This document shows positions 1 through 64,000 of a DNA stretch of 64,000 nt, piece after piece. The first letter of the stretch is position 1, and each line of letters begins with the position of its first letter. This stretch comes from an uncultured Flavobacteriales bacterium. GTDB lineage: Bacteria; Bacteroidota; Bacteroidia; Flavobacteriales_D; Parvicellaceae. Below the pieces are notes generated by a model. That model was given only the letters and a program-made list of their open reading frames with translations. It had not been told where the DNA came from and searched no databases. The stretch covers positions 1 through 64,000 of the forward strand of contig CALSRM010000002.1 in NCBI GenBank assembly GCA_943788755.1, in the 5' to 3' direction. A program made the position numbers and the translations under genes.

Positions 1-17
1 TCTTTGAAGTATTGAAG
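1..17 (+). promoter_or_regulatory. boxA-like rRNA leader element upstream of 16S
   Basis: The first bases read TCTTTGAagtaTTGAA. An element with the same TCTTTGA and TTGAA blocks (12 of 16 positions identical) lies upstream of the 23S gene at 1939-1954. Paired elements before 16S and 23S are typical of boxA-type antitermination or processing signals. The assignment rests on position and similarity only; the promoter itself lies outside the window. Confidence 0.35.
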
Positions 18-102
18 TAAAAAATTAGGAAACTAGCGTAAAATTAAATTTTACACAATTAAAGTCAAATCCGAGTACACAACAAAACTTAAAGTTATAA
101 TT

Positions 103-1626
<1,524 letters not shown>

Positions 1627-1751
1627 TTAGAGGTACGACGATTTGATTTTGTGCATAATTGTTTTTACCTAGTTTTCTTTTTTACTTCTTTATATATAAC
1701 TTATTATTTCCCAAAAGCTCAGTGTGCTTTGGCAGATTTGCTTTGGACAAT

Positions 1752-1825
1752 AGTCCCTTAGCTCAGTTGGTTAGAGCGCTACACTGATAATGTAGAGGTC
1801 CGCAGTTCAAATCTGCGAGGGACTA
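1752..1825 (+). tRNA. tRNA-Ile (GAT)
   Basis: A complete cloverleaf in the 16S-23S spacer. The acceptor arms AGTCCCT and AGGGACT pair fully, the D-arm is GCTCAGTTGG, the anticodon loop CTGATAA gives anticodon GAT, and the T-arm contains GTTCAAATC. The discriminator is A at 1825. CCA is not encoded (ACTACTA follows). Confidence 0.97.
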
Positions 1826-1837
1826 CTATAAAGTTTT

Positions 1838-1914
<77 letters not shown>

Positions 1915-1937
1915 CTATTTCCGTTATGGAAAATAAG

Positions 1938-1954
1938 TTCTTTGACATGTTGAA
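1938..1954 (+). promoter_or_regulatory. boxA-like element upstream of 23S
   Basis: TTCTTTGACATGTTGAA lies about 80 bases before the 23S gene. It matches the element at the start of the window ahead of 16S in its TCTTTGA and TTGAA blocks. A role in antitermination or pre-rRNA processing is inferred from position and repetition. Confidence 0.4.
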
Positions 1955-2032
1955 AATAAAATTAAATCAGAGTTAATATTTTATATTAACTATCAAATAT
2001 TAAGAATAAAGTTTAGAATAAGTTGTAACTTA

Positions 2033-4902
<2,870 letters not shown>

Positions 4903-4968
4903 AGCTGCAGTTTATTCTAATACTTTCTCTGGTTTAATTTTATTTTCAACATGCAATTTATTAAAAGT

Positions 4969-5079
<111 letters not shown>

Positions 5080-5085
5080 TTTTTG

Positions 5086-5122
5086 AAAAGCCTTTCATCA
5101 GTAGATGGAGGGCTTTTTTTTT
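5086..5122 (+). terminator. rRNA operon intrinsic terminator
   Basis: A 14-bp stem of AAAAGCCTTTCATC and GATGGAGGGCTTTT with G-U pairs, loop AGTA, followed by a T run through 5122. It begins seven bases after the 5S gene and closes the rRNA operon. Confidence 0.85.
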
Positions 5123-5185
5123 GCTCTGTTAATAAGTCGTTGCAACTTGTAATAACTTTTATGTACTCTACCTAAAGCATTGTTT

Positions 5186-5193
5186 TATTTTTG
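5186..5193 (+). promoter_or_regulatory. Putative -7 promoter element of carB
   Basis: TATTTTTG matches the Bacteroidota -7 consensus TAnnTTTG, 25 bases before the carB start. I see no good TTTG -33 element at 17-23 bases upstream, so the call rests on the -7 box and position. Confidence 0.4.
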
Positions 5194-5218
5194 CAGAAAT
5201 TTATCAAATTGATATTCT

Positions 5219-8032
5219 ATGCCGAAAGATAATTCCATCAAATCAATCTTAATTATTGGAAGTGGACCAATTGTTATTGGACAAGCTTGTGAATTTGATT
5301 ATGCTGGCTCTCAGGCCTCAAGATCACTTAGGGACGAAGGAATTGAAGTGACTCTTATTAATTCTAATCCTGCTACAATTATGACTGATAAAGTCGTAGC
5401 AGATAATATTTACTTGAAGCCTCTTACTCCAGAATCAATAATAGAAATATTAGAGATTCATGATGTTGATGCAGTACTTCCGACAATGGGAGGGCAAACT
5501 GCATTGAACTTATGCATTTCTTGTTCAGAAATGAATATCTGGAAAGATTATAACGTAGCTATTATCGGTGTTGATCTAGACGCGATTGAAATAACAGAAA
5601 ATAGAGAAGCATTTAGGAATTTAATGCTTGATATTGATGTGCCTATGGCTCCGCAAGCCACAGCGAAATCATTCCTTGATGGTAAAGGTATTGCTCAAGA
5701 ATTTGGGTATCCTATGTGTATAAGGGCTTCATATACACTAGGTGGTGCAGGAGCTTCTGTCGTATACAATGAAGAGGAGTTTGAACATGCAATGACGGAT
5801 GGTCTCCACAAATCACCAATTCATGAAGTAATGATTGATAAAGCATTGCTTGGATGGAAGGAATTTGAACTAGAGTTGCTAAGAGATAAAAACGATAATG
5901 TTGTAATCATTTGTTCTATTGAGAATTTTGACCCTATGGGTATTCATACAGGTGATTCTATAACTGTTGCTCCAGCAATGACATTAAGCGATACGACCTA
6001 TCAGAAGATGCGAACTATGGCCATCAAAATGATGAGAGCTGTTGGTAATTTTTCTGGAGGTTGTAATGTTCAATTTGCTGTAAGTGATGACGAAAATGAA
6101 GATATAATTGCTATTGAAATAAACCCTCGTGTTTCTAGATCTTCTGCATTAGCTTCAAAAGCTACTGGTTATCCTATTGCAAAAATTGCATCTAAACTTG
6201 CAATTGGTTATACATTAGATGAGTTGGATAATCAAATAACCAAAACAACATCTGCATTTTTTGAACCAACATTGGATTACGTAATAGTTAAGATTCCTCG
6301 TTGGGATTTCGGAAAATTTATAGGTTCTGATAAAAGACTGGGCCTTCAGATGAAGTCTGTTGGAGAAGTAATGGGAATTGGAAGAACATTTCAAGAAGCA
6401 TTGCAAAAAGCTTGTCAGTCACTCGAAATTGGGAGAAACGGTTTAGGAGCTGATGGAAAAGAATTAAAAGACCAAAATAAACTTTTGGACAGTCTTGGAA
6501 ATGCAAGTTGGGATAGATTATTTCATGTTTATGATGCAATTAAATTAGGTATTCCTTTTAAAACGATAAAAGAAATTACTAGAATTGACGATTGGTTTTT
6601 ACGCCAAATTGATGAATTAATTCAACATGAAAAACAAGTTGAAAAATTTGATATTTCATCACTTCCAAAAGAATTGCTTTTTGAGTCCAAACAAAAAGGG
6701 TATGCCGATAGGCAAATAGCTCACTTACTAAAATGTTTAGAAAGTGAAGTGTTTAATAAAAGGAATGAATTAGGTGTAAATAGAGTTTACAAAATGGTAG
6801 ATACATGTGCTGCTGAGTTTGAAGCACAGACACCTTATTACTATTCGACATTCGATGAAGAAAATGAATCAATTCCTTCCGATAAGAAAAAGATTGTAGT
6901 ATTAGGCTCCGGCCCAAATAGAATTGGCCAAGGAATTGAATTTGATTATTGTTGTGTCCATGGCGTCTTAGCTGCAAAGGAAGAAGGTTATGAAACAATT
7001 ATGATTAATTGTAACCCAGAAACGGTATCAACTGATTTTGACACAGCTGATAAATTATATTTTGAACCTGTCTTTTGGGAACATATCTATGATATCATTT
7101 TACAAGAAAAGCCGGTAGGAGTTATTGTTCAGTTGGGTGGTCAAACTGCATTGAAATTAGCAGAAAAGCTAGAGAGATATGGTGTTAAAGTTATCGGAAC
7201 AAGTTTCGATGCTTTAGATTTAGCTGAAGATCGTGGACGGTTTTCAAATTTATTAAAAGAGTTGGAGATTCCTTACCCAGAATTCGGAGTTGTAGAAAGT
7301 GCTGAGCAAGCAATTGAACTTTCTAGAAGTCTTGGATTTCCCTTACTGGTAAGACCTTCTTATGTTCTTGGAGGTATGAAGATGAAGATTGTTATTAATG
7401 AGGATGAACTTGAACATCATGTCGTTGATATTCTTAGAGACATGCCTAAGAATCAAATATTGTTAGATCACTTTTTAGGCGGAGCAATTGAATGCGAAGC
7501 AGATGCGATTTGTGACGGTGAGAATGTCCAAATTATTGGAATAATGCAGCATATTGAGCCAGCAGGGATTCATTCGGGAGATTCTTATGCAGTTTTACCT
7601 CCATATAATTTGGGGGATTACATTATTACACAGATAGAAGAGCACACCAAAAGAATTGCTATAGCGTTGAAGACGGTTGGATTGATTAATGTTCAATTTG
7701 CCGTAAAGAATGATATTGTATATATAATTGAAGCAAATCCAAGAGCGTCTAGAACAGTTCCGTTTATAGCGAAAGCTTACGGAGAACCTTATGTGAACTA
7801 TGCTGCAAAAGTAATGATGGGCAAAAAAGTTACTGACTTTACGTTTAATCCAAAAAAGGATGGTTATGCAGTTAAAATACCTGTATTTTCTTTTGAGAAA
7901 TTTCCTAATGTAAATAAAGAACTAGGGCCTGAAATGAAATCTACTGGTGAGGCGATTCAATTCATTAAAGATCTAAAGGATCCATTTTTTAGGAAAGTCT
8001 ATTCAGAGAGAAACCTTTACTTGAGTAAGTAA
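5219..8032 (+). CDS. carB: Carbamoyl-phosphate synthase large subunit
   Basis: Makes carbamoyl phosphate from bicarbonate, ammonia and two ATP in the cytoplasm, feeding pyrimidine and arginine synthesis. The 937-aa protein has both ATP-grasp halves. The first opens with GSGPIVIGQACEFDYAGSQA (residues 14-33), the second, near residue 570, with GSGPNRIGQGIEFDYCCVHG. NPRVSRSSALASKATGYPIAKIA and EANPRASRTVPF mark the two substrate sites. It ends soon after the second ATP-grasp, whereas the E. coli enzyme (about 1073 aa) continues into an MGS-like allosteric domain. That short form is, to my knowledge, usual in flavobacteria, so UMP/ornithine regulation through this domain is presumably absent. 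carA is not adjacent. The start is a plain ATG. Confidence 0.96.
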   Translation: MPKDNSIKSILIIGSGPIVIGQACEFDYAGSQASRSLRDEGIEVTLINSNPATIMTDKVVADNIYLKPLTPESIIEILEIHDVDAVLPTMGGQTALNLCISCSEMNIWKDYNVAIIGVDLDAIEITENREAFRNLMLDIDVPMAPQATAKSFLDGKGIAQEFGYPMCIRASYTLGGAGASVVYNEEEFEHAMTDGLHKSPIHEVMIDKALLGWKEFELELLRDKNDNVVIICSIENFDPMGIHTGDSITVAPAMTLSDTTYQKMRTMAIKMMRAVGNFSGGCNVQFAVSDDENEDIIAIEINPRVSRSSALASKATGYPIAKIASKLAIGYTLDELDNQITKTTSAFFEPTLDYVIVKIPRWDFGKFIGSDKRLGLQMKSVGEVMGIGRTFQEALQKACQSLEIGRNGLGADGKELKDQNKLLDSLGNASWDRLFHVYDAIKLGIPFKTIKEITRIDDWFLRQIDELIQHEKQVEKFDISSLPKELLFESKQKGYADRQIAHLLKCLESEVFNKRNELGVNRVYKMVDTCAAEFEAQTPYYYSTFDEENESIPSDKKKIVVLGSGPNRIGQGIEFDYCCVHGVLAAKEEGYETIMINCNPETVSTDFDTADKLYFEPVFWEHIYDIILQEKPVGVIVQLGGQTALKLAEKLERYGVKVIGTSFDALDLAEDRGRFSNLLKELEIPYPEFGVVESAEQAIELSRSLGFPLLVRPSYVLGGMKMKIVINEDELEHHVVDILRDMPKNQILLDHFLGGAIECEADAICDGENVQIIGIMQHIEPAGIHSGDSYAVLPPYNLGDYIITQIEEHTKRIAIALKTVGLINVQFAVKNDIVYIIEANPRASRTVPFIAKAYGEPYVNYAAKVMMGKKVTDFTFNPKKDGYAVKIPVFSFEKFPNVNKELGPEMKSTGEAIQFIKDLKDPFFRKVYSERNLYLSK

Positions 8033-8034
8033 AT

Positions 8035-8250
8035 ATGGTTTTAGCAGGTTCAGGAGGTCTTTATGAACTATTATTAATCATCTTGGTGATTATATTAATA
8101 TTTAATGGACTGAAGCGGCAAAAAATAATGAATAAAGTTGATTCAAATTTGAATTCAGGACCTAGAAACCAACATAATGAATCGATAATTCAAAAAAAAG
8201 AAAAGGTAAAAAAAGGTGATTATATCGATTTTGAGGAAACTTCGGAATAA
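8035..8250 (+). CDS. Small membrane protein, DUF4834-like
   Basis: A 71-aa protein starting two bases after the carB stop, so probably co-transcribed with it. One hydrophobic helix (about residues 9-26, YELLLIILVIILIFNGL) is followed by a charged tail ending in GDYIDFEE. From memory, DUF4834 proteins of Bacteroidota share this plan: an N-terminal helix, a linker, and a terminal G-[DE]-Y-[VI]-D-[YF]-E-E motif. They often sit directly before YfhO, as here. The function is unknown. The family call is from the motif and context and would need a profile search. Confidence 0.65.
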   Translation: MVLAGSGGLYELLLIILVIILIFNGLKRQKIMNKVDSNLNSGPRNQHNESIIQKKEKVKKGDYIDFEETSE

Positions 8251-8270
8251 TAAATTCCTTTATTCGAGGC

Positions 8271-8300
8271 TTGAGTATAACGTATATACTTTTATCTTTA
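8271..8300 (+). promoter_or_regulatory. Putative promoter of the yfhO operon
   Basis: TTG at 8271-8273, a 19-base spacer and TATCTTTA at 8293-8300 fit the Bacteroidota pattern TTTG-N19-TAnnTTTG with one mismatch in the last base. It ends 22 bases before the YfhO start. Confidence 0.5.
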
Positions 8301-8322
8301 CCCAACAACAAAAAACGATTAA

Positions 8323-11300
8323 ATGACGATTGATTGGAAAAAAATGCTTCCGCACGTGGTGGCAGTTTGCGTGTTTATTGGTATTGCAATGGCCTATTTT
8401 TATCCTGCTTTGCAAGGTAATATGTTAAAGAGCCATGACATTAAAATGCATAAAGGGATGGCCAAGGAGACAATTGATCACAGAGAAGAATTTGGAGAAG
8501 AACCTTTATGGACTAATTCAGCTTTCGGGGGAATGCCTGCAACTCAAATTACAGTTGTTTATGATTCAAATTTAATAGGCAAACTGCATAAGGTATTTAT
8601 GCTTGGATTACCCCATCCGATTAATTACCTGTTTCTTTATATGATAGGTTTTTACATATTCTTGTTATGTATGAAAGTGGATCCTTGGCTTGCATTAGCT
8701 GGAGCAGTTGCTTATGGTTTATCCTCCTATTTCTTTATAATTATGGGGGCAGGACATAATTCAAAAGCTGTAGCTGTTGCATATATGGCACCAGCGCTAG
8801 GGGGTTTTTTGTTAGCATATCGAAATAAAGTATTATTAGGAACAGCCGTGATGACACTCTTTATGTCATTGCAAATTAATGCTAATCATCCTCAGGTTAC
8901 ATATTATTTCTTTATAATGCTGTTCTTTATTTTTGTGTATTATGTTATTAAATATATAAAAGAAAAGGCCTTTCCATCATTAGCAAAAAGAACAGGACTT
9001 ATTGCATTAGGTACTTTACTTGCTATATCTACTAATATTCCAAATCTTTATGGTACAGCTGAATATTCTCCACATACACAACGTGGCGGGTCTGAGTTGA
9101 CTCCTGTTAAACAGCTTAGTCAATATGCAAATGAGATTGACACATTAGTGTTAAATAAATTGAAGTTAACGGGGTGTGATATGCCAAAATGTATTTTGGA
9201 AATGCCAATCGCTGAAATAGCTCAAAAGACAGGATTAGATAATGAAACTATTGATGGAGTTTTTAAAGTTTTAACGCAAAGAGGAATGAAAAAAGATTAT
9301 GCTTTGCTATGGAGTTATGGTAAGGTTGAGACTTGGAATTTTATGATTCCAAATATTAAAGGTGGAGCATCTGGAGCTTTAATAGGAGATGAAGAGTTTA
9401 TGAAAGGTGAGGGAAATGCAGAATTGAAAGAAATTCTTCAATTGAATTATCAATTATACCAAAGCCAAGTTTCAAATGATATTGTATCTACTTATTTTGG
9501 AAATCAAGCTTCAACATCTGGTCCTGTTTATATTGGAGCAATTGTATGCCTACTGTTTGTTTTGGGAATGGTATTTTGGAGAAACAACTTGAAATGGCCA
9601 TTATTAATTATGGTGATTTTATCAATTATGTTGGCATGGGGTAAAAACTTAATGTGGTTAACAGATATATTCTGGGATTACGCCCCCGTTTACAATAAGT
9701 TTAGAGCGGTAACAATAATATTAGTAATAGTTGAGCTGATATTACCTATAGTTGGTTTTTTATGGCTTAAAGATGTTGTTAAGAATAAAGAAACGTTCCA
9801 TGGAACGATGATGATTTTTGGCAGGAAAGAGATTGAGTCGAAAAAGCTATTTTTAGGAGTTTCAGGGTTTGTTGTTTTTGTGACATTATTATTTGCTGCT
9901 ATGCCTGGCTCTCTAATAGATTTGAAAAGTGACAAAGATGCTTCCATCTTTGGAGCCGGAAATGTTAGTAAACAAATTACTGCAATGGTTATTAGTAATC
10001 CAGAACAATCTGTACCACAAAATTATAATGGAGAACCCGAACAATATGCAATGGAAGTGACCCAACACTATATGCCTAAACTTGAACAGGCAGAAAAGCA
10101 GCTTGTTGCATATAGAGCTTCTGTTGTTCAAAAGGATGCTTTTAGAAGTTTAATATTTATGTTATTGGCAATTGGATTATTGTATTTCTTTATTTACAAA
10201 GAAATGAAGCCTGTTTATTTTACAATAGCTTTAGGCTCTTTAATTCTTATTGACTTATGGAGTGTGGGTTTACGTTATTTAGATAATGAACCCGGACAGA
10301 ATGCTGAATATGCCCGATGGGAGAAAAGTGAAGAGAAACTGATTCCATATACTCCTACTTATTCGGATGTTGCAATAATGTACAATGAGATTGCTGAAAA
10401 CCCTAAATTAGGTCAAGAAATAGAACAGTTTATTCAAGAAAAAACAGCCGAAAAAAATGAAGTCCTTACATATAGAGAAGATGCAAGTAAGCGGTTTAGT
10501 ATGTTGAATCGGATGACTAACTATAGAGTTTTATTGTTGGGTGACTATTCTCAAGAAACTTCTATATCTTATTTCCATAAATCTTTAGGTGGTTATCATG
10601 CTGCTAAAATTCAGCGATACCAAGATTTAATTGAGAGAAAAATGAGGGGGCAAATGCAGCTTGCTTCAAACCCAAATACATTGGGTCAGGCTAAAATATT
10701 ACATATGCTAAATACAAAATATATTATAGCTAATAAAGGAGGAGAAGGAGTGTTTATTGACATGAGGAATCCTACAACGCTTTCTCCTGAAAATCAACAA
10801 AAAACTCCAGGGTTTATAAATTCAGAAGTATTTGGAAATGCTTGGTTTGTATCAGAAGTCAAAGCATTTAATTCACCAGATGAAGAATTTGTAGCATTGG
10901 ATAATGAGAATTTAGAAAATGTAGCAATTACGGACGAGACTTATTCTAATGACAACGGGAAACTTTTCAACGAAGGGATTTCTGGAACTTATACAAACAA
11001 TGGAGATGAAACGGTAACAATGAGTTCTTATAGACCTAACGAGATTAAATACTCCTTGGATAATGTTAAAGGAGGAGAGCACTTTATTGTTTTTTCTGAA
11101 GTTTATTATGAATTAGGTTGGAAAGCTTACGTTGATGGTGTGGTGACTCCAATTAATAGAGTGAACTATACTTTAAGGGGGGTTAAGGTACCTGAAGGAA
11201 GTAAAGAGGTTATATTAAAGTATGAGTTGAAGTCGTTTGAATCATTATCAAATATTGCTTTAGCTTCTTCTAGTTTAATCATTTTATTAGTTTTTGGCTT

Positions 11301-11337
11301 TGGTTACCTTTCTTTAGTTAAAGGAAAAGATGATTAA
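8323..11337 (+). CDS. YfhO family membrane protein (probable GT-C glycosyltransferase)
   Basis: A 1004-aa polytopic inner-membrane protein. An N-terminal helix (about residues 10-28) is followed by the loop with KSHDI and the WTNSAFGGMPATQI segment usual in the family. About a dozen further hydrophobic segments extend to residue 650, then a large extracytoplasmic domain, and a last helix near 975-997. The C-terminal domain has the YfhO-type ending (WKAYVDGVVTPINRVNYTLR, then VPEG and a final helix). Firmicute YfhO proteins are needed for glycosylation of teichoic acids. In this phylum the acceptor is unknown; with two glycosyltransferases directly downstream, a role in surface glycan or protein glycosylation is a reasonable inference. 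Its end overlaps the next start by 8 bp. Confidence 0.85.
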   Translation: MTIDWKKMLPHVVAVCVFIGIAMAYFYPALQGNMLKSHDIKMHKGMAKETIDHREEFGEEPLWTNSAFGGMPATQITVVYDSNLIGKLHKVFMLGLPHPINYLFLYMIGFYIFLLCMKVDPWLALAGAVAYGLSSYFFIIMGAGHNSKAVAVAYMAPALGGFLLAYRNKVLLGTAVMTLFMSLQINANHPQVTYYFFIMLFFIFVYYVIKYIKEKAFPSLAKRTGLIALGTLLAISTNIPNLYGTAEYSPHTQRGGSELTPVKQLSQYANEIDTLVLNKLKLTGCDMPKCILEMPIAEIAQKTGLDNETIDGVFKVLTQRGMKKDYALLWSYGKVETWNFMIPNIKGGASGALIGDEEFMKGEGNAELKEILQLNYQLYQSQVSNDIVSTYFGNQASTSGPVYIGAIVCLLFVLGMVFWRNNLKWPLLIMVILSIMLAWGKNLMWLTDIFWDYAPVYNKFRAVTIILVIVELILPIVGFLWLKDVVKNKETFHGTMMIFGRKEIESKKLFLGVSGFVVFVTLLFAAMPGSLIDLKSDKDASIFGAGNVSKQITAMVISNPEQSVPQNYNGEPEQYAMEVTQHYMPKLEQAEKQLVAYRASVVQKDAFRSLIFMLLAIGLLYFFIYKEMKPVYFTIALGSLILIDLWSVGLRYLDNEPGQNAEYARWEKSEEKLIPYTPTYSDVAIMYNEIAENPKLGQEIEQFIQEKTAEKNEVLTYREDASKRFSMLNRMTNYRVLLLGDYSQETSISYFHKSLGGYHAAKIQRYQDLIERKMRGQMQLASNPNTLGQAKILHMLNTKYIIANKGGEGVFIDMRNPTTLSPENQQKTPGFINSEVFGNAWFVSEVKAFNSPDEEFVALDNENLENVAITDETYSNDNGKLFNEGISGTYTNNGDETVTMSSYRPNEIKYSLDNVKGGEHFIVFSEVYYELGWKAYVDGVVTPINRVNYTLRGVKVPEGSKEVILKYELKSFESLSNIALASSSLIILLVFGFGYLSLVKGKDD

Positions 11338-12634
11338 AAAAGTTTTAATTATAACATATTATTGGCCGCCAAGCGGAGGTGCAGGAGTTCAACGTTGGTT
11401 GAAATTCGTTAAGTATTTAAGAGAATACGGATGGGAACCTGTTGTTTTTACTGCTGAAGGAGGAGAAGTGCCTGTACTTGATAACTCTTTGAAAAAAGAT
11501 ATTCCTGAAAATATTGAAGTTTTAAAAGGACCAATTTGGGAACCATATAAAGTGTATAAAAAATTAATAGGACAAAAAAAAGAGGATAAAATACAAACGG
11601 GCTTTTTAACAGAAAATGAAAAGCCAAAAACGATTGAGAAGCTTTCAATTTGGGTACGAGGAAACCTGTTTATTCCTGACGCTAGAAAATTTTGGATAAA
11701 ACCTTCAGTAAAGAGATTGACTAAATATTTGAAAGAAAATAATGTAGATGCCATTGTATCGAATGGACCTCCGCATACAACCCATATGATAGCTCTCTCT
11801 TTAAAAAAGAAGTTTGGTGTTCCATGGTTAGCTGATTTTCGCGACCCATGGACAAATATTGATTTTTATGATAAATTGCTTCTTTCAAAATGGGCTGATA
11901 AAAAGCATCATAAATTAGAAGACGAAGTAATCAATCTTGCAGATGAAGTAGTTACTGTTAGTCCTAATTGGGCAAAAGATTTTTTAGAGCAATCAAAAAG
12001 AAAATTTCAAGTAATATACAATGGATTTGATGAAGAAGATTTTAATAAGGGAACAGTAGAGTTAGATAAAAAGTTTTCATTCGTTCATATTGGATCTCTG
12101 AATAAGGATAGGAATCCGCATAATCTTTGGGTTGTGTTGGGGGAACTTTGTTCTGAAATTGAAGGGTTTTCTGAAGATGTTGAAATTAAAATGATAGGTC
12201 CTGTTGACATAGCTGTTAAGCAAGAAATAGCCTTTAATGGGTTGATTGAAAGTTTTAATAAATTAAATTATGTTCCTCATAATGAAGTAGTAAACTATTT
12301 AAAGGGAGCTCAAATGCTTTTATTACCAATTAACGATACGCCAAATGCGATGGGGGTTATTCCGGGTAAACTTTTTGAGTATTTAGCGGCAAAACGACCT
12401 ATTTTGTGCATTGGACCTGTTAAGGGAGATTCATGCAGGATAATCAAAGAAACCATAGCGGGTTATGTCTTTGGATTTGATGAAAAAGAGAACTTAAAGA
12501 GAATTATACAGGAGCTTTATTCAGCGTTTAAAAAATCTGGATTTGTTGATGTTTCAAATAAAGGTATCGAAAAATTTTCAAGAAAAAATTTGACAGGAGA
12601 AATGGCTGAATTACTAAATAAAATAGCTAAGTGA
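11330..12634 (+). CDS. GT4-family glycosyltransferase
   Basis: A 434-aa cytoplasmic or membrane-associated glycosyltransferase of GT-B fold. The N-terminal acceptor-side Rossmann domain opens with IITYYWPPSGGAGVQRW (residues 7-23), common in Bacteroidota GT4 proteins. The donor-binding half has FVHIGSLNKDRNP and the E-containing motif VIPGKLFEYLAAKRPI. The start codon lies inside the end of the YfhO gene (8-bp overlap), which indicates translational coupling and a shared operon. Donor and acceptor sugars cannot be read from sequence. Likely used in surface polysaccharide or LPS assembly. Confidence 0.88.
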   Translation: MIKKVLIITYYWPPSGGAGVQRWLKFVKYLREYGWEPVVFTAEGGEVPVLDNSLKKDIPENIEVLKGPIWEPYKVYKKLIGQKKEDKIQTGFLTENEKPKTIEKLSIWVRGNLFIPDARKFWIKPSVKRLTKYLKENNVDAIVSNGPPHTTHMIALSLKKKFGVPWLADFRDPWTNIDFYDKLLLSKWADKKHHKLEDEVINLADEVVTVSPNWAKDFLEQSKRKFQVIYNGFDEEDFNKGTVELDKKFSFVHIGSLNKDRNPHNLWVVLGELCSEIEGFSEDVEIKMIGPVDIAVKQEIAFNGLIESFNKLNYVPHNEVVNYLKGAQMLLLPINDTPNAMGVIPGKLFEYLAAKRPILCIGPVKGDSCRIIKETIAGYVFGFDEKENLKRIIQELYSAFKKSGFVDVSNKGIEKFSRKNLTGEMAELLNKIAK

Positions 12635-12637
12635 GAT

Positions 12638-13687
12638 ATGGATAGCAGTAAAGTTATTTATGTTCATTCGGTCAATACTTCATTTGTTAAAAAAGATTTA
12701 GCGCTTCTTGAATCAAATTTTAGAGTAAAAAAATCTTTCTTTAATCCTAATAATAAACTGTTAGTTCCATTTCAGTTTGCAATGCAGTTTTTCTTTTTGT
12801 TTTTCAATATATGGAGAAGTAATATTGTGATTTCGCAATTTGCGGGATATCAATCTTTTTTACCTACACTTTTCGCAAAGATCTTTAACAAACCTTGTTT
12901 AATTGTTCTAGGAGGTACTGATTGTGTAAGTTTTCCTTCTATAAGCTATGGGAATTTTAACCGACCTGTTTTAAAAACATTTACAGCTTGGTCTTTAAGA
13001 TTAGCCACCCATTTTGCTCCCGTTCATAAAAGCTTGGTTGAATCCAATTATACGTATACAAAAGATGATTACCCTAAACAAGGGTATAAAATATTTTGTC
13101 CTAAGGTTAAAGGGGGGTATACGGAATTGTTTTATGGATATGACGCTGAACAGTTTAGAAATGATGAAGCGAAAATCCCAAACTCGTTTATTACTGTTGG
13201 TTTCTTGAATAACCCCAATTATTTCCGAAAAGGGATTGATTTGATTGTCGAAATGGCAAAAAGTTATCCTGATAATAAATTTACAGTAGTAGGAGGAACA
13301 ATCGATGATATTCCCGTAATAAATGTACCATCAAATGTTAAATTAGTTGACTCTGTTTCTTACGATGAATTGAAAGCGCTGTATGCAAAGCATGAGTTTT
13401 ATTTGCAGCTGTCAATTTGTGAGGGATTCCCAAGTGCAATTTGTGAGGCGATGTTATGTGGATGCATTCCAATAGGCTCTGATGTAGCTGCAATACCAGA
13501 AATAATTGATGACTGTGGATTTGTTTTGAAACATAAAAATGTGGAAGAACTTAGAAGTCTATTTGCTGAAGCAATGGCAAGTGATAAAAATTCGTTGTCA
13601 CAAAAATCTAGAAAAAGTATAATGGATAGATTTCCTCTTGATGAACGAAATAAATTTATTGATTTAGTTAATAAATTAATAAAATAA
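12638..13687 (+). CDS. GT4/GT1-type glycosyltransferase
   Basis: A 349-aa protein three bases after the preceding glycosyltransferase, third in the yfhO operon. The N-terminal half is divergent, with a hydrophobic patch at about residues 44-60 (FQFAMQFFFLFFNI) that may hold it at the membrane. The C-terminal half has the glycosyltransferase group 1 signature: FITVGFLNN, FTVVGG, and SICEGFPSAICEAMLCG (residues 259-275), where E262 and E270 form the EX7E motif, then GSDVAAIPEII. Substrates are unknown. No terminator is evident after it. Confidence 0.82.
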   Translation: MDSSKVIYVHSVNTSFVKKDLALLESNFRVKKSFFNPNNKLLVPFQFAMQFFFLFFNIWRSNIVISQFAGYQSFLPTLFAKIFNKPCLIVLGGTDCVSFPSISYGNFNRPVLKTFTAWSLRLATHFAPVHKSLVESNYTYTKDDYPKQGYKIFCPKVKGGYTELFYGYDAEQFRNDEAKIPNSFITVGFLNNPNYFRKGIDLIVEMAKSYPDNKFTVVGGTIDDIPVINVPSNVKLVDSVSYDELKALYAKHEFYLQLSICEGFPSAICEAMLCGCIPIGSDVAAIPEIIDDCGFVLKHKNVEELRSLFAEAMASDKNSLSQKSRKSIMDRFPLDERNKFIDLVNKLIK

Positions 13688-14009
13688 CTCGCTATTAAGG
13701 TCATTCTTGAACAGAAGTATTATTCATAGACATTAAGCTTACTAATCCATAATATATGGATATGTAATCAAGATTACAAAATTCATTCATTTCCGTAATT
13801 TTGAAACAATTAATTTATGGTGAATATGTTGAGATATATAAATGAGCAATTACAATCTTTTTCTTTAATATATAACGTGTCTTTCCATTCTTAACGGGTA
13901 TTTGAGACTAGCGCCTATATAATAGTCAGCAGAACTCACTAAAAAGAAAGGACTAGTGTCATTTTCTGGTTGTCAAGAATAAGTTGAAAAAGGATATTCA
14001 GACATAAGT
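13688..14009. other. Intergenic region between convergent genes, no gene seen
   Basis: A 322-base AT-rich gap between the end of the GT operon and the end of the flippase gene. It holds a small inverted repeat, ATCCAT-aatat-ATGGAT near 13745-13761, without a T run. I see no coding sequence, RNA gene or convincing terminator. Confidence 0.5.
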
Positions 14010-15506
14010 TTATTTTTTAATAAACCTCTTTTTTATAGCATTAATCTCTTTATCTAAATATCCCACAATTTCTGGTTCTATTTTGTAGTAGTAAAAAATG
14101 CTTCCGAAAATTAAGCAGAATATAATGGATCGAAGTATTAAATTAGTCCACAAACTAAAATAATTGAAGGGAATAAAGTAAAAGACTAGGAATGTTGCAG
14201 TTCCTAGAACTAATAACTTAATTTGGTGTATTTTGAAAGGTTTCAAGTTGTAGTGGTACCAGATAAATGACATCCTTAATAAATTATACATAACATAGGC
14301 AATGGACGTTGATAAAGCTGCCCCAATAACACCCCAAATAGGAATAAATAACATGTTGAGTAAAATTACTAATACAACTAAAAATGTAGTAAAGATAATG
14401 TCATATCTGAATTTTTTCGAGGTCACAAGGATGGTTCCATTTAAACCAAAATAAGCGTCAATAACTTTTCCAATCATAAGAAAAAAGAAAATATAAATGC
14501 CGTCAGCAAAAGAATTCGGTAATAGCTGAAAGAGTTCTTCCCTGTTTATCCAAACAATTAAAAATCCAAAAACGCCTATTACTAAACTAATAGAGCTGAC
14601 CTTTTTGTAAACAATATTTATACTTGAAACATCACTTTTTTTCCAATATTCAGAAATTAATGGTGCTGTCACTCTTAATAATGTTCTATAAGGTACAAGC
14701 AATGCACTTGTGAGGTAAAGTATAGTCGAATATACACCGTTAGCCGCAAGCCCTATGTATGATGAAATCATTACCACATCCAATGTGACTACCAATAGTG
14801 CTCCCATCATATTAAAATAGCTATACATGGAAAAGGACCACATCACTTTTAAAAATCTTCTATGAATATTAATTTTTTTATAAGATGTGCTCCACTCATT
14901 CAATTTTTTTAAATAAAAGCCTAATACAACCATTGGAAGCATATATGAAAGGCAAATAAAATGAACTAATAAATCAAAAGAAATAATTTCTAATGCATAC
15001 AACACAATAAATACTGTTGTTAACAAACGTAATACAATATCTTTCAAAAAGACACTTAAGACATTCTTGTACATTGCTCTTAAGTAATAGTCAAATGTAA
15101 AGTAAAATGCAGTAGGTATAGCAACGATTAATATCCAATAATAGTACTCAATAAATTCGGGTGATTTTTGAGAGTAGAACATTGAAATAGGTCCTTCAAA
15201 GATATAGAAAAGTAATGAGAAAAGTAATGAACCTAATGTCACCAGTAATAAATTTAGGGAGAGAAATCCAAAATGTTTCATTTCGTGATTTCTGAAGAAT
15301 GGAAAGAATCTCCATATAATATTAGCACTATTGAAATTCGAAAATTGAGCAAGTAATAAACCGATAGGAAGAATTAAATTTATTAATCCAATCTCCTCAG
15401 TAGATAAAAACATGACAAATAATAAGCCTTTATTCAAGTAGCCGAAAATCAAACCAAAATATGATATTACGGATGTTTTTATCGCACTATTTTGAATAAT
15501 TCCCAT
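14010..15506 (-). CDS. Oligosaccharide flippase (Wzx-like, MOP superfamily)
   Basis: A 498-aa integral membrane protein with about 12-14 hydrophobic segments spread over its length, few charges inside them, and a Lys-rich C-terminus. The start MGIIQNSAIKTSVISYFGLIFGYLNKG resembles Bacteroidota polysaccharide-export proteins that open with a short amphipathic stretch before helix 1. Members flip lipid-linked oligosaccharide units across the inner membrane. It is the last gene of a minus-strand block of glycan-related genes and is very AT-rich, like the rest of the block. The substrate is unknown. A MATE-type drug transporter is unlikely given the context. Confidence 0.85.
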   Translation of the reverse strand: MGIIQNSAIKTSVISYFGLIFGYLNKGLLFVMFLSTEEIGLINLILPIGLLLAQFSNFNSANIIWRFFPFFRNHEMKHFGFLSLNLLLVTLGSLLFSLLFYIFEGPISMFYSQKSPEFIEYYYWILIVAIPTAFYFTFDYYLRAMYKNVLSVFLKDIVLRLLTTVFIVLYALEIISFDLLVHFICLSYMLPMVVLGFYLKKLNEWSTSYKKINIHRRFLKVMWSFSMYSYFNMMGALLVVTLDVVMISSYIGLAANGVYSTILYLTSALLVPYRTLLRVTAPLISEYWKKSDVSSINIVYKKVSSISLVIGVFGFLIVWINREELFQLLPNSFADGIYIFFFLMIGKVIDAYFGLNGTILVTSKKFRYDIIFTTFLVVLVILLNMLFIPIWGVIGAALSTSIAYVMYNLLRMSFIWYHYNLKPFKIHQIKLLVLGTATFLVFYFIPFNYFSLWTNLILRSIIFCLIFGSIFYYYKIEPEIVGYLDKEINAIKKRFIKK

Positions 15507-15599
15507 ATATAGGTTTTAAGCATTTATTTTTTATGTTGAACTGTATAAATTGAATTTTAATCAATATTATTTTAACCAAATCATTTATAATATTTTTTT

Positions 15600-16424
15600 C
15601 TAAAGAAAATCCTGTTCAATTCGTTTAGAAAATGAGAGTAATTTCGATTTAGATCGCTGCCATAGAAGACTTTTTAATCCTGATACTTTTTCATTATTCA
15701 TTTTGTCATACAGTTCATAAGTGTTGAATTGATATATAAATTGGCCTAAATTATTAGAAAATATGTTCCTATCAATTTGAGTTTTCTCTAGATATCCTAA
15801 AAGGAATTCTCTGACTAATATTTCACGTAATTTATATGAATAATAAGTTGATAATGAAGCATAAAAGAATGTTGATATAAAAAATGTAAGATCCCAATAC
15901 CTGGGGCCATAATTTGCAGGGGAAGAGAATAATTGAGACAAACTCCAATCTATAACTGAAATTCTTTTTAAATTAACATCATAGAGAACATTTGAGATGC
16001 TGAAATCTCCATGTAAATATACATTATCACCTTCATTTATATTGAATTCTAGATCTAAATATTTTTTTTTAACACCTAAAAAAACTTGATTATTAGAATG
16101 TATTTCGCCCAATACCAATCCGACATTAAAGAAAACCTTTCTTATATCGACTAAATTATCCTTAGACATACTGAAAGTCTTTGTGGATTTAAGAAAGTAA
16201 GCGCGCAGAGAGGTATTACAGGCAAGTAGTTCGAAGATCAATTTGTCCTTGGTGTAGTCTACAACATTAGGTACATAAAATAAGCCTGATCGATCAGATA
16301 GTTCTTTTGCTTTTAATGTCATTTCCAGTTCAGACTTTAACATCAGTTGTGACGGAAATTTATGAAATAACTTATTTTCTTTATCGAAGATAAACTTATT
16401 GTTATGATTTTTTTTTGCAGACAT
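15600..16424 (-). CDS. Phosphotransferase, aminoglycoside/choline-kinase-like fold
   Basis: A 274-aa protein with the catalytic pattern of the APH/choline-kinase superfamily: YLHGDFSISNVLYD (residues 136-149, catalytic Asp in HGD, Asn five residues on) and VIDWS (157-161, the metal-binding Asp). The N-terminal lobe is short, with no clear glycine loop. Its start lies inside the preceding methyltransferase gene (23-bp overlap), so the two are coupled. In a surface-glycan block the likely job is phosphorylation of a sugar or lipid-linked intermediate rather than antibiotic resistance; that is inference from context. Confidence 0.72.
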   Translation of the reverse strand: MSAKKNHNNKFIFDKENKLFHKFPSQLMLKSELEMTLKAKELSDRSGLFYVPNVVDYTKDKLIFELLACNTSLRAYFLKSTKTFSMSKDNLVDIRKVFFNVGLVLGEIHSNNQVFLGVKKKYLDLEFNINEGDNVYLHGDFSISNVLYDVNLKRISVIDWSLSQLFSSPANYGPRYWDLTFFISTFFYASLSTYYSYKLREILVREFLLGYLEKTQIDRNIFSNNLGQFIYQFNTYELYDKMNNEKVSGLKSLLWQRSKSKLLSFSKRIEQDFL

Positions 16425-17166
16425 ATATTACGTTTCGAGATAATCTTTCAAAAAACTTCCTTTTCGAAAACCAATTCTCTAAAGTTTCAAATTTTGATAC
16501 ATCTTTTTCTCTTTTCTCACTCATTATTGGCCAAACATTTCGGTGGTAAGTTTCAACTATTTTTAATCCTTCACACTCCAACAACTCATCTATCTGTTTT
16601 CTTGAGAGCTTTTTGGGAACGAAATATTTTTTTTTCGGCCGAAGTATCTTTTTAACTTTCATAACAGTTATTTGAAGAAATAGTCCTAAGTGGGAACTGT
16701 TACCATGATTATTGAATATTAATACTCCATCATCTTCTAACATAGGTGTTAATGCGCTAAGAACTTCCTTTCTCAAAGTCGGTTGAGCGTTTAAGAAAAA
16801 TCTAAAGGATACAATGATCTGAAATTGCTTCTTCTCTTCAAAGGGGTTAATATGGGTAATGTCAGCATTGATTATTTCAGTATTTGGGACACGTTTACGT
16901 GCAATATCTAACATTGATTCAGATACATCAATTCCAGTTACATTCTCAGAAATATTTGCTAGTTCCAATAAAATTCTTCCGGTTCCACAAGCAAAATCTA
17001 GGATATCTTTTTCTTTTTTAAATCGATAGGTAATTATTTCCTTTATTTGTTTCTTTTCCCATGTCCACATGAGTCGTCGATATGGATATTTTTCAAATGA
17101 CTCTTGGTAAGAGGCGCCCTTTCCGACAGCTGTATGGGATAATCTATATTCATCAGTAGTCTCCAT
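16402..17166 (-). CDS. Class I SAM-dependent methyltransferase
   Basis: A 254-aa protein with a Rossmann-type methyltransferase core. Motif I is ILDFACGTGRILLELA (residues 55-70), followed by VTGIDVSESMLDIARKR (acidic loop binding the ribose of SAM) and an IINADI segment before strand 4. The middle segment FRFFLNAQP and the late basic stretch KKILRPKKKYFVPKK may contact the acceptor. It overlaps the downstream kinase-like gene by 23 bp. The target is unknown; methylation of a glycan end or lipid carrier fits the neighbours. Confidence 0.85.
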   Translation of the reverse strand: METTDEYRLSHTAVGKGASYQESFEKYPYRRLMWTWEKKQIKEIITYRFKKEKDILDFACGTGRILLELANISENVTGIDVSESMLDIARKRVPNTEIINADITHINPFEEKKQFQIIVSFRFFLNAQPTLRKEVLSALTPMLEDDGVLIFNNHGNSSHLGLFLQITVMKVKKILRPKKKYFVPKKLSRKQIDELLECEGLKIVETYHRNVWPIMSEKREKDVSKFETLENWFSKRKFFERLSRNVIYVCKKKS

Positions 17167-17362
17167 TTTTTTTATTTTTTTTGACTCTTAGTCAGTAAAT
17201 CTTAACTTATTGCAAAGTACGATGAATTTCTGCCTTTCGTTAATTGGGTATTTATTTTTAATAAGTTCTCTCGCTTTTATTGATACTTTCTTCTTTTCAA
17301 CAGCAAATGCTTAAGAGTAAAAGAAGGATGAGCGGATTGGTAATACAAAATAGTATGTTCCT

Positions 17363-18052
17363 TTATAGACATGGATAATATTTGTTTAACAGGTTGTCAA
17401 TATAATTAATTGAAAAATCTGCATCCAATAAATCAAGATACTTTTTAATTGAATTTATGTTAATATTTGAATCACCACCTTTATCAAGATAAGTTCCGGT
17501 AAATACTTTCCCGAAATGAATCTCAATTCTACTAATTAAGTCCGGTAACTTATAGCTAGTTCCGCTAGCTATAGTAATTACTTTATTTCTTTCTTCTGCA
17601 TCTATTATATGGGTCAAGATTGATTTTAATTCATCTAAACCTAATATACTGCGTGATGCATTTGCCCAAACATTAATTGGTTTTTGATTCTTTATACCGT
17701 CGACTATGTAATTAAATATATTACTAGAATTCCCTCCAGCTCCAACTATATTTGAAAGTCGACAGATTAGATAATTAGAAGAATTCTCCTGAATTAAATT
17801 TTCAATATTTAATTTGTGCTTAGTATATGGTCTACTATTGAGACATATGTGATCTATGCTGTAAGTACTAAAGTACACGAATAACATTGTAGGGTATTTA
17901 CTTAAGGATAGCCTTACAAGTTCTAGTTCACGGTTGAATTCTGAAATTCTAGTTTCATTAGAATCAGAAACTCCTGATGCGAAAATTAGTATATCTTCCG
18001 AATCTATATAATTGCTAAACACACTAGATATAAGACCTTTTCCTATTACCAT
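17363..18052 (-). CDS. Short NAD(P)-binding epimerase/dehydratase-like protein (SDR)
   Basis: A 229-aa protein with reduced features of extended SDR sugar epimerases. The nucleotide-binding turn is VIGKGLISS (residues 2-10), with Ser in place of the last Gly of GxxGxxG. YFSTYSID supplies the Ser/Thr of the active site, and YTKHK (76-80) the YxxxK pair. LICRLSNIVG, near residue 97, is the usual region after the catalytic Lys. It is shorter than typical family members (about 300 aa) and may have lost parts of the N-terminal Rossmann fold. It lies 196 bases upstream of the methyltransferase and probably belongs to the same glycan block. Confidence 0.7.
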   Translation of the reverse strand: MVIGKGLISSVFSNYIDSEDILIFASGVSDSNETRISEFNRELELVRLSLSKYPTMLFVYFSTYSIDHICLNSRPYTKHKLNIENLIQENSSNYLICRLSNIVGAGGNSSNIFNYIVDGIKNQKPINVWANASRSILGLDELKSILTHIIDAEERNKVITIASGTSYKLPDLISRIEIHFGKVFTGTYLDKGGDSNININSIKKYLDLLDADFSINYIDNLLNKYYPCL

Positions 18053-18510
18053 TTAATTACAATTTTTTCACTCAGTTCAAACTTAACCTACCGTAAAGAC
18101 TAGCGAATATACTTAAATTATAAAATTATGTTTTGATTCCCTATTAAATATATGAAATTTTTGTTTAGCTGCTATTTTAATACCTCATGGTGATGTTTAG
18201 GAAACCGATAGCAAATATTAAGTTAATGTTGCAGAAATAATAGTTTAATCATATATATTAAACGCAAAGCACCTTCTGTTGAGTTTAAAAATTACTTAAG
18301 ATATAAATGACTATATTTTTGCCATCTTCGCTAAATTTCAATTAAAAAAATAACACCTTATTTTATACGCAATAAGCTTGTCAAACCTATTCAGAGTTAG
18401 TGATGAAGAGGCATCAAAAAGATTGCTTTTATTGCAGTAAAACAATACCTTTATATCTTAACAGGATTCAATTAGTTATTATATTTGCCGAATTATATAA
18501 ATAAAATCAA
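18053..18510. other. Intergenic region between divergent genes
   Basis: A 458-base AT-rich gap between the epimerase-like gene and proline dehydrogenase. I see no coding sequence or RNA gene. The only recognisable element is a -7-type box before proline dehydrogenase at 18480. Confidence 0.5.
18480..18487 (+). promoter_or_regulatory. Putative -7 promoter element of proline dehydrogenase
   Basis: TATATTTG matches TAnnTTTG exactly and ends 23 bases before the ATG. No good -33 TTTG at the right distance was found. Confidence 0.4.
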
Positions 18511-19686
18511 ATGTCAATTAATTTTGATAATACAGAAATAGCTTTTAAGAATAAATCTAGTCATGATTTAAAAAGTGCTAAGTTGCTTTTTAATATGGTG
18601 AGTATTAATTCGATGGTTAAATTTGGTAGATGGTTTACTAATGTTGCCTTCTCTATTCATATGCCGATAAAAGGAATTATTAAGAAAACAATTTTCAAAC
18701 AGTTTTGTGGAGGCGAGAGTATTAAAGAATGTGAAAAAACAATAACTACATTGAATAAATATGGTGTTGGTACTATATTGGATTACTCTGTAGAAGGAAA
18801 AGAAGGGGATGATGATTTAGATTCTACCATGTTAGAAATTATAGCTACAATTAAAAAAGCAGGAAGTAGTATGGCAATTCCTTTTTCAGTTTTTAAACCA
18901 ACTGGAATAGCGCAGTTTTCTATTTTAGAAAAGGCTAATGAAGGCATAAGTAACTTAAACGAAAAGGAATTACTAGCGTACAACAATATTGAAGAACGCT
19001 TCAATACTATTTGTAAAGCAGCGTATGAATTAGATGTACCCTTATTTATTGATGCTGAAGATAGCTGGATTCAAAAAACGATAGATCGATTGTGTGAAAA
19101 CATGATGGCGAAGTATAATACAAAAAAGGTTGTTATTTATACCACTCTTCAGTTTTACAGATGGGATAGATTGGATTACTTAAAAGACCTACACAATAAG
19201 GCAAAGGAGAATAACTGTAAAATTGGTGTGAAATTAGTTCGTGGTGCCTATATGGAAAAAGAAAGAGAGAGGGCGAATGATATGGGATATAAAGATCCTA
19301 TTCAACCCACTAAAGAAGCTACTGATAATGATTACGATTTAGCACTAAAGTATTGTGTAGAAAATATAGAGGATATTTCTATTTGTGCCGGAACGCACAA
19401 TGAAGATAGTTCGCAATATTTGGCGAATTTGATGCAAAAACATGGCGTAGAAAAAACGGATAAACGAATATATTTCGCTCAATTGTTGGGGATGAGTGAT
19501 CATATTAGCTTCAATCTATCTAGTGAAAGGTATAATGTGGCAAAGTACGTTCCTTACGGACCTGTTAAAGAGGTTCTTCCTTATTTAATTCGAAGAGCTG
19601 AAGAAAATACATCAGTTGCTGGTCAAACTAGTCGCGAACTTTTGTTGATTCAAAAAGAGATAAGGAGAAGAAGAAGCTCCAAATAA
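18511..19686 (+). CDS. Proline dehydrogenase
   Basis: A 391-aa FAD enzyme oxidising proline to pyrroline-5-carboxylate. It is the stand-alone (monofunctional) form rather than the PutA fusion. The TIM-barrel motifs are SVFKPTGIAQF (residues 126-136), FIDAEDSWIQ (179-188), LQFYRWDRLDYL (213-224) and the signature KLVRGAYMEKERERA (241-255). The C-terminal PYLIRRAEENTS holds the substrate-carboxylate-binding Arg pair. No P5C dehydrogenase gene is adjacent. It is followed by a strong terminator and has a TAnnTTTG-type box upstream. Confidence 0.93.
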   Translation: MSINFDNTEIAFKNKSSHDLKSAKLLFNMVSINSMVKFGRWFTNVAFSIHMPIKGIIKKTIFKQFCGGESIKECEKTITTLNKYGVGTILDYSVEGKEGDDDLDSTMLEIIATIKKAGSSMAIPFSVFKPTGIAQFSILEKANEGISNLNEKELLAYNNIEERFNTICKAAYELDVPLFIDAEDSWIQKTIDRLCENMMAKYNTKKVVIYTTLQFYRWDRLDYLKDLHNKAKENNCKIGVKLVRGAYMEKERERANDMGYKDPIQPTKEATDNDYDLALKYCVENIEDISICAGTHNEDSSQYLANLMQKHGVEKTDKRIYFAQLLGMSDHISFNLSSERYNVAKYVPYGPVKEVLPYLIRRAEENTSVAGQTSRELLLIQKEIRRRRSSK

Positions 19687-19692
19687 AACCAC

Positions 19693-19731
19693 AAAAAAAA
19701 GCCAAAAGATTTAATCTTTTGGCTTTTTTTT
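19693..19731. terminator. Bidirectional intrinsic terminator
   Basis: A perfect stem AAAAAAAGCCAAAAGAT with ATCTTTTGGCTTTTTTT, loop TTA. It sits between the convergent proline dehydrogenase and DUF1573 genes, with T runs on both strands, so it can serve both. Confidence 0.9.
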
Positions 19732-19747
19732 AAATGTGATTCTGGGG

Positions 19748-20338
19748 TTATTTTTCAGCGTTAACAAATGCTTTAATTTTCACAATAGTGTTTTTAGGCT
19801 CAGTGTTTGCTTCAACAGTTACTGTTTTTTCTTGAGGTGATCCAGCTTGTCCTTTACTAGGTCTGAAAATCACATCGATTGTTGCTGTTTCGTTTGGTTT
19901 AATTGGGTACTTTGGCCAATCTGGAACCGTACACCCACAAGATCCTTTTGCATTTGTAATTGACAACGGTTCGGTACCTGTATTAACAAATTCAAAGGAA
20001 TATTTGTTTTCAGTTTCTACATCCACATTACCAAAATCATGTACTTCATTTTTAAATTGGATTGAAGTAGTTGGTCCACTTGAAACAGCTTGCACTGGAC
20101 TTGCGTTTTGCTGAGCTGGAGCAATTGCGGCAGAATTTAACGGTTGTGCGTTTAAATTCTCCATATTTGGATTCGTAGGTAAATTATTTTGCTGCGGTAC
20201 AACATTATTGTTTACTGTATTAGAACGATTTGGTTGTTCTATAACGTTTTCAACTTTTATATTGGAAATTTTTACAGAGTTGTAAACGGATATAATTAAT
20301 ACCACACCAACAAGCCCTAATGTTATTTTATTTGTCAT
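19748..20338 (-). CDS. DUF1573 domain protein, membrane-anchored
   Basis: A 196-aa protein with an N-terminal hydrophobic segment (about residues 4-22). A Pro/Asn/Gln-rich linker (about 32-85) leads to one DUF1573 domain of the Ig-like beta-sandwich type: VHDFGNVDVETENKYSFEF, NTGTEPLSITNAKGSCGCTVPDWP, then PIKPNETATIDVIF. The GSCGC motif is the family hallmark. Such domains are abundant in exported Bacteroidota proteins, and their biochemical role is not established. It is downstream of the S41 protease on the same strand, with a 73-base gap. Confidence 0.85.
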   Translation of the reverse strand: MTNKITLGLVGVVLIISVYNSVKISNIKVENVIEQPNRSNTVNNNVVPQQNNLPTNPNMENLNAQPLNSAAIAPAQQNASPVQAVSSGPTTSIQFKNEVHDFGNVDVETENKYSFEFVNTGTEPLSITNAKGSCGCTVPDWPKYPIKPNETATIDVIFRPSKGQAGSPQEKTVTVEANTEPKNTIVKIKAFVNAEK

Positions 20339-20411
20339 AATTAAATTTTTGTTCGCACAAATTTAAATAATAATAATTAGAAGTATCTTAATGAATTGTT
20401 AAAGCTCTTTA

Positions 20412-22487
20412 TTAATTTGCCGAAAGTTGATCAAATTCATCACCTACCTTAAGGATTTTTAACGCTTCCTGTAGTGAAGAATTTAAATCGTTTATTATTT
20501 CATAAAACTTTCTATAATCATAAAGGTTTTGTGCTATGTTAGCTTTAAGCCTAGTTTTAATAGTGTTTTCAGCAGCTAAAAACTGCACGTCGTTATATTC
20601 TAAACCTTCCTCTTCAGCATACTTAAATAGTTCTTTCATTACCTTGTCAGTATTGAAGTTGGATTTAAACTTATCAAAAGAAATGTATTTAGATTCTAAT
20701 TTTTTCCGATTTTTATTTACCCATGTCAAAGCAAATCGATTCATTATTCCTTTTCTTATTAGAGAAGAATAATATTTACTGGTGCCGTTTGTGTCGAGAG
20801 GGACAAATACATCTGGCATGATACCACCTCCACCATAAACGGTTCTGTTTTTAACTTTTGTTTCAAATTTTAACGAATCGATAAAGTGGATACTATCTTC
20901 ATTAAATGACTCACCACTAGTATACCTCTCGTATTTTTCTTTCCGATATTCTCGGGTTCCATTTTCATAGGATTTTTGAATACATCTTCCAGAAGGAGTA
21001 TAGTACCTTTGTGTAGTTATTCTTACTTGAGTTCCATCCGTTAGATATATTGGTTTTTGAACAAGACCTTTTCCAAAAGATCTTCTTCCAACGATAAGTC
21101 CTCTGTCCCAGTCTTGAATAGCTCCTGAAACAATTTCACTTGCTGATGCACTACTTTCATTAATCAAAACAATTAACCTTCCTTTTTCAAAATCTCCCTT
21201 ATGTCTTGTGCCATAACTGTTTTTGGGGTAGGTTCTACCTTGCGTATAAACCACTAGCTTGTCATCATCTAACAATTCGTCAACTAGGTTAATTGCGGTC
21301 ATTAAATACCCTCCGCCATTACTTTGTAGATCAATTATTAAGTCTTCCATTCCTTCTGCTCGGAGGCCTCTTACTGCTTTCTTTACTTCATCCACAGTCG
21401 TAGCTGAAAAGTTGTTCAGCTTCACATAACCAACTTTAGGTGCTGCCATGTAGGATGCATCTAAACTATAAATTGGAATTTTATCTCTCTCAATTGTGAA
21501 TTCTAAAGGTTCTTTACTTCCACCTCTTTTCATTTTCACTTGAACTTTGGTTCCTTTATCGCCTAATAGTCTATCTCGAACTCCTGTGTTATTTATTCCA
21601 GTTCCCGCCACAACTTCCTCGTCAATTTCAACAAATTGATCACCTGCTTGAATTCCAACTTTTTCAGAAGGCCCTCCGGGAATTGCTTGAACAACAGTGA
21701 TTGTATCTTTTACAATTTGAAACCGAACTCCTACGCCAGAGAACGAACCTTTTAAAGGAGCGTTCATATCGTGAATGTCTTTTAATGAAATGTATGCCGA
21801 ATGCGGATCTAATTGGTCTAACATATAACGAATGCCATTTTCAACTATAACACTATTCGTCACTGTGTCTGCATAAACAGCATCAAAATAATGGAGTGCT
21901 TTGTCATATTCATTGATGGAAACAGTATTTTCTTTGTCACCTAAAATGGTAAAAGAATAACCACTAACTGCATTCCGGATAATCTCTTTAACTTGTGAGC
22001 TATCTCCATCTAAAAGTGTAACGCTAAGAGTGCTATTAGCTTCTCCTGTTAATGCTCTTGTAACGTCAAGATATGAATAGAAGTCGTCTATACCTCTGTC
22101 TCCAATTTTTACTATTTTATCTCCCTCTTTCATCCGCACATTAGCTGCGCCACTGCCTGGAATAACACTCTTTACCAGCAAGGTGTCTCTTTTAAATTTA
22201 AAAGAGATACCAATTCCTTGATACTTGTCTTGGGTTGGAACCTCATTTTTATTAAGTAATGAATCTTCATGGTAAGCTTGAAAAGGTGATAGGCTATTGT
22301 GCATTCCTCTAATAAAATCAAGCTCTAGCTGCTCTCTATCTACATCTTCGACATACATTCTGTCAATAAGTCCCATTAGCTCATTAACCTTATAAGTGGT
22401 AGTAAATGTTTCAACGTCGGATTGAGCTAAACTTGATGTAAGAGCTGCAGAAGCTATAATTATTGTGGCAAAAATGTTTCTTATCAT
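20412..22487 (-). CDS. S41-family C-terminal processing peptidase with duplicated PDZ unit
   Basis: A 691-aa exported serine protease. The signal peptide is about residues 1-21 (ending SSLAQS). An N-terminal unit (33-175) has a helical segment ending LSPFQAYHED plus a PDZ domain, YQGIGISFKFKRDTLLVKSV. A second copy of the same plan follows at 196-335: helices ending LDPHSAYISLKD, then SGVGVRFQIVKDTITVVQAI. The S41 catalytic domain contains VGYVKLNNF, IIDLQSNGGGYL, the nucleophile region NESSASASEIVSGA (Ser448 by spacing) and the general-base lysine in SFGKGLVQ (Lys473). The Ser-Lys distance of 25 matches CtpA. It probably processes or degrades envelope proteins. Only the catalytic part is present once. 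Confidence 0.9.
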   Translation of the reverse strand: MIRNIFATIIIASAALTSSLAQSDVETFTTTYKVNELMGLIDRMYVEDVDREQLELDFIRGMHNSLSPFQAYHEDSLLNKNEVPTQDKYQGIGISFKFKRDTLLVKSVIPGSGAANVRMKEGDKIVKIGDRGIDDFYSYLDVTRALTGEANSTLSVTLLDGDSSQVKEIIRNAVSGYSFTILGDKENTVSINEYDKALHYFDAVYADTVTNSVIVENGIRYMLDQLDPHSAYISLKDIHDMNAPLKGSFSGVGVRFQIVKDTITVVQAIPGGPSEKVGIQAGDQFVEIDEEVVAGTGINNTGVRDRLLGDKGTKVQVKMKRGGSKEPLEFTIERDKIPIYSLDASYMAAPKVGYVKLNNFSATTVDEVKKAVRGLRAEGMEDLIIDLQSNGGGYLMTAINLVDELLDDDKLVVYTQGRTYPKNSYGTRHKGDFEKGRLIVLINESSASASEIVSGAIQDWDRGLIVGRRSFGKGLVQKPIYLTDGTQVRITTQRYYTPSGRCIQKSYENGTREYRKEKYERYTSGESFNEDSIHFIDSLKFETKVKNRTVYGGGGIMPDVFVPLDTNGTSKYYSSLIRKGIMNRFALTWVNKNRKKLESKYISFDKFKSNFNTDKVMKELFKYAEEEGLEYNDVQFLAAENTIKTRLKANIAQNLYDYRKFYEIINDLNSSLQEALKILKVGDEFDQLSAN

Positions 22488-22560
22488 AAAATATGCATTG
22501 TCTGTAATAATGTAACTACTAAGTGAAGTTATAAAAATACTCTCTTAAAATTTGTTAATT

Positions 22561-23376
22561 ATGAGAATTGGTAAAAAATTAAACTTAATCGGTGCTTTTA
22601 CAATAATTAATCCAACTTTTATATTAATTATAAGCGCATTATCCTTTACGGTTAAACCAATCCATAGTCAGTCGTTCAAATATAATCAGTTAAAATATCA
22701 ACATGTACGTGAAGCTTACAGCGAGAATTACGATTTTATTGATAGTATATTTCAACAAAAAGGTATCGAGATTAACAATATGAATATATTTCTACGTGCT
22801 ATTAAGTCTGAAAGAAAACTTGAATTATACGCCAAGAATAACTGTGATTCGATTTACTCTTTAATTAAGTCCTATGCTTTCTGCTTTTTTTCTGGTGAAC
22901 TTGGTCCAAAAAGGGAAGAAGGAGATATGCAAATTCCAGAGGGGTTTTATCATATCGACCGTTTTAATCCGTCAAGCTATTTCTTTTTGTCAGTAGGTAT
23001 AAGCTACCCCAATATTAGCGATCGAAAATTGACAAATTCTAGAAATGCTGGTGGGGATATTTTTATTCACGGTGATTGTGTTAGCATAGGCTGTATACCT
23101 CTTACGGATAAGTGGATTAAAGAATTATATGTCATTTGTGTTGAAGCAAAAAACAACGGACAAAGTAAAATTCCTGTTCATTTATTTCCATTTCGAATGG
23201 AGGATTATGGTGAAAATAGATTGAGGTATTCTTCTAAAATTAGTCTATTGAAGTTTTGGGATACCTTAGCCGATGGATACAATTATTTTGAAGTGAAAAA
23301 GCAATTGCCAAAGATAAAAACAAACACACATGGATCTTACCAGATTCAAGATTGTGTTTTTGAAATCTCTCAATGA
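22561..23376 (+). CDS. YafK-like L,D-transpeptidase family protein
   Basis: A 271-aa protein with an N-terminal signal or anchor helix (about residues 9-30). The YkuD-type catalytic motif is DIFIHGDCVSIGCIPL (residues 166-181), with His170 and the nucleophilic Cys178. The preceding segment, IPEGFYHIDRFNPSSYFFLS, is typical of the YafK subgroup. L,D-transpeptidases make or remodel 3-3 peptidoglycan cross-links or attach proteins to the wall. E. coli YafK (DpaA) cuts Braun lipoprotein from peptidoglycan, but activity here is not proven. An in-frame TTG lies 9 bases upstream; ATG at 22561 is preferred. Confidence 0.82.
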   Translation: MRIGKKLNLIGAFTIINPTFILIISALSFTVKPIHSQSFKYNQLKYQHVREAYSENYDFIDSIFQQKGIEINNMNIFLRAIKSERKLELYAKNNCDSIYSLIKSYAFCFFSGELGPKREEGDMQIPEGFYHIDRFNPSSYFFLSVGISYPNISDRKLTNSRNAGGDIFIHGDCVSIGCIPLTDKWIKELYVICVEAKNNGQSKIPVHLFPFRMEDYGENRLRYSSKISLLKFWDTLADGYNYFEVKKQLPKIKTNTHGSYQIQDCVFEISQ

Positions 23377-23390
23377 AATGAATACGGATT

Positions 23391-23675
23391 TTAGTTATTT
23401 ACTATTTCTTCAATTGCTTTTGCCAAATCAATATCTAATTGCGTTATACCTCCTTTGTCATGTGTGCTTAGCCGGATGTTTAATTTATTGTAAACATTAA
23501 ACCATTCTGGGTGATGATTCATTTCTTCAGCCACTTCACCAATTCTATTCATTGTAGCTAAGGCATCTTTAAAATTTGCAAAGACAAATTTTTTTATGAT
23601 TCCATCTTTTTCAAATTCCCATCCCTCTAGAGATAGCAATGCCTTTTGAATTTCTATTTCGGTTAATCTTTTCAT
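23391..23675 (-). CDS. 4a-hydroxytetrahydrobiopterin dehydratase (pterin carbinolamine dehydratase)
   Basis: A 94-aa cytoplasmic enzyme that dehydrates the carbinolamine pterin formed by aromatic amino-acid hydroxylases. The active-site region MNHHPEWFNVYNKLNIRLST, with the HHPEW core, then HDKGGITQLDIDLA, matches the family, as does the length. A longer reading from ATG at 23717 adds 14 residues; the start at 23675 (MKRLTEIEIQ) gives the usual N-terminus. No pterin-dependent hydroxylase is in the window. Confidence 0.9.
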   Translation of the reverse strand: MKRLTEIEIQKALLSLEGWEFEKDGIIKKFVFANFKDALATMNRIGEVAEEMNHHPEWFNVYNKLNIRLSTHDKGGITQLDIDLAKAIEEIVNN

Positions 23676-23751
23676 TGTTTTTATTTCACTTAAATAGCCT
23701 TGAATAGAGTGCGCCATAAAAGCTAGGATACTTTCTGAAAAAGTACATTAT

Positions 23752-24384
23752 TTACCCCATTATAGGGACATAGACAACCTGCTTCGTCTCAAAAAAATCA
23801 CCTTCAAAGAAGTCAGGTATTTTATACAAAGTTGGTTTGTATTTCAATTTTGCTTCGTTTAATTCTTCATGTAAATCGCCTCCTTTCAGATAGAGAATGC
23901 CGTTTCGAATTGTATTGTTGTTCTTCGATTTGAACTTAGTGTTAACCCAAGGGATAAAACGATTTAGTCGAGTAACAGCTCGGCTAATTACGAAGTCAAA
24001 TGAACCTTTTATTTCCTCCGCTCGTCGGTGTTCTGAAGTTAAATTAGTTAACCCAAGGGAAATAGAAATTTCGTTTACGACTTTAATCTTTTTTCCAATA
24101 GAATCTACTAAGTGGAATTTACATTCTGGAAAGAGTATAGCCAATGGGACTCCGGGAAAACCTCCACCTGTTCCAACATCGAGTAACGTAGTTTCAGGTT
24201 CAAAATAAATTACTTTTGCAATTGCTAAAGAATGTAATACATGCCGCTCGTAAAAGTTATCGATATCCTTTCGGCTAATAACATTTATCTGCTCATTCCA
24301 ATGTTGGTATAAGCCTTTCAGTTCAGAAAACTGTTTGATTTGTTTTTCAGATAGATTAGGAAAGTATTTTAGAATTGATTCCAA
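23752..24384 (-). CDS. rsmG: 16S rRNA (guanine527-N7)-methyltransferase
   Basis: A 210-aa SAM-dependent enzyme modifying G527 of 16S rRNA. The N-terminal helix bundle contains YQHWNEQINVISRKD, typical of RsmG. Motif I is LLDVGTGGGFPGVPLAI, followed by FHLVDSIGKKIKVVNEI and the FDFVISRAVTRL segment. Length is standard. The ECF sigma gene ends 11 bases upstream of its start, so the two are likely co-transcribed. Confidence 0.94.
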   Translation of the reverse strand: MESILKYFPNLSEKQIKQFSELKGLYQHWNEQINVISRKDIDNFYERHVLHSLAIAKVIYFEPETTLLDVGTGGGFPGVPLAILFPECKFHLVDSIGKKIKVVNEISISLGLTNLTSEHRRAEEIKGSFDFVISRAVTRLNRFIPWVNTKFKSKNNNTIRNGILYLKGGDLHEELNEAKLKYKPTLYKIPDFFEGDFFETKQVVYVPIMG

Positions 24385-24395
24385 TAGAAGGCGAA

Positions 24396-25025
24396 TTAGA
24401 TTCTGTCTTTAGCGTTTTTTAAAAGACTATAAAGAGATTCACGAGCTCTAAATAACTGAGCTTTAACCGTTCCTAATGGCAGGTTCAATTCTTTAGAAAT
24501 TTCATCGTAACTAAATTCTTTAAAATACCGCAGTTCAATTAACTCTTGATAACGAGGCTTTAATTTTTTAACTATAGCCCGCATCATGATTATTTTTTGG
24601 TCACGGATTGCTTCTTCTTCAGGGTTTCTGTTTCCTGACCTTAGTTCAATCATTAAAGAGTCACCATCTTCATTTTCGAAACGATTATCTATAGAAAGAA
24701 CATTCTTTTTCTTCTTACGAATAAAGTCAATACAATTATTCGTGGCAATTTTAAACAACCAAGTACTAAAGGCATAATTAGGGGTGTATTGATGTAGCCG
24801 ATTAAAGGCTTTTCCAAATGCTTCAATCGTTAAGTCATCCGCATCATCACGATTGTTTATCATTTTTAAGAGCATAAAAAAGATAGAGTCTCTATATCGC
24901 TCCATCAGCTCAGCAAAAGCTTGTTGATCTGATGATTTTACTGCTCGTTGCACTAGAATAAAATCATACTTGGCTTTATCCGAAAGGTGATCGGTTGATA
25001 TATGTTCATCTTCGTTTGAACCCAT
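24396..25025 (-). CDS. ECF-type RNA polymerase sigma factor
   Basis: A 209-aa sigma-70 family protein with regions 2 and 4 only. Region 2 runs from about residue 33: FAELMERYRDSIFFMLLKMI, then DADDLTIEAFGKAF and FSTWLFKIATNNCIDFIRKK. Region 4 has ELRYFKEFSYDEISKELNLPLGTVKAQLFRARESL, a helix-turn-helix ending in the usual GTVKxxLFRAR. A glycine-poor acidic linker joins them. No anti-sigma gene is adjacent. Its start overlaps the end of the upstream GT2 gene by 20 bp, and rsmG follows. Which promoters it reads cannot be told from here. Confidence 0.92.
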   Translation of the reverse strand: MGSNEDEHISTDHLSDKAKYDFILVQRAVKSSDQQAFAELMERYRDSIFFMLLKMINNRDDADDLTIEAFGKAFNRLHQYTPNYAFSTWLFKIATNNCIDFIRKKKKNVLSIDNRFENEDGDSLMIELRSGNRNPEEEAIRDQKIIMMRAIVKKLKPRYQELIELRYFKEFSYDEISKELNLPLGTVKAQLFRARESLYSLLKNAKDRI

Positions 25026-26139
25026 GCCTTTGCTTCTTCTTTTTTTTCTTACTAATTAATAAAATAGGATTCACTATTAATAGAAATATTTCTAAAAATG
25101 GCGCTAATAATATTAAATCTTTACTCTCCATTACGCTGAACGGACGGCTAAAGATAATCATTTGCAGTAGCATTCTAAACCCTACAATTCCTAAAGCTAT
25201 ATACCACCAATTGTGCATAACCAATAGGAATGACAGTAAAACGTACATTATTACTAGGCTAGCGGGGTAAAGTGTAAGTAAGAATTTATGAAAGGTTTTA
25301 TAGTGCTTACCTGTGGTTAGGTGTCTTTTCTTTTGCTGCCACCAATCTGTAAAATTCTTTTGAGGAATGGAGAAAGTTATAGCTTCTTCTGAAAAAACAA
25401 CAGTAGTGTTTTTTTTCGTTCCAGCTTGGTTAACAAACAAATCATCGTCACCTGAAGGTATATGATAGTGGCTTTTAAAACCTCTTACAGAATTGTATAC
25501 TTCTCTTGTGTAAGATAGGTTTCGTCCAACTCCCATGTAAGGAATGCCTGCCTTTGCAAGAGATAAGTATTGAACAGCTATTTGAGCGGTATCAAATCGA
25601 ATAACTTTGTTTAAAAGGCCCTTTTCACGCAGGTAAGGACTAGCTCCTAAAATTAAGTTTTTAGAACCTGTATGTCTTGAGGCCATCTCTTTTAGCCAGT
25701 TTTTACTATTTGGATAACAATCAGCATCTATGAATACTAGTAATTCGTGTTTTGCTGCTTTTATTCCCAAAGTAATTGCAAATTTCTTAGCAAAGCCATC
25801 TTTTTCATGATCTGGAATTTCAACTAAATGCAAGTTGTTATGCGTCAATGCAAAAGCTTGCAGGACATCAATGCTTTTGTCCCAAGAACGATCGTTTACT
25901 ACTATGATTTCAAATTCTGGATAATCTTGTTCGAATATTTTGGGTAGAAATTCCATTAGGTTTTGTTCTTCATTTCTCGCCGCAATTATTATTGAAACTG
26001 GCTTAAGTTTTTCTACAACTACTGGTTTTTGTTTTTGCGTCATTCGTATAAAGAAAACTAGGAAGTATGTCAGTTGTAGTAAAAAAGCTCCTGCAAATAT
26101 TATTAACAATAGGTTTTCGATATTTAATTCCGGCTTCAT
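25006..26139 (-). CDS. GT2-family glycosyltransferase, membrane-anchored
   Basis: A 377-aa protein. An N-terminal helix (about residues 9-30) precedes a GT-A domain: VSIIIAARNEEQNLMEFLP, EIIVVNDRSWDKSIDVL, FIDADCYPNSKNWL (the DxD-like motif), GVGRNLSYTREVY, SGDDDLFVNQAG and the QQKKRHLTTGKHY variant of the Q/RxxRW motif. Two or three helices follow at 275-365 and a Lys/Arg-rich tail. This plan fits processive or lipid-linked glycan synthases. The product is unknown. It overlaps the sigma-factor gene by 20 bp. Confidence 0.87.
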   Translation of the reverse strand: MKPELNIENLLLIIFAGAFLLQLTYFLVFFIRMTQKQKPVVVEKLKPVSIIIAARNEEQNLMEFLPKIFEQDYPEFEIIVVNDRSWDKSIDVLQAFALTHNNLHLVEIPDHEKDGFAKKFAITLGIKAAKHELLVFIDADCYPNSKNWLKEMASRHTGSKNLILGASPYLREKGLLNKVIRFDTAQIAVQYLSLAKAGIPYMGVGRNLSYTREVYNSVRGFKSHYHIPSGDDDLFVNQAGTKKNTTVVFSEEAITFSIPQKNFTDWWQQKKRHLTTGKHYKTFHKFLLTLYPASLVIMYVLLSFLLVMHNWWYIALGIVGFRMLLQMIIFSRPFSVMESKDLILLAPFLEIFLLIVNPILLISKKKKKKQRHGFKRR

Positions 26140-26182
26140 GAATGATTTTGTGATGCTAAAAGTACTCTTCTAAAAGTTATTT

Positions 26183-26190
26183 TATCTTTG
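26183..26190 (+). promoter_or_regulatory. Putative -7 promoter element of tgt
   Basis: TATCTTTG is an exact TAnnTTTG match 27 bases before the tgt start. A -33 TTTG with 17-23 base spacing is not evident. Confidence 0.45.
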
Positions 26191-26217
26191 TTGCAGTTCA
26201 ACGTTATTCACATATTT

Positions 26218-27348
26218 ATGAACTTTACATTAGAAAAAACAGATTCCAAGTCCAAAGCACGCGCAGGGCTGCTAGAAACAGCCCATGGGGAAATTGAAAC
26301 ACCCATTTTTATGCCAGTTGGTACAGCCGGAACTGTAAAAGCCGTGCATCAGCACGAAATTAAGGACGATATTAAAGCTCAAATTATCTTGGGAAATACT
26401 TATCATCTTTATTTACGTCCAGGATTAGAGGTAATTGAAAATGCTGGAGGATTGCATAAGTTTATGAATTGGGAGGGGCCTATTTTGACTGACTCTGGAG
26501 GTTTTCAAGTTTATTCATTAGGTGATAGTAGAAAGATTAAAGAAGAAGGAGTAACCTTTCGGTCACACATTGATGGATCAAAACATTTGTTTTCTCCTGA
26601 GTATGCAATAGATATTCAACGTACAATAGGAGCGGATATTATAATGGCATTTGATGAATGTACACCCTACCCGTGTGATTATTCTTATGCGAAACGATCT
26701 ATGAAAATGACCCATAGATGGTTAAAAAGGTGCTGTGACCGTTTTGATTCTACGGATGGTAAATATGGTTATGACCAAACATTTTTTCCAATTGTTCAAG
26801 GAAGTACCTATAAAGATTTAAGAGAAGAGTCTGCAGAAATGATTGCTTCTTTTGAAAGAGAAGGAAATGCCATTGGCGGACTTTCAGTTGGTGAGCCAGC
26901 AGAAGAGATGTACGCTACTACAGATCTAGTTTGTAATATACTACCGAAGGATAAACCCCGTTATTTAATGGGGGTTGGAACACCTGTTAATATAATTGAG
27001 AATATTGCATTAGGTGTTGATATGTTCGATTGCGTAATGCCAACCCGTAATGCAAGAAACGGAATGTTATTTACGAGTGAAGGATTTATCAATATAAGAA
27101 ATGAAAAATGGAAAAATGATTTTTCTGATTTAGATACTAATGGAACATCTTATGTAGATTCTCAATATTCCAAAGCATACTTAAGACATTTAATGATATC
27201 CAAAGAAAGGTTGGGTTCACAAATAGCATCGTTGCATAACCTTGCATTTTACGTCTGGCTAACCAAAGAAGCTAGAAAACAGATAATTGCAGGTACTTTC
27301 TCAACTTGGAAAGACTATATAATTCCTAAACTAGGCAATAGATTGTAG
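26218..27348 (+). CDS. tgt: tRNA-guanine transglycosylase (queuine)
   Basis: A 376-aa TIM-barrel enzyme that exchanges G34 of Asp, Asn, His and Tyr tRNAs for the queuosine precursor preQ1. Motifs are TPIFMPVGTAGTVKA near residue 27, GNTYHL, LTDSGGFQVYSL (nucleophile region) and YLMGVGTP. DCVMPTRNARNGMLFT supplies the second catalytic Asp and the tRNA site. The bacterial CxCxxC-x-H zinc site is altered near residue 305: the expected cysteines are not seen between FINIRNEKWKND and YSKAYLRHL, which reads DTNGTSYVDSQ. Length and start (MNFTLEK) fit the family. A longer reading from TTG at 26188 was not used. Confidence 0.94.
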   Translation: MNFTLEKTDSKSKARAGLLETAHGEIETPIFMPVGTAGTVKAVHQHEIKDDIKAQIILGNTYHLYLRPGLEVIENAGGLHKFMNWEGPILTDSGGFQVYSLGDSRKIKEEGVTFRSHIDGSKHLFSPEYAIDIQRTIGADIIMAFDECTPYPCDYSYAKRSMKMTHRWLKRCCDRFDSTDGKYGYDQTFFPIVQGSTYKDLREESAEMIASFEREGNAIGGLSVGEPAEEMYATTDLVCNILPKDKPRYLMGVGTPVNIIENIALGVDMFDCVMPTRNARNGMLFTSEGFINIRNEKWKNDFSDLDTNGTSYVDSQYSKAYLRHLMISKERLGSQIASLHNLAFYVWLTKEARKQIIAGTFSTWKDYIIPKLGNRL

Positions 27349-27360
27349 CTAATTGACTAA

Positions 27361-28455
27361 ATGAAAAAACTAGATTTATACATAGCGAAGAAGTTTTTAG
27401 GAACTTTCATTTTTATGATAATGGTAATAATGAGTATTGCTATTGTTATTGATGTAAGTGAAAAGTTAAGAGACTTTACAAGCCCAAGTTACAACCTTAC
27501 TTTTTGGGAAATTGCTATAGACTATTACCCTTATTTTTTCCTGCATTACGTCAATTTGTTTAGCTACTTAATAATCTTTTTATCCGTTTTGTTTTTTACT
27601 GGGGTTATGGCCCAACGATCTGAAATAATAGCAATATTATGCAATGGTGTCAGTTTTTGGAGGTTTACAAGGCCTTATATGGTTGTGTCTACTGCACTTC
27701 TCATTTTTGCTTTGTTTATGAACCATTTAATGGTGCCAAATGCAAATAAGCAAAGACTGCTCTTTGAAAGTAAATACACTCCGGTAAATGGTTCTTTTCA
27801 GAATATTAACTTACAAATGAATGAGAAGACGACTTTGCATTATAAAGTGTTTAATGCAAAGTTGAATATAGTAACAAGAATGTGGATTGAAACCTGGGAA
27901 AAGAATGATAGGGGATTGTATGAGCTAACAAAGGATATGCAGATAATGAAAGCCTATGGCGATAGTGCTTCGAATAAATGGAAGTTAGAAAACGTTTTTA
28001 TCCGAGAAATAAATGATTCAAATGAGGTTGTAAAGCAAATAGCGACAATCGATACCATTCTTAGTTTTAATGTTATTGACCTTGGTCAGAGAGATAATAT
28101 TATGGAGTCGATGACAACCTCTGAATTAGTGAAATTTAGAAATCAAGAAAGAAGCAAAGGATCGAATGCTGTTCCAAAAATAGAAATTGTATTGTATGAA
28201 AGGTCCGCTTATCCATTTGCGACCTACATATTAACATTAATAGGTGTTGCGGTTTCCTCCAGAAAGTCAAGGGAGGGCGTAGGAAAAAACATTATTATTG
28301 GATTAATGGCAAGTGTATTGTATATTTTCTTTATGAAAATGACCACTGTAGCTTCTCTAAATGTTGGATTGTCACCTGTTGTAGCTGTATGGGTTCCAAA
28401 TGCTATTTTTACTGTTGTAGCAATCAGGTTATATACTAAAAGATTGAGAGAATAG
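27361..28455 (+). CDS. LptF/LptG family permease
   Basis: A 364-aa inner-membrane protein 12 bases after tgt, in the same operon. Three N-terminal helices lie between about residues 10 and 120, starting LDLYIAKKFLGTFIFMIM with the family's short basic lead-in. A periplasmic beta-jellyroll-like domain follows (about 130-260, with FQNINLQM and LHYKVFNAKLN). Three C-terminal helices, 275-355, complete it. LptF and LptG form the transmembrane part of the LPS extraction transporter LptB2FG. Which of the two this is cannot be decided from sequence alone. lptB is not in the window. Confidence 0.86.
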   Translation: MKKLDLYIAKKFLGTFIFMIMVIMSIAIVIDVSEKLRDFTSPSYNLTFWEIAIDYYPYFFLHYVNLFSYLIIFLSVLFFTGVMAQRSEIIAILCNGVSFWRFTRPYMVVSTALLIFALFMNHLMVPNANKQRLLFESKYTPVNGSFQNINLQMNEKTTLHYKVFNAKLNIVTRMWIETWEKNDRGLYELTKDMQIMKAYGDSASNKWKLENVFIREINDSNEVVKQIATIDTILSFNVIDLGQRDNIMESMTTSELVKFRNQERSKGSNAVPKIEIVLYERSAYPFATYILTLIGVAVSSRKSREGVGKNIIIGLMASVLYIFFMKMTTVASLNVGLSPVVAVWVPNAIFTVVAIRLYTKRLRE

Positions 28456-28537
28456 ATTTGATAATAAACGTGATAACTATGATTGTTAGAGATTGAAGCA
28501 CAACCTTCTTCCAATTTCCCCCAATGTTATTTTTTTA

Positions 28538-29950
28538 TTACATTCTCCAAGTCATAAATCGAACAATAAATCGTTTGAACTTATTCGTGGGCGGATAAAT
28601 TAACTTTATAGTTGTAAAACCTCTTCGCTGTTTTAAAATAGCTCTTTCATTGGAAAAGGCATTAAAACCATATTTTCCATGCGACCTTCCAATTCCGCTG
28701 TGACCATTTCCTCCAAATGGGAGGTTGCCCTGAATAAATTGAATAGTAGTTTCGTTTATTGCAGTAGTTCCTGCAGACGTATTCTTAATAATGTTCTTTG
28801 TGTTTTTTTTGGATGATGAAAAAATGTAAAGAGCTAAAGGGGCCTCCTCCTTATTAATTATTGAAAGCGCTTCATCAATCGATTGAAATTCCATTAATGG
28901 TAATACAGGTCCAAAAATTTCATCTTTAAAAATTGCAGAATTAGTAGTGATGTTATCCAATATAGTCGGTGAGATATAGTTGTTCTCGGAATTAGTGTCG
29001 TTACCAATAATAACATTAGCACCTTGTTTAATACTGTTATCTATAAGTGCTGTGATTCTTTTAAAATGACGCTTGTTTACCACACGGGTAAGTGCATTAT
29101 TACTTTCAATTTCCTCTTTGGTTTCACCATACATGTTGGTAAATGCTTTTTCTAATTCTACGATTAACTTTGCCTTAATTTTGGTGTGAACTAAAACATA
29201 ATTTGGGGAAACACAAGATTGGCCATTGTTGATTAACTTACCCCATATTAATTTTTGGGCAGTATCTTTAAGGTTCGCTGTTTTGTCAACGATAATAGGA
29301 TTTTTACCGCCAAGCTCTAATGTGACTGGAGTAAGGTGATTCGATGCGGCTTTCATTACTGTTTTTCCAACCGGTGGACTTCCAGTAAAGAAGATGTGAT
29401 CCCATTTAAGTTCAAGTAATTGTGTAGTCTCCTCCACGCCACCCGTAATAACAGTTATCTCTTCTGGAGGGAATAACTCAGCAATCATTCTAACGATTAC
29501 CTGCTCACAGTTTGTTGTTAATTCAGAAGGTTTTAGTACAGCACAATTTCCTGCTGCTATGGCAGATACCATTGGTGCAATTGTTAAATTGAAAGGGAAA
29601 TTCCATGGTGCAATAATGAGATTTAGCCCTTTCGGTTGTGAAATTATGTGCGATGTACTCCCTAGTAAATAAAAAGGTGTTTTTACTCTTTCTGGTGCCG
29701 CCCAATCTCTTAAGTTTTTTAACGCATCATTGATTTCAGAAATTACAGGTTTTATTTCTGCTATTCGGACTTCTTCAGGAGATTTTTTAAAATCGTCATA
29801 CAATGCTTTTATAATAAGACTTTCATTTGCTTTAATCCACTTTTTTACTTGTTTTAGCTTCTGCTTGCGCTCAAAAATCGAGGTTTTTCGTAAAGTGTTT
29901 TCGAAATAAAATTGTTGTTTATTTCTTATTTCTTGAAATGGATTAGCCAT
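28538..29950 (-). CDS. Aldehyde dehydrogenase (class 3-like)
   Basis: A 470-aa NAD(P)-dependent dehydrogenase. Motifs are APWNFPFNLTIAP (residues 114-126), LKPSELT (139-145), FFTGSPPVGKTVM (187-199), TLELGGKNP (210-218, Glu212) and NNGQSCVSPNYVLV (241-254, catalytic Cys246). The later IFGPVLPLMEF and LPFGGNGHSGIGRSHGKYGF also fit. The length and short N-terminus fit the ALDH3 subgroup acting on medium and long-chain aldehydes. The terminal stretch, FIVRFMTWRM, is hydrophobic/basic and could help membrane contact. The lipoprotein gene at 29968 ends 17 bases upstream of its start. Confidence 0.93.
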   Translation of the reverse strand: MANPFQEIRNKQQFYFENTLRKTSIFERKQKLKQVKKWIKANESLIIKALYDDFKKSPEEVRIAEIKPVISEINDALKNLRDWAAPERVKTPFYLLGSTSHIISQPKGLNLIIAPWNFPFNLTIAPMVSAIAAGNCAVLKPSELTTNCEQVIVRMIAELFPPEEITVITGGVEETTQLLELKWDHIFFTGSPPVGKTVMKAASNHLTPVTLELGGKNPIIVDKTANLKDTAQKLIWGKLINNGQSCVSPNYVLVHTKIKAKLIVELEKAFTNMYGETKEEIESNNALTRVVNKRHFKRITALIDNSIKQGANVIIGNDTNSENNYISPTILDNITTNSAIFKDEIFGPVLPLMEFQSIDEALSIINKEEAPLALYIFSSSKKNTKNIIKNTSAGTTAINETTIQFIQGNLPFGGNGHSGIGRSHGKYGFNAFSNERAILKQRRGFTTIKLIYPPTNKFKRFIVRFMTWRM

Positions 29951-29967
29951 TTGAATGGTTGTGAAAT

Positions 29968-30555
29968 TTACTTTAAGGTGTAGTAGAGTGTTACTGTAGC
30001 GGTTTCATTTTCTGAAATAGAAATAATAGTACCATTACTTGCTAATTCAATTGGGTTAAAGACTCCATAAGCCATTAATTGCCTATCACCGATTACACCC
30101 AAAAGTTCATCATTGTCATAAAGAGTCCATTCATAATTTTGATTGAATAATTGCACTTCGTACGGAGCAGACCAAGATGGCGATGAATCAGGCGCGATGT
30201 TTGTCGATTCGGGACCTTCAAATAAGATTTCTCCAGTAAGTTGGTTGGTGATTGTAAGTAAAACATCAGGTCTAGTTGTTTCACCCAATCCAACGTCCCA
30301 GTATTGCTCCGGATTCAGCCATCCTCCTGCATTAGGGTCTTGGGCAGGGTGACTGGTAAGCTCATAGGAGTCTATATAAGCATATTGACATGTTCCGTCG
30401 TCGTAATCAGCACTTCCATTATGCATTGGGGATTCTGTGTCATAACAGCCACCTACTTTCTCGTCATCAACTTCAACCTTTTTACAAGCACCAGATAAAA
30501 CAATCGAAAAAACCAAAATGGTTCCAGAAAGTAAATTAATCGTATTCTTCTTCAT
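29968..30555 (-). CDS. Putative lipoprotein with a Cys-containing DDGTC motif
   Basis: A 195-aa protein with a lipobox LSGAC (Cys24), so probably a lipoprotein. It carries one GCYDTESPMHNGSADYDDGTC motif variant resembling the small GC..A.NY...A..DDGSC repeats common in secreted Bacteroidota proteins. The rest looks beta-rich: PDVLLTITN, then SPSWSAPYEVQL and YEWTLYDNDELLG, which recalls the strand pattern of C2-like domains; that is a weak resemblance only. The function is unknown. It lies 26 bases downstream of another exported protein on the same strand. Confidence 0.72.
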   Translation of the reverse strand: MKKNTINLLSGTILVFSIVLSGACKKVEVDDEKVGGCYDTESPMHNGSADYDDGTCQYAYIDSYELTSHPAQDPNAGGWLNPEQYWDVGLGETTRPDVLLTITNQLTGEILFEGPESTNIAPDSSPSWSAPYEVQLFNQNYEWTLYDNDELLGVIGDRQLMAYGVFNPIELASNGTIISISENETATVTLYYTLK

Positions 30556-30581
30556 TTTAATTAAATTAAAGACTGAAATTA

Positions 30582-31148
30582 TTAAAAATTATATCCAATA
30601 CCTAGGTTAATAGAAAACTGAGCATTTTTGCTATTACTGAAAGCGGAATGTGCCATGTAGTCAAAATAAAGTGGACTAATTCCGGCCTTTGCCATAAACC
30701 CTCCTTCTGGCTTTTGATAACGGTACTCTAACACAATATGCGCAAACCATTCTTTCATTTCCTTTAGTGTAGGTTCCGCAGGTGCGGAGCCAATGTTGGA
30801 ATTGTCAATTTTTATATCTAACACTTTGTACTTCCATAAAGTTGTTCCGTATCCTAGCACAACATGGTGTTGTCCAAAACTGTATTTAGCATTTATTTCA
30901 AATGGAAATACACGATCTTTTGATTTTTCAATGTCAGTGAATCCCGGTAGAATGGAAAAACCTACACTTCCATTAAAAGCTAATTTCTCATCAATCCTAT
31001 AAATTTCTCTTTCATAATTAAAGGAATAAAACAATCCTTTGCCTAATAATTCAAAATACGCCGTGTTTTTCTTGCCCCGGTCTTCTTGAGATGTGCTGCA
31101 CAAACCAGTAATTAAGAATACAAGAGTAAATAGAAATCGTTTTATCAT
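30582..31148 (-). CDS. Exported protein, probable outer-membrane beta-barrel
   Basis: A 188-aa protein with a signal peptide (about residues 1-20, FLFTLVFLITGLCSTSQ). It has alternating aromatic and polar strands (YFELLGKGLFYSFNYE, FEINAKYSFGQHHVVLGYGT, FAHIVLEYRY, AKAGISPLYF) and a terminal aromatic strand FSINLGIGYNF. That pattern fits a small outer-membrane barrel. Function unknown. A TetR gene is divergent, 80 bases away. Confidence 0.65.
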   Translation of the reverse strand: MIKRFLFTLVFLITGLCSTSQEDRGKKNTAYFELLGKGLFYSFNYEREIYRIDEKLAFNGSVGFSILPGFTDIEKSKDRVFPFEINAKYSFGQHHVVLGYGTTLWKYKVLDIKIDNSNIGSAPAEPTLKEMKEWFAHIVLEYRYQKPEGGFMAKAGISPLYFDYMAHSAFSNSKNAQFSINLGIGYNF

Positions 31149-31228
31149 TTAACGATAATTATTGTTAATTTTGTCATAAATATAGTGAATTATTTTTAAT
31201 CACGAAACACGCTTAAATAAGGTTTGTT

Positions 31229-31849
31229 ATGGGGAGAAAAGCAATTAACAAAAAAAGAAAGCCGCTAAATACTAAACAGCAAAAATGGCTAGGAGAGGTA
31301 ATGCCTTATTTTTATGAGAACGGTATGCGTAAGCCAACAATGGATGATATTGCTGAACAGTTGAACTTGACTAAAGCTACTATCTATAATTACTATTCTT
31401 CTAAAGAAGATTTAATACATGATGCTTTGTGGTTCAAGCTTGTTGAGCTTGAAAAATTTCGCGATTTATTATTTGATGATTCTATTGAGTTTACGGAAAG
31501 ATATTATAAAGGAGCACAGTTTTTCACGAAAAGTTTAAAAGGAATGTCGGCTCTTTATCTAGAAGATTTAAAGAATTATTTTCCAAAAACATGGGCTGCT
31601 GTTGATCTGTTTAGAGAAAAGTCTGCAGAGAATATCAAAACGTATTACCAAGCAGGTATCAATAAAGGAGTTTTTAGAGATTTTAATGTTGATATGATGG
31701 CAGAAACAGATTTGTTTTTCTTTGACATGATGATTGATGCTAAGTTTCTTAGAAAGAATAATATAACGGTTGAAGAAGCGTTCGCGCAATATTTTAAGAT
31801 GAAATTTTACGGAGTTTTGGCAGTGGAAAAGTTGACGTTTTCAAATTAG
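31229..31849 (+). CDS. TetR/AcrR family transcriptional regulator
   Basis: A 206-aa repressor-type protein. The N-terminal helix-turn-helix is PTMDDIAEQLNLTKATIYNYYSSKEDLIHDAL (residues 36-67). The C-terminal ligand domain is unclassified. A basic N-terminal arm (GRKAINKKRKP) may contact the minor groove. It is divergent from the exported barrel gene at 30582, so it could control that gene or itself. The ligand is unknown. No clear operator palindrome was found in the 80-base gap. Confidence 0.9.
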   Translation: MGRKAINKKRKPLNTKQQKWLGEVMPYFYENGMRKPTMDDIAEQLNLTKATIYNYYSSKEDLIHDALWFKLVELEKFRDLLFDDSIEFTERYYKGAQFFTKSLKGMSALYLEDLKNYFPKTWAAVDLFREKSAENIKTYYQAGINKGVFRDFNVDMMAETDLFFFDMMIDAKFLRKNNITVEEAFAQYFKMKFYGVLAVEKLTFSN

Positions 31850-31999
31850 ATTGTTCATAAACTATAACTATTAAAATAGTTAGGTTCGGGCTTTTTTTGT
31901 TATTTCGGAATTGAAACAACTACAAACAATTAACTTATTGGTTACTTATTCTTAATGCTTAGCAGGTATTTATATTGTCCTGTGGCTTCCTAGTGGCAT

Positions 32000-32842
32000 A
32001 TGAAGATAGACGAATTAAAAGAAAAGTATACTTACGAAACCTCCAATTTTGTTACAATTGATGAACTAGATATTCATTATTGCGATGAAGGCGGTGGTGA
32101 AGTAATACTTTTAGTTCATGGGACATTTTCTTCTCTTCATTCATTCGATGATTGGAATGAAATATTAAAAAAGCAGTATCGAGTAATCCGATTGGATCTA
32201 CCGGGTTTTGGTTTAACAGGTCCAAATCCGACTCATGAGTATAGTATTGACGACTATTCAGACTTTTTAGATGCATTTTTAGAAAAGCTGAATATCAAAT
32301 CATGTTGCATAGCAGGAAGCTCATTAGGAGGTTGGATTTGTTGGGAATTTGCAGTGAAATATGAAAATAGGGTTGATGAATTAATTTTAATTAATTCTGC
32401 AGGATATATTGGAGAAAAAAGTATGCCATTGCCATTTGTAATAGCCCAAAACCCTTTTCTTAGAAATGTTTTTAACTATGTCCCAAGAGCTGTTGTTCGA
32501 AGATTTTTGAGACAGGTGTTTGAAGATCAATCTAAAGTAACAGATGAGCTTGTAAATCGGCACTATGACTTGTTTCATAGAGAAGGAAATAAAGAGGCTT
32601 TTGTTAAATTAGCAAATTCTGATTATGCACATAATACGGATCGTCTAATACAGCTTTCAATTCCAGTATTAATTATGTGGGGAGCCAATGATAATTGGAT
32701 TAATGTTAAACATTCTAGAAAGTTTGAAAAAGATATTCAGAATTCAGAAGTTGTTATTTATGAAAATGTAGGGCATGTTCCCATGGAGGAAATTCCAGAA
32801 AAATCTGCTGCAGATTTGATCTCGTTTTTGGAGAGAAACTAA
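32000..32842 (+). CDS. Alpha/beta hydrolase
   Basis: A 280-aa protein with the complete alpha/beta hydrolase pattern. The oxyanion region is LLVHGTFSSLHSFDDW (residues 37-52) and RLDLPGFGLTGP follows. The nucleophile elbow GSSLGG has Ser108. The acid is Asp231 in WGANDNW and the catalytic His259 is in VGHVPMEEIP. A helical cap lies between about 135 and 215. The pattern is shared by esterases, C-C hydrolases and haloalkane dehalogenases; the substrate cannot be assigned. Confidence 0.88.
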   Translation: MKIDELKEKYTYETSNFVTIDELDIHYCDEGGGEVILLVHGTFSSLHSFDDWNEILKKQYRVIRLDLPGFGLTGPNPTHEYSIDDYSDFLDAFLEKLNIKSCCIAGSSLGGWICWEFAVKYENRVDELILINSAGYIGEKSMPLPFVIAQNPFLRNVFNYVPRAVVRRFLRQVFEDQSKVTDELVNRHYDLFHREGNKEAFVKLANSDYAHNTDRLIQLSIPVLIMWGANDNWINVKHSRKFEKDIQNSEVVIYENVGHVPMEEIPEKSAADLISFLERN

Positions 32843-32871
32843 TCTGTATTAATCTATTTTTCATAAAAAGC

Positions 32872-32879
32872 TATCTTTA
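32872..32879 (+). promoter_or_regulatory. Putative -7 element upstream of the beta-propeller gene
   Basis: TATCTTTA, one mismatch from TAnnTTTG, ends 19 bases before the GTG start. Evidence is limited to this match and position. Confidence 0.3.
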
Positions 32880-32898
32880 CAGCATTATTGCAAGTAAG

Positions 32899-34377
32899 GT
32901 GCTTCGACGACTTCTATATCTCTATTTTATTTTAAATGCTTTTTCGGCCTTTGCATATAAAGAAGACAGTACATTATCTCAGTTGAAAATTATTGAAGGT
33001 AAAATTAATCCCAAATCAATTGTCCATTCGGGAAACGGGCTATTTTTTGCCCAAAACATGATGTATAAACATACGGTTACCGTTTACGATAGAAACTTTC
33101 AGTTGCTAAAAACCATTTCGGATAAGGTAGAATTGAATAAGTATGGCTATTCTAAAAGAAATGGGTTGTACAGAGGTTCACCTGTAGAATGCACATTTAC
33201 ACATGATGGTAGATTTGCTTGGGTTTCCAATTATAATATGAGTGGAGGAGCGGAAACGGAATTCAACAAGCCTGGTTGCGATAATTGTCACGGGACAGGA
33301 ATTTACGATAGTAGCTTTGTATATAAAATTAATTCTTCCACATTGTTGATTGAAGCGATTGTTAAGGTTGGTGCAGTTCCCAAATATTTGGCGGCTACAC
33401 CTGACAGTAAATATGTATTGGTTACCAATTGGAGTAGTAGTGACTTAAGTATTATAGATACGGACAAATTAAAAGAAATTAAAAGAATAAAATTGGGGAC
33501 TTATCCTAGAGGAATTGAAGTGGATAGTTCAGGGACTAAAGCTTATATAGCTATAATGGGGTCAAGTAAAATAGCTGTTATTGATTTAAGAACTTTTGAG
33601 AAGACTTGGATAAAAGATGTAGGAAAATCTCCTCGTCATTTATGTATGAGTCCAAAAAATGATTATCTGTATGTAAGTTTAAATGGAGATGGAGTAGTTG
33701 GAAAGATTGATTTATCTACCAACGAGGTTACAAAAATTAAAACAGGAAGTCTTCCTCGTTCGATGGCTCTCTCTGGAGACGGAAGGCATTTGTATGTAGT
33801 CAATTACGGAAGTGATAAATTGACAAAAGTCAGGACCTTAGACATGAAGGTTTTGGACAATATTAAAACAAATGACAAGCCAATCGGGATTACCTATGAC
33901 GATGAAACTAATAATATATGGGTAGCTTGTTATGAGGGCAGCATTATGGTGTTTCATGATAGTTATTATGATTCTATAGTAACAGATTTGCTATATGATG
34001 AATTGCTTGCGCAAAATGCTGATGAAATAGAATTCAGAAAAAAGATAACAACAGAAATTGAATTGCCACTTCAAGACAAGGAAACTCTGTTAGAAGCAAA
34101 AATTGAAAAGCCTGTTGAGATTTTACCGAATAAAATTGTTAGCAATAAAGTGAATAAATATTATTTGATAGCTGGGAGTTTTAAAAACAAATTGAATGCC
34201 GAAGGATTGGTGAAAGAATTATCAGCTAAAGGGTATGCTTCGTTCATCTATTTTAATCTAGAGAATGAATTTACCTATGCTTGTGTCAGTTCTTATGCTA
34301 ACAAAGCAATGGCAATTCAACAATCTACAGCACTAAAAGAAGATGGTATTGCTGTCTGGATGTATTCGGTTAGGTAA
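32899..34377 (+). CDS. YVTN-type beta-propeller protein with C-terminal SPOR domain
   Basis: A 492-aa exported protein starting at GTG. A signal peptide (about residues 1-19, ending AFSAFA) is followed by about seven blade-like repeats of the YVTN/NHL type, such as KYVLVTNWSSSDLSIIDTDK, TKAYIAIMGSSKIAVIDL and RHLYVVNYGSDKL. A linker leads to a SPOR domain (about 418-492): YYLIAGSFKNKLNAEGLVKE, then SAKGYASFIYFN. SPOR domains bind denuded peptidoglycan at division sites. The pairing suggests a periplasmic wall-binding scaffold, which is inference. A CDNCH pentapeptide at 127-131 has the form of a haem c motif. GTG is used because no in-frame ATG gives the signal peptide. Confidence 0.82.
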   Translation: MLRRLLYLYFILNAFSAFAYKEDSTLSQLKIIEGKINPKSIVHSGNGLFFAQNMMYKHTVTVYDRNFQLLKTISDKVELNKYGYSKRNGLYRGSPVECTFTHDGRFAWVSNYNMSGGAETEFNKPGCDNCHGTGIYDSSFVYKINSSTLLIEAIVKVGAVPKYLAATPDSKYVLVTNWSSSDLSIIDTDKLKEIKRIKLGTYPRGIEVDSSGTKAYIAIMGSSKIAVIDLRTFEKTWIKDVGKSPRHLCMSPKNDYLYVSLNGDGVVGKIDLSTNEVTKIKTGSLPRSMALSGDGRHLYVVNYGSDKLTKVRTLDMKVLDNIKTNDKPIGITYDDETNNIWVACYEGSIMVFHDSYYDSIVTDLLYDELLAQNADEIEFRKKITTEIELPLQDKETLLEAKIEKPVEILPNKIVSNKVNKYYLIAGSFKNKLNAEGLVKELSAKGYASFIYFNLENEFTYACVSSYANKAMAIQQSTALKEDGIAVWMYSVR

Positions 34378-34398
34378 CCAATAATAGATAAATGTTGA

Positions 34399-34431
34399 TT
34401 GTAGCTAATTCAGAAGTTTTCGTTAAATTTG
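34399..34431 (+). promoter_or_regulatory. Putative promoter upstream of the 161-aa protein
   Basis: TTG at 34399-34401, a 22-base spacer and TAAATTTG at 34424-34431 (exact TAnnTTTG), 12 bases before the first ATG. The surrounding CGTTAAATTTG and following TACATCA recur upstream of the secreted propeller gene at 42953. Confidence 0.55.
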
Positions 34432-34443
34432 GTACATCATTAG

Positions 34444-34929
34444 ATGAAAAACAGAAAAAAACCTATGAAAACACAATATCCGAAATTGCAAGCAATTGAA
34501 TTAGAGAGAGGATTTATAGAACTTTTGCAAGGAAATATAGTCCTTTTAAAATTTAAAGAAAACGGTTTTTTTGAGTTAAAAGATGCTATAGAAGCAAACA
34601 AGGCTATTTACTCAATTGTGAAAGGTAAGCCGTTTTTGTCTTTAGTCGATGCACGTGTATATGGTGGTATTTCAGCTGGTGCTCGAGAATTTTTTGCAAA
34701 AGATACTTTAACGAAGGAAATTAAAATTGCTGAAGCAATTGTTATTAATACTTTGCCTGCCAGATTATATGCTAAATTTTATATACGATTAAGTAAATCT
34801 GCTAATCCGGTTAAAATATTTAGTGACATTTACGATGCTAAATTGTGGTTACAATTGCAACAAAAAAGCATGTTTGGCGAAGTGCTTGAAAGAGATGTCC
34901 TTTTTCATGAGAAATTCAAGAATAACTAA
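34444..34929 (+). CDS. Conserved hypothetical protein, STAS/SpoIIAA-like appearance
   Basis: A 161-aa soluble protein with no signal peptide. It alternates strands and helices: FIELLQGNIVLLKFKENGFF, DAIEANKAIYSIVKGKPFLSLVDAR, then SAGAREFFAKD, KIAEAIVINTLPARLYAKFYI and PVKIFSDIYDAKLWL. This order resembles the small SpoIIAA/STAS-like proteins seen in flavobacteria, where the function is unknown. ATG at 34465 (MKTQYPK) is an alternative start. No clear operon partner; the next gene is convergent with a 6-base gap. Confidence 0.65.
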   Translation: MKNRKKPMKTQYPKLQAIELERGFIELLQGNIVLLKFKENGFFELKDAIEANKAIYSIVKGKPFLSLVDARVYGGISAGAREFFAKDTLTKEIKIAEAIVINTLPARLYAKFYIRLSKSANPVKIFSDIYDAKLWLQLQQKSMFGEVLERDVLFHEKFKNN

Positions 34930-34935
34930 AGGTAT

Positions 34936-35730
34936 TTATTGGTCGCAATCGCAATTAGGTTTTTCCGAGAATAAATATTCGACAGCGTAAGTTTTACTTT
35001 TATATGTTTTTTCTTTCAGCTTAGCTACCCTATTTAATCTTGTTTTAGTAGCTCCCTGTTCAATCCAAAATATGAAGGTTACATCATTTATTTCTTTTTC
35101 AATAAAATACAATGGATTTGGTTTCTTGTTTGGGTAACTGTGATTGAACAATACTTCCCCATTTGTAAATAGCGAGTCAATATCTGTGTCAGTTATCCCA
35201 AAGCAATCCATTTCGCAATTAAAAACCTTTTCAAACCTCAATTTATTTGAAGATAGTTTTTCTAATGTCATATCATTCGGCAAATACATGGCTTTTGCAA
35301 TATCAGATTCTCCTGAGCAGTTCTTGGATGTTTCTAGGTCATTGAATTTCGAAATGAAAACAACAGAATCTCTTTCGTATAAGTCAAAAGAAATTATTAA
35401 ATCATTGTGCTCAATAACATATACTTTTTGCTCACCTATTTTATTAACGTTGTTTAATTTATAATTTTCAAGTTTTACATTTGTGGAACTTGCTCCAAAG
35501 TTAACATCGCCATTAGCTAGTAACAAAAAGACATCTTTTTTAGTAATGTTGTTGCTTGCCATCATGCAAGAATCCTGCGCAGTGAAATAGATGTTGCTCG
35601 TGCGAATGGAGTTAAGGACTCTTTCGTTGGGCAGCCATTCGCAGCCTCTTCCTCTAAAGATGATCAAGCATGCAATTATGCCAATGCTAAAACCTACTAA
35701 ATAATATTTTAATCGACCTCCAAACTTCAT
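34936..35730 (-). CDS. Membrane-anchored protein with two DUF4258-like units
   Basis: A 264-aa protein with one N-terminal helix (about residues 9-26) and an extracytoplasmic remainder. Two similar segments are visible: residues 55-78 (CMMASNNITKKDVFLLLANG, then DVNF) and 172-195 (CEMDCFGITDTDIDSLFTNG, then EVLF). Each is followed by a strand region (KVYVIEHNDLIISFDL and PLYFIEKEINDVTFIFWIE). The layout recalls DUF4258-type proteins, from memory, but the identity is not certain. Cysteines at 30, 55, 138, 172, 176, 260 and 262 could form disulfides. The function is unknown. Confidence 0.65.
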   Translation of the reverse strand: MKFGGRLKYYLVGFSIGIIACLIIFRGRGCEWLPNERVLNSIRTSNIYFTAQDSCMMASNNITKKDVFLLLANGDVNFGASSTNVKLENYKLNNVNKIGEQKVYVIEHNDLIISFDLYERDSVVFISKFNDLETSKNCSGESDIAKAMYLPNDMTLEKLSSNKLRFEKVFNCEMDCFGITDTDIDSLFTNGEVLFNHSYPNKKPNPLYFIEKEINDVTFIFWIEQGATKTRLNRVAKLKEKTYKSKTYAVEYLFSEKPNCDCDQ

Positions 35731-35740
35731 GTGCAGTTAT

Positions 35741-35791
35741 AAAAAAGTCCCATCCCAACCCCGATAGTTATCGGGGTCGGGATGGGACTTT
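35741..35791 (-). terminator. Long hairpin terminator of ahcY
   Basis: A 23-bp inverted repeat with one mismatch (arms 35744-35766 and 35769-35791, loop GT), containing the core CCCCGATA/TATCGGGG. On the minus strand it follows the ahcY stop by about 40 bases and is trailed by six T. The stem is far longer and GC-richer than the window's other terminators and may belong to a repeat family. Confidence 0.75.
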
Positions 35792-35831
35792 AAAAGTACT
35801 ATTAATATCAATATCTCCTAGGAGAAAGAAT

Positions 35832-37145
35832 CTAATATCTGTAATGATCTACTTTGTATGGACCTTCAATTTTCACATCAATATAATCCGCTTGGTCTTG
35901 TGTCAATGTTTCTAACTCAACACCAATTTTAGCTAAATGTAACCTTGCTACTTTTTCATCCAAGTGTTTAGGCAGCATGTATACTTCATTTTTGTATGCA
36001 TCCGTGTTGTTCCATAACTCTAATTGAGCTAATGTTTGGTTTGTAAATGAATTACTCATTACAAAAGAAGGGTGTCCAGTAGCACAACCTAAATTTACCA
36101 ATCTACCTTCAGCTAAAACGAATATAACATTACCGTTAATATTGTACTGATCGACTTGTGGCTTGATTGTATCTTTAGTATGACCATACTTACCGTTTAA
36201 CCAAGCCATGTCAATTTCATTGTCAAAGTGCCCAATATTACAAACAATAGCTTGGTCTTTCATTGCCTCAAAGTGTCTCCCTTCAATAATGTTGAAGTTA
36301 CCAGTTGTAGTAACAATAATATTTGCTTCCTTGCAAGCATCATCCATTCTTTTCACTTCAAAACCGTCCATTGCAGCTTGTAAAGCACAAATTGGATCAA
36401 TTTCAGTAACAATCACCCTTGCTCCGGCACCAGCTAATGAAGCAGCAGAACCTTTTCCAACATCACCATACCCAGCAACTACAGCAACTTTTCCTGCCAT
36501 CATTACATCAGTAGCTCTTCTAATTGCATCAACTAAAGATTCTTTACATCCGTATTTGTTGTCAAATTTAGATTTAGTAACAGAATCATTTACATTGATT
36601 GCTGGCATAACTAATGTGCCTGCCTTCATTCTGTCATACAATCTATGAACACCGGTAGTTGTTTCTTCTGATAATCCTTTAATTCCAGCACATAACTCTG
36701 GGTATTTATCAAAAACCATATTCGTTAAATCACCACCATCATCCAAAATCAAGTTCAATGGCTTGCCATCTTTAAACCCATTAATTGTTTGGTCAATACA
36801 CCAATCAAACTCTTCATCATTTAATCCTTTCCATGCATATACAGGGACACCTGTGGCAGCAATTGCAGCAGCAGCTTGATCTTGTGTTGAGAAAATATTA
36901 CAAGATGACCAAGTAACTTCAGCACCTAAAGCTGTTAAGGTTTCAATTAAAACAGCTGTTTGAATAGTCATGTGTAAACATCCTGCAATTCTTGCTCCAG
37001 CCAAAGGCTTAGAATCACCATACTCTTCTCTAAGAGACATTAATCCTGGCATTTCAGCTTCAGCAATTGTAATTTCTTTTCTTCCCCAATCTGCTAAAGA
37101 AATATCTTTAACCTTGTAAGGTAATTTTTCTGTTGTAGTTGTCAT
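35832..37145 (-). CDS. ahcY: Adenosylhomocysteinase
   Basis: A 437-aa NAD-dependent hydrolase splitting S-adenosylhomocysteine into adenosine and homocysteine, which keeps methyltransferases running. Motifs are [17 protein letters not shown] near residue 53, [17 protein letters not shown], the NAD-binding [20 protein letters not shown] near 225-245 and the C-terminal DHYRY that closes the active site of the neighbouring subunit. It has a well-matched promoter upstream (37198-37228) and a long hairpin terminator downstream, so it is probably monocistronic. Confidence 0.97.
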
Positions 37146-37197
37146 ATCAATGATAAGTTTAATAATTTCTAATGCATGCTTTTTCTAAAAGCGAGTG

Positions 37198-37228
37198 CAA
37201 AGATAAGGGATTACTTTATTAAATCAAA
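37198..37228 (-). promoter_or_regulatory. Promoter of ahcY
   Basis: On the minus strand, TTTG (37225-37228), a 19-base spacer and TATCTTTG (37198-37205) match the Bacteroidota consensus TTTG-N19-TAnnTTTG at all specified positions. The -7 box lies about 50 bases upstream of the ahcY start. Confidence 0.7.
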
Positions 37229-37382
37229 TGATAAGGAGCATACGATTGTTAAAGTATTGTATTTTTTTTTGACTTAAAGGCTTCAATCGATTTTTTTTTC
37301 AGTGGTTTACAACTTATTTAGGCGAAAGGAGCTAATTTTATTTCTGGATACGACTGAAAGCATATCATAATTAATATTATTA

Positions 37383-38051
37383 CTAATTATTCAAAATAAT
37401 AACCGTCATGTCTTTATTGACTCGGTTAAATAAGTCAATTACATCTTCATTTTTCATTCGCACACAGCCGTGTGATGCTGGTTGCCCAATTAGACCTTCT
37501 TCGGCAGTTCCATGGATGTAAATGTGTCTTTCAAAAGAATCCAATTCACCACCTTTATTAATGCCGTTTTCTAATCCTTCAAGTGTTAAAATTCGTGTGG
37601 TGATAGCATCTTCTCCTGTTTTCATAGGGTTGGTTTGAATGCTGGCAATGTTTCCGGTATATTTTCTAGCTTTTAGAATCCCTCCTATGGGAGCATCAGA
37701 TCCAAACTTCCCTCTTATCTTGTGCAAACCGATAGGTGTCATGTCACTACCAGCTTTTGTTCCGGCACCATGCATAGAAGTAGAAACGGGGTAAGATATA
37801 ATGCGATTTCCATTTAGGTATAAATCCAGCTCTTGCCGCTTGACGCCTACGTAAATAAAATTTTCAAAACGTTGATCAGGGTATTTTATTGAAAGGTATT
37901 CCAATAAAAACTCATTATTTTTGATGGGTGTACTTACCTTTATTCTTGGACTTGTAAAAAATGAAGCATTAATCAAGAATGCGGAGAACAGTAGAATACT
38001 TAAATTAAAAAGTAACTTTTTGGATCTTATATAAGATTTCAACAATGTCAT
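37383..38051 (-). CDS. L,D-transpeptidase (YkuD domain)
   Basis: A 222-aa protein with an N-terminal hydrophobic segment (about residues 13-32) that may be a signal peptide or anchor. The YkuD domain covers about 63-222. The catalytic motif is HIYIHGTAEEGLIGQPASHG (176-195), followed by CVRMKNEDV, with His180 and nucleophilic Cys196. It is expected to form 3-3 cross-links in peptidoglycan or exchange D-amino acids. It belongs to a different L,D-transpeptidase branch from the YafK-like gene at 22561. It is flanked by intergenic gaps and has no obvious operon partner. Confidence 0.88.
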   Translation of the reverse strand: MTLLKSYIRSKKLLFNLSILLFSAFLINASFFTSPRIKVSTPIKNNEFLLEYLSIKYPDQRFENFIYVGVKRQELDLYLNGNRIISYPVSTSMHGAGTKAGSDMTPIGLHKIRGKFGSDAPIGGILKARKYTGNIASIQTNPMKTGEDAITTRILTLEGLENGINKGGELDSFERHIYIHGTAEEGLIGQPASHGCVRMKNEDVIDLFNRVNKDMTVIILNN

Positions 38052-38149
38052 CTCATTTTGTTTAAGAGTTTTTTACGGTATTTTTTTAAATAGGTTATAA
38101 ATATACATACGGTCCTAGTATACTGTAATTGAGAAAAAATAATTCTAAG

Positions 38150-39880
38150 TTAGAAAAAATTAATAAAGCCAAAGTGAATTTTAGCAGACCTAATAATAAA
38201 TGGGCTACCTTTTTGACTGCCTAGAGCATAGCTAATAGAAAAGATTCCGGGTTTTGTGCTAAAGTTTATCCCAACTCCTGTTCCTATCGGTGTGTCAGTA
38301 ATAAAGTTTCCTTTAACTCTATTTTCGTACCAAGCACCATCAATAAAGATGAAAATATTAGAATTTTGCTCTAAAAGAAATCTGTATTCTATGGTTCCAA
38401 TAGCAAAGCTTGAATTATATATAGACTCTTCGTCAAAACCTCTTAATGTTATATTTCCACCTATTCTGAATAGTTCATTAGTAAACATATTCTCATTGAA
38501 AATGAACCCAGTTTTTGATCCTAATTTAATGGTGCTTCTTGTTTTTATCGGAATATAAAAATCAAAATTTGATTGTATTCCAAATTGAGCAGTTTTTAAA
38601 TTTAAGTCCTCATAAATAATTGGATTCAAGTTATTGTTTTTACGAATGGTTTTTGTTCCAGCTGAAACGGATAAAAAAGCAGCGTATCCTTTTGTTGGAT
38701 TGTATTTGTAGTTTAATTTTATTGACTTCATTTCAATTCCATAAGAACTATTGCTAATGTCTGCAAATTCTGGAAGTGTTGTTGCAAATTGAAATCGCTC
38801 AGAAGAAAGCAAATTTGAACTTTTGTTCTGATAAAAAACCGCAAGAGTATTGTCACTATTAAAAAAATACTGGACACCTATTTTGCCATCAATATTTATA
38901 AATGTTGTATCTCTTTTATACAAAGAGAATTTTGTGTCAACACCAAAAGATGAGTTAAGCAAAAAGGGATAAGAAAAAGCTGTTTGCAGGTTTTGTGTGA
39001 GTGGCTGAAGTTTCCTCCAATTTAATTGGATGGTTTCTCCTTTGTGCAGAGCATTCAATAGCTTAATATTTACGTCACCTGTTATATTAATTTTTCCATC
39101 ATCATCTGGTAATAAGCCAATAATACCATTGAAATTACTTGCAGGCTTGTTTTTTAAATAGATATAGATATAGCATTTATTGTTGATAAATTCATATTCT
39201 GAAGGTTTAATGGATTGTAGAAAAGGGCTTTCTTTTATGCGCGTCTCTATTTGGTTGATGATTTGTTGCTGGTAAATGTCATTCGGGTCTATTTTCAGTA
39301 TATTGTAAATTAGTTTATTGGAGTTTTGGACCTCTCCTTTAACAAAAATACTATCAATTCTAATTAATGGCCCTTTGTCGATTAATAATTTACTGCTCAG
39401 TTGGTTATTATTAAATGTTATACTGTCCAATTTAACGCTTGCAAACGGAAAGCCATTGTTTTCATAAAAGGTAAGTACTTTGTCAAATAACTTTGATAAT
39501 TGCTGAGGATTAAATGGTTTATTGGAAAATAATTTCTCTCTAAAACCGGAAGAACCCAGTGCATCTTCATTTTCTCGGTTAAAAGACAGCCTTGAGAAAG
39601 AATAAAGATCTCCTGAATGAATATAAATGTCTATTTTCCAAAGAGATTCATCTATTAATACGCTATCAATTCCTGCTGCCAAATATCCATTTTGGATTAA
39701 TGAGCTTTGTAATTGTCTTAATTTCTGTTTATGGTTTTTTTTAGAGATTTGTGTGAAACTCTTATCTAAATCATAATTTTCTGGTAGGCAATGAAAGTTG
39801 TTCGACCAAGATTGTGCATCTGCAATGTTCGTAAATAGCAAAACAATAAATATGTAGATGTATTTTGACACTTTATTCAA
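38150..39880 (-). CDS. BamA/TamA-like outer-membrane protein
   Basis: A 576-aa protein with a signal peptide (about residues 1-22, ending NIADAQS). POTRA-like segments follow: LIQNGYLAAGIDSVLIDE, then LTFYENNGFPFASVKLDSI and ILKIDPNDIYQQQIINQIE. A 16-strand-type barrel (about 245-576) includes LRGFDEESIYNSSFAIGTIE, close to the conserved G-x-[RF] loop-6 motif (here LRGF, where VRGF or VRGY is usual), and ends in KIHFGFINFF. The terminal aromatic F fits an outer-membrane barrel. It is smaller than BamA and has fewer POTRA units, so it is probably a TamA- or Omp85-related secretion or assembly factor, function not assigned. Confidence 0.82.
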   Translation of the reverse strand: MNKVSKYIYIFIVLLFTNIADAQSWSNNFHCLPENYDLDKSFTQISKKNHKQKLRQLQSSLIQNGYLAAGIDSVLIDESLWKIDIYIHSGDLYSFSRLSFNRENEDALGSSGFREKLFSNKPFNPQQLSKLFDKVLTFYENNGFPFASVKLDSITFNNNQLSSKLLIDKGPLIRIDSIFVKGEVQNSNKLIYNILKIDPNDIYQQQIINQIETRIKESPFLQSIKPSEYEFINNKCYIYIYLKNKPASNFNGIIGLLPDDDGKINITGDVNIKLLNALHKGETIQLNWRKLQPLTQNLQTAFSYPFLLNSSFGVDTKFSLYKRDTTFINIDGKIGVQYFFNSDNTLAVFYQNKSSNLLSSERFQFATTLPEFADISNSSYGIEMKSIKLNYKYNPTKGYAAFLSVSAGTKTIRKNNNLNPIIYEDLNLKTAQFGIQSNFDFYIPIKTRSTIKLGSKTGFIFNENMFTNELFRIGGNITLRGFDEESIYNSSFAIGTIEYRFLLEQNSNIFIFIDGAWYENRVKGNFITDTPIGTGVGINFSTKPGIFSISYALGSQKGSPFIIRSAKIHFGFINFF

Positions 39881-40562
39881 TTCTCCAATCGATAGGTTCT
39901 TTGTTTAAACTGATTAATAGCTCATTTGTTTTGCGGAAATGTCCATTTCCAAACCAATATCCTCTATTTGCGCTTAAAGGTGATGGGTGACCTGTTGTTA
40001 ATATTTGGTGGTTTTCTCTATTTATAAATTTAATTTTCTTTTTTGCAAAACTTCCCCAAAGCAAAAATATTAACCCCTTCTTTTTAAAGGATAATTGTTT
40101 AATGGCTTCATCAGTAAATATTTGCCAGCCATAATTACTATGAGAATTTGCTTCATCTTTTCGAACGGTCAAAGAAGCGTTTAATAATAAGACACCTTGT
40201 TTGGCCCAACTTTCTAAGTTACCACTTTTTGGGTAGGGTATTTTAAGGTCTTTTTGGATTTCCTTAAAAATATTTTTCAATGAAGGTGGGTGACTCATAC
40301 TTTCTGATACCGAAAAGCATAAGCCATTTGCTTGTCCCTCCCCATGATAAGGGTCTTGGCCAATAATGATAACTTTAACATCATTAAAAGGTGTCAAGTT
40401 GAATGCTGAAAATATCTCTTTTTCAGATGGGAATATGATAGATGTTCTTTTTTCAATAGATAAGGTTGACTTTAGTTCTTCGAAATATTTTTTATCAAAC
40501 TCGCTCGCTAAAGCATGTTTCCAGCCACTCTCGATTCTATCTATTACATTATCTATGTTCAT
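39873..40562 (-). CDS. ung: Uracil-DNA glycosylase
   Basis: A 229-aa family 1 enzyme removing uracil from DNA. Motifs are VIIIGQDPYHGEGQANGLCF (water-activating Asp in QDPYH), SWAKQGVLLLNASLTVRKD, FLLWGSFAKKK and LTTGHPSPLSANRG (the HPSPLS loop). The start at 40562 (MNIDNVIDRI) gives the usual length; a longer reading to 40655 adds 31 residues unlike family members. Its end overlaps the start of the outer-membrane protein gene by 8 bp. Confidence 0.95.
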   Translation of the reverse strand: MNIDNVIDRIESGWKHALASEFDKKYFEELKSTLSIEKRTSIIFPSEKEIFSAFNLTPFNDVKVIIIGQDPYHGEGQANGLCFSVSESMSHPPSLKNIFKEIQKDLKIPYPKSGNLESWAKQGVLLLNASLTVRKDEANSHSNYGWQIFTDEAIKQLSFKKKGLIFLLWGSFAKKKIKFINRENHQILTTGHPSPLSANRGYWFGNGHFRKTNELLISLNKEPIDWRIE

Positions 40563-40887
40563 AACTTTGGAAGTATGTTCTTTGTAAAAGTGAATATTAT
40601 TTTTAATATTTGTATGTGAATTTAAAGAAAACTTAAATAAGCTGAAGTAAGACAATTTCGAGGAAAGTATTTAAAGTGCCAAGATCTTGTTGCTTTAACA
40701 ACATTCTAGTTTTGAAAATGCTCCTAACATACTACATCATATTCTTACGGAGTGATTACTAGTCAATTAGGTAAGTACTGAAATGAGATAAATGTGTTTC
40801 CCACCGAAAATGTGGAGTTGAGGTAGTATATTGAAACTTTATTTACTTACTTTCGTACAGGAATCACATTACTTAAAAAAAATAAAA
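40563..40887. other. Intergenic region between divergent genes
   Basis: A 325-base gap between ung and the small lipoprotein gene. I see no gene or RNA. TACTTTCG at 40848-40855 resembles a -7 box with a mismatch, without a properly spaced -33 element. Confidence 0.45.
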
Positions 40888-41070
40888 ATGAAATGTTTTA
40901 AATTAATTGTTCTTTTTGCTCTAGTATCTTTTGGAGTTTCATCTTGTTCAATGGGAGGAAGTCACACAAGATGTGCAGCTTATGCTATTAATGATTCAAC
41001 GGATGAATTGGTAGACCATACTAAAGAGATTGAGTCTAAAGAGTTAATAAAAACGGAGTTACTATATTAA
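40888..41070 (+). CDS. Small lipoprotein, unknown function
   Basis: A 60-aa protein. MKCFKLIVLFALVSFGVSSC is a short signal with lipobox VSSC (Cys20), giving a mature peptide of about 41 residues with two more Cys-proximal features (SMGGSHTRCAAYAIND). It ends in an acidic, lysine-containing tail. The start at 40888 follows an A-rich stretch and gives the signal peptide; a longer TTG reading from 40831 was not used. A terminator follows 27 bases after the stop. I do not recognise the family. Confidence 0.6.
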   Translation: MKCFKLIVLFALVSFGVSSCSMGGSHTRCAAYAINDSTDELVDHTKEIESKELIKTELLY

Positions 41071-41097
41071 TACGACTAGACTAATAGAATATTGCTT

Positions 41098-41126
41098 AAG
41101 CTCAACTGAATAGTTGAGCTTTTTTT
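41098..41126 (+). terminator. Intrinsic terminator after the small lipoprotein gene
   Basis: A perfect 10-bp stem AAGCTCAACT with AGTTGAGCTT, loop GAAT, and a T run through 41126. Confidence 0.88.
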
Positions 41127-41195
41127 GTCTAGGCAATTTGTTTCTGGTTCATTTCGTTTTAATACTTTAAGTATGTACTTTTGATGCAATAAATA

Positions 41196-41933
41196 ATGCG
41201 TAAATTAAGATATATATATTGGGTGCTATTTTTGGTTTTGGGAGCGACCGTTTCAGCGCAATTACCAGCTGAACAAAATAACAAAGCTGGCTTTCGGAAA
41301 TCTGCTTATGGAGGCATTATATTGCATACACAAGGATTAGGGCTCAACTTATATTTTTCAAAATTTAAAACGGCTGATACAAAAAAGCTTTTTTCTTTTG
41401 ACATTTTGTCAATGAAACATTCAAAAGAAGTAAAGTCGTTTGGGGTGATTGATGAAAACGCAAAAGGTTTTGTTTATGGTAAATTGAATTCATTGTATAT
41501 CCTTAGGTTTGGATATGGGAGAAAAAAAATTTTACATGAGAAATTGCGAGAACAAGCAGTTGAAATAAGTTTTGTTTGGACAGCTGGTCCTTCATTTGGA
41601 ATGGCGAAGCCAGTTTATTTGGAAGTGTTTAACATAGTTGGTGAGATCATACAAGTAGAAAGATACGATCCTGAAAAGCATGATTTGTCAAATATTTTTG
41701 GACGCGGTCCAGCATCAAGAGGTTTTTCGGAAATTAAATTTTATCCAGGAGCCTTTTTAAAGATAGCAGTTGTTTTTGAATACTCAGGTTACAGGAGTGG
41801 GATTAAAGCAATTGAGGTCGGAGGAGTATTGGATGCATATTCACGGCGAATTCCAATAATGACAAACACTCAAAATAATTTTTTGTATCCTTCTCTTTAT
41901 ATAAATTTACTCTTTGGAAAGAAATATTTCTAA
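41196..41933 (+). CDS. Exported protein of unknown function, possible outer-membrane barrel
   Basis: A 245-aa protein with a signal peptide (about residues 1-21, ending ATVSAQ). Repeated short amphipathic strands ([65 protein letters not shown]) and a final strand [16 protein letters not shown] suggest a beta-barrel. I do not recognise a named family. lipA begins 10 bases after its stop, so the two may be co-transcribed. Confidence 0.7.
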
Positions 41934-41943
41934 TTTGAATGCA

Positions 41944-42819
41944 ATGAAAGAATTAAAAGAAAAGAAACCGCAAAATGAAAGAGTAAAAAAGCCGAAATGG
42001 CTAAGAGTTAAGCTTCCTACAGGTAAAGAGTATAGAGAGGTTCGTGATGTTGTTTCTGAACATAAATTACACACTATTTGTGAAAGTGGTAACTGTCCAA
42101 ATATGGGAGAGTGTTGGGGAGCAGGTACAGCGACGTTTATGATTTTGGGTAATGTTTGTACACGGTCTTGCGGTTTCTGTGCAGTTTCAACAGGTAAGCC
42201 TGCTGAAGCTGATATATTTGAGCCAAGAAGAGTTGCTGAGTCGATTAAATTGATGAAAGTCAAACATGCCGTTATAACATCGGTTGATAGAGATGATTTG
42301 CAAGATGGTGGTTCTGAAATATGGGAGGCAACTGTTAAAGCTGTGCGAAAACACTCGCCTGGAACTACTTTAGAAACACTGATTCCTGATTTCGGAGGGA
42401 ATTGGAAGAACTTGCAGCGCATAATAGATGTTGCTCCAGAGATTGTTTCGCATAATTTAGAAACGGTAAGAAGACTAACAAAGGAAGTGCGAATCCAAGC
42501 AAAATACAATAGAAGTCTCGAAGTTTTAAGAAGATTAAAAGAAGGGGGTATGCGAACGAAATCAGGCATTATGCTAGGGCTAGGAGAAACAGAAGAGGAA
42601 GTTATTGAAGCAATGGATGATTTGCGAAGCGTTGGAGTAGATGTTTTAACTTTAGGCCAATATTTACAGCCAACAACTAAGCATATTGGTGTTGATGAGT
42701 TCATAACTCCTGAAAAATTTGATCATTATAAGCAGATTGGACTTGAAAAAGGGTTTCGTTTTGTTGAGAGTTCACCGCTTGTGCGTTCATCCTACCATGC
42801 TGAGAAGCATTTGTTTTAA
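41944..42819 (+). CDS. lipA: Lipoyl synthase
   Basis: A 291-aa radical SAM enzyme inserting two sulfur atoms into octanoyl chains on lipoyl domains. The auxiliary cluster ligands are Cys46, Cys51 and Cys57 ([14 protein letters not shown]4CX5C). The radical SAM cluster is held by Cys72, Cys76 and Cys79 ([10 protein letters not shown]3CX2C). The C-terminal RSSYHAEKH supplies the Ser that ligates the auxiliary cluster. A TTG reading 30 bases upstream overlaps the preceding gene and was not used. lipB is not adjacent. Confidence 0.96.
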
Positions 42820-42882
42820 AGCTTGATATAGCGAGAGTTAATTACCGCTCAAAAAATAATATCTACCTTTCGCTCAATAAGG

Positions 42883-42913
42883 TTAGAAAAGTATAAAACT
42901 TTCGTTAAATTTG
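42883..42913 (+). promoter_or_regulatory. Putative promoter of the secreted propeller gene
   Basis: TTAG (42883-42886), a 19-base spacer and TAAATTTG (42906-42913) fit the Bacteroidota consensus with one mismatch in the -33 box. The -7 box is about 40 bases before the ATG. The core CGTTAAATTTG and the following TACATCA also occur at 34421-34438. Confidence 0.6.
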
Positions 42914-42952
42914 TACATCAGAAAACATTCAAGTTAAATTAGAATTGATTTT

Positions 42953-44536
42953 ATGAAAAGAACAAAATTATTTTTAGGATTAGTAGCTATTGCATCTGCG
43001 GCAGCAACCCTATACGTAAGTAATAATTCTGAAACGATTTCAGAGAGATCTTATTACACAGAAAAACTTTCAACGGAAAGAACCAAGAAACAAAGTTGGA
43101 CAGAGGCTAATGAGTATATTAATTCTTTGTATGTCAACCCTTTGACAGGGAAAGTTGAGCCAGCGGATTATGCTGCAGCTTATCAGCAGGCATTGACTAT
43201 GAGTAATGCGAAAGCAGCTAGTTTTACTTTTGAAGAAGACGGGCCGGATAACGTTGGGGGCAGAACGCGAGCAATTATTGTAGATCCAAATAATGATTTT
43301 ACTGTTTATGCAGGTTCTGTTGATGGTGGATTATATAAATCTGTAAATGGTGGTAATAATTGGAATCGATTGATAGGATGGGATACGGATGCAACGACAA
43401 TGGCGATTTCATCAATCTGCATGACTTCAAATGGTACATTATATGTAGGTACTGGTGGGGGAGGTTTACTTGGAGAAGGTTCCTTGGATTTTGAAGGGAG
43501 TGGAATGCAGAATGGAGAAGGGGTATGGTATAGTACTGATGGAGGCATGTCATTTTCCCAATTAGCAGGAACACAGAATAAGGAAATATCGAGAGTTGCT
43601 GCAGATAAGTCTAAATCTGATGTTTTTTATTACACAGGAAGTAATTTAGGTTTGAAAAGAGTTACTAATAAGGGAACACCCGAGTCTGTTAATGATATTT
43701 CAAATAGCGCGGCTTTAGTTGGAGTGTCGGTTTCTCCAGATGGCTCTGTTATTATTTGCGCCGGTCAAAATAAAGTTTATGTTTCTAGAGATAGTGGGAA
43801 TTCATTTTTTAATTGCAAAGGTAATACTGCTCCTGTTAATAATCCTATTGGAAATGGTGGAAGCCGAATGGAATGCGCGGTCGCTTATGATGAAAATGAA
43901 AACGGATTTTACAATTTATATTTAGCAGCTGAGTCTGGTGGAGTAATTCACAGTATTTGGTACTCCGAAGATGAGGGTGAAAATTGGTATCAAATAGCGC
44001 CTGCATCTACTTTTGGATGGGAGCCTTGTATTTCTGCTAATGGACAGTGCTATTACGATATGGTTATTGATGCCGTTCCTGGTCAACCAGATAATTGTAT
44101 TTTTGGGGGAGTTAGTGTTCATAGATGGAGCAAAACTGAAGGAACAGCTGCCTGGGAAGCTGATGGTCAGTGGGTAAGACTATCTCCTTCGATTCATGCA
44201 GATATTCATCGTTTTACTTGGGATTCAAATGGTTCTTTGTATATTGGCGGAGATGGTGGAATGACAAAATCATTCAGTAGTTCTACCCAATTTTTTACGG
44301 TAATTAACAAAGGTTACAATGCCACCCAATTTTACGCTATTGGTTACGGTCCAAATGATGAAGTAATAGGAGGTTCTCAAGATAATGGTACGCAATACAA
44401 TGACCACTCAAGTCTGAGTGGGGCTTCATATACTGATGCGTATGGAGGAGACGGTTTTGAATGTGAAGTTTCTTTCCTAAGTGGAGGAGAAGCGATTTTA
44501 TCATCTGTTCTATTATGGGGATGTAAATCGAAGTGA
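42953..44536 (+). CDS. Type IX-secreted beta-propeller protein, N-terminal part (frameshifted)
   Basis: A 527-aa reading frame with an N-terminal signal (about residues 1-24). BNR/Asp-box repeats of the sortilin/sialidase kind follow: VYAGSVDGGLYKSVNGGNNW, then GVWYSTDGGMSFSQL, KVYVSRDSGNSF and HSIWYSEDEGENW, each with the S/T-x-D-x-G-x-[STN]-[WF] pattern. Near the end, the frame leaves its natural path: after SFLSGGEA, only about 14 unrelated residues remain before a stop. The following frame, from about 44481, continues the same protein, so this is probably the first half of a single gene of about 1,000 codons. The shift lies at a T run near 44495-44500. Confidence 0.8.
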   Translation: MKRTKLFLGLVAIASAAATLYVSNNSETISERSYYTEKLSTERTKKQSWTEANEYINSLYVNPLTGKVEPADYAAAYQQALTMSNAKAASFTFEEDGPDNVGGRTRAIIVDPNNDFTVYAGSVDGGLYKSVNGGNNWNRLIGWDTDATTMAISSICMTSNGTLYVGTGGGGLLGEGSLDFEGSGMQNGEGVWYSTDGGMSFSQLAGTQNKEISRVAADKSKSDVFYYTGSNLGLKRVTNKGTPESVNDISNSAALVGVSVSPDGSVIICAGQNKVYVSRDSGNSFFNCKGNTAPVNNPIGNGGSRMECAVAYDENENGFYNLYLAAESGGVIHSIWYSEDEGENWYQIAPASTFGWEPCISANGQCYYDMVIDAVPGQPDNCIFGGVSVHRWSKTEGTAAWEADGQWVRLSPSIHADIHRFTWDSNGSLYIGGDGGMTKSFSSSTQFFTVINKGYNATQFYAIGYGPNDEVIGGSQDNGTQYNDHSSLSGASYTDAYGGDGFECEVSFLSGGEAILSSVLLWGCKSK

Positions 44537-46001
44537 TGATAAAGGAGGTGGTTGGCAACCAGCTTATGCTCCGGGAGCTGATTTGGGAGCTAATTCAATA
44601 GGTTTTTACACTTCAATGAGGCTGTTCGAAGATGACAACGATACAGATACAAAAGATTCGATTCAGTTTATCCCAGATACTTCTATGGTTATTGGTGATA
44701 CAGCTTATTATTTTAGTGAAACTTTTAACCTGCCATTAAAATATGTGCTGACTCAAAATTTGACGGTTAATTTTGATACAGTCTTACCAGCTGCTGATTC
44801 TATTTTGCCTAATTTTGATACTATTCTAGCTGGAGTACCTTATTATTATAATCCTCAACCACAGGATACAATTATGGTGCCTGACCCAAAGCAATCTCTA
44901 TTTGTAACTTTTGGAAATGCAGTTTACTTAACAAGGGATATGATGCGTTTTAGTGTTGGAATGGTTAACAATGGCAGTGATGATGATCCTTGGTGGAAAT
45001 TAGGAAGTATGGCAGCGGGTCATTCATATGAGTTTTCTAAAGACGGTAATGTTTTGTGGATTGGTTCTTCAGGAGGTACTTTAACACGTATTTCTGGCTT
45101 AGATAGCGCGTACACTAAATTTGCCGCAGATGTTTCTTTTAGACCAGTTGATGGAGATACTATTATAAACGCTGATGATATTAATGATACTATTTTCTCA
45201 GGCTTTGAGACAGTTGATTATAGCGCAGTAAATTATAGATATCCTGATGGTTCTTTAGTTACCTATAAACTTTTTACTAAACAAGTTGTTGCCAGTGGAA
45301 ACATTATTACTGACATTTCTACTAGCGCATTAGATTTAGATAGAGTTTGCTATTCTACAGGATCGAGTAATGGTTCTGTTTACTTGATTGAAAATGCTAC
45401 TTCTTCAAATCCAACTGCAGCAGATATTGGAGGTAGTTTGCCAAACTATCCTGTTTTTGGTTGTGAATTTATTATGAATCCTACAGGAGCAGATGTTATT
45501 TTGGTTGGAACAGAGTTTGGAGCTTATTCTACTGATAATCCAACAGCTGGATCTCCAGCATGGAGTTCGCATACAGCTGAAACAGGTATTATTCCAGTTT
45601 TTGATGTTCGTCAGCAATGGAGGAGCTTTAATCAAGGCGCAACAAATCCTTACATGATATATCTAGGAACACATAGTCGAGGGATATGGAAATCAGGTTC
45701 TTATGTTGGTGTCGGAGAACATCAAGTAATTGATGATGTTGAAGATATCTCAGAAATTAGTATTTATCCTAATCCACTTTCTACAGAAGGCAATGTTGCT
45801 TTTGAGTTAGGAAGCAGGTCTGATGTTGAGTTTAAAGTATATGATTTACAAGGAAAAATTATTAACCAAGTAGTTTGGAGTAATATGAATTCTGGTAAAC
45901 ACAATATGAGTTTTAATGTTGATAAATTACCTTCAGGAACTTATTTAGTAACTCTTAAGGCGGGTACTTCAACTGAAGTAACCAAGTTTATTAAATACTA
46001 A
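44481..46001 (+). CDS. Type IX-secreted beta-propeller protein, C-terminal part with sorting domain (frameshifted)
   Basis: The second part of the split gene, in a different frame. It is open from about 44481 to the stop at 46001. It continues the propeller with YYGDVNRSDDKGGGW, GNVLWIGSSGGTLTRI and VILVGTEFGAYST. It ends in a type IX secretion sorting domain (about residues 425-506): ISIYPNPLSTEGNVAFEL, VEFKVYDLQGKII and LPSGTYLVTLKAG. With the N-terminal signal in the other part, this marks a protein exported through the outer membrane. The likely intended fusion is a one-base change at a run of four T. The start codon at 44481 (GTG) is formal only. Confidence 0.78.
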   Translation: MEEKRFYHLFYYGDVNRSDDKGGGWQPAYAPGADLGANSIGFYTSMRLFEDDNDTDTKDSIQFIPDTSMVIGDTAYYFSETFNLPLKYVLTQNLTVNFDTVLPAADSILPNFDTILAGVPYYYNPQPQDTIMVPDPKQSLFVTFGNAVYLTRDMMRFSVGMVNNGSDDDPWWKLGSMAAGHSYEFSKDGNVLWIGSSGGTLTRISGLDSAYTKFAADVSFRPVDGDTIINADDINDTIFSGFETVDYSAVNYRYPDGSLVTYKLFTKQVVASGNIITDISTSALDLDRVCYSTGSSNGSVYLIENATSSNPTAADIGGSLPNYPVFGCEFIMNPTGADVILVGTEFGAYSTDNPTAGSPAWSSHTAETGIIPVFDVRQQWRSFNQGATNPYMIYLGTHSRGIWKSGSYVGVGEHQVIDDVEDISEISIYPNPLSTEGNVAFELGSRSDVEFKVYDLQGKIINQVVWSNMNSGKHNMSFNVDKLPSGTYLVTLKAGTSTEVTKFIKY

Positions 46002-46020
46002 ACAAAAAGAAAAACGTTAT

Positions 46021-46058
46021 AAGCCTCATCTCGGTTATCGAGTTGAGGCTTTTTTTTT
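46021..46058 (+). terminator. Intrinsic terminator after the secreted propeller gene
   Basis: A 13-bp stem AAGCCTCATCTCG with CGAGTTGAGGCTT (one mismatch), loop GTTAT, followed by a T run through 46058. It lies 20 bases after the stop. Confidence 0.88.
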
Positions 46059-46081
46059 ACCTTTAAGTAAATAAATGAATT

Positions 46082-47080
46082 ATGGGAAAGATTAGATTAG
46101 CCATTAATGGTTTTGGAAGAATAGGGAGGGTTTTTACGCGCGCAATTCAAAGTAATGGTAATATTGATTTGGTAGCAATTAATGATTTATCTGATACAGT
46201 AACCCTAGCACATTTATTGAAATACGACTCTGTACATCGAGGCTTTAATGGAACGATATCCTCTACTGAGAATGAGATTATCATAAATGGTAATTGCGTT
46301 AAAGTATTTAATGAAAAGGATCCTGAGAATTTGCCTTGGGCTAAATTGAATGTCGATATTGTTGTTGAATCAACGGGGTTATTTAGAACAAAAGCATTAG
46401 CATCGAAGCATATTAAAGCCGGCGCGAAAAAAGTAATACTATCAGCACCGGCTAAAGAAGATGGTATTAGAACGGTTGTAATGGGGATTAACCATGATTT
46501 AATTGATGGAACGGAGCAGATAATAAGCAATGCTTCCTGTACTACAAATTGTGCAGCACCAATGGTCAAAATAATTGATGAGTTGTGCGGTATTCAAAAT
46601 GGATATATTACCACTGTTCATTCATATACAGGCGATCAACGATTGCACGATGCTCCACATTCGGATTTGCGCAGGGCAAGAGCCGCTGCAGAGTCTATTG
46701 TTCCAACTACAACCGGTGCTGCAAAAGCAATAACTAAGATTTTCCCTCACTTACATGGTCATATGGGAGGGGGAGGTATTCGTGTTCCTGTTCCCGACGG
46801 CTCGTTGACAGATATTACCTGTATGGTAAATAACCCTGTGTCGGCAGAGGAATTGAATCGCGTATTTAAAGAATACGCTGAAGGCTCTTTAAAAGGGATT
46901 TTGGAGTACATTGATGACCCCATTGTCTCTACAGATATAATTGGAAATACGCATTCGGTTATTTACGATTCAGAATTGACTTCTGTAATTGGGAACATGA
47001 TAAAAGTTGTAGGCTGGTATGACAATGAAGCGGGGTATTCTAATCGAATCGTGGATTTAATCGAAAGGATACAAGCCTAG
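46082..47080 (+). CDS. gap: Glyceraldehyde-3-phosphate dehydrogenase (type I)
   Basis: A 332-aa glycolytic/gluconeogenic enzyme. The N-terminal Rossmann start is IRLAINGFGRIGRVFTRAI. SNASCTTNCAAPMVKII has the nucleophilic Cys, and the catalytic His is in YITTVHSYTGDQRLHD. SDLRRARAAAESIVPTTTGA follows, and WYDNEAGYSNRIVDL closes the NAD site. It follows a terminator, so it is an independent unit. Its stop overlaps the stop of the convergent lpxH-like gene (TAG at 47078-47080 shares bases with the opposite-strand TAG). Confidence 0.96.
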   Translation: MGKIRLAINGFGRIGRVFTRAIQSNGNIDLVAINDLSDTVTLAHLLKYDSVHRGFNGTISSTENEIIINGNCVKVFNEKDPENLPWAKLNVDIVVESTGLFRTKALASKHIKAGAKKVILSAPAKEDGIRTVVMGINHDLIDGTEQIISNASCTTNCAAPMVKIIDELCGIQNGYITTVHSYTGDQRLHDAPHSDLRRARAAAESIVPTTTGAAKAITKIFPHLHGHMGGGGIRVPVPDGSLTDITCMVNNPVSAEELNRVFKEYAEGSLKGILEYIDDPIVSTDIIGNTHSVIYDSELTSVIGNMIKVVGWYDNEAGYSNRIVDLIERIQA

Positions 47081-47826
47081 TCTTCAAACTTTTTCAATTC
47101 TACTTTTTCACCATCAAAAACAGCGTAAGTGCAGTGCTGTATCCAATCACCAAGATTAATATAGGTACTTTTATTTTGTAACTGATGTTCAATTGGCCAA
47201 TGCCGATGTCCAAAAATAAAATAATCATAATGATTATCCTTTAGCTTTTTATCACAGTAAGAAATTAGCCATTCTTTATCCTCACCTAAAAACTTTTGAG
47301 GTTCTTTATTTTTAGACCTACTTCTTCTTGACCAGTAATTGGCCATGCCAATTCCAAAATTTGGATGAATCCTTGCAAAACACCATTGGCAAAATCTATT
47401 AGCAAAGACTTTTTTAATGAATTTATAGCCATTATCGCCAGGACCCAAACCATCTCCATGTCCTAAAAAGAATTTTTTACCTGCAATTTCTCTAGGTCCA
47501 TGCTTTCGATGCATTATTACCCCAAGCTCTTTTTCGAAATAATCAAACATCCACATATCGTGGTTCCCAATAAAAAAATGAACAGGAATACCGCTATCCG
47601 TAATTTCTGCAATTTTACCTTGTATGCGAATAAATCCTTTTGGGATAGCGTGTTTATACTCAAACCAAAAGTCAAAAATATCGCCCATTAAAAAAATTTC
47701 TTGTGCGTCTTTCTGAGCCATTTCCAGCCACCTGACAATCTTTTTTTCACGTTTCAAGCTTTCATCAGAATTAGGAACACCTAAGTGATAGTCAGAAGAA
47801 AAGTATATTTTTTTACCAGGTTGCAC
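47077..47826 (-). CDS. lpxH: UDP-2,3-diacylglucosamine diphosphatase (LpxH-type)
   Basis: A 249-aa metallophosphoesterase releasing lipid X from UDP-diacylglucosamine in lipid A synthesis. Metal-binding motifs are SDYHLG (Asp12, His14), MGDIFDFWFEYK, FIGNHDMW, FLGHGDGLG and FGHRHWP. IDxFDFWFEY and GHGDGLG are characteristic of the LpxH family. The gene is convergent with gap. lpxK, a later step, is about 8 kb away on the same strand. A close LpxG-type alternative would need a phylogenetic test. Confidence 0.87.
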   Translation of the reverse strand: MQPGKKIYFSSDYHLGVPNSDESLKREKKIVRWLEMAQKDAQEIFLMGDIFDFWFEYKHAIPKGFIRIQGKIAEITDSGIPVHFFIGNHDMWMFDYFEKELGVIMHRKHGPREIAGKKFFLGHGDGLGPGDNGYKFIKKVFANRFCQWCFARIHPNFGIGMANYWSRRSRSKNKEPQKFLGEDKEWLISYCDKKLKDNHYDYFIFGHRHWPIEHQLQNKSTYINLGDWIQHCTYAVFDGEKVELKKFED

Positions 47827-47854
47827 GGTGCAAATTAACGTAAAAAAATCAATT

Positions 47855-50800
47855 TTAAGGCTTCACTTCGCGAAGCATTTTAAATGGATTCAATTGATTT
47901 ATATTGATCATAAAACGAATGCGTTGCCAGAAATCAATATCATTATAGTTCAATTCCGCTTTTATATCGTTCGCGTAGACTAAAGGTATGTAAATTTCAA
48001 ATATATCCTTTGGTAAGTGAATGTAAATACCAGCATCATATAATAAGCCAACTTTTTCTGTTGCCGTTCCATTGGTGAACTGCGTAAATGGATATAGGCC
48101 AGCATCCGCAAATATTCCAAACGGGCCACCAGGAGATTCAATTTTGATATTTGTGCTTAAAATCCAACTATTGCTCGAGTAGGAGGTAGGGATTTTAAAT
48201 GCACCATGGGTATTTGTGGTCTGCTGAGATAACAAATTTGGATGATTGTTATTTCTTCCCAGTAGAACATTATCGTAAAGATAATCATGATTTCCATTTT
48301 GTCCAGCTAATCTCCAGCTATACCGATTAGAAAAGTCATTTGACTCTTGTAGAGAATATCCTCCAAAAAAGCGAAAGTCAATTCCTTTTAAATATACGTT
48401 GTAGTTCAAACGAAGTTTAGCTTCAAGGCTTAGTTGAGAAAAGTTAGTTGCTAAATTTGGGTTTCCATGCAAAAATTGTAAATCAAGTGATGCAGGTTTC
48501 AGTACTTGTCTATTGGAAACTTTGTAGTTCAGTATATTATATATATTCGGCTTGAGTGTTGTATTTTCACTTGATTCATTGGTAGAGACAAAGCGATAGC
48601 TTAAAAGTTGTTTAACTTTTCGTAAAGGAGATTTAATTTCTGTTTTAATATGGCCTTCAATTTTTAATCTCTGATCGAGATTAATGTTTTCAGAAAATGT
48701 ATAATACGGCGCAGTATTGTATGTTTTATCCAATCCAAACGCAGCGACTTCAGCACCTATCGTAAACCTTCTGAAGATCGAATTAGGGTAAATGTTATAA
48801 TGAACTTGTCCTACACCGTTTAGGTTATTTAAACGTGCACTATACATTGGTATAACTAACCATTCCAATTTCTTTTCCGGAAAAGTAGTATTATACAAAG
48901 CTATTCCAGGCATTATTCCGTCTGCAGAATTCCAACCTAATAATGGAAGATAGAATAAAGATGCTTTGTCCCTACTTTCAATGCTTCCTAAAAACTCAAT
49001 ACTTAGTGGCCTAGCTTTTTTAAATAGCCCAGAAGTTTTAATTACATCGTCGGTTCTATCAATTTCAGGAATATCTCTATTATAATCTAAAATAATCTTA
49101 TCTACACCCTCTGCTTTAAAGTCAATTGTCATTTCATCGGAATTACCATCAAACCATTTTTTTGCAACGACTATTGTGTCATCCTTAATGCCAAATAGGG
49201 CAAATGGAGCTGCGATATCAGCTTTGTTTTTTATGGTTACTTTAAATTCTCCAGTTTCATTTTTCTTAATACCCGCTATTTTGTAATCTATTTTTTTAGT
49301 TGTTTTTATATAGTCATCAAAAAACCAACTTAAATCTTTTCCTGTTACGGATTGAAATACATCTCTTAGGTCATCTGGTTGAGGATGTTTAAATTTCCAT
49401 TTGTCAAAGTAAGCATGCATGCATTTATTAAAAAGAGTGTCACCTAAATAAGCAAGCATGTAATCCATTCCAATTCCAGTCTTTCCATATACAATTGCTC
49501 CATAATTAGTTGGTGTAAAATCTTGAGATACAGTTTCGATAGGTTGATCATAATTTCTTCTGGCATTGAAAAGATAGCCTAGATCATACATTCCTCTTGG
49601 GCCATAAACATTTAATCCTGATTTAGCCATGATTCCTTTTGGTAAACCAAGGCCTCCTAAATCCATTTCTGGATATTTGGTTTCGGTATACCTGTTTTCA
49701 GTAAAAGTATTAAGACCTTCATCCATCCAAGCATGTTGCCTTTCGTTTGAACCTAAAATACCATAAAACCAATTGTGACCAACCTCATGAACTATTACTT
49801 GTTCAAGGCTAAAAGCAGAGTAAGACTCACCAATAACTGTAATATTTGGGTATTCCATGCCTCCACCAGCACTAATAGATCCATCAACGGCTGTTACATG
49901 TTTATAAGGATAGTCCCCATTCCATAAGGAATAGTAATAAGTAGCATCATTTAAATATTCGATAGATTTTGCCCATAATTTTGCTTCATTATTAGTGAAC
50001 ATTGCCCAAGTGGTTACTTTTTCTTTACTATGAGGAAGTTCTACACTACCTTTTAAGACATAATAACGCTTGTCGGCAAACCAAGCAAAATCATGCACAT
50101 TTTCTTGGTGGTAATGAAGTGTTTTAAGTTCTGTAGAGCTTTCCGGAAAATCCATGCCATCTTTTCTCCAGAAGCCAATTTTATCTTCCTTTAGTAAAAG
50201 TTCAGTTTCAGTAACTTTGTTTTCAAGCCAAGCAATCTCCTCTTCATCGTTTACTAAATCACCTGTTGCTCCAACAACATAATTTTTAGGCAATGTAATT
50301 TTAACATCATACGTGCCGTATTCTGAATAGAATTCACCTTGGCTCAAGTAGGGCATAGGATGCCATCCATCTTTATCATATACAGCTGGTTTTGGAAACC
50401 ATTGCGTTATCTGGTAAGATTCACCAATATGTCCTAGCCTAGAGTATATTCCTAATGGTATCTTTACTCTGAACGGAGTGGTTATAGTTATTTTTTCACC
50501 GGGTGCAAGTGGCGATTTTAATACTAAAGCGAGAATATCTATGTGGTCAATGTCTGGAGCTGAAATAACAAATTCTCCATCTACTTTAAAGTCTAATGAA
50601 TCGATGAAGCCTCTGTCAATACTATCTGCGAAATGAAAATCAACATCTCCATTTTCATCATTTTGGATAGCCATGTCAGTGCCATTATTTCGATATGCAT
50701 TTGGCCAAATGTGCATAAAAATGTATTCTAATGAGTCAGGAGAATGATTAATGTATTCGATTTCTTCAAAAGCTGACAGTGTATTGTTCTTATCGTTGAG

Positions 50801-50902
50801 ACTCACATTAATCGTTGTATTAACTTCTTGCTGGAAGTAATTCTGACTAAAAACAGAACAATAAACAAATATAAAAATGATAATAAGGTTAAATTTATTC
50901 AT
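47855..50902 (-). CDS. M1-family zinc metallopeptidase, exported
   Basis: A 1015-aa protein with a signal peptide (about residues 1-19). An N-terminal M1 beta-domain (about 20-230) is followed by the catalytic domain. GGGMEYPN (346-353) is a variant of the GAMEN exopeptidase motif. HEVGH (372-376) and Glu395 in AWMDEGLNTF form the zinc site. A helical region to about 580 (FFDDYIKTTKKIDYKI) leads to a long C-terminal part (about 640-1015) with many beta-strands, including IRFMININQLNPF near the end. The role is probably peptide or surface-protein turnover. The C-terminal part is not recognised; its strands could be a barrel domain. Confidence 0.9.
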   Translation of the reverse strand: MNKFNLIIIFIFVYCSVFSQNYFQQEVNTTINVSLNDKNNTLSAFEEIEYINHSPDSLEYIFMHIWPNAYRNNGTDMAIQNDENGDVDFHFADSIDRGFIDSLDFKVDGEFVISAPDIDHIDILALVLKSPLAPGEKITITTPFRVKIPLGIYSRLGHIGESYQITQWFPKPAVYDKDGWHPMPYLSQGEFYSEYGTYDVKITLPKNYVVGATGDLVNDEEEIAWLENKVTETELLLKEDKIGFWRKDGMDFPESSTELKTLHYHQENVHDFAWFADKRYYVLKGSVELPHSKEKVTTWAMFTNNEAKLWAKSIEYLNDATYYYSLWNGDYPYKHVTAVDGSISAGGGMEYPNITVIGESYSAFSLEQVIVHEVGHNWFYGILGSNERQHAWMDEGLNTFTENRYTETKYPEMDLGGLGLPKGIMAKSGLNVYGPRGMYDLGYLFNARRNYDQPIETVSQDFTPTNYGAIVYGKTGIGMDYMLAYLGDTLFNKCMHAYFDKWKFKHPQPDDLRDVFQSVTGKDLSWFFDDYIKTTKKIDYKIAGIKKNETGEFKVTIKNKADIAAPFALFGIKDDTIVVAKKWFDGNSDEMTIDFKAEGVDKIILDYNRDIPEIDRTDDVIKTSGLFKKARPLSIEFLGSIESRDKASLFYLPLLGWNSADGIMPGIALYNTTFPEKKLEWLVIPMYSARLNNLNGVGQVHYNIYPNSIFRRFTIGAEVAAFGLDKTYNTAPYYTFSENINLDQRLKIEGHIKTEIKSPLRKVKQLLSYRFVSTNESSENTTLKPNIYNILNYKVSNRQVLKPASLDLQFLHGNPNLATNFSQLSLEAKLRLNYNVYLKGIDFRFFGGYSLQESNDFSNRYSWRLAGQNGNHDYLYDNVLLGRNNNHPNLLSQQTTNTHGAFKIPTSYSSNSWILSTNIKIESPGGPFGIFADAGLYPFTQFTNGTATEKVGLLYDAGIYIHLPKDIFEIYIPLVYANDIKAELNYNDIDFWQRIRFMININQLNPFKMLREVKP

Positions 50903-50957
50903 GGTATAGACTAGTGGGAGTTTAGAAGTTTCAGAATGGCGAAAAGAGAAAATGGAT

Positions 50958-52124
50958 TTAGTCCCCTAGGAGTTCTTTTATCTTGTTGTCAAGCGCTGCT
51001 CCTCTGAGGTTTTTTGCTATTATTTGACCTTCTTGATCTATTAAGACAGTAAATGGTATCCCAGTAAATCCGTATGTTTTAACAGCCTCAGATTTCCATT
51101 GTTTCAAATCGCTTACATGATTTGGCCAATATAAGTTATCTTGTTTTATTGCGTCAAGCCATCTGTTTTTGTCTTTGTCCAGTGAGACGCTAAATACAGT
51201 AAACCCTTTGTCTTTATATTCATTGTATAGCTTCACCACATTTGGGTTTTCTGCTCTACATGGACGGCACCATGAAGCCCAAAAGTCGATTAAAACATAC
51301 TTGCCACGTAACGATTCAATTGTAATTATTTTACCATCTGGGTTTGGAAAATTTAATTCTGGAGCAATAGAGCCAATAGCAGAAAGTTGTTCTAACCTAT
51401 CCCTTTCTTCTGCTTCCTTTTTTCTCATTTCCTTTTGCATTTCTATTTGTTTAACCTGTGTTTCTATGGCAATATGATAAGAAGTGTTTGGGACAGATTC
51501 AGCAAGGCCTTCTTCTATTTTTTTATATAATGCTAAGTCGGTCTGAGGGTTTAAATATCCCATAGCTGTCAACACAGCAAGAGACTTGTAGTTTTTGTTA
51601 ATAAACTGATTCCTTTTCAAAATAAAATTTTTATCTAATGAATCCAGTTTTCTTTTTGTTTCAGCTTTTTGTTGTGGGGTGAATTTGGGATTTTTTAAAC
51701 CTTTAGCATATTCTGTTTTCCATTTTGAATGATCTGAAAGATCTATTACAAGTGTTTTAACAATCTCACTATCCTGTGACCCTGAGATGAAATAAGTTTC
51801 CATAATTTTTGACCCATCCGCATTGAAAGTAATTATATCACTTGTATTTGCACTATCCAAAACAAGAAGAGCATAATCTTGTTTAGAAAACCCTATAGAA
51901 TAAAAATCTGGCTTTACTACATCCACAGCCAACTTGAATTTTCCATTCTTTTTGACTACAACCGAGTCAATAATAACGGGAGTGTTGTTAACAAAAGCAT
52001 TTAAGTAAAGTGTTTTACCTGCTGCATTTTCAATAATTCCCGTAATTTCAACTTTCTTAGGTGCTCTGCCCAAGCAAGTAATTGTAATAGATATGATTAA
52101 AAGTGTTAAAATATAATTTTTCAT
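50958..52124 (-). CDS. TlpA-like thioredoxin-fold protein with N-terminal DUF4369-type domain
   Basis: A 388-aa exported protein. An N-terminal hydrophobic segment (about residues 4-18) precedes a beta-rich domain (25-130: VEITGIIENAAGKTLYLNAF, FYSIGF) of the DUF4369 kind. A helical linker (135-245) is rich in charged residues. The C-terminal thioredoxin/AhpC-TSA domain has FWASWCRPCRAENPNVV (281-297, Cys286 and Cys289) and IPFTVLIDQEGQII (cis-Pro region). It probably works in periplasmic thiol redox. It is a tandem paralogue of the next gene upstream (52130), five bases away. Confidence 0.87.
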   Translation of the reverse strand: MKNYILTLLIISITITCLGRAPKKVEITGIIENAAGKTLYLNAFVNNTPVIIDSVVVKKNGKFKLAVDVVKPDFYSIGFSKQDYALLVLDSANTSDIITFNADGSKIMETYFISGSQDSEIVKTLVIDLSDHSKWKTEYAKGLKNPKFTPQQKAETKRKLDSLDKNFILKRNQFINKNYKSLAVLTAMGYLNPQTDLALYKKIEEGLAESVPNTSYHIAIETQVKQIEMQKEMRKKEAEERDRLEQLSAIGSIAPELNFPNPDGKIITIESLRGKYVLIDFWASWCRPCRAENPNVVKLYNEYKDKGFTVFSVSLDKDKNRWLDAIKQDNLYWPNHVSDLKQWKSEAVKTYGFTGIPFTVLIDQEGQIIAKNLRGAALDNKIKELLGD

Positions 52125-52129
52125 AAATA

Positions 52130-53368
52130 TTAGTCTAATAATTCTTTCAATTTTTCTTCCAGTTCACGCCCTCGTAAACCTATGTCAATTATGTTGCCAT
52201 CTCTTCCTATTAGAAATGTTTGGGGTATGCTTTGGACATTGTAAATTGCTGATCCTGCAGCTTGCCAGCCCTTTAGATCGCTTGTGTGGTAAGGCCAATT
52301 TAGTCCATCTTGTTCAATTGCACCTTTCCATTTTTTAGCATCTTTATCTAATGAATAGCTATAAATAGTAAACCCTTTGTCTTTATACCGCTTGTATAAC
52401 CGAACAACATTTGGGTTTTCTGCTCTACATGGCCGGCACCAAGATGCCCAAAAATCAAGAAGAACTATTTTTCCTTTTAAGCTGCTTAATGCGATGTTTT
52501 TTCCGCTTGGATTAGGGAAATTTAAGTCTGGTGCTTTATTGCCGATAGAAATTCCTGCATTTGCAAAGGCTGATTTTTGATCAGCAACCATTTGCTTTTG
52601 ACGATCGGCATTTGCAACAGCCTGATTAGCCTTTGCAATTTTTTGCGATATTGCATTATGAAATGGAGAGCCGCTCATATGTTCAAACATGGTCTTTTCA
52701 ATTTTTTTTAAATAATCTATCTCATTAACAATATCATAAATTTCTGAAGCTGCCATGTAAACCGCTGGTGAATGGAGGTTCTCGTTAATAAAATTATATT
52801 TGAATATGTTAAAAGCATCTTTTACTTTTTCTGCTTTTTGAATAATAAATGCTCTTTTTGCTGATTCTTCATAGCCAAGGGCTTCTATTTTCTGTTTATA
52901 GCTCTGCATTGTGTCGAAAAATATCTTTTGTTGAATAGAAAACTCATGCATAATCTTTGTGTCTTCAGATCCAGCAGTTTTAGCATAAATAGACATTTGA
53001 TTGAAGTCAGAATTTAAAGTTATTTCTTCTCCTCCTTTTAATAAAAGTCCAGCTACGTTATTTACAGTGTTTCCGATACTATAGAATTTAAATCCAACTC
53101 CCTCCCCTTGAAGATTATATTTCCCTATTTCATCAGCTATATTACTGTCGATTTTAACAGGTACTTTACCGCCATATTCAAATAAATAGATTTTTTTTCC
53201 ACCTCCATTGGTAATTATTCCTTCAATTATAAACTGGTTTGAACTAACCATTTGACTTGATTCGTCTTGCAAGTTTTGTGACGTATTGGTTTCTTTATCG
53301 TTTTTATCTGAACAAGAAACAAGCCCAGAAAAAAGCAAAGTTAAAATAATGGATATGTTAAACTTCAT
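52130..53368 (-). CDS. TlpA-like thioredoxin-fold lipoprotein
   Basis: A 412-aa protein with a lipobox LVSC (Cys19). A DUF4369-type beta domain (about 45-130: FIIEGIITNGGGKKIYLFEY, FKFYSIGN) and a helical middle follow. The thioredoxin domain has FWASWCRPCRAENPNVVRLY (306-325, Cys311 and Cys314) and IPQTFLIGRDGNIIDIG. It is the tandem partner of the gene at 50958, with the same architecture and the same active-site sequence, so it probably arose by duplication. Its end is near the 3' side of gatB: the start overlaps gatB by 11 bp. Confidence 0.87.
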   Translation of the reverse strand: MKFNISIILTLLFSGLVSCSDKNDKETNTSQNLQDESSQMVSSNQFIIEGIITNGGGKKIYLFEYGGKVPVKIDSNIADEIGKYNLQGEGVGFKFYSIGNTVNNVAGLLLKGGEEITLNSDFNQMSIYAKTAGSEDTKIMHEFSIQQKIFFDTMQSYKQKIEALGYEESAKRAFIIQKAEKVKDAFNIFKYNFINENLHSPAVYMAASEIYDIVNEIDYLKKIEKTMFEHMSGSPFHNAISQKIAKANQAVANADRQKQMVADQKSAFANAGISIGNKAPDLNFPNPSGKNIALSSLKGKIVLLDFWASWCRPCRAENPNVVRLYKRYKDKGFTIYSYSLDKDAKKWKGAIEQDGLNWPYHTSDLKGWQAAGSAIYNVQSIPQTFLIGRDGNIIDIGLRGRELEEKLKELLD

Positions 53369-54821
53369 TTGCTAATTTATTCAAGAGTTGAGTAGTTGTT
53401 TTTGGATCAGCTGCACCTTTCATTTCTCGCATTACTTGTCCCATGAAGAATCCAGTTAATTTCTTCTCTCCATTTTTAAAACGTTCAAATTCGTCAGGGT
53501 TGTTTTTAAAGATATTAATTATTACGTTTTCTATCTCACTACTGTCAGTCTTAGTAATCCAACCGTTGCTTTCTGCAATTTCAATTGGATTGCTTTCTGG
53601 GTTCATTACTAAGAAAGGGAATACCTTTTGGGTTGCAACTGAGTTATTAAGTTTTTCCTCATCAATTAATTGAATCAATTGAGCTATTTTTTCAGCTTCA
53701 ATTGGAAAGTCTTCTATTTCAAGCGCATTTTGGTTTAGGTAAGATTTCACACTTCCCATCATCCAATTGGCAGCCGCTTTATAATTGCTAGTATGTGCTA
53801 TCAATTCTTCAAAATACAATGCTATACCTTTAGAGTCAGTAAGGTTAGTAGCATCGTAACCTGAAAGTTTTAAGTTGTTTACATATTTTTTATACAAATC
53901 ATTTGGAAGTGCAGGTAAGTTTTTTTTGACTTCGTTTATGTAGTCTTGTGTTATGTGTAATGCTGTTAAGTCCGGTTCTGGGAAATAACGATAATCATGC
54001 GCATCCTCTTTTTTCCTAAGCGCAATTGTCTCTCCAGTATTAGCATCAAAGTTTCTCGTTTCTTGTAATACCTTACCTCCACTGTCAAGTACTCCAGCAA
54101 GTCGCACTATCTCATATTCAATAGCTTTTTCAACGTTGCTAATAGAGTTCATGTTTTTTACTTCAACACGTTGTCCAAATTCCTTACTACCTATTGGCAT
54201 AATGGAAACGTTTACATCGCAACGCATACTTCCTTCTTCCATGTTACCATCACAAATGTCAAGGTAACGGACTAATTTCCTCATTTCAAGGAGGTAGTTG
54301 TAAGCTTCTTTTCCATTTTTAAAAACAGGTTCTGTTACAATTTCCAAAAGAGGAACTCCTGCACGGTTTAAATCAATTAAAGTATCAAAAGGATCAATGT
54401 CATGAGAGCTTTTTCCCGAATCTTCTTCCATGTGAATTCGAGTCAGCTCAATCGATTTCTCATTTCCGTCTGCATCTTTGATTAAGACATAGCCTCCTGT
54501 GCATATCGGAGTTTTATCTTGTGTTATTTGATATCCTTTCGGTAAATCAGGATAGAAATAATTCTTTCTGTCGAAATGCATATCTCTTGTGATCTCAGAA
54601 TGACAAGCTAAGCCAAGCTTAACTCCATAATTAAGCGTTTTAGTATTAAATTTAGGCAATGTTCCTGGATGCCCTAAACTTGTAGGGCTGATGTTTGTAT
54701 TTGGAACTGCACCAAATTCATTTGCGTCTCTACTATAGGCTTTGCTATTAGTAAGGAGTTGCGCATGAATTTCTAAACCGATTACAGGTTCATATTTTTT
54801 TAATACCTCTTCTAACGTCAT
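53358..54821 (-). CDS. gatB: Aspartyl/glutamyl-tRNA amidotransferase subunit B
   Basis: A 487-aa GatB subunit of the GatCAB complex, which converts Glu-tRNA-Gln (and Asp-tRNA-Asn) to the amide form. Motifs are VIGLEIHAQLLTNSKAYS, LGHPGTLPKFN, YFYPDLPKGYQITQ, IHMEEDSGKSSHD, LLEIVTEPVF and DYRYFPEPDL. The C-terminal tail domain includes NPIEIAESNGWI and GKVMR-like GQVMREMKG. The cysteines of the N-terminal zinc site are absent (SKAYS, TSLGHPG); as I recall, this is shared by other Bacteroidota GatB. gatA and gatC are not here. Six bases separate it from punA. Confidence 0.96.
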   Translation of the reverse strand: MTLEEVLKKYEPVIGLEIHAQLLTNSKAYSRDANEFGAVPNTNISPTSLGHPGTLPKFNTKTLNYGVKLGLACHSEITRDMHFDRKNYFYPDLPKGYQITQDKTPICTGGYVLIKDADGNEKSIELTRIHMEEDSGKSSHDIDPFDTLIDLNRAGVPLLEIVTEPVFKNGKEAYNYLLEMRKLVRYLDICDGNMEEGSMRCDVNVSIMPIGSKEFGQRVEVKNMNSISNVEKAIEYEIVRLAGVLDSGGKVLQETRNFDANTGETIALRKKEDAHDYRYFPEPDLTALHITQDYINEVKKNLPALPNDLYKKYVNNLKLSGYDATNLTDSKGIALYFEELIAHTSNYKAAANWMMGSVKSYLNQNALEIEDFPIEAEKIAQLIQLIDEEKLNNSVATQKVFPFLVMNPESNPIEIAESNGWITKTDSSEIENVIINIFKNNPDEFERFKNGEKKLTGFFMGQVMREMKGAADPKTTTQLLNKLANEV

Positions 54822-54826
54822 TGCAG

Positions 54827-55639
54827 TTACATTGTTTTTAATAACTCTTTAATTATAAGTGTCATTTTAGGCTCAGCCTCTCTTGCTATACCTTGGACAA
54901 TTTCATGGGTCATTTCAATTATTTTTCCGGGAACACCTAGGTCAGTTACAATTGAAAACCCAAAACAAGGAATTCCCATGTGGCGTGCTGCAATTACTTC
55001 TGGAACTGTACTCATGCCTACAGCATCTGCTCCAATAATCCTTACGTAATTATATTCTGCAGGTGTTTCTAATGTTGGACCTGAAAGACCAGCATATGTC
55101 CCCTTAGAGACTTTAATGTTATTGTTCGCTGCAATTTTTTCAGCTCTCGCAATTAATTTTAAATCATACGGTTCGCTCATGTCTGGGAAGCGAGGGCCTA
55201 GTTCTTCATAGTTTTTTCCCATTAATGGGTTGGTAGGGAATAAATTAATATGATCTGAGATAATCATAATTTCCCCAACTTCAAAATCAGGATTAACACC
55301 TCCACTTGCATTACTGACAAAAAGTGTCTCAATTCCTAAAAATTTCATAACTCTAACCGGAAAAACACATTCATTCATGTCATAGCCTTCATAAAAATGA
55401 AACCGACCTTGCATTGCAACAACTTTCTTTCCACCTAATTCTCCAAAAATCAATTGCCCACTGTGCCCTTCGACCGTAGATACCGGGAAGTTTGGTATTT
55501 CTTCGAAGGGAATAGCGTGTTCAGCTTTTATTTCGTTTCCTAAATTACCTAACCCTGTTCCTAAAATAATTCCAACCTCAGGTTGGAAGTTCGTTCGTTC
55601 CTTTAGGTAATTTGCTGTCTGCTTTATTTTCTCTAACAT
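54827..55639 (-). CDS. punA: Purine nucleoside phosphorylase (PNP-I, trimeric type)
   Basis: A 270-aa enzyme of nucleoside salvage that splits inosine/guanosine with phosphate. Motifs are GIILGTGLGNLG (phosphate loop), FPVSTVEGHSGQLIFGELGG, QGRFHFYEGY, LFVSNASGGVNPDFEVGEIM and the base-binding ETPAEYNYVRIIGADAVGMS with the following STVPEVIAARHMG. Its 5' end overlaps the 3' end of lpxK by 62 bp, so the two are tightly linked. Six bases separate it from gatB downstream. Confidence 0.95.
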   Translation of the reverse strand: MLEKIKQTANYLKERTNFQPEVGIILGTGLGNLGNEIKAEHAIPFEEIPNFPVSTVEGHSGQLIFGELGGKKVVAMQGRFHFYEGYDMNECVFPVRVMKFLGIETLFVSNASGGVNPDFEVGEIMIISDHINLFPTNPLMGKNYEELGPRFPDMSEPYDLKLIARAEKIAANNNIKVSKGTYAGLSGPTLETPAEYNYVRIIGADAVGMSTVPEVIAARHMGIPCFGFSIVTDLGVPGKIIEMTHEIVQGIAREAEPKMTLIIKELLKTM

Positions 55640-56663
55640 ATTTTAGTATCTCGTTGTCAAATTTTTCCTTGCCATCAAATATATCAATTTCGATTTCAAT
55701 ACAATATATAGGCAATTGTTCAAACCCTTTTATTTCCAGCAATCTAGATGCATCTTTCTCAGTGGTTAAAATGATTTTTTTCGAGCTATCAAAAGTACCA
55801 AATATTTCAGAGACTGTAGCTACATCTTTTTCAGAAAATGGATAATGATCTCGATATGCTTTTTTACTATAGGTTACTTCTTTCCGGTTTAATTCTTCAT
55901 AAAGTGGTTTCGGGTTTGCAATGCCCGTTAAAACAAGCGTCTCGAAGTTTGAAATTTCTCCTATTAATTCTTTATTTGTAAAGGGGTTGTAAATCCGACC
56001 ATACCGAATAAAACTGAAAAATATTTTCTGATTTTTAGTAGGTGATATGCCTTTAATAATTTCATTCTTCCTTTCCAATGAAAGATCATGTGGGCATTTT
56101 GAAACAATAATAATATCCGCTCTGTTTTTTCCTTTTCGGAGCTCTCTTAATTCGCCCATCGGAAGCATAATGTCTTTGTAGAAGGGTTTGTTTATGTCAA
56201 CAATTAACAGGTTTAAGCCGGCTCTTAATGATCGGTGTTGAAAAGCGTCATCAAGCAGTATGGCTTCAATTGATGGGTTGTCGTAAAGTAAGTTTAATAC
56301 ACCTTTTACCCTTTTTTTTTCAACGACAACCTTTATGTTTGGGAATTTACGATAATATTGTGCAGGTTCATCACCAATATCAATTGACGTTGAATTCTCA
56401 TCTGCTTCGATGTATTCTGTAGTTTTTCTTCCATATCCTCGACTTAGTATGGCGAGGTTATATTCATCTTTTAATAATCTTGCGAGGTATTCTGTATGAG
56501 GTGTTTTTCCAGTTCCACCCATTGATAAATTGCCAATGCAGATTATTGGTAGGTCAAATTCACTTGATTTAAAAATATTTTTTTTGTATAAAAAATTTCT
56601 AAATAGTGTGATACCTCCATAAATTAGGGCAATTGGGAATAAGAGATAGCGAAATACTTTCAT
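55578..56663 (-). CDS. lpxK: Tetraacyldisaccharide 4'-kinase
   Basis: A 361-aa membrane-associated P-loop kinase adding the 4'-phosphate in lipid A synthesis. An N-terminal helix (about residues 6-22) precedes the Walker A GNLSMGGTGKT (44-54) and LSRGYGRKT. GDEPAQYYRKFP and the Walker B-like region AILLDDAFQHRSLRA (DD and H) follow, then IIVSKCP and LVLTGIANP. It overlaps punA by 62 bp at its 3' end. Its start is only 41 bases from the divergent NIF3-family gene. Confidence 0.94.
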   Translation of the reverse strand: MKVFRYLLFPIALIYGGITLFRNFLYKKNIFKSSEFDLPIICIGNLSMGGTGKTPHTEYLARLLKDEYNLAILSRGYGRKTTEYIEADENSTSIDIGDEPAQYYRKFPNIKVVVEKKRVKGVLNLLYDNPSIEAILLDDAFQHRSLRAGLNLLIVDINKPFYKDIMLPMGELRELRKGKNRADIIIVSKCPHDLSLERKNEIIKGISPTKNQKIFFSFIRYGRIYNPFTNKELIGEISNFETLVLTGIANPKPLYEELNRKEVTYSKKAYRDHYPFSEKDVATVSEIFGTFDSSKKIILTTEKDASRLLEIKGFEQLPIYCIEIEIDIFDGKEKFDNEILKYVRENKADSKLPKGTNELPT

Positions 56664-56704
56664 TAATTTATTTTACTGATTACAAAAATCAATAATTTAG
56701 CGGA

Positions 56705-57799
56705 ATGACAATACAAGAAGTAACAAATTATTTAGAATCGATAGCTCCACTTCAGTATCAAGAGAGTTACGATAACGCTGGTTTAATTGTTGGTAATTAT
56801 AAGAATGATGTTTCAGGAGTTTTAGTTTGCTTAGATAGTACGGAGGAAATTATTGATGAAGCAATAGAACGAAAGTGTAATTTAATTGTTGCGCATCATC
56901 CAATTGTATTTTCAGGATTAAAAAAAATTACGGGTAAAAACTACGTTGAAAAAACAGTTATTAAAGCTATTAAAAATGATATCGCTATTTATGCGATTCA
57001 CACGAATTTGGATAACATGTTGAATGGTGTGAATGAAATTATAGGTAGAAAATTAGGGTTGATTAATACGCAGGTTTTGTCACAGTCTAGTAATAACCTC
57101 AGGAAACTGATAACATATGTCCCTCTTGAATATGTAGAAAAAGTCCGGGATTCTTTATTTGATTCTGGTGCAGGGAAAATTGGAAATTATGATGAATGTA
57201 GCTATAGTAGTATGGGTGAAGGGACTTTTCGAGCTGGGGATAATACAAATGCATTTATTGGAGAAAAAGGGAAAAGACATCTTGAAGCCGAGCAAAAGCT
57301 TGAAGTAATTTACGCAATAGATAAGCAAAGTGCGATTTTATCCTCTTTGTTAAATAGTCATCCTTACGAAGTTGTAGCTTATGATATCTTGCAATTACAA
57401 AATAGTAATTCAGATGTTGGAGCAGGCTTAATTGGCGATTTGGAAAATGGAATTGACGAAATTACTTTTCTAAAATCTTTAAAGATTACGATGAAAACGG
57501 ATTGTGTCCGCTATACTGAATTGCGGGGAAGACAAATTAAGAAAGTTGCTTTATGCGGTGGTTCAGGAAGTTTTTTGTTGAAAGATGCTATTCGTCAAAA
57601 AGCGGATGTTTTTATTACAGGAGATTTCAAATATCATGAATTTTTTGATGCTGAAAACCGCCTTGTTATCGCAGATGTTGGGCATTTTGAAAGTGAACAG
57701 TATACAATTGAGCTTTTAGTTGATAAACTAAAGGAAAAATTTACTACTTTTGCGGTCTGTTTTACGGAGGTAAATACAAATCCCGTTAATTATTTGTAA
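56705..57799 (+). CDS. NIF3/DUF34-family dinuclear-metal protein
   Basis: A 364-aa protein with the two-part NIF3 fold and a middle insertion. N-terminal metal ligands appear in NLIVAHHPIVFSGLKKI and YAIHTNLDN, C-terminal ones in ITGDFKYHEFFDAEN and VIADVGHFESE. Between them (about residues 135-230) lies the PII-like or CutA-like insertion present in longer bacterial members. Family members have been proposed to act in GTP cyclohydrolase I-related or other metal-dependent hydrolysis, but the function is not settled. The next gene starts six bases after its stop. Confidence 0.88.
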   Translation: MTIQEVTNYLESIAPLQYQESYDNAGLIVGNYKNDVSGVLVCLDSTEEIIDEAIERKCNLIVAHHPIVFSGLKKITGKNYVEKTVIKAIKNDIAIYAIHTNLDNMLNGVNEIIGRKLGLINTQVLSQSSNNLRKLITYVPLEYVEKVRDSLFDSGAGKIGNYDECSYSSMGEGTFRAGDNTNAFIGEKGKRHLEAEQKLEVIYAIDKQSAILSSLLNSHPYEVVAYDILQLQNSNSDVGAGLIGDLENGIDEITFLKSLKITMKTDCVRYTELRGRQIKKVALCGGSGSFLLKDAIRQKADVFITGDFKYHEFFDAENRLVIADVGHFESEQYTIELLVDKLKEKFTTFAVCFTEVNTNPVNYL

Positions 57800-57805
57800 A
57801 TTATT

Positions 57806-58591
57806 ATGGCAAAAAAGAAAGAATCTACAGCTGAGCAAAAGTTAAGAGCACTTTATAATCTTCAAATTATTGATTCTAGAATTGATAAAATTCGTCAAGT
57901 ACATGGAGAGTTACCTTTGGAGGTACAAGACCTAGAAGATGAGTTAGAAGGAATGAACTTAAGGTTATCTAAAGTCGAAGAAGAGATTAGTGATTTGAAT
58001 TTGCAAATCAACGAAAAGAAAAATGTTATTGAAGAGTCTAAGGCTGGCGTTGCAAAATACTTAGAGCAACAAAAGAAAGTTAGAAATAACAGAGAATACG
58101 ATTCGTTGACGAAGGAAATAGAATACCAAGGTTTGGAAGTGGAATTAGCTGAAAAAAGAATCAACGAGTATAAAGCAAGAATCGCTTCTAAGCAAGAATT
58201 GCTTGAGACAAGTGTATCTGAATTAGAAGATAAGAAAGGAGCTTTGGATGCTAAGAAAAATGATTTAGCTGAAATTGAAGCTGAAACGGCAAAAGAAGAG
58301 AGCCTATTGAGAGAAAAATCAAAAGAAGCTTCTGCCGGCGTTGAAGAAAGATTGTTGAAAGCATATACTAGGATTAGAAACGCTGCTAAAAATGGTTTAG
58401 CGGTTGTTCCTGTTGAAAGAGGTGCTTCGGGTGGTTCATATATTAAAATTCCACCACAAAGGCAATTAGATATTGCAGCTCGTAAAAAAATCATCATTGA
58501 TGAACACAGTGGAAGAATCCTTGTTGATTTAGAGTTAGCTAATGAAGAAACGGATAAAATGGAAAAGATGCTTGCGAAGTTATTAAAGTAA
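57806..58591 (+). CDS. Coiled-coil protein with degenerate C4-type zinc ribbon
   Basis: A 261-aa protein: a long antiparallel coiled coil (about residues 8-180, high Glu/Lys) and a C-terminal segment homologous to the zf-RING_7 type zinc ribbon. The family's second half is normally C-x-G-C-F-x-x-[IV]-P-P-Q-R-Q with a distal C-E-x-C-G-R-I-L. Here the positions are Ser208, Ser211, Asp232 and Ser235 (RGASGGSYIKIPPQRQ, IDEHSGRIL), so all four zinc ligands are gone while IPPQRQ and GRIL persist. Other family members form dimers and have been linked to nucleic-acid binding. It is in an operon with the NIF3-family gene, six bases after it. Confidence 0.88.
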   Translation: MAKKKESTAEQKLRALYNLQIIDSRIDKIRQVHGELPLEVQDLEDELEGMNLRLSKVEEEISDLNLQINEKKNVIEESKAGVAKYLEQQKKVRNNREYDSLTKEIEYQGLEVELAEKRINEYKARIASKQELLETSVSELEDKKGALDAKKNDLAEIEAETAKEESLLREKSKEASAGVEERLLKAYTRIRNAAKNGLAVVPVERGASGGSYIKIPPQRQLDIAARKKIIIDEHSGRILVDLELANEETDKMEKMLAKLLK

Positions 58592-58610
58592 GTCTAATCT
58601 ATATGATATT

Positions 58611-58646
58611 AAAAAGGGGTTAACATATGTTAACCCCTTTTTTTTT
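58611..58646. terminator. Bidirectional intrinsic terminator
   Basis: A perfect 32-base palindrome (58611-58642) with core GGGGTTAACATATGTTAACCCC-type arms and A/T flanks, then T to 58646. It lies between convergent genes and can serve both. Confidence 0.9.
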
Positions 58647-58664
58647 GTTTCCTATTTTAATGTA

Positions 58665-60137
58665 TTAAAATTTACGCCCAAAGGTAAATATCAAATTAGT
58701 GTTAGATTTTTTAATTGGTGTATTCCCCACTAATATTGGGTCGTACATATAATAGTCTTCGGTCAAAGTTGAGCTTGTAACAGCGAAGTCGATGTAAAAG
58801 CTTTTTACACGGTAACCAAGACCTCCAGAATACGTTAGTTTCGCGTCATTATTTTCAACAGCAGTAAGGTTATATGGGTTTTGATAATAGGCAAAACCTA
58901 ATCTAGTATATACGGGTCCTGCTATTTTAATCTCACTCCCAATTCTTATGTTGTGCGTTGCTCTAAAGTTAATATCTCCCGTGTTATTTTCGTTCGAAAA
59001 ATTGTAGCTACTTCCTGAAAAAGGATGGCTAGATAAAGCACTTCCTGCATAATCAATGTATTCATAGTCAGCGCTTATCATTGCTTTTCTAGCAATAATC
59101 ACTGAAAGGCTGCCGATAAGTCTTCCAGGCGTTCTCAGCTTAAATAGAAAACTTCCGTCAGGAGAATTAGAAGAATAGGTTTCACCATCTTTAAATTTAG
59201 ACGTCATACTTGAGCTCCAGTTGTCTTTCATATAGTAGAATTTCGTAGCTGTATGATATGCAGCGCCTATCCTCAACCATGTAGTAGGAAGTACAATGAT
59301 TCCTAATTTAGCGTTGACTCCATTTCCTCGTGTTGTTAAATACTCATTATACGAAAAGTGTTCTATTTCCAGCGAGTCGTTTAAGGCTGTTTCAGTATGA
59401 TTTTTTTCTTGTCTAAATCGTATTGTAGGGAAGCCAATTGTTCCACCAATGTATATTTTATTATTGAAGTTTCCAGACATTGCGATTGCTGTCTCTCCCA
59501 TGTGACCTTTTCGGGTAATTGTATGCCGGTGATTGAATTCTCCTTGGTACATCTGGGTTGTGTAGTAGTTTCCAGAGGAGTCGCCAGGGTCAATTACATA
59601 CGTATCGTAAGCTAAACCTGATGTAAACGATAGGCTTTCGTAAATGTCGTCCGGATGTATACCTCTTGCTTGCGCAGCAAAAACATACGACATAGAAGTG
59701 TCGCTTATTCCAGATATACTAGTTCGTTCATTAAAGTTTGCAAGCCGATTGTAACTGAGTCCAAACTGAATACTTTTCCATAAGGAAGCACTTTCTCTTC
59801 CTGCTTTAATTACGCCAACAATACCTATGTTTCCTATTACAAAACTTTCATGTCCGTTTGTTGCATTCGTCCCCATAAACTGGGTTGATGAGTTTTGTAG
59901 GCCAATTTGAGGTGTAATGGACCATTCGGATGACTTAAAACGAGCCATTCCTGCTGGATTTACACTTAGTACAGATAAATCCGCCCCTAGCGCACCGAAA
60001 GCTCCTGCAACACTATTGTATCTTGCTGTTCCTCCAAAATCGAGGAAGCTATAACGTAAGGCATCTTCTTCTGTTTGAGCTTTCGATTGTATCGAAAAGG
60101 ACATGAGAATCACCAGAACTAATAGGACTTGTTTCAT
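58665..60137 (-). CDS. OmpP1/FadL-family outer-membrane protein
   Basis: A 490-aa protein with a signal peptide (residues 1-20, MKQVLLVLVILMSFSIQSKA). The N-terminal plug-like segment, ALRYSFLDFGGTARYNSVAG, then AFGALGADLSVLSVNPAGMA, has the family NPAG motif. A long barrel follows, ending LIFTFGRKF. FadL-type proteins let hydrophobic compounds across the outer membrane; substrates here are unknown. The start at 60137 gives the signal peptide. A longer reading to 60440 overlaps the preceding lipoprotein gene in another frame and was rejected. Confidence 0.88.
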   Translation of the reverse strand: MKQVLLVLVILMSFSIQSKAQTEEDALRYSFLDFGGTARYNSVAGAFGALGADLSVLSVNPAGMARFKSSEWSITPQIGLQNSSTQFMGTNATNGHESFVIGNIGIVGVIKAGRESASLWKSIQFGLSYNRLANFNERTSISGISDTSMSYVFAAQARGIHPDDIYESLSFTSGLAYDTYVIDPGDSSGNYYTTQMYQGEFNHRHTITRKGHMGETAIAMSGNFNNKIYIGGTIGFPTIRFRQEKNHTETALNDSLEIEHFSYNEYLTTRGNGVNAKLGIIVLPTTWLRIGAAYHTATKFYYMKDNWSSSMTSKFKDGETYSSNSPDGSFLFKLRTPGRLIGSLSVIIARKAMISADYEYIDYAGSALSSHPFSGSSYNFSNENNTGDINFRATHNIRIGSEIKIAGPVYTRLGFAYYQNPYNLTAVENNDAKLTYSGGLGYRVKSFYIDFAVTSSTLTEDYYMYDPILVGNTPIKKSNTNLIFTFGRKF

Positions 60138-60174
60138 TAGAGTTTCATTTTTATGATAATCAATAAATACAGGT

Positions 60175-61542
60175 TTATCTTCTTCCTCCTGATTTAGACG
60201 TTGAACTATTGCCTTTACTTCGGGAAGATCCGCTGCTTCTTCCGCTTGATCTAATTGGAGAAGAAGAGCTTCTTGACACTGATGAACCTGCACTGCTTCT
60301 GGAAGGCTTATAATTTGATGAAGATCCACCACCTCTATTATTGCTAGGTTTAGTAGTTGAAGGTCTGGTGTAACTATTGTTAGGCTTTGCAGCATTGTAT
60401 GGCCTGGTGTAGTTGTTGTTATTTGGGCGACTTGCTCCATTGTTAAAGTTTGTTTTAGTCGTTGTGCTTGGTTTCGCTCTCCATGCAGAAGATGTACCTC
60501 TAGAATTATTTATAGATGCAGGTTCTCTAGAAATGTAATTCGAATTTCCTTTTTGAGTTGGAGTTGTTCTCGTGGTATTTAAATCGTGATTCTCAAATTT
60601 GTTATTATTTGATAATGAAGATAAACTATTATCATATGAAGGAACTTTCATAGAGTTAGCCAATACATTGGAACCGCCAATTGCTTTGCCATTATTCATG
60701 CTCGCATTTGATGCAGTTGGTGTTGTGAAGCTGGTGTTAATATTTCCATGTCCGCTCATATTGATAGTTGGATCAATTTTTTTAACTACAGCAGTAACCG
60801 TATTATAATCTTCGCTACTAGAGTTCCCGTAACTGGATCCGGTCAATGAATTTGAACTCATGCCTCCTCCATGGTTTCCAGTGTATGAATTACTTGCCGT
60901 TTGGTCGCCGTAGTAATTTCCATAATTAGAATTGTTTCCATATGCATTCCCATAATAGTTTCCATATCCATTACCGTAATAGCCATTGCAGTTGTTTCCG
61001 CAGCAGCCATTTCCATATCCGCCATGTCCATAGTTATTACATCCGTAATTATTCCAATAGTTGTTGTTTGAGCAACAGCTCATGCCGTTGTTGTAATAAG
61101 AGTTATTAGCGTATCCTGAATAATAGTTTCCAAAGTAAATGCCTGTATTCCATCCGTAAGGACTACCGTAGTAGTAGGAATTTGTATAATAAGGATTGTA
61201 ATAACTATACCCTGAATTACAGTTATTAAATCTTCTTATTCTTGAAGAGTATTGGTAATCATAATTGGAATTGTAATAATTGTTTGTTACATAATTATTA
61301 CCTTCCTTGTTATTTTCTGTTTCAGAATATCTTGGGTCATAATAATCATCTTCACCTACTTGGGCCGAAGCTTCCTCTTCATAAGAATAATATTCTTCAA
61401 ATTCAGAATTTGAACTTGTAGTCGGTGTATATGACTCTTCTTCAGAATAAATGTCATCTTTATAACTTAAGTCTTGAGTAGATGAACAAGAAGACAAAAG
61501 TCCAATTACAGCTACTGATAGGATTGAGTTTATGATTTTCAT
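60175..61542 (-). CDS. Asn/Tyr/Gly-rich low-complexity lipoprotein
   Basis: A 455-aa protein with a lipobox LLSSC (Cys19) in MKIINSILSVAVIGLLSSC. After an acidic Glu/Tyr-rich stretch (about 28-70), residues about 75-235 are dominated by Asn, Tyr and Gly (for example YNSNYDYQYSS, NGYGNYYGNAYGNNSNYGN), with paired cysteines (SCCSNN, GCCGNNC). Residues about 235-390 are Ser/Asn/Thr-rich, and the C-terminal 65 residues are Ser/Arg-rich (SSAGSSVSRSSSSPIRSSG). No enzymatic domain is visible. It lies 37 bases upstream of the FadL-like gene on the same strand, likely in one operon. A longer reading to 61608 was not used. Function unknown; surface adhesion or a matrix role are guesses. Confidence 0.7.
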   Translation of the reverse strand: MKIINSILSVAVIGLLSSCSSTQDLSYKDDIYSEEESYTPTTSSNSEFEEYYSYEEEASAQVGEDDYYDPRYSETENNKEGNNYVTNNYYNSNYDYQYSSRIRRFNNCNSGYSYYNPYYTNSYYYGSPYGWNTGIYFGNYYSGYANNSYYNNGMSCCSNNNYWNNYGCNNYGHGGYGNGCCGNNCNGYYGNGYGNYYGNAYGNNSNYGNYYGDQTASNSYTGNHGGGMSSNSLTGSSYGNSSSEDYNTVTAVVKKIDPTINMSGHGNINTSFTTPTASNASMNNGKAIGGSNVLANSMKVPSYDNSLSSLSNNNKFENHDLNTTRTTPTQKGNSNYISREPASINNSRGTSSAWRAKPSTTTKTNFNNGASRPNNNNYTRPYNAAKPNNSYTRPSTTKPSNNRGGGSSSNYKPSRSSAGSSVSRSSSSPIRSSGRSSGSSRSKGNSSTSKSGGRR

Positions 61543-61634
61543 AATGTTGAGATTATATGTTATTAATAATATCGACTTGATAGTAAATTTAAATAAGTTT
61601 GGGCACATTATAAAAGCTACCTCTTATTAATTTT

Positions 61635-61642
61635 TAACTTTG
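61635..61642 (+). promoter_or_regulatory. Putative -7 promoter element of proS
   Basis: TAACTTTG is an exact TAnnTTTG match 38 bases before the ATG. A -33 TTTG (61598-61601) is 33 bases upstream, too far, so the -33 is not supported. Confidence 0.4.
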
Positions 61643-61680
61643 TAGTCGTTAACAAGAATTTAACAAAAACTATACCACAA

Positions 61681-63159
61681 ATGGCAAAAGGATTACCGAA
61701 AAGAAGTGAGGATTTTTCAGCATGGTACAATGAATTGGTTGGGAAGGCTGATTTGGCAGAACATTCAGGAGTTAAGGGATGTATGGTTGTCAAACCATAT
61801 GGCTATGCTATTTGGGAAAACATGAAGGCTGTTTTGGATCAAAAGTTTAAAGAAACTGGACACCAAAATGCATATTTTCCAATTTTTGTCCCAAAAAGTT
61901 TATTTGAGGCCGAAGAAAAAAATGCTGAAGGGTTTGCTAAAGAGTGTGCAATTGTAACGCATTATAGATTAAAAAATGATCCTGATAAAGAAGGAAAATT
62001 GATGGTTGATCCAGCAGCGAAATTGCAAGAAGAATTAATTGTTAGACCTACCAGTGAGGCAATTATTTGGAGTACTTATAAGAAGTGGATTCAGTCCTAC
62101 AGAGATTTACCATTATTAATTAACCAATGGGCTAATGTTGTAAGATGGGAGATGCGAACACGTTTGTTTTTAAGAACAACAGAGTTTTTATGGCAAGAAG
62201 GACATACTGCTCACGCTACAAAGGCAGAAGCATTGGAAGAAACTGAAAAAATGATGTATGTATATGCTGATTTCGCAGAGGATTATATGGCTATGCCTGT
62301 GATTAAAGGATTAAAGTCCGAAAGTGAAAGATTTGCTGGTGCTGAAGATACTTATTGTATTGAAGCTTTGATGCAAGATGGAAAAGCACTTCAAGCTGGA
62401 ACATCTCATTTTTTAGGACAAAATTTTGCCAAAGCATTTGATGTTAAGTTTGCTGATGCCGATGGGAAGCAAGAATATGTTTGGGCATCTTCATGGGGCG
62501 TTTCTACTCGTTTGATTGGAGGTCTGATTATGACGCATAGTGATGATTTAGGGTTGGTGTTGCCTCCTAAATTGGCGCCTATTCATGTTGCTATTGTTCC
62601 CATATATAAAGGGGGTGAGCAATTGGCGCAAATTTCAGAAGTAGCAAATAAGCTAAAAGCTGATATGCAGGCAAAAGGTATTATTGTTAAGTATGATGAT
62701 GATGATAAACGTAAACCGGGTTGGAAATTTGCTGAATATGAGATGAAAGGAGTTCCTGTTCGGATTGCAATAGGCCCTAGAGATTTAGAAAATGGAACGG
62801 TTGAGGTAGCACGAAGAGATACTTTGGAAAAGGAAAGTCTGCAGCAAGAGGATTTAGCAATTAAAGTCGAACATTTATTAGAGCAGATTCAAATAAATTT
62901 ATTGGATAGGGCTAAAACATATAGAGAAGAATTTACAAATGTGGCTACAACATGGGATGAATTCACAGAGCTTATTGATAATAAAGGTGGATTTGTTCAC
63001 GCTCATTGGGACGGAACGGAAGAAACAGAGCAAAAAATAAAAGAAGAAACTAAAGCTACAATTAGATGCATTCCTTTTGATCAGAAAGAAGAAGCTGGAA
63101 GTTGCATATATTCAGGGAACCCTTCTAAAGGAATGGTGTTGTTTGCAAAAGCTTATTAA
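61681..63159 (+). CDS. proS: Prolyl-tRNA synthetase (archaeal/eukaryotic type)
   Basis: A 492-aa class II synthetase of the short archaeal/eukaryotic form without the bacterial editing insertion. Motifs are [30 protein letters not shown], the motif-2 region [19 protein letters not shown] with [19 protein letters not shown], and [30 protein letters not shown] (motif 3 region) follows, then the anticodon-binding domain with [11 protein letters not shown] and [20 protein letters not shown]. The C-terminal zinc-like tail is [19 protein letters not shown]. Many Bacteroidota carry this type. The following gene starts 12 bases after the stop. Confidence 0.95.
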
Positions 63160-63171
63160 CTTTAACTTATT

Positions 63172-63867
63172 ATGATGGACGAAAAAGCGGCACAAGAATT
63201 AATATTTCATACCGTTAAGGATAAAAGTGTATTGAAGCAAGATGTCTTTAATAACATTATTCTCAATTTTAAGATTCTGAAACAAGTTTTGAAAGAAATT
63301 GGAGATGATCTGAGTGCGCGGGTTGAATCTGTTGATGAACGTGTTATTATTGAGTATAAAGATACTGGAGAATTTGAAGCACAATTAAGAGTAGCAGGTG
63401 ATGTTTTAGTTTTTCATATGCATACAAACGTTTTTAAGTTTGATACACAAAATAGCTTGTGGAATACATCATATTTTAAAGAGAATGGAAATCGTGGATA
63501 TTGTGGATTAATTAATATCTATAATTTTTTAAACGATTCAATAAAGTATAATAGAGTGAATGATTCGGGCTATATGATTGGGCGGTTATTTGTTAATGCT
63601 GAGAATCACTTTATGGTTGAGGGGAAAAGACAAATGGGGTTTCTTTATAATGACATTATCAACTCGGTGATCGATAAAGATAAAATGAAAGCAATTATTC
63701 AATCAGCGGTATTGTATACGTTGGACTTTGATCTGTTTATACCTCCGTATGATGAGGTCAAAGAAGTCTCAGTTTTAGAAATTCAACAATTAAGTGATAA
63801 ACAGAAATTGAAGACAGCTAAGCGATTGGGTTTTCAGTTCAAAGCGGATTCTGACTCTATAGAGTAA
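63172..63867 (+). CDS. Conserved hypothetical protein
   Basis: A 231-aa soluble protein with no signal peptide or transmembrane segment, probably in an operon with proS (12-base gap). The start has two adjacent ATGs. It has an N-terminal helical region, then strands (ERVIIEYKDTGEFEAQLRVA, VLVFHMHTNVFKFD), an aromatic, glycine-rich stretch (RGYCGLINIYNFLND) and a C-terminal helical region ending RLGFQF. I do not recognise a family with certainty, though it looks like a conserved flavobacterial protein. Confidence 0.65.
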   Translation: MMDEKAAQELIFHTVKDKSVLKQDVFNNIILNFKILKQVLKEIGDDLSARVESVDERVIIEYKDTGEFEAQLRVAGDVLVFHMHTNVFKFDTQNSLWNTSYFKENGNRGYCGLINIYNFLNDSIKYNRVNDSGYMIGRLFVNAENHFMVEGKRQMGFLYNDIINSVIDKDKMKAIIQSAVLYTLDFDLFIPPYDEVKEVSVLEIQQLSDKQKLKTAKRLGFQFKADSDSIE

Positions 63868-63908
63868 TTGTGAAATTGAAGAAAAGATTAAAAAAAATTA
63901 AATTCCAC

Positions 63909-63938
63909 TTTGCAATAGATAAAAATATACTACATTTG
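63909..63938 (+). promoter_or_regulatory. Promoter of the tRNA-Glu gene
   Basis: TTTG (63909-63912), an 18-base spacer and TACATTTG (63931-63938) match TTTG-N18-TAnnTTTG at all specified positions. The tRNA begins 31 bases after the -7 box, leaving room for a short leader. Confidence 0.7.
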
Positions 63939-63969
63939 CAAACCAAAATTAAGAGGAAACTTTAAATTT

Positions 63970-64000
63970 GGCCCGTTCGTCTAGGGGTTAGGACACATGG
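63970..64000 (+). tRNA. tRNA-Glu, 5' part (runs off the window)
   Basis: The 5' acceptor GGCCCGT is followed by TC and the D-arm GTCTAGGGGTTAGGAC, then ACATGG opens the anticodon stem. GGnCCnTTCGTCTAG is the usual beginning of bacterial tRNA-Glu. The anticodon and 3' half are beyond the window end, so the isoacceptor is inferred. Confidence 0.8.

Follow-up and report, generated by a model that had tools for sequence, protein, structure and literature searches.

The window, a 64,000-nucleotide stretch of DNA from an uncultured Flavobacteriales bacterium, encodes a 261-residue coiled-coil and ribbon protein of the DUF164/COG1579 family immediately downstream of a NIF3/DUF34 gene (Table 1). The two genes share a strand and are separated by a 6-nt gap between the end of NIF3 at 57799 and the ribbon start codon, which confirms the linkage proposed in an earlier, sequence-only reading of this DNA. 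The ribbon protein matches PF02591 at 31.4 bits (curated cut-off 29.1), with residues 208-239 covering profile positions 2-33 of 33, and a profile search of the window's genome returned it as the only PF02591 match. Antisense to the ribbon gene runs a 200-residue open frame (57895-58497, minus strand) that resembles a coiled-coil shadow ORF. Further along, two minus-strand ORFs (58665-60440 and 60175-61608) overlap within 58665-61608; the former probably has its start further in, at a signal-peptide-like MKQVLLVLVILMSFSIQSKAQ; the latter is lipoprotein-like and rich in Tyr, Asn, Gly and Ser.

Table 1. Features of the NIF3-ribbon unit, in window coordinates
Feature	Position	Strand	Basis
NIF3/DUF34 gene, directly upstream of the ribbon gene	56705..57799	+	PF01784, 273 bits; motifs HHP, TNLD and GHxExE kept
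Cys-less DUF164/COG1579 (PF02591) coiled-coil and ribbon protein, 261 aa	57806..58591	+	ORF; PF02591 over cut-off; Foldseek/VIA matches to HP0958, CT398 and MSMEG_4306
Coiled coil of two long antiparallel helices (approximately 9-91 and 95-177), then linker helix 181-193	57830..58384	+	AlphaFold2 DSSP, pLDDT mostly 85-95
Former first zinc knuckle, S208-G-G-S211 replacing CxxC	58427..58438	+	Alignments
I213; hydrophobic (I/F/V) throughout the Cys-less forms, N/S/H throughout the C4 forms compared	58442..58444	+	28 vs 28 columns; 190 fragments
A224; Ala (27) or Ser (1) in Cys-less, mostly R/K/Q/E in C4	58475..58477	+	28 vs 28 columns
Former second zinc knuckle, D232-E-H-S235 replacing CEHC	58499..58510	+	Alignments
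Added C-terminal helix 242-260 (predicted); conserved L244, A245, E247, M252 and hydrophobic 256	58529..58588	+	AlphaFold2; tail lengths
Terminator-like hairpin, 14 pairs, with T run; closes the unit	58611..58642	+	3 sites found vs 0.8 expected from shuffles

The genomic setting of the ribbon gene is shared by its four-cysteine (C4) and Cys-less forms. A NIF3 (COG0327) neighbour is frequent in the DUF164 family according to two reports (PMC3372290, PMC8469502), and in our survey NIF3 adjoins the ribbon gene at 159 Cys-less and 53 C4 loci. Clear exceptions come mainly from one family (f13; L022, L059-L063), in which the ribbon gene lies away from NIF3, unlike in nearly all relatives. The metal motifs of NIF3 are intact in the window copy and in the inspected copies as far as those reach. 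In addition, rpoN was found in the window's genome and in 39 of 39 genomes tested, with both ribbon forms represented, and its presence would allow a FlgZ-like stabilisation of sigma-54 by the window protein.

In the window protein, the four metal positions of the family are occupied by S208, S211, D232 and S235, from the start of codon 208 at 58427 to the end of codon 235 at 58510. This replacement of all four cysteines had been noticed, at exactly these coordinates, from the letters alone, and it holds in the ORF, in the alignments and against PF02591. Using phmmer alignments, these four residues fall opposite the zinc cysteines of HP0958 (3NA7) and CT398 (4ILO), indicating that the cysteines have not been displaced; the ribbon domain holds no cysteine elsewhere. 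Accordingly, the protein lacks the C4-type CxxC-X(18-26)-CxxC pattern and instead shows SXXS-X20-DXXS with exact spacing (S208xxS211, 20 residues at 212-231, D232xxS235). The flanking IPPQRQ (215-220) and GRIL (236-239) reported earlier are present in the translation. The order of domains is that of the family, a coiled-coil hairpin followed by a C-terminal ribbon, as seen in the AlphaFold2 elements and in whole-length matches to 3NA7, 4ILO and 5Y05.

The Cys-less ribbon is a known variant, published in 2011, and is neither decayed nor special to the window's genome. Pereira et al. (2011, PMC3372290), in the portion of the article available, report that the two CXXC motifs are generally replaced by SXXS-X20-DXXS in the DUF164 proteins of Flavobacteria, and count 43 of 349 family members in which at least one cysteine is missing. 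The motif, the protein family and the bacterial class are the same as here, and the authors regard both the function and the zinc binding of such proteins as uncertain. That portion describes the motif only; the linked residues, the added helix, the predicted structure and the tree conflict presented below come from the present analysis. A literature search for later work on the Cys-less form found none.

Our sampling extends this distribution. It covers 60 relatives plus further f8, f9, f3 and f13 genomes. Within the window's order, S/S/D/S occurs in all intact sampled proteins of six families (f1, f3, f5, f9, f11 and f13), with rare exceptions consisting of A or T at single positions (position 208 is occasionally Ala) and one genome, G021, with V at 232. 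Every intact sampled protein of f2, f4, f6, f7, f8 and f10 is C/C/C/C, and no sampled family of the order mixes the two forms. Outside the order, every f17 gene that was read is Cys-less, and f14, f15, f18 and f20 are C4. In the tree, f17 clusters with sequences from named Flavobacterium, Polaribacter and Tenacibaculum. A pattern scan of named genomes gave, among the matches listed, Cys-less genes in Flavobacterium, Polaribacter, Tenacibaculum, Aquimarina, Winogradskyella, Maribacter and others; the nearest named relative in the window's family, again among the matches listed, is a Crocinitomicaceae MAG (L202). A mixed DEHS/CEHC pattern also matches DEHTGR, probably in SecA, and other unrelated sites in some genomes; these were left out of the counts. 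The loss is therefore shared by six families of the order and by a wide range of Flavobacteriaceae genera, rather than peculiar to this gene. The sequence-only reading had named Cys-less forms that are both widespread in the phylum and functionally equivalent as a finding that would count against it, and as regards distribution this is largely what we, and the 2011 report before us, observe.

The ribbon gene is single-copy in nearly all genomes, and no genome among the matches listed carries both a C4 and a Cys-less copy. One draft genome of the window's genus holds a second Cys-less copy (L042; G001:C185:1-960) that groups with Flavobacteriaceae (f17) and is probably bin contamination or a transfer. 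In another draft (L055; G019:C72) the gene breaks off near residue 205 and continues in a second reading frame, probably through an assembly error.

Conservation of the replaced residues was examined in 190 distinct DNA fragments spanning codons 207-239. These were picked by IPPQ and DEHSGRIL, so that D232 and S235 were themselves part of the selection, and 5 of the 190 are of a Cyclobacteriaceae type with Cys211. Among unselected positions, 208 is Ser in 174 and Ala in 15 fragments and 211 is Ser in 182, with Ala207 (189), Gly210 (189) and Arg226 (185) nearly fixed. Silent codons vary freely while the residues hold. Conservation of D232 and S235 is seen separately from the DEHS selection in alignments found by similarity. 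In an alignment not picked by motif alone, although it takes in some loci from pattern scans, S211, E233-L239 and IPPQ show no variation, and S208 and D232 almost none. These sequence data indicate strong purifying selection across the whole Cys-less motif.

Additional changes accompany the loss of the ligands. When 28 Cys-less and 28 C4 proteins are compared, the columns that fully separate them are the four ligand columns, 213, 224 and tail position 252, which is M, I or V in the Cys-less proteins. The tail beyond residue 240 is 17-25 residues long in Cys-less proteins versus 4-11 in 23 of the 28 C4 proteins. An AlphaFold2 model built from a Cys-less-only alignment has a strand at 200-203, a helix at 217-225 and a strand at 238-241, followed by the added helix, whereas the C4 model shares these ribbon elements but lacks the final helix. 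Confidence in the ribbon is lower for the Cys-less model, with 10-residue blocks falling to pLDDT 62-77, compared with 86-89 for the C4 model. The ribbon fold is thus predicted to be kept without metal, and the suggestion that the domain folds without zinc gains support in the form of this prediction. The linked residues and the added helix are new detail beyond the published motif.

Structural relatives of the window protein retain the metal site. VIA-align, used as a second look at fold matches and not as a search, gave whole-chain Z scores of 16.8 for CT398 of Chlamydia trachomatis (4ILO), 16.4 for HP0958/FlgZ of Helicobacter pylori (3NA7) and 15.0 for MSMEG_4306 of Mycobacterium smegmatis (5Y05/5Y06). 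CT398 is the best whole-length match (rmsd 2.4 over 235 residues) at about 20% identity, but has Cys at all four positions. HP0958 likewise combines a coiled-coil hairpin with a C-terminal ribbon and has NIF3 upstream (Foldseek E 6.7e-8; 18-20% identity); its chain aligns as far as roughly position 244 in the window protein, short of the added helix. Unlike the window protein, HP0958 has four zinc cysteines, which are important for RpoN protection (PMC3372290). MSMEG_4306 shows the same two-domain layout and a strand-helix-strand ribbon, but differs in binding one zinc through four Cys, a zinc that was used for SAD phasing (PMC5947703).

The history of the Cys-less ribbon is more complex than a single descent along the species tree. 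With the four ligand columns removed, the protein tree places all Flavobacteria-type Cys-less proteins in one clade (99/96). The residue set was inherited together, and the earlier proposal of four independent losses is wrong. Trees of the coiled coil alone disagree: the careful one splits the Cys-less proteins into several groups, and the quick one joins them in a single group with weak support (27). This region therefore cannot decide whether there is a single Cys-less clade. Such a clade is rejected by rpoB (AU p 0.0004) and by rpoB+rpoC (AU p 0.0005), and a single C4 clade within the order is likewise rejected by rpoB+rpoC (p 0.001). Seven state changes are needed on the rpoB tree and seven on the rpoB+rpoC tree, though the deep branches of both trees are partly open. 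The conflict between one Cys-less ribbon clade and the rpoB/rpoC rejections implies that transfer, old paralogy (duplication with loss) or convergence was involved. In a tentative scenario, which we regard as possible rather than probable, the ribbon was rebuilt once as a metal-free module, through the hydrophobic switch and the helix brace. This version would later have moved from family to family, or have persisted as one of two ancient versions, leaving C4 and Cys-less forms in an alternating pattern across Flavobacteria that conflicts with the species tree. A second lineage lies outside the Flavobacteria-type clade. Cyclobacteriaceae/Flammeovirgaceae proteins (L126/L127, L170, L187, L193 and L242) carry A-C-D-S and I213, but have R224 and a different, K/P-rich tail. 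Those included in the tree group as a separate clade next to C4 relatives. Cyclobacteriaceae thus acquired the same D, S and I changes separately.

We consider it probable that the window protein carries a Flavobacteria-type, metal-free COG1579/DUF164 ribbon that is held by the added helix and hydrophobic packing and keeps the adaptor role of the family. The long coiled-coil hairpin would be unchanged in such a protein, and the C-terminal ribbon would retain its strand-helix-strand fold with both knuckles held without zinc. Here, D232 and the serines may accept backbone NH hydrogen bonds within each knuckle, as the cysteine sulfurs formerly did, and I213, A224 and the new helix may form a small hydrophobic core in place of the metal. 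Alongside NIF3, the adaptor would bind proteins or nucleic acids as partners, and neither zinc supply nor cysteine oxidation would affect it any longer. The separate arrival of Cyclobacteriaceae at D232, S235 and I213 argues for a metal-free ribbon. Counting against it is HP0958, which does not tolerate the replacement of single cysteines by Ser: C202S eliminated RpoN protection, and the C223S protein was destabilised (PMC3372290). Unchanged function is most likely, judged solely from shared context. A different partner or job than in C4 relatives, with the Ser/Asp surface and the added helix forming a lineage-specific binding site, would fit the very strict conservation of DEHSGRIL, a tail helix that is both new and conserved, and the unmixed forms within families of the order. 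However, C4 proteins conserve IPPQ and the E-x-C/S-G-R-x-L frame to the same degree, which suggests a shared partner surface, and both forms have the NIF3 neighbour and the rpoN background in common. We therefore regard a switched contact as rather unlikely.

It appears very unlikely that D232, H234, E233 and the serines bind a different metal. The Asp, Glu and His at the old site are invariant or nearly so, but E233 and usually H234 are also conserved in C4 proteins, where Cys are the ligands; moreover, the alanine found at 208 in some fragments and the hydrophobic residue that comes in at 213 do not suit a metal site. The loss of ligands from a retained protein has a counterpart in the C-minus ribosomal proteins L36 and S14, whose zinc knuckles lack ligands; the likeness ends there, as fold and function are unrelated to those of the ribbon. 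Both proteins in the window's genome lack most zinc ligands, S14 being a long form without the CxxC ligands, and this could be read as adaptation to a low-zinc habitat, which the sequence-only reading had raised. In C4 and Cys-less Bacteroidia genomes alike, however, L36 (L347, L348, L349-L377) keeps just one of its three Cys and has lost the His ligand, and L377 lacks that last Cys as well. The ribbon change thus does not track a general zinc-saving shift, and the Cys-less form is fixed over a wide range of Flavobacteriaceae genera, making a habitat-driven origin highly improbable. Neutral decay of a domain that is being lost would explain the absence of four out of four ligands, but we give it almost no credence: purifying selection over the motif is strong, the gene persists as a single copy, and conservation of the substituted residues across families effectively refutes it. 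The view that the domain has been kept and adapted instead of simply decaying is borne out by this order-wide conservation.

These observations have implications for how the family is annotated and studied. The label C4-type zinc ribbon is misleading for Flavobacteriaceae. The metal-free ribbon would offer a natural case in which a structural zinc site has apparently been swapped for protein packing, in a widely conserved but poorly understood family. Related families that carry matching C4 and Cys-less versions, together with a second, parallel loss, provide ready pairs for asking what role zinc plays.
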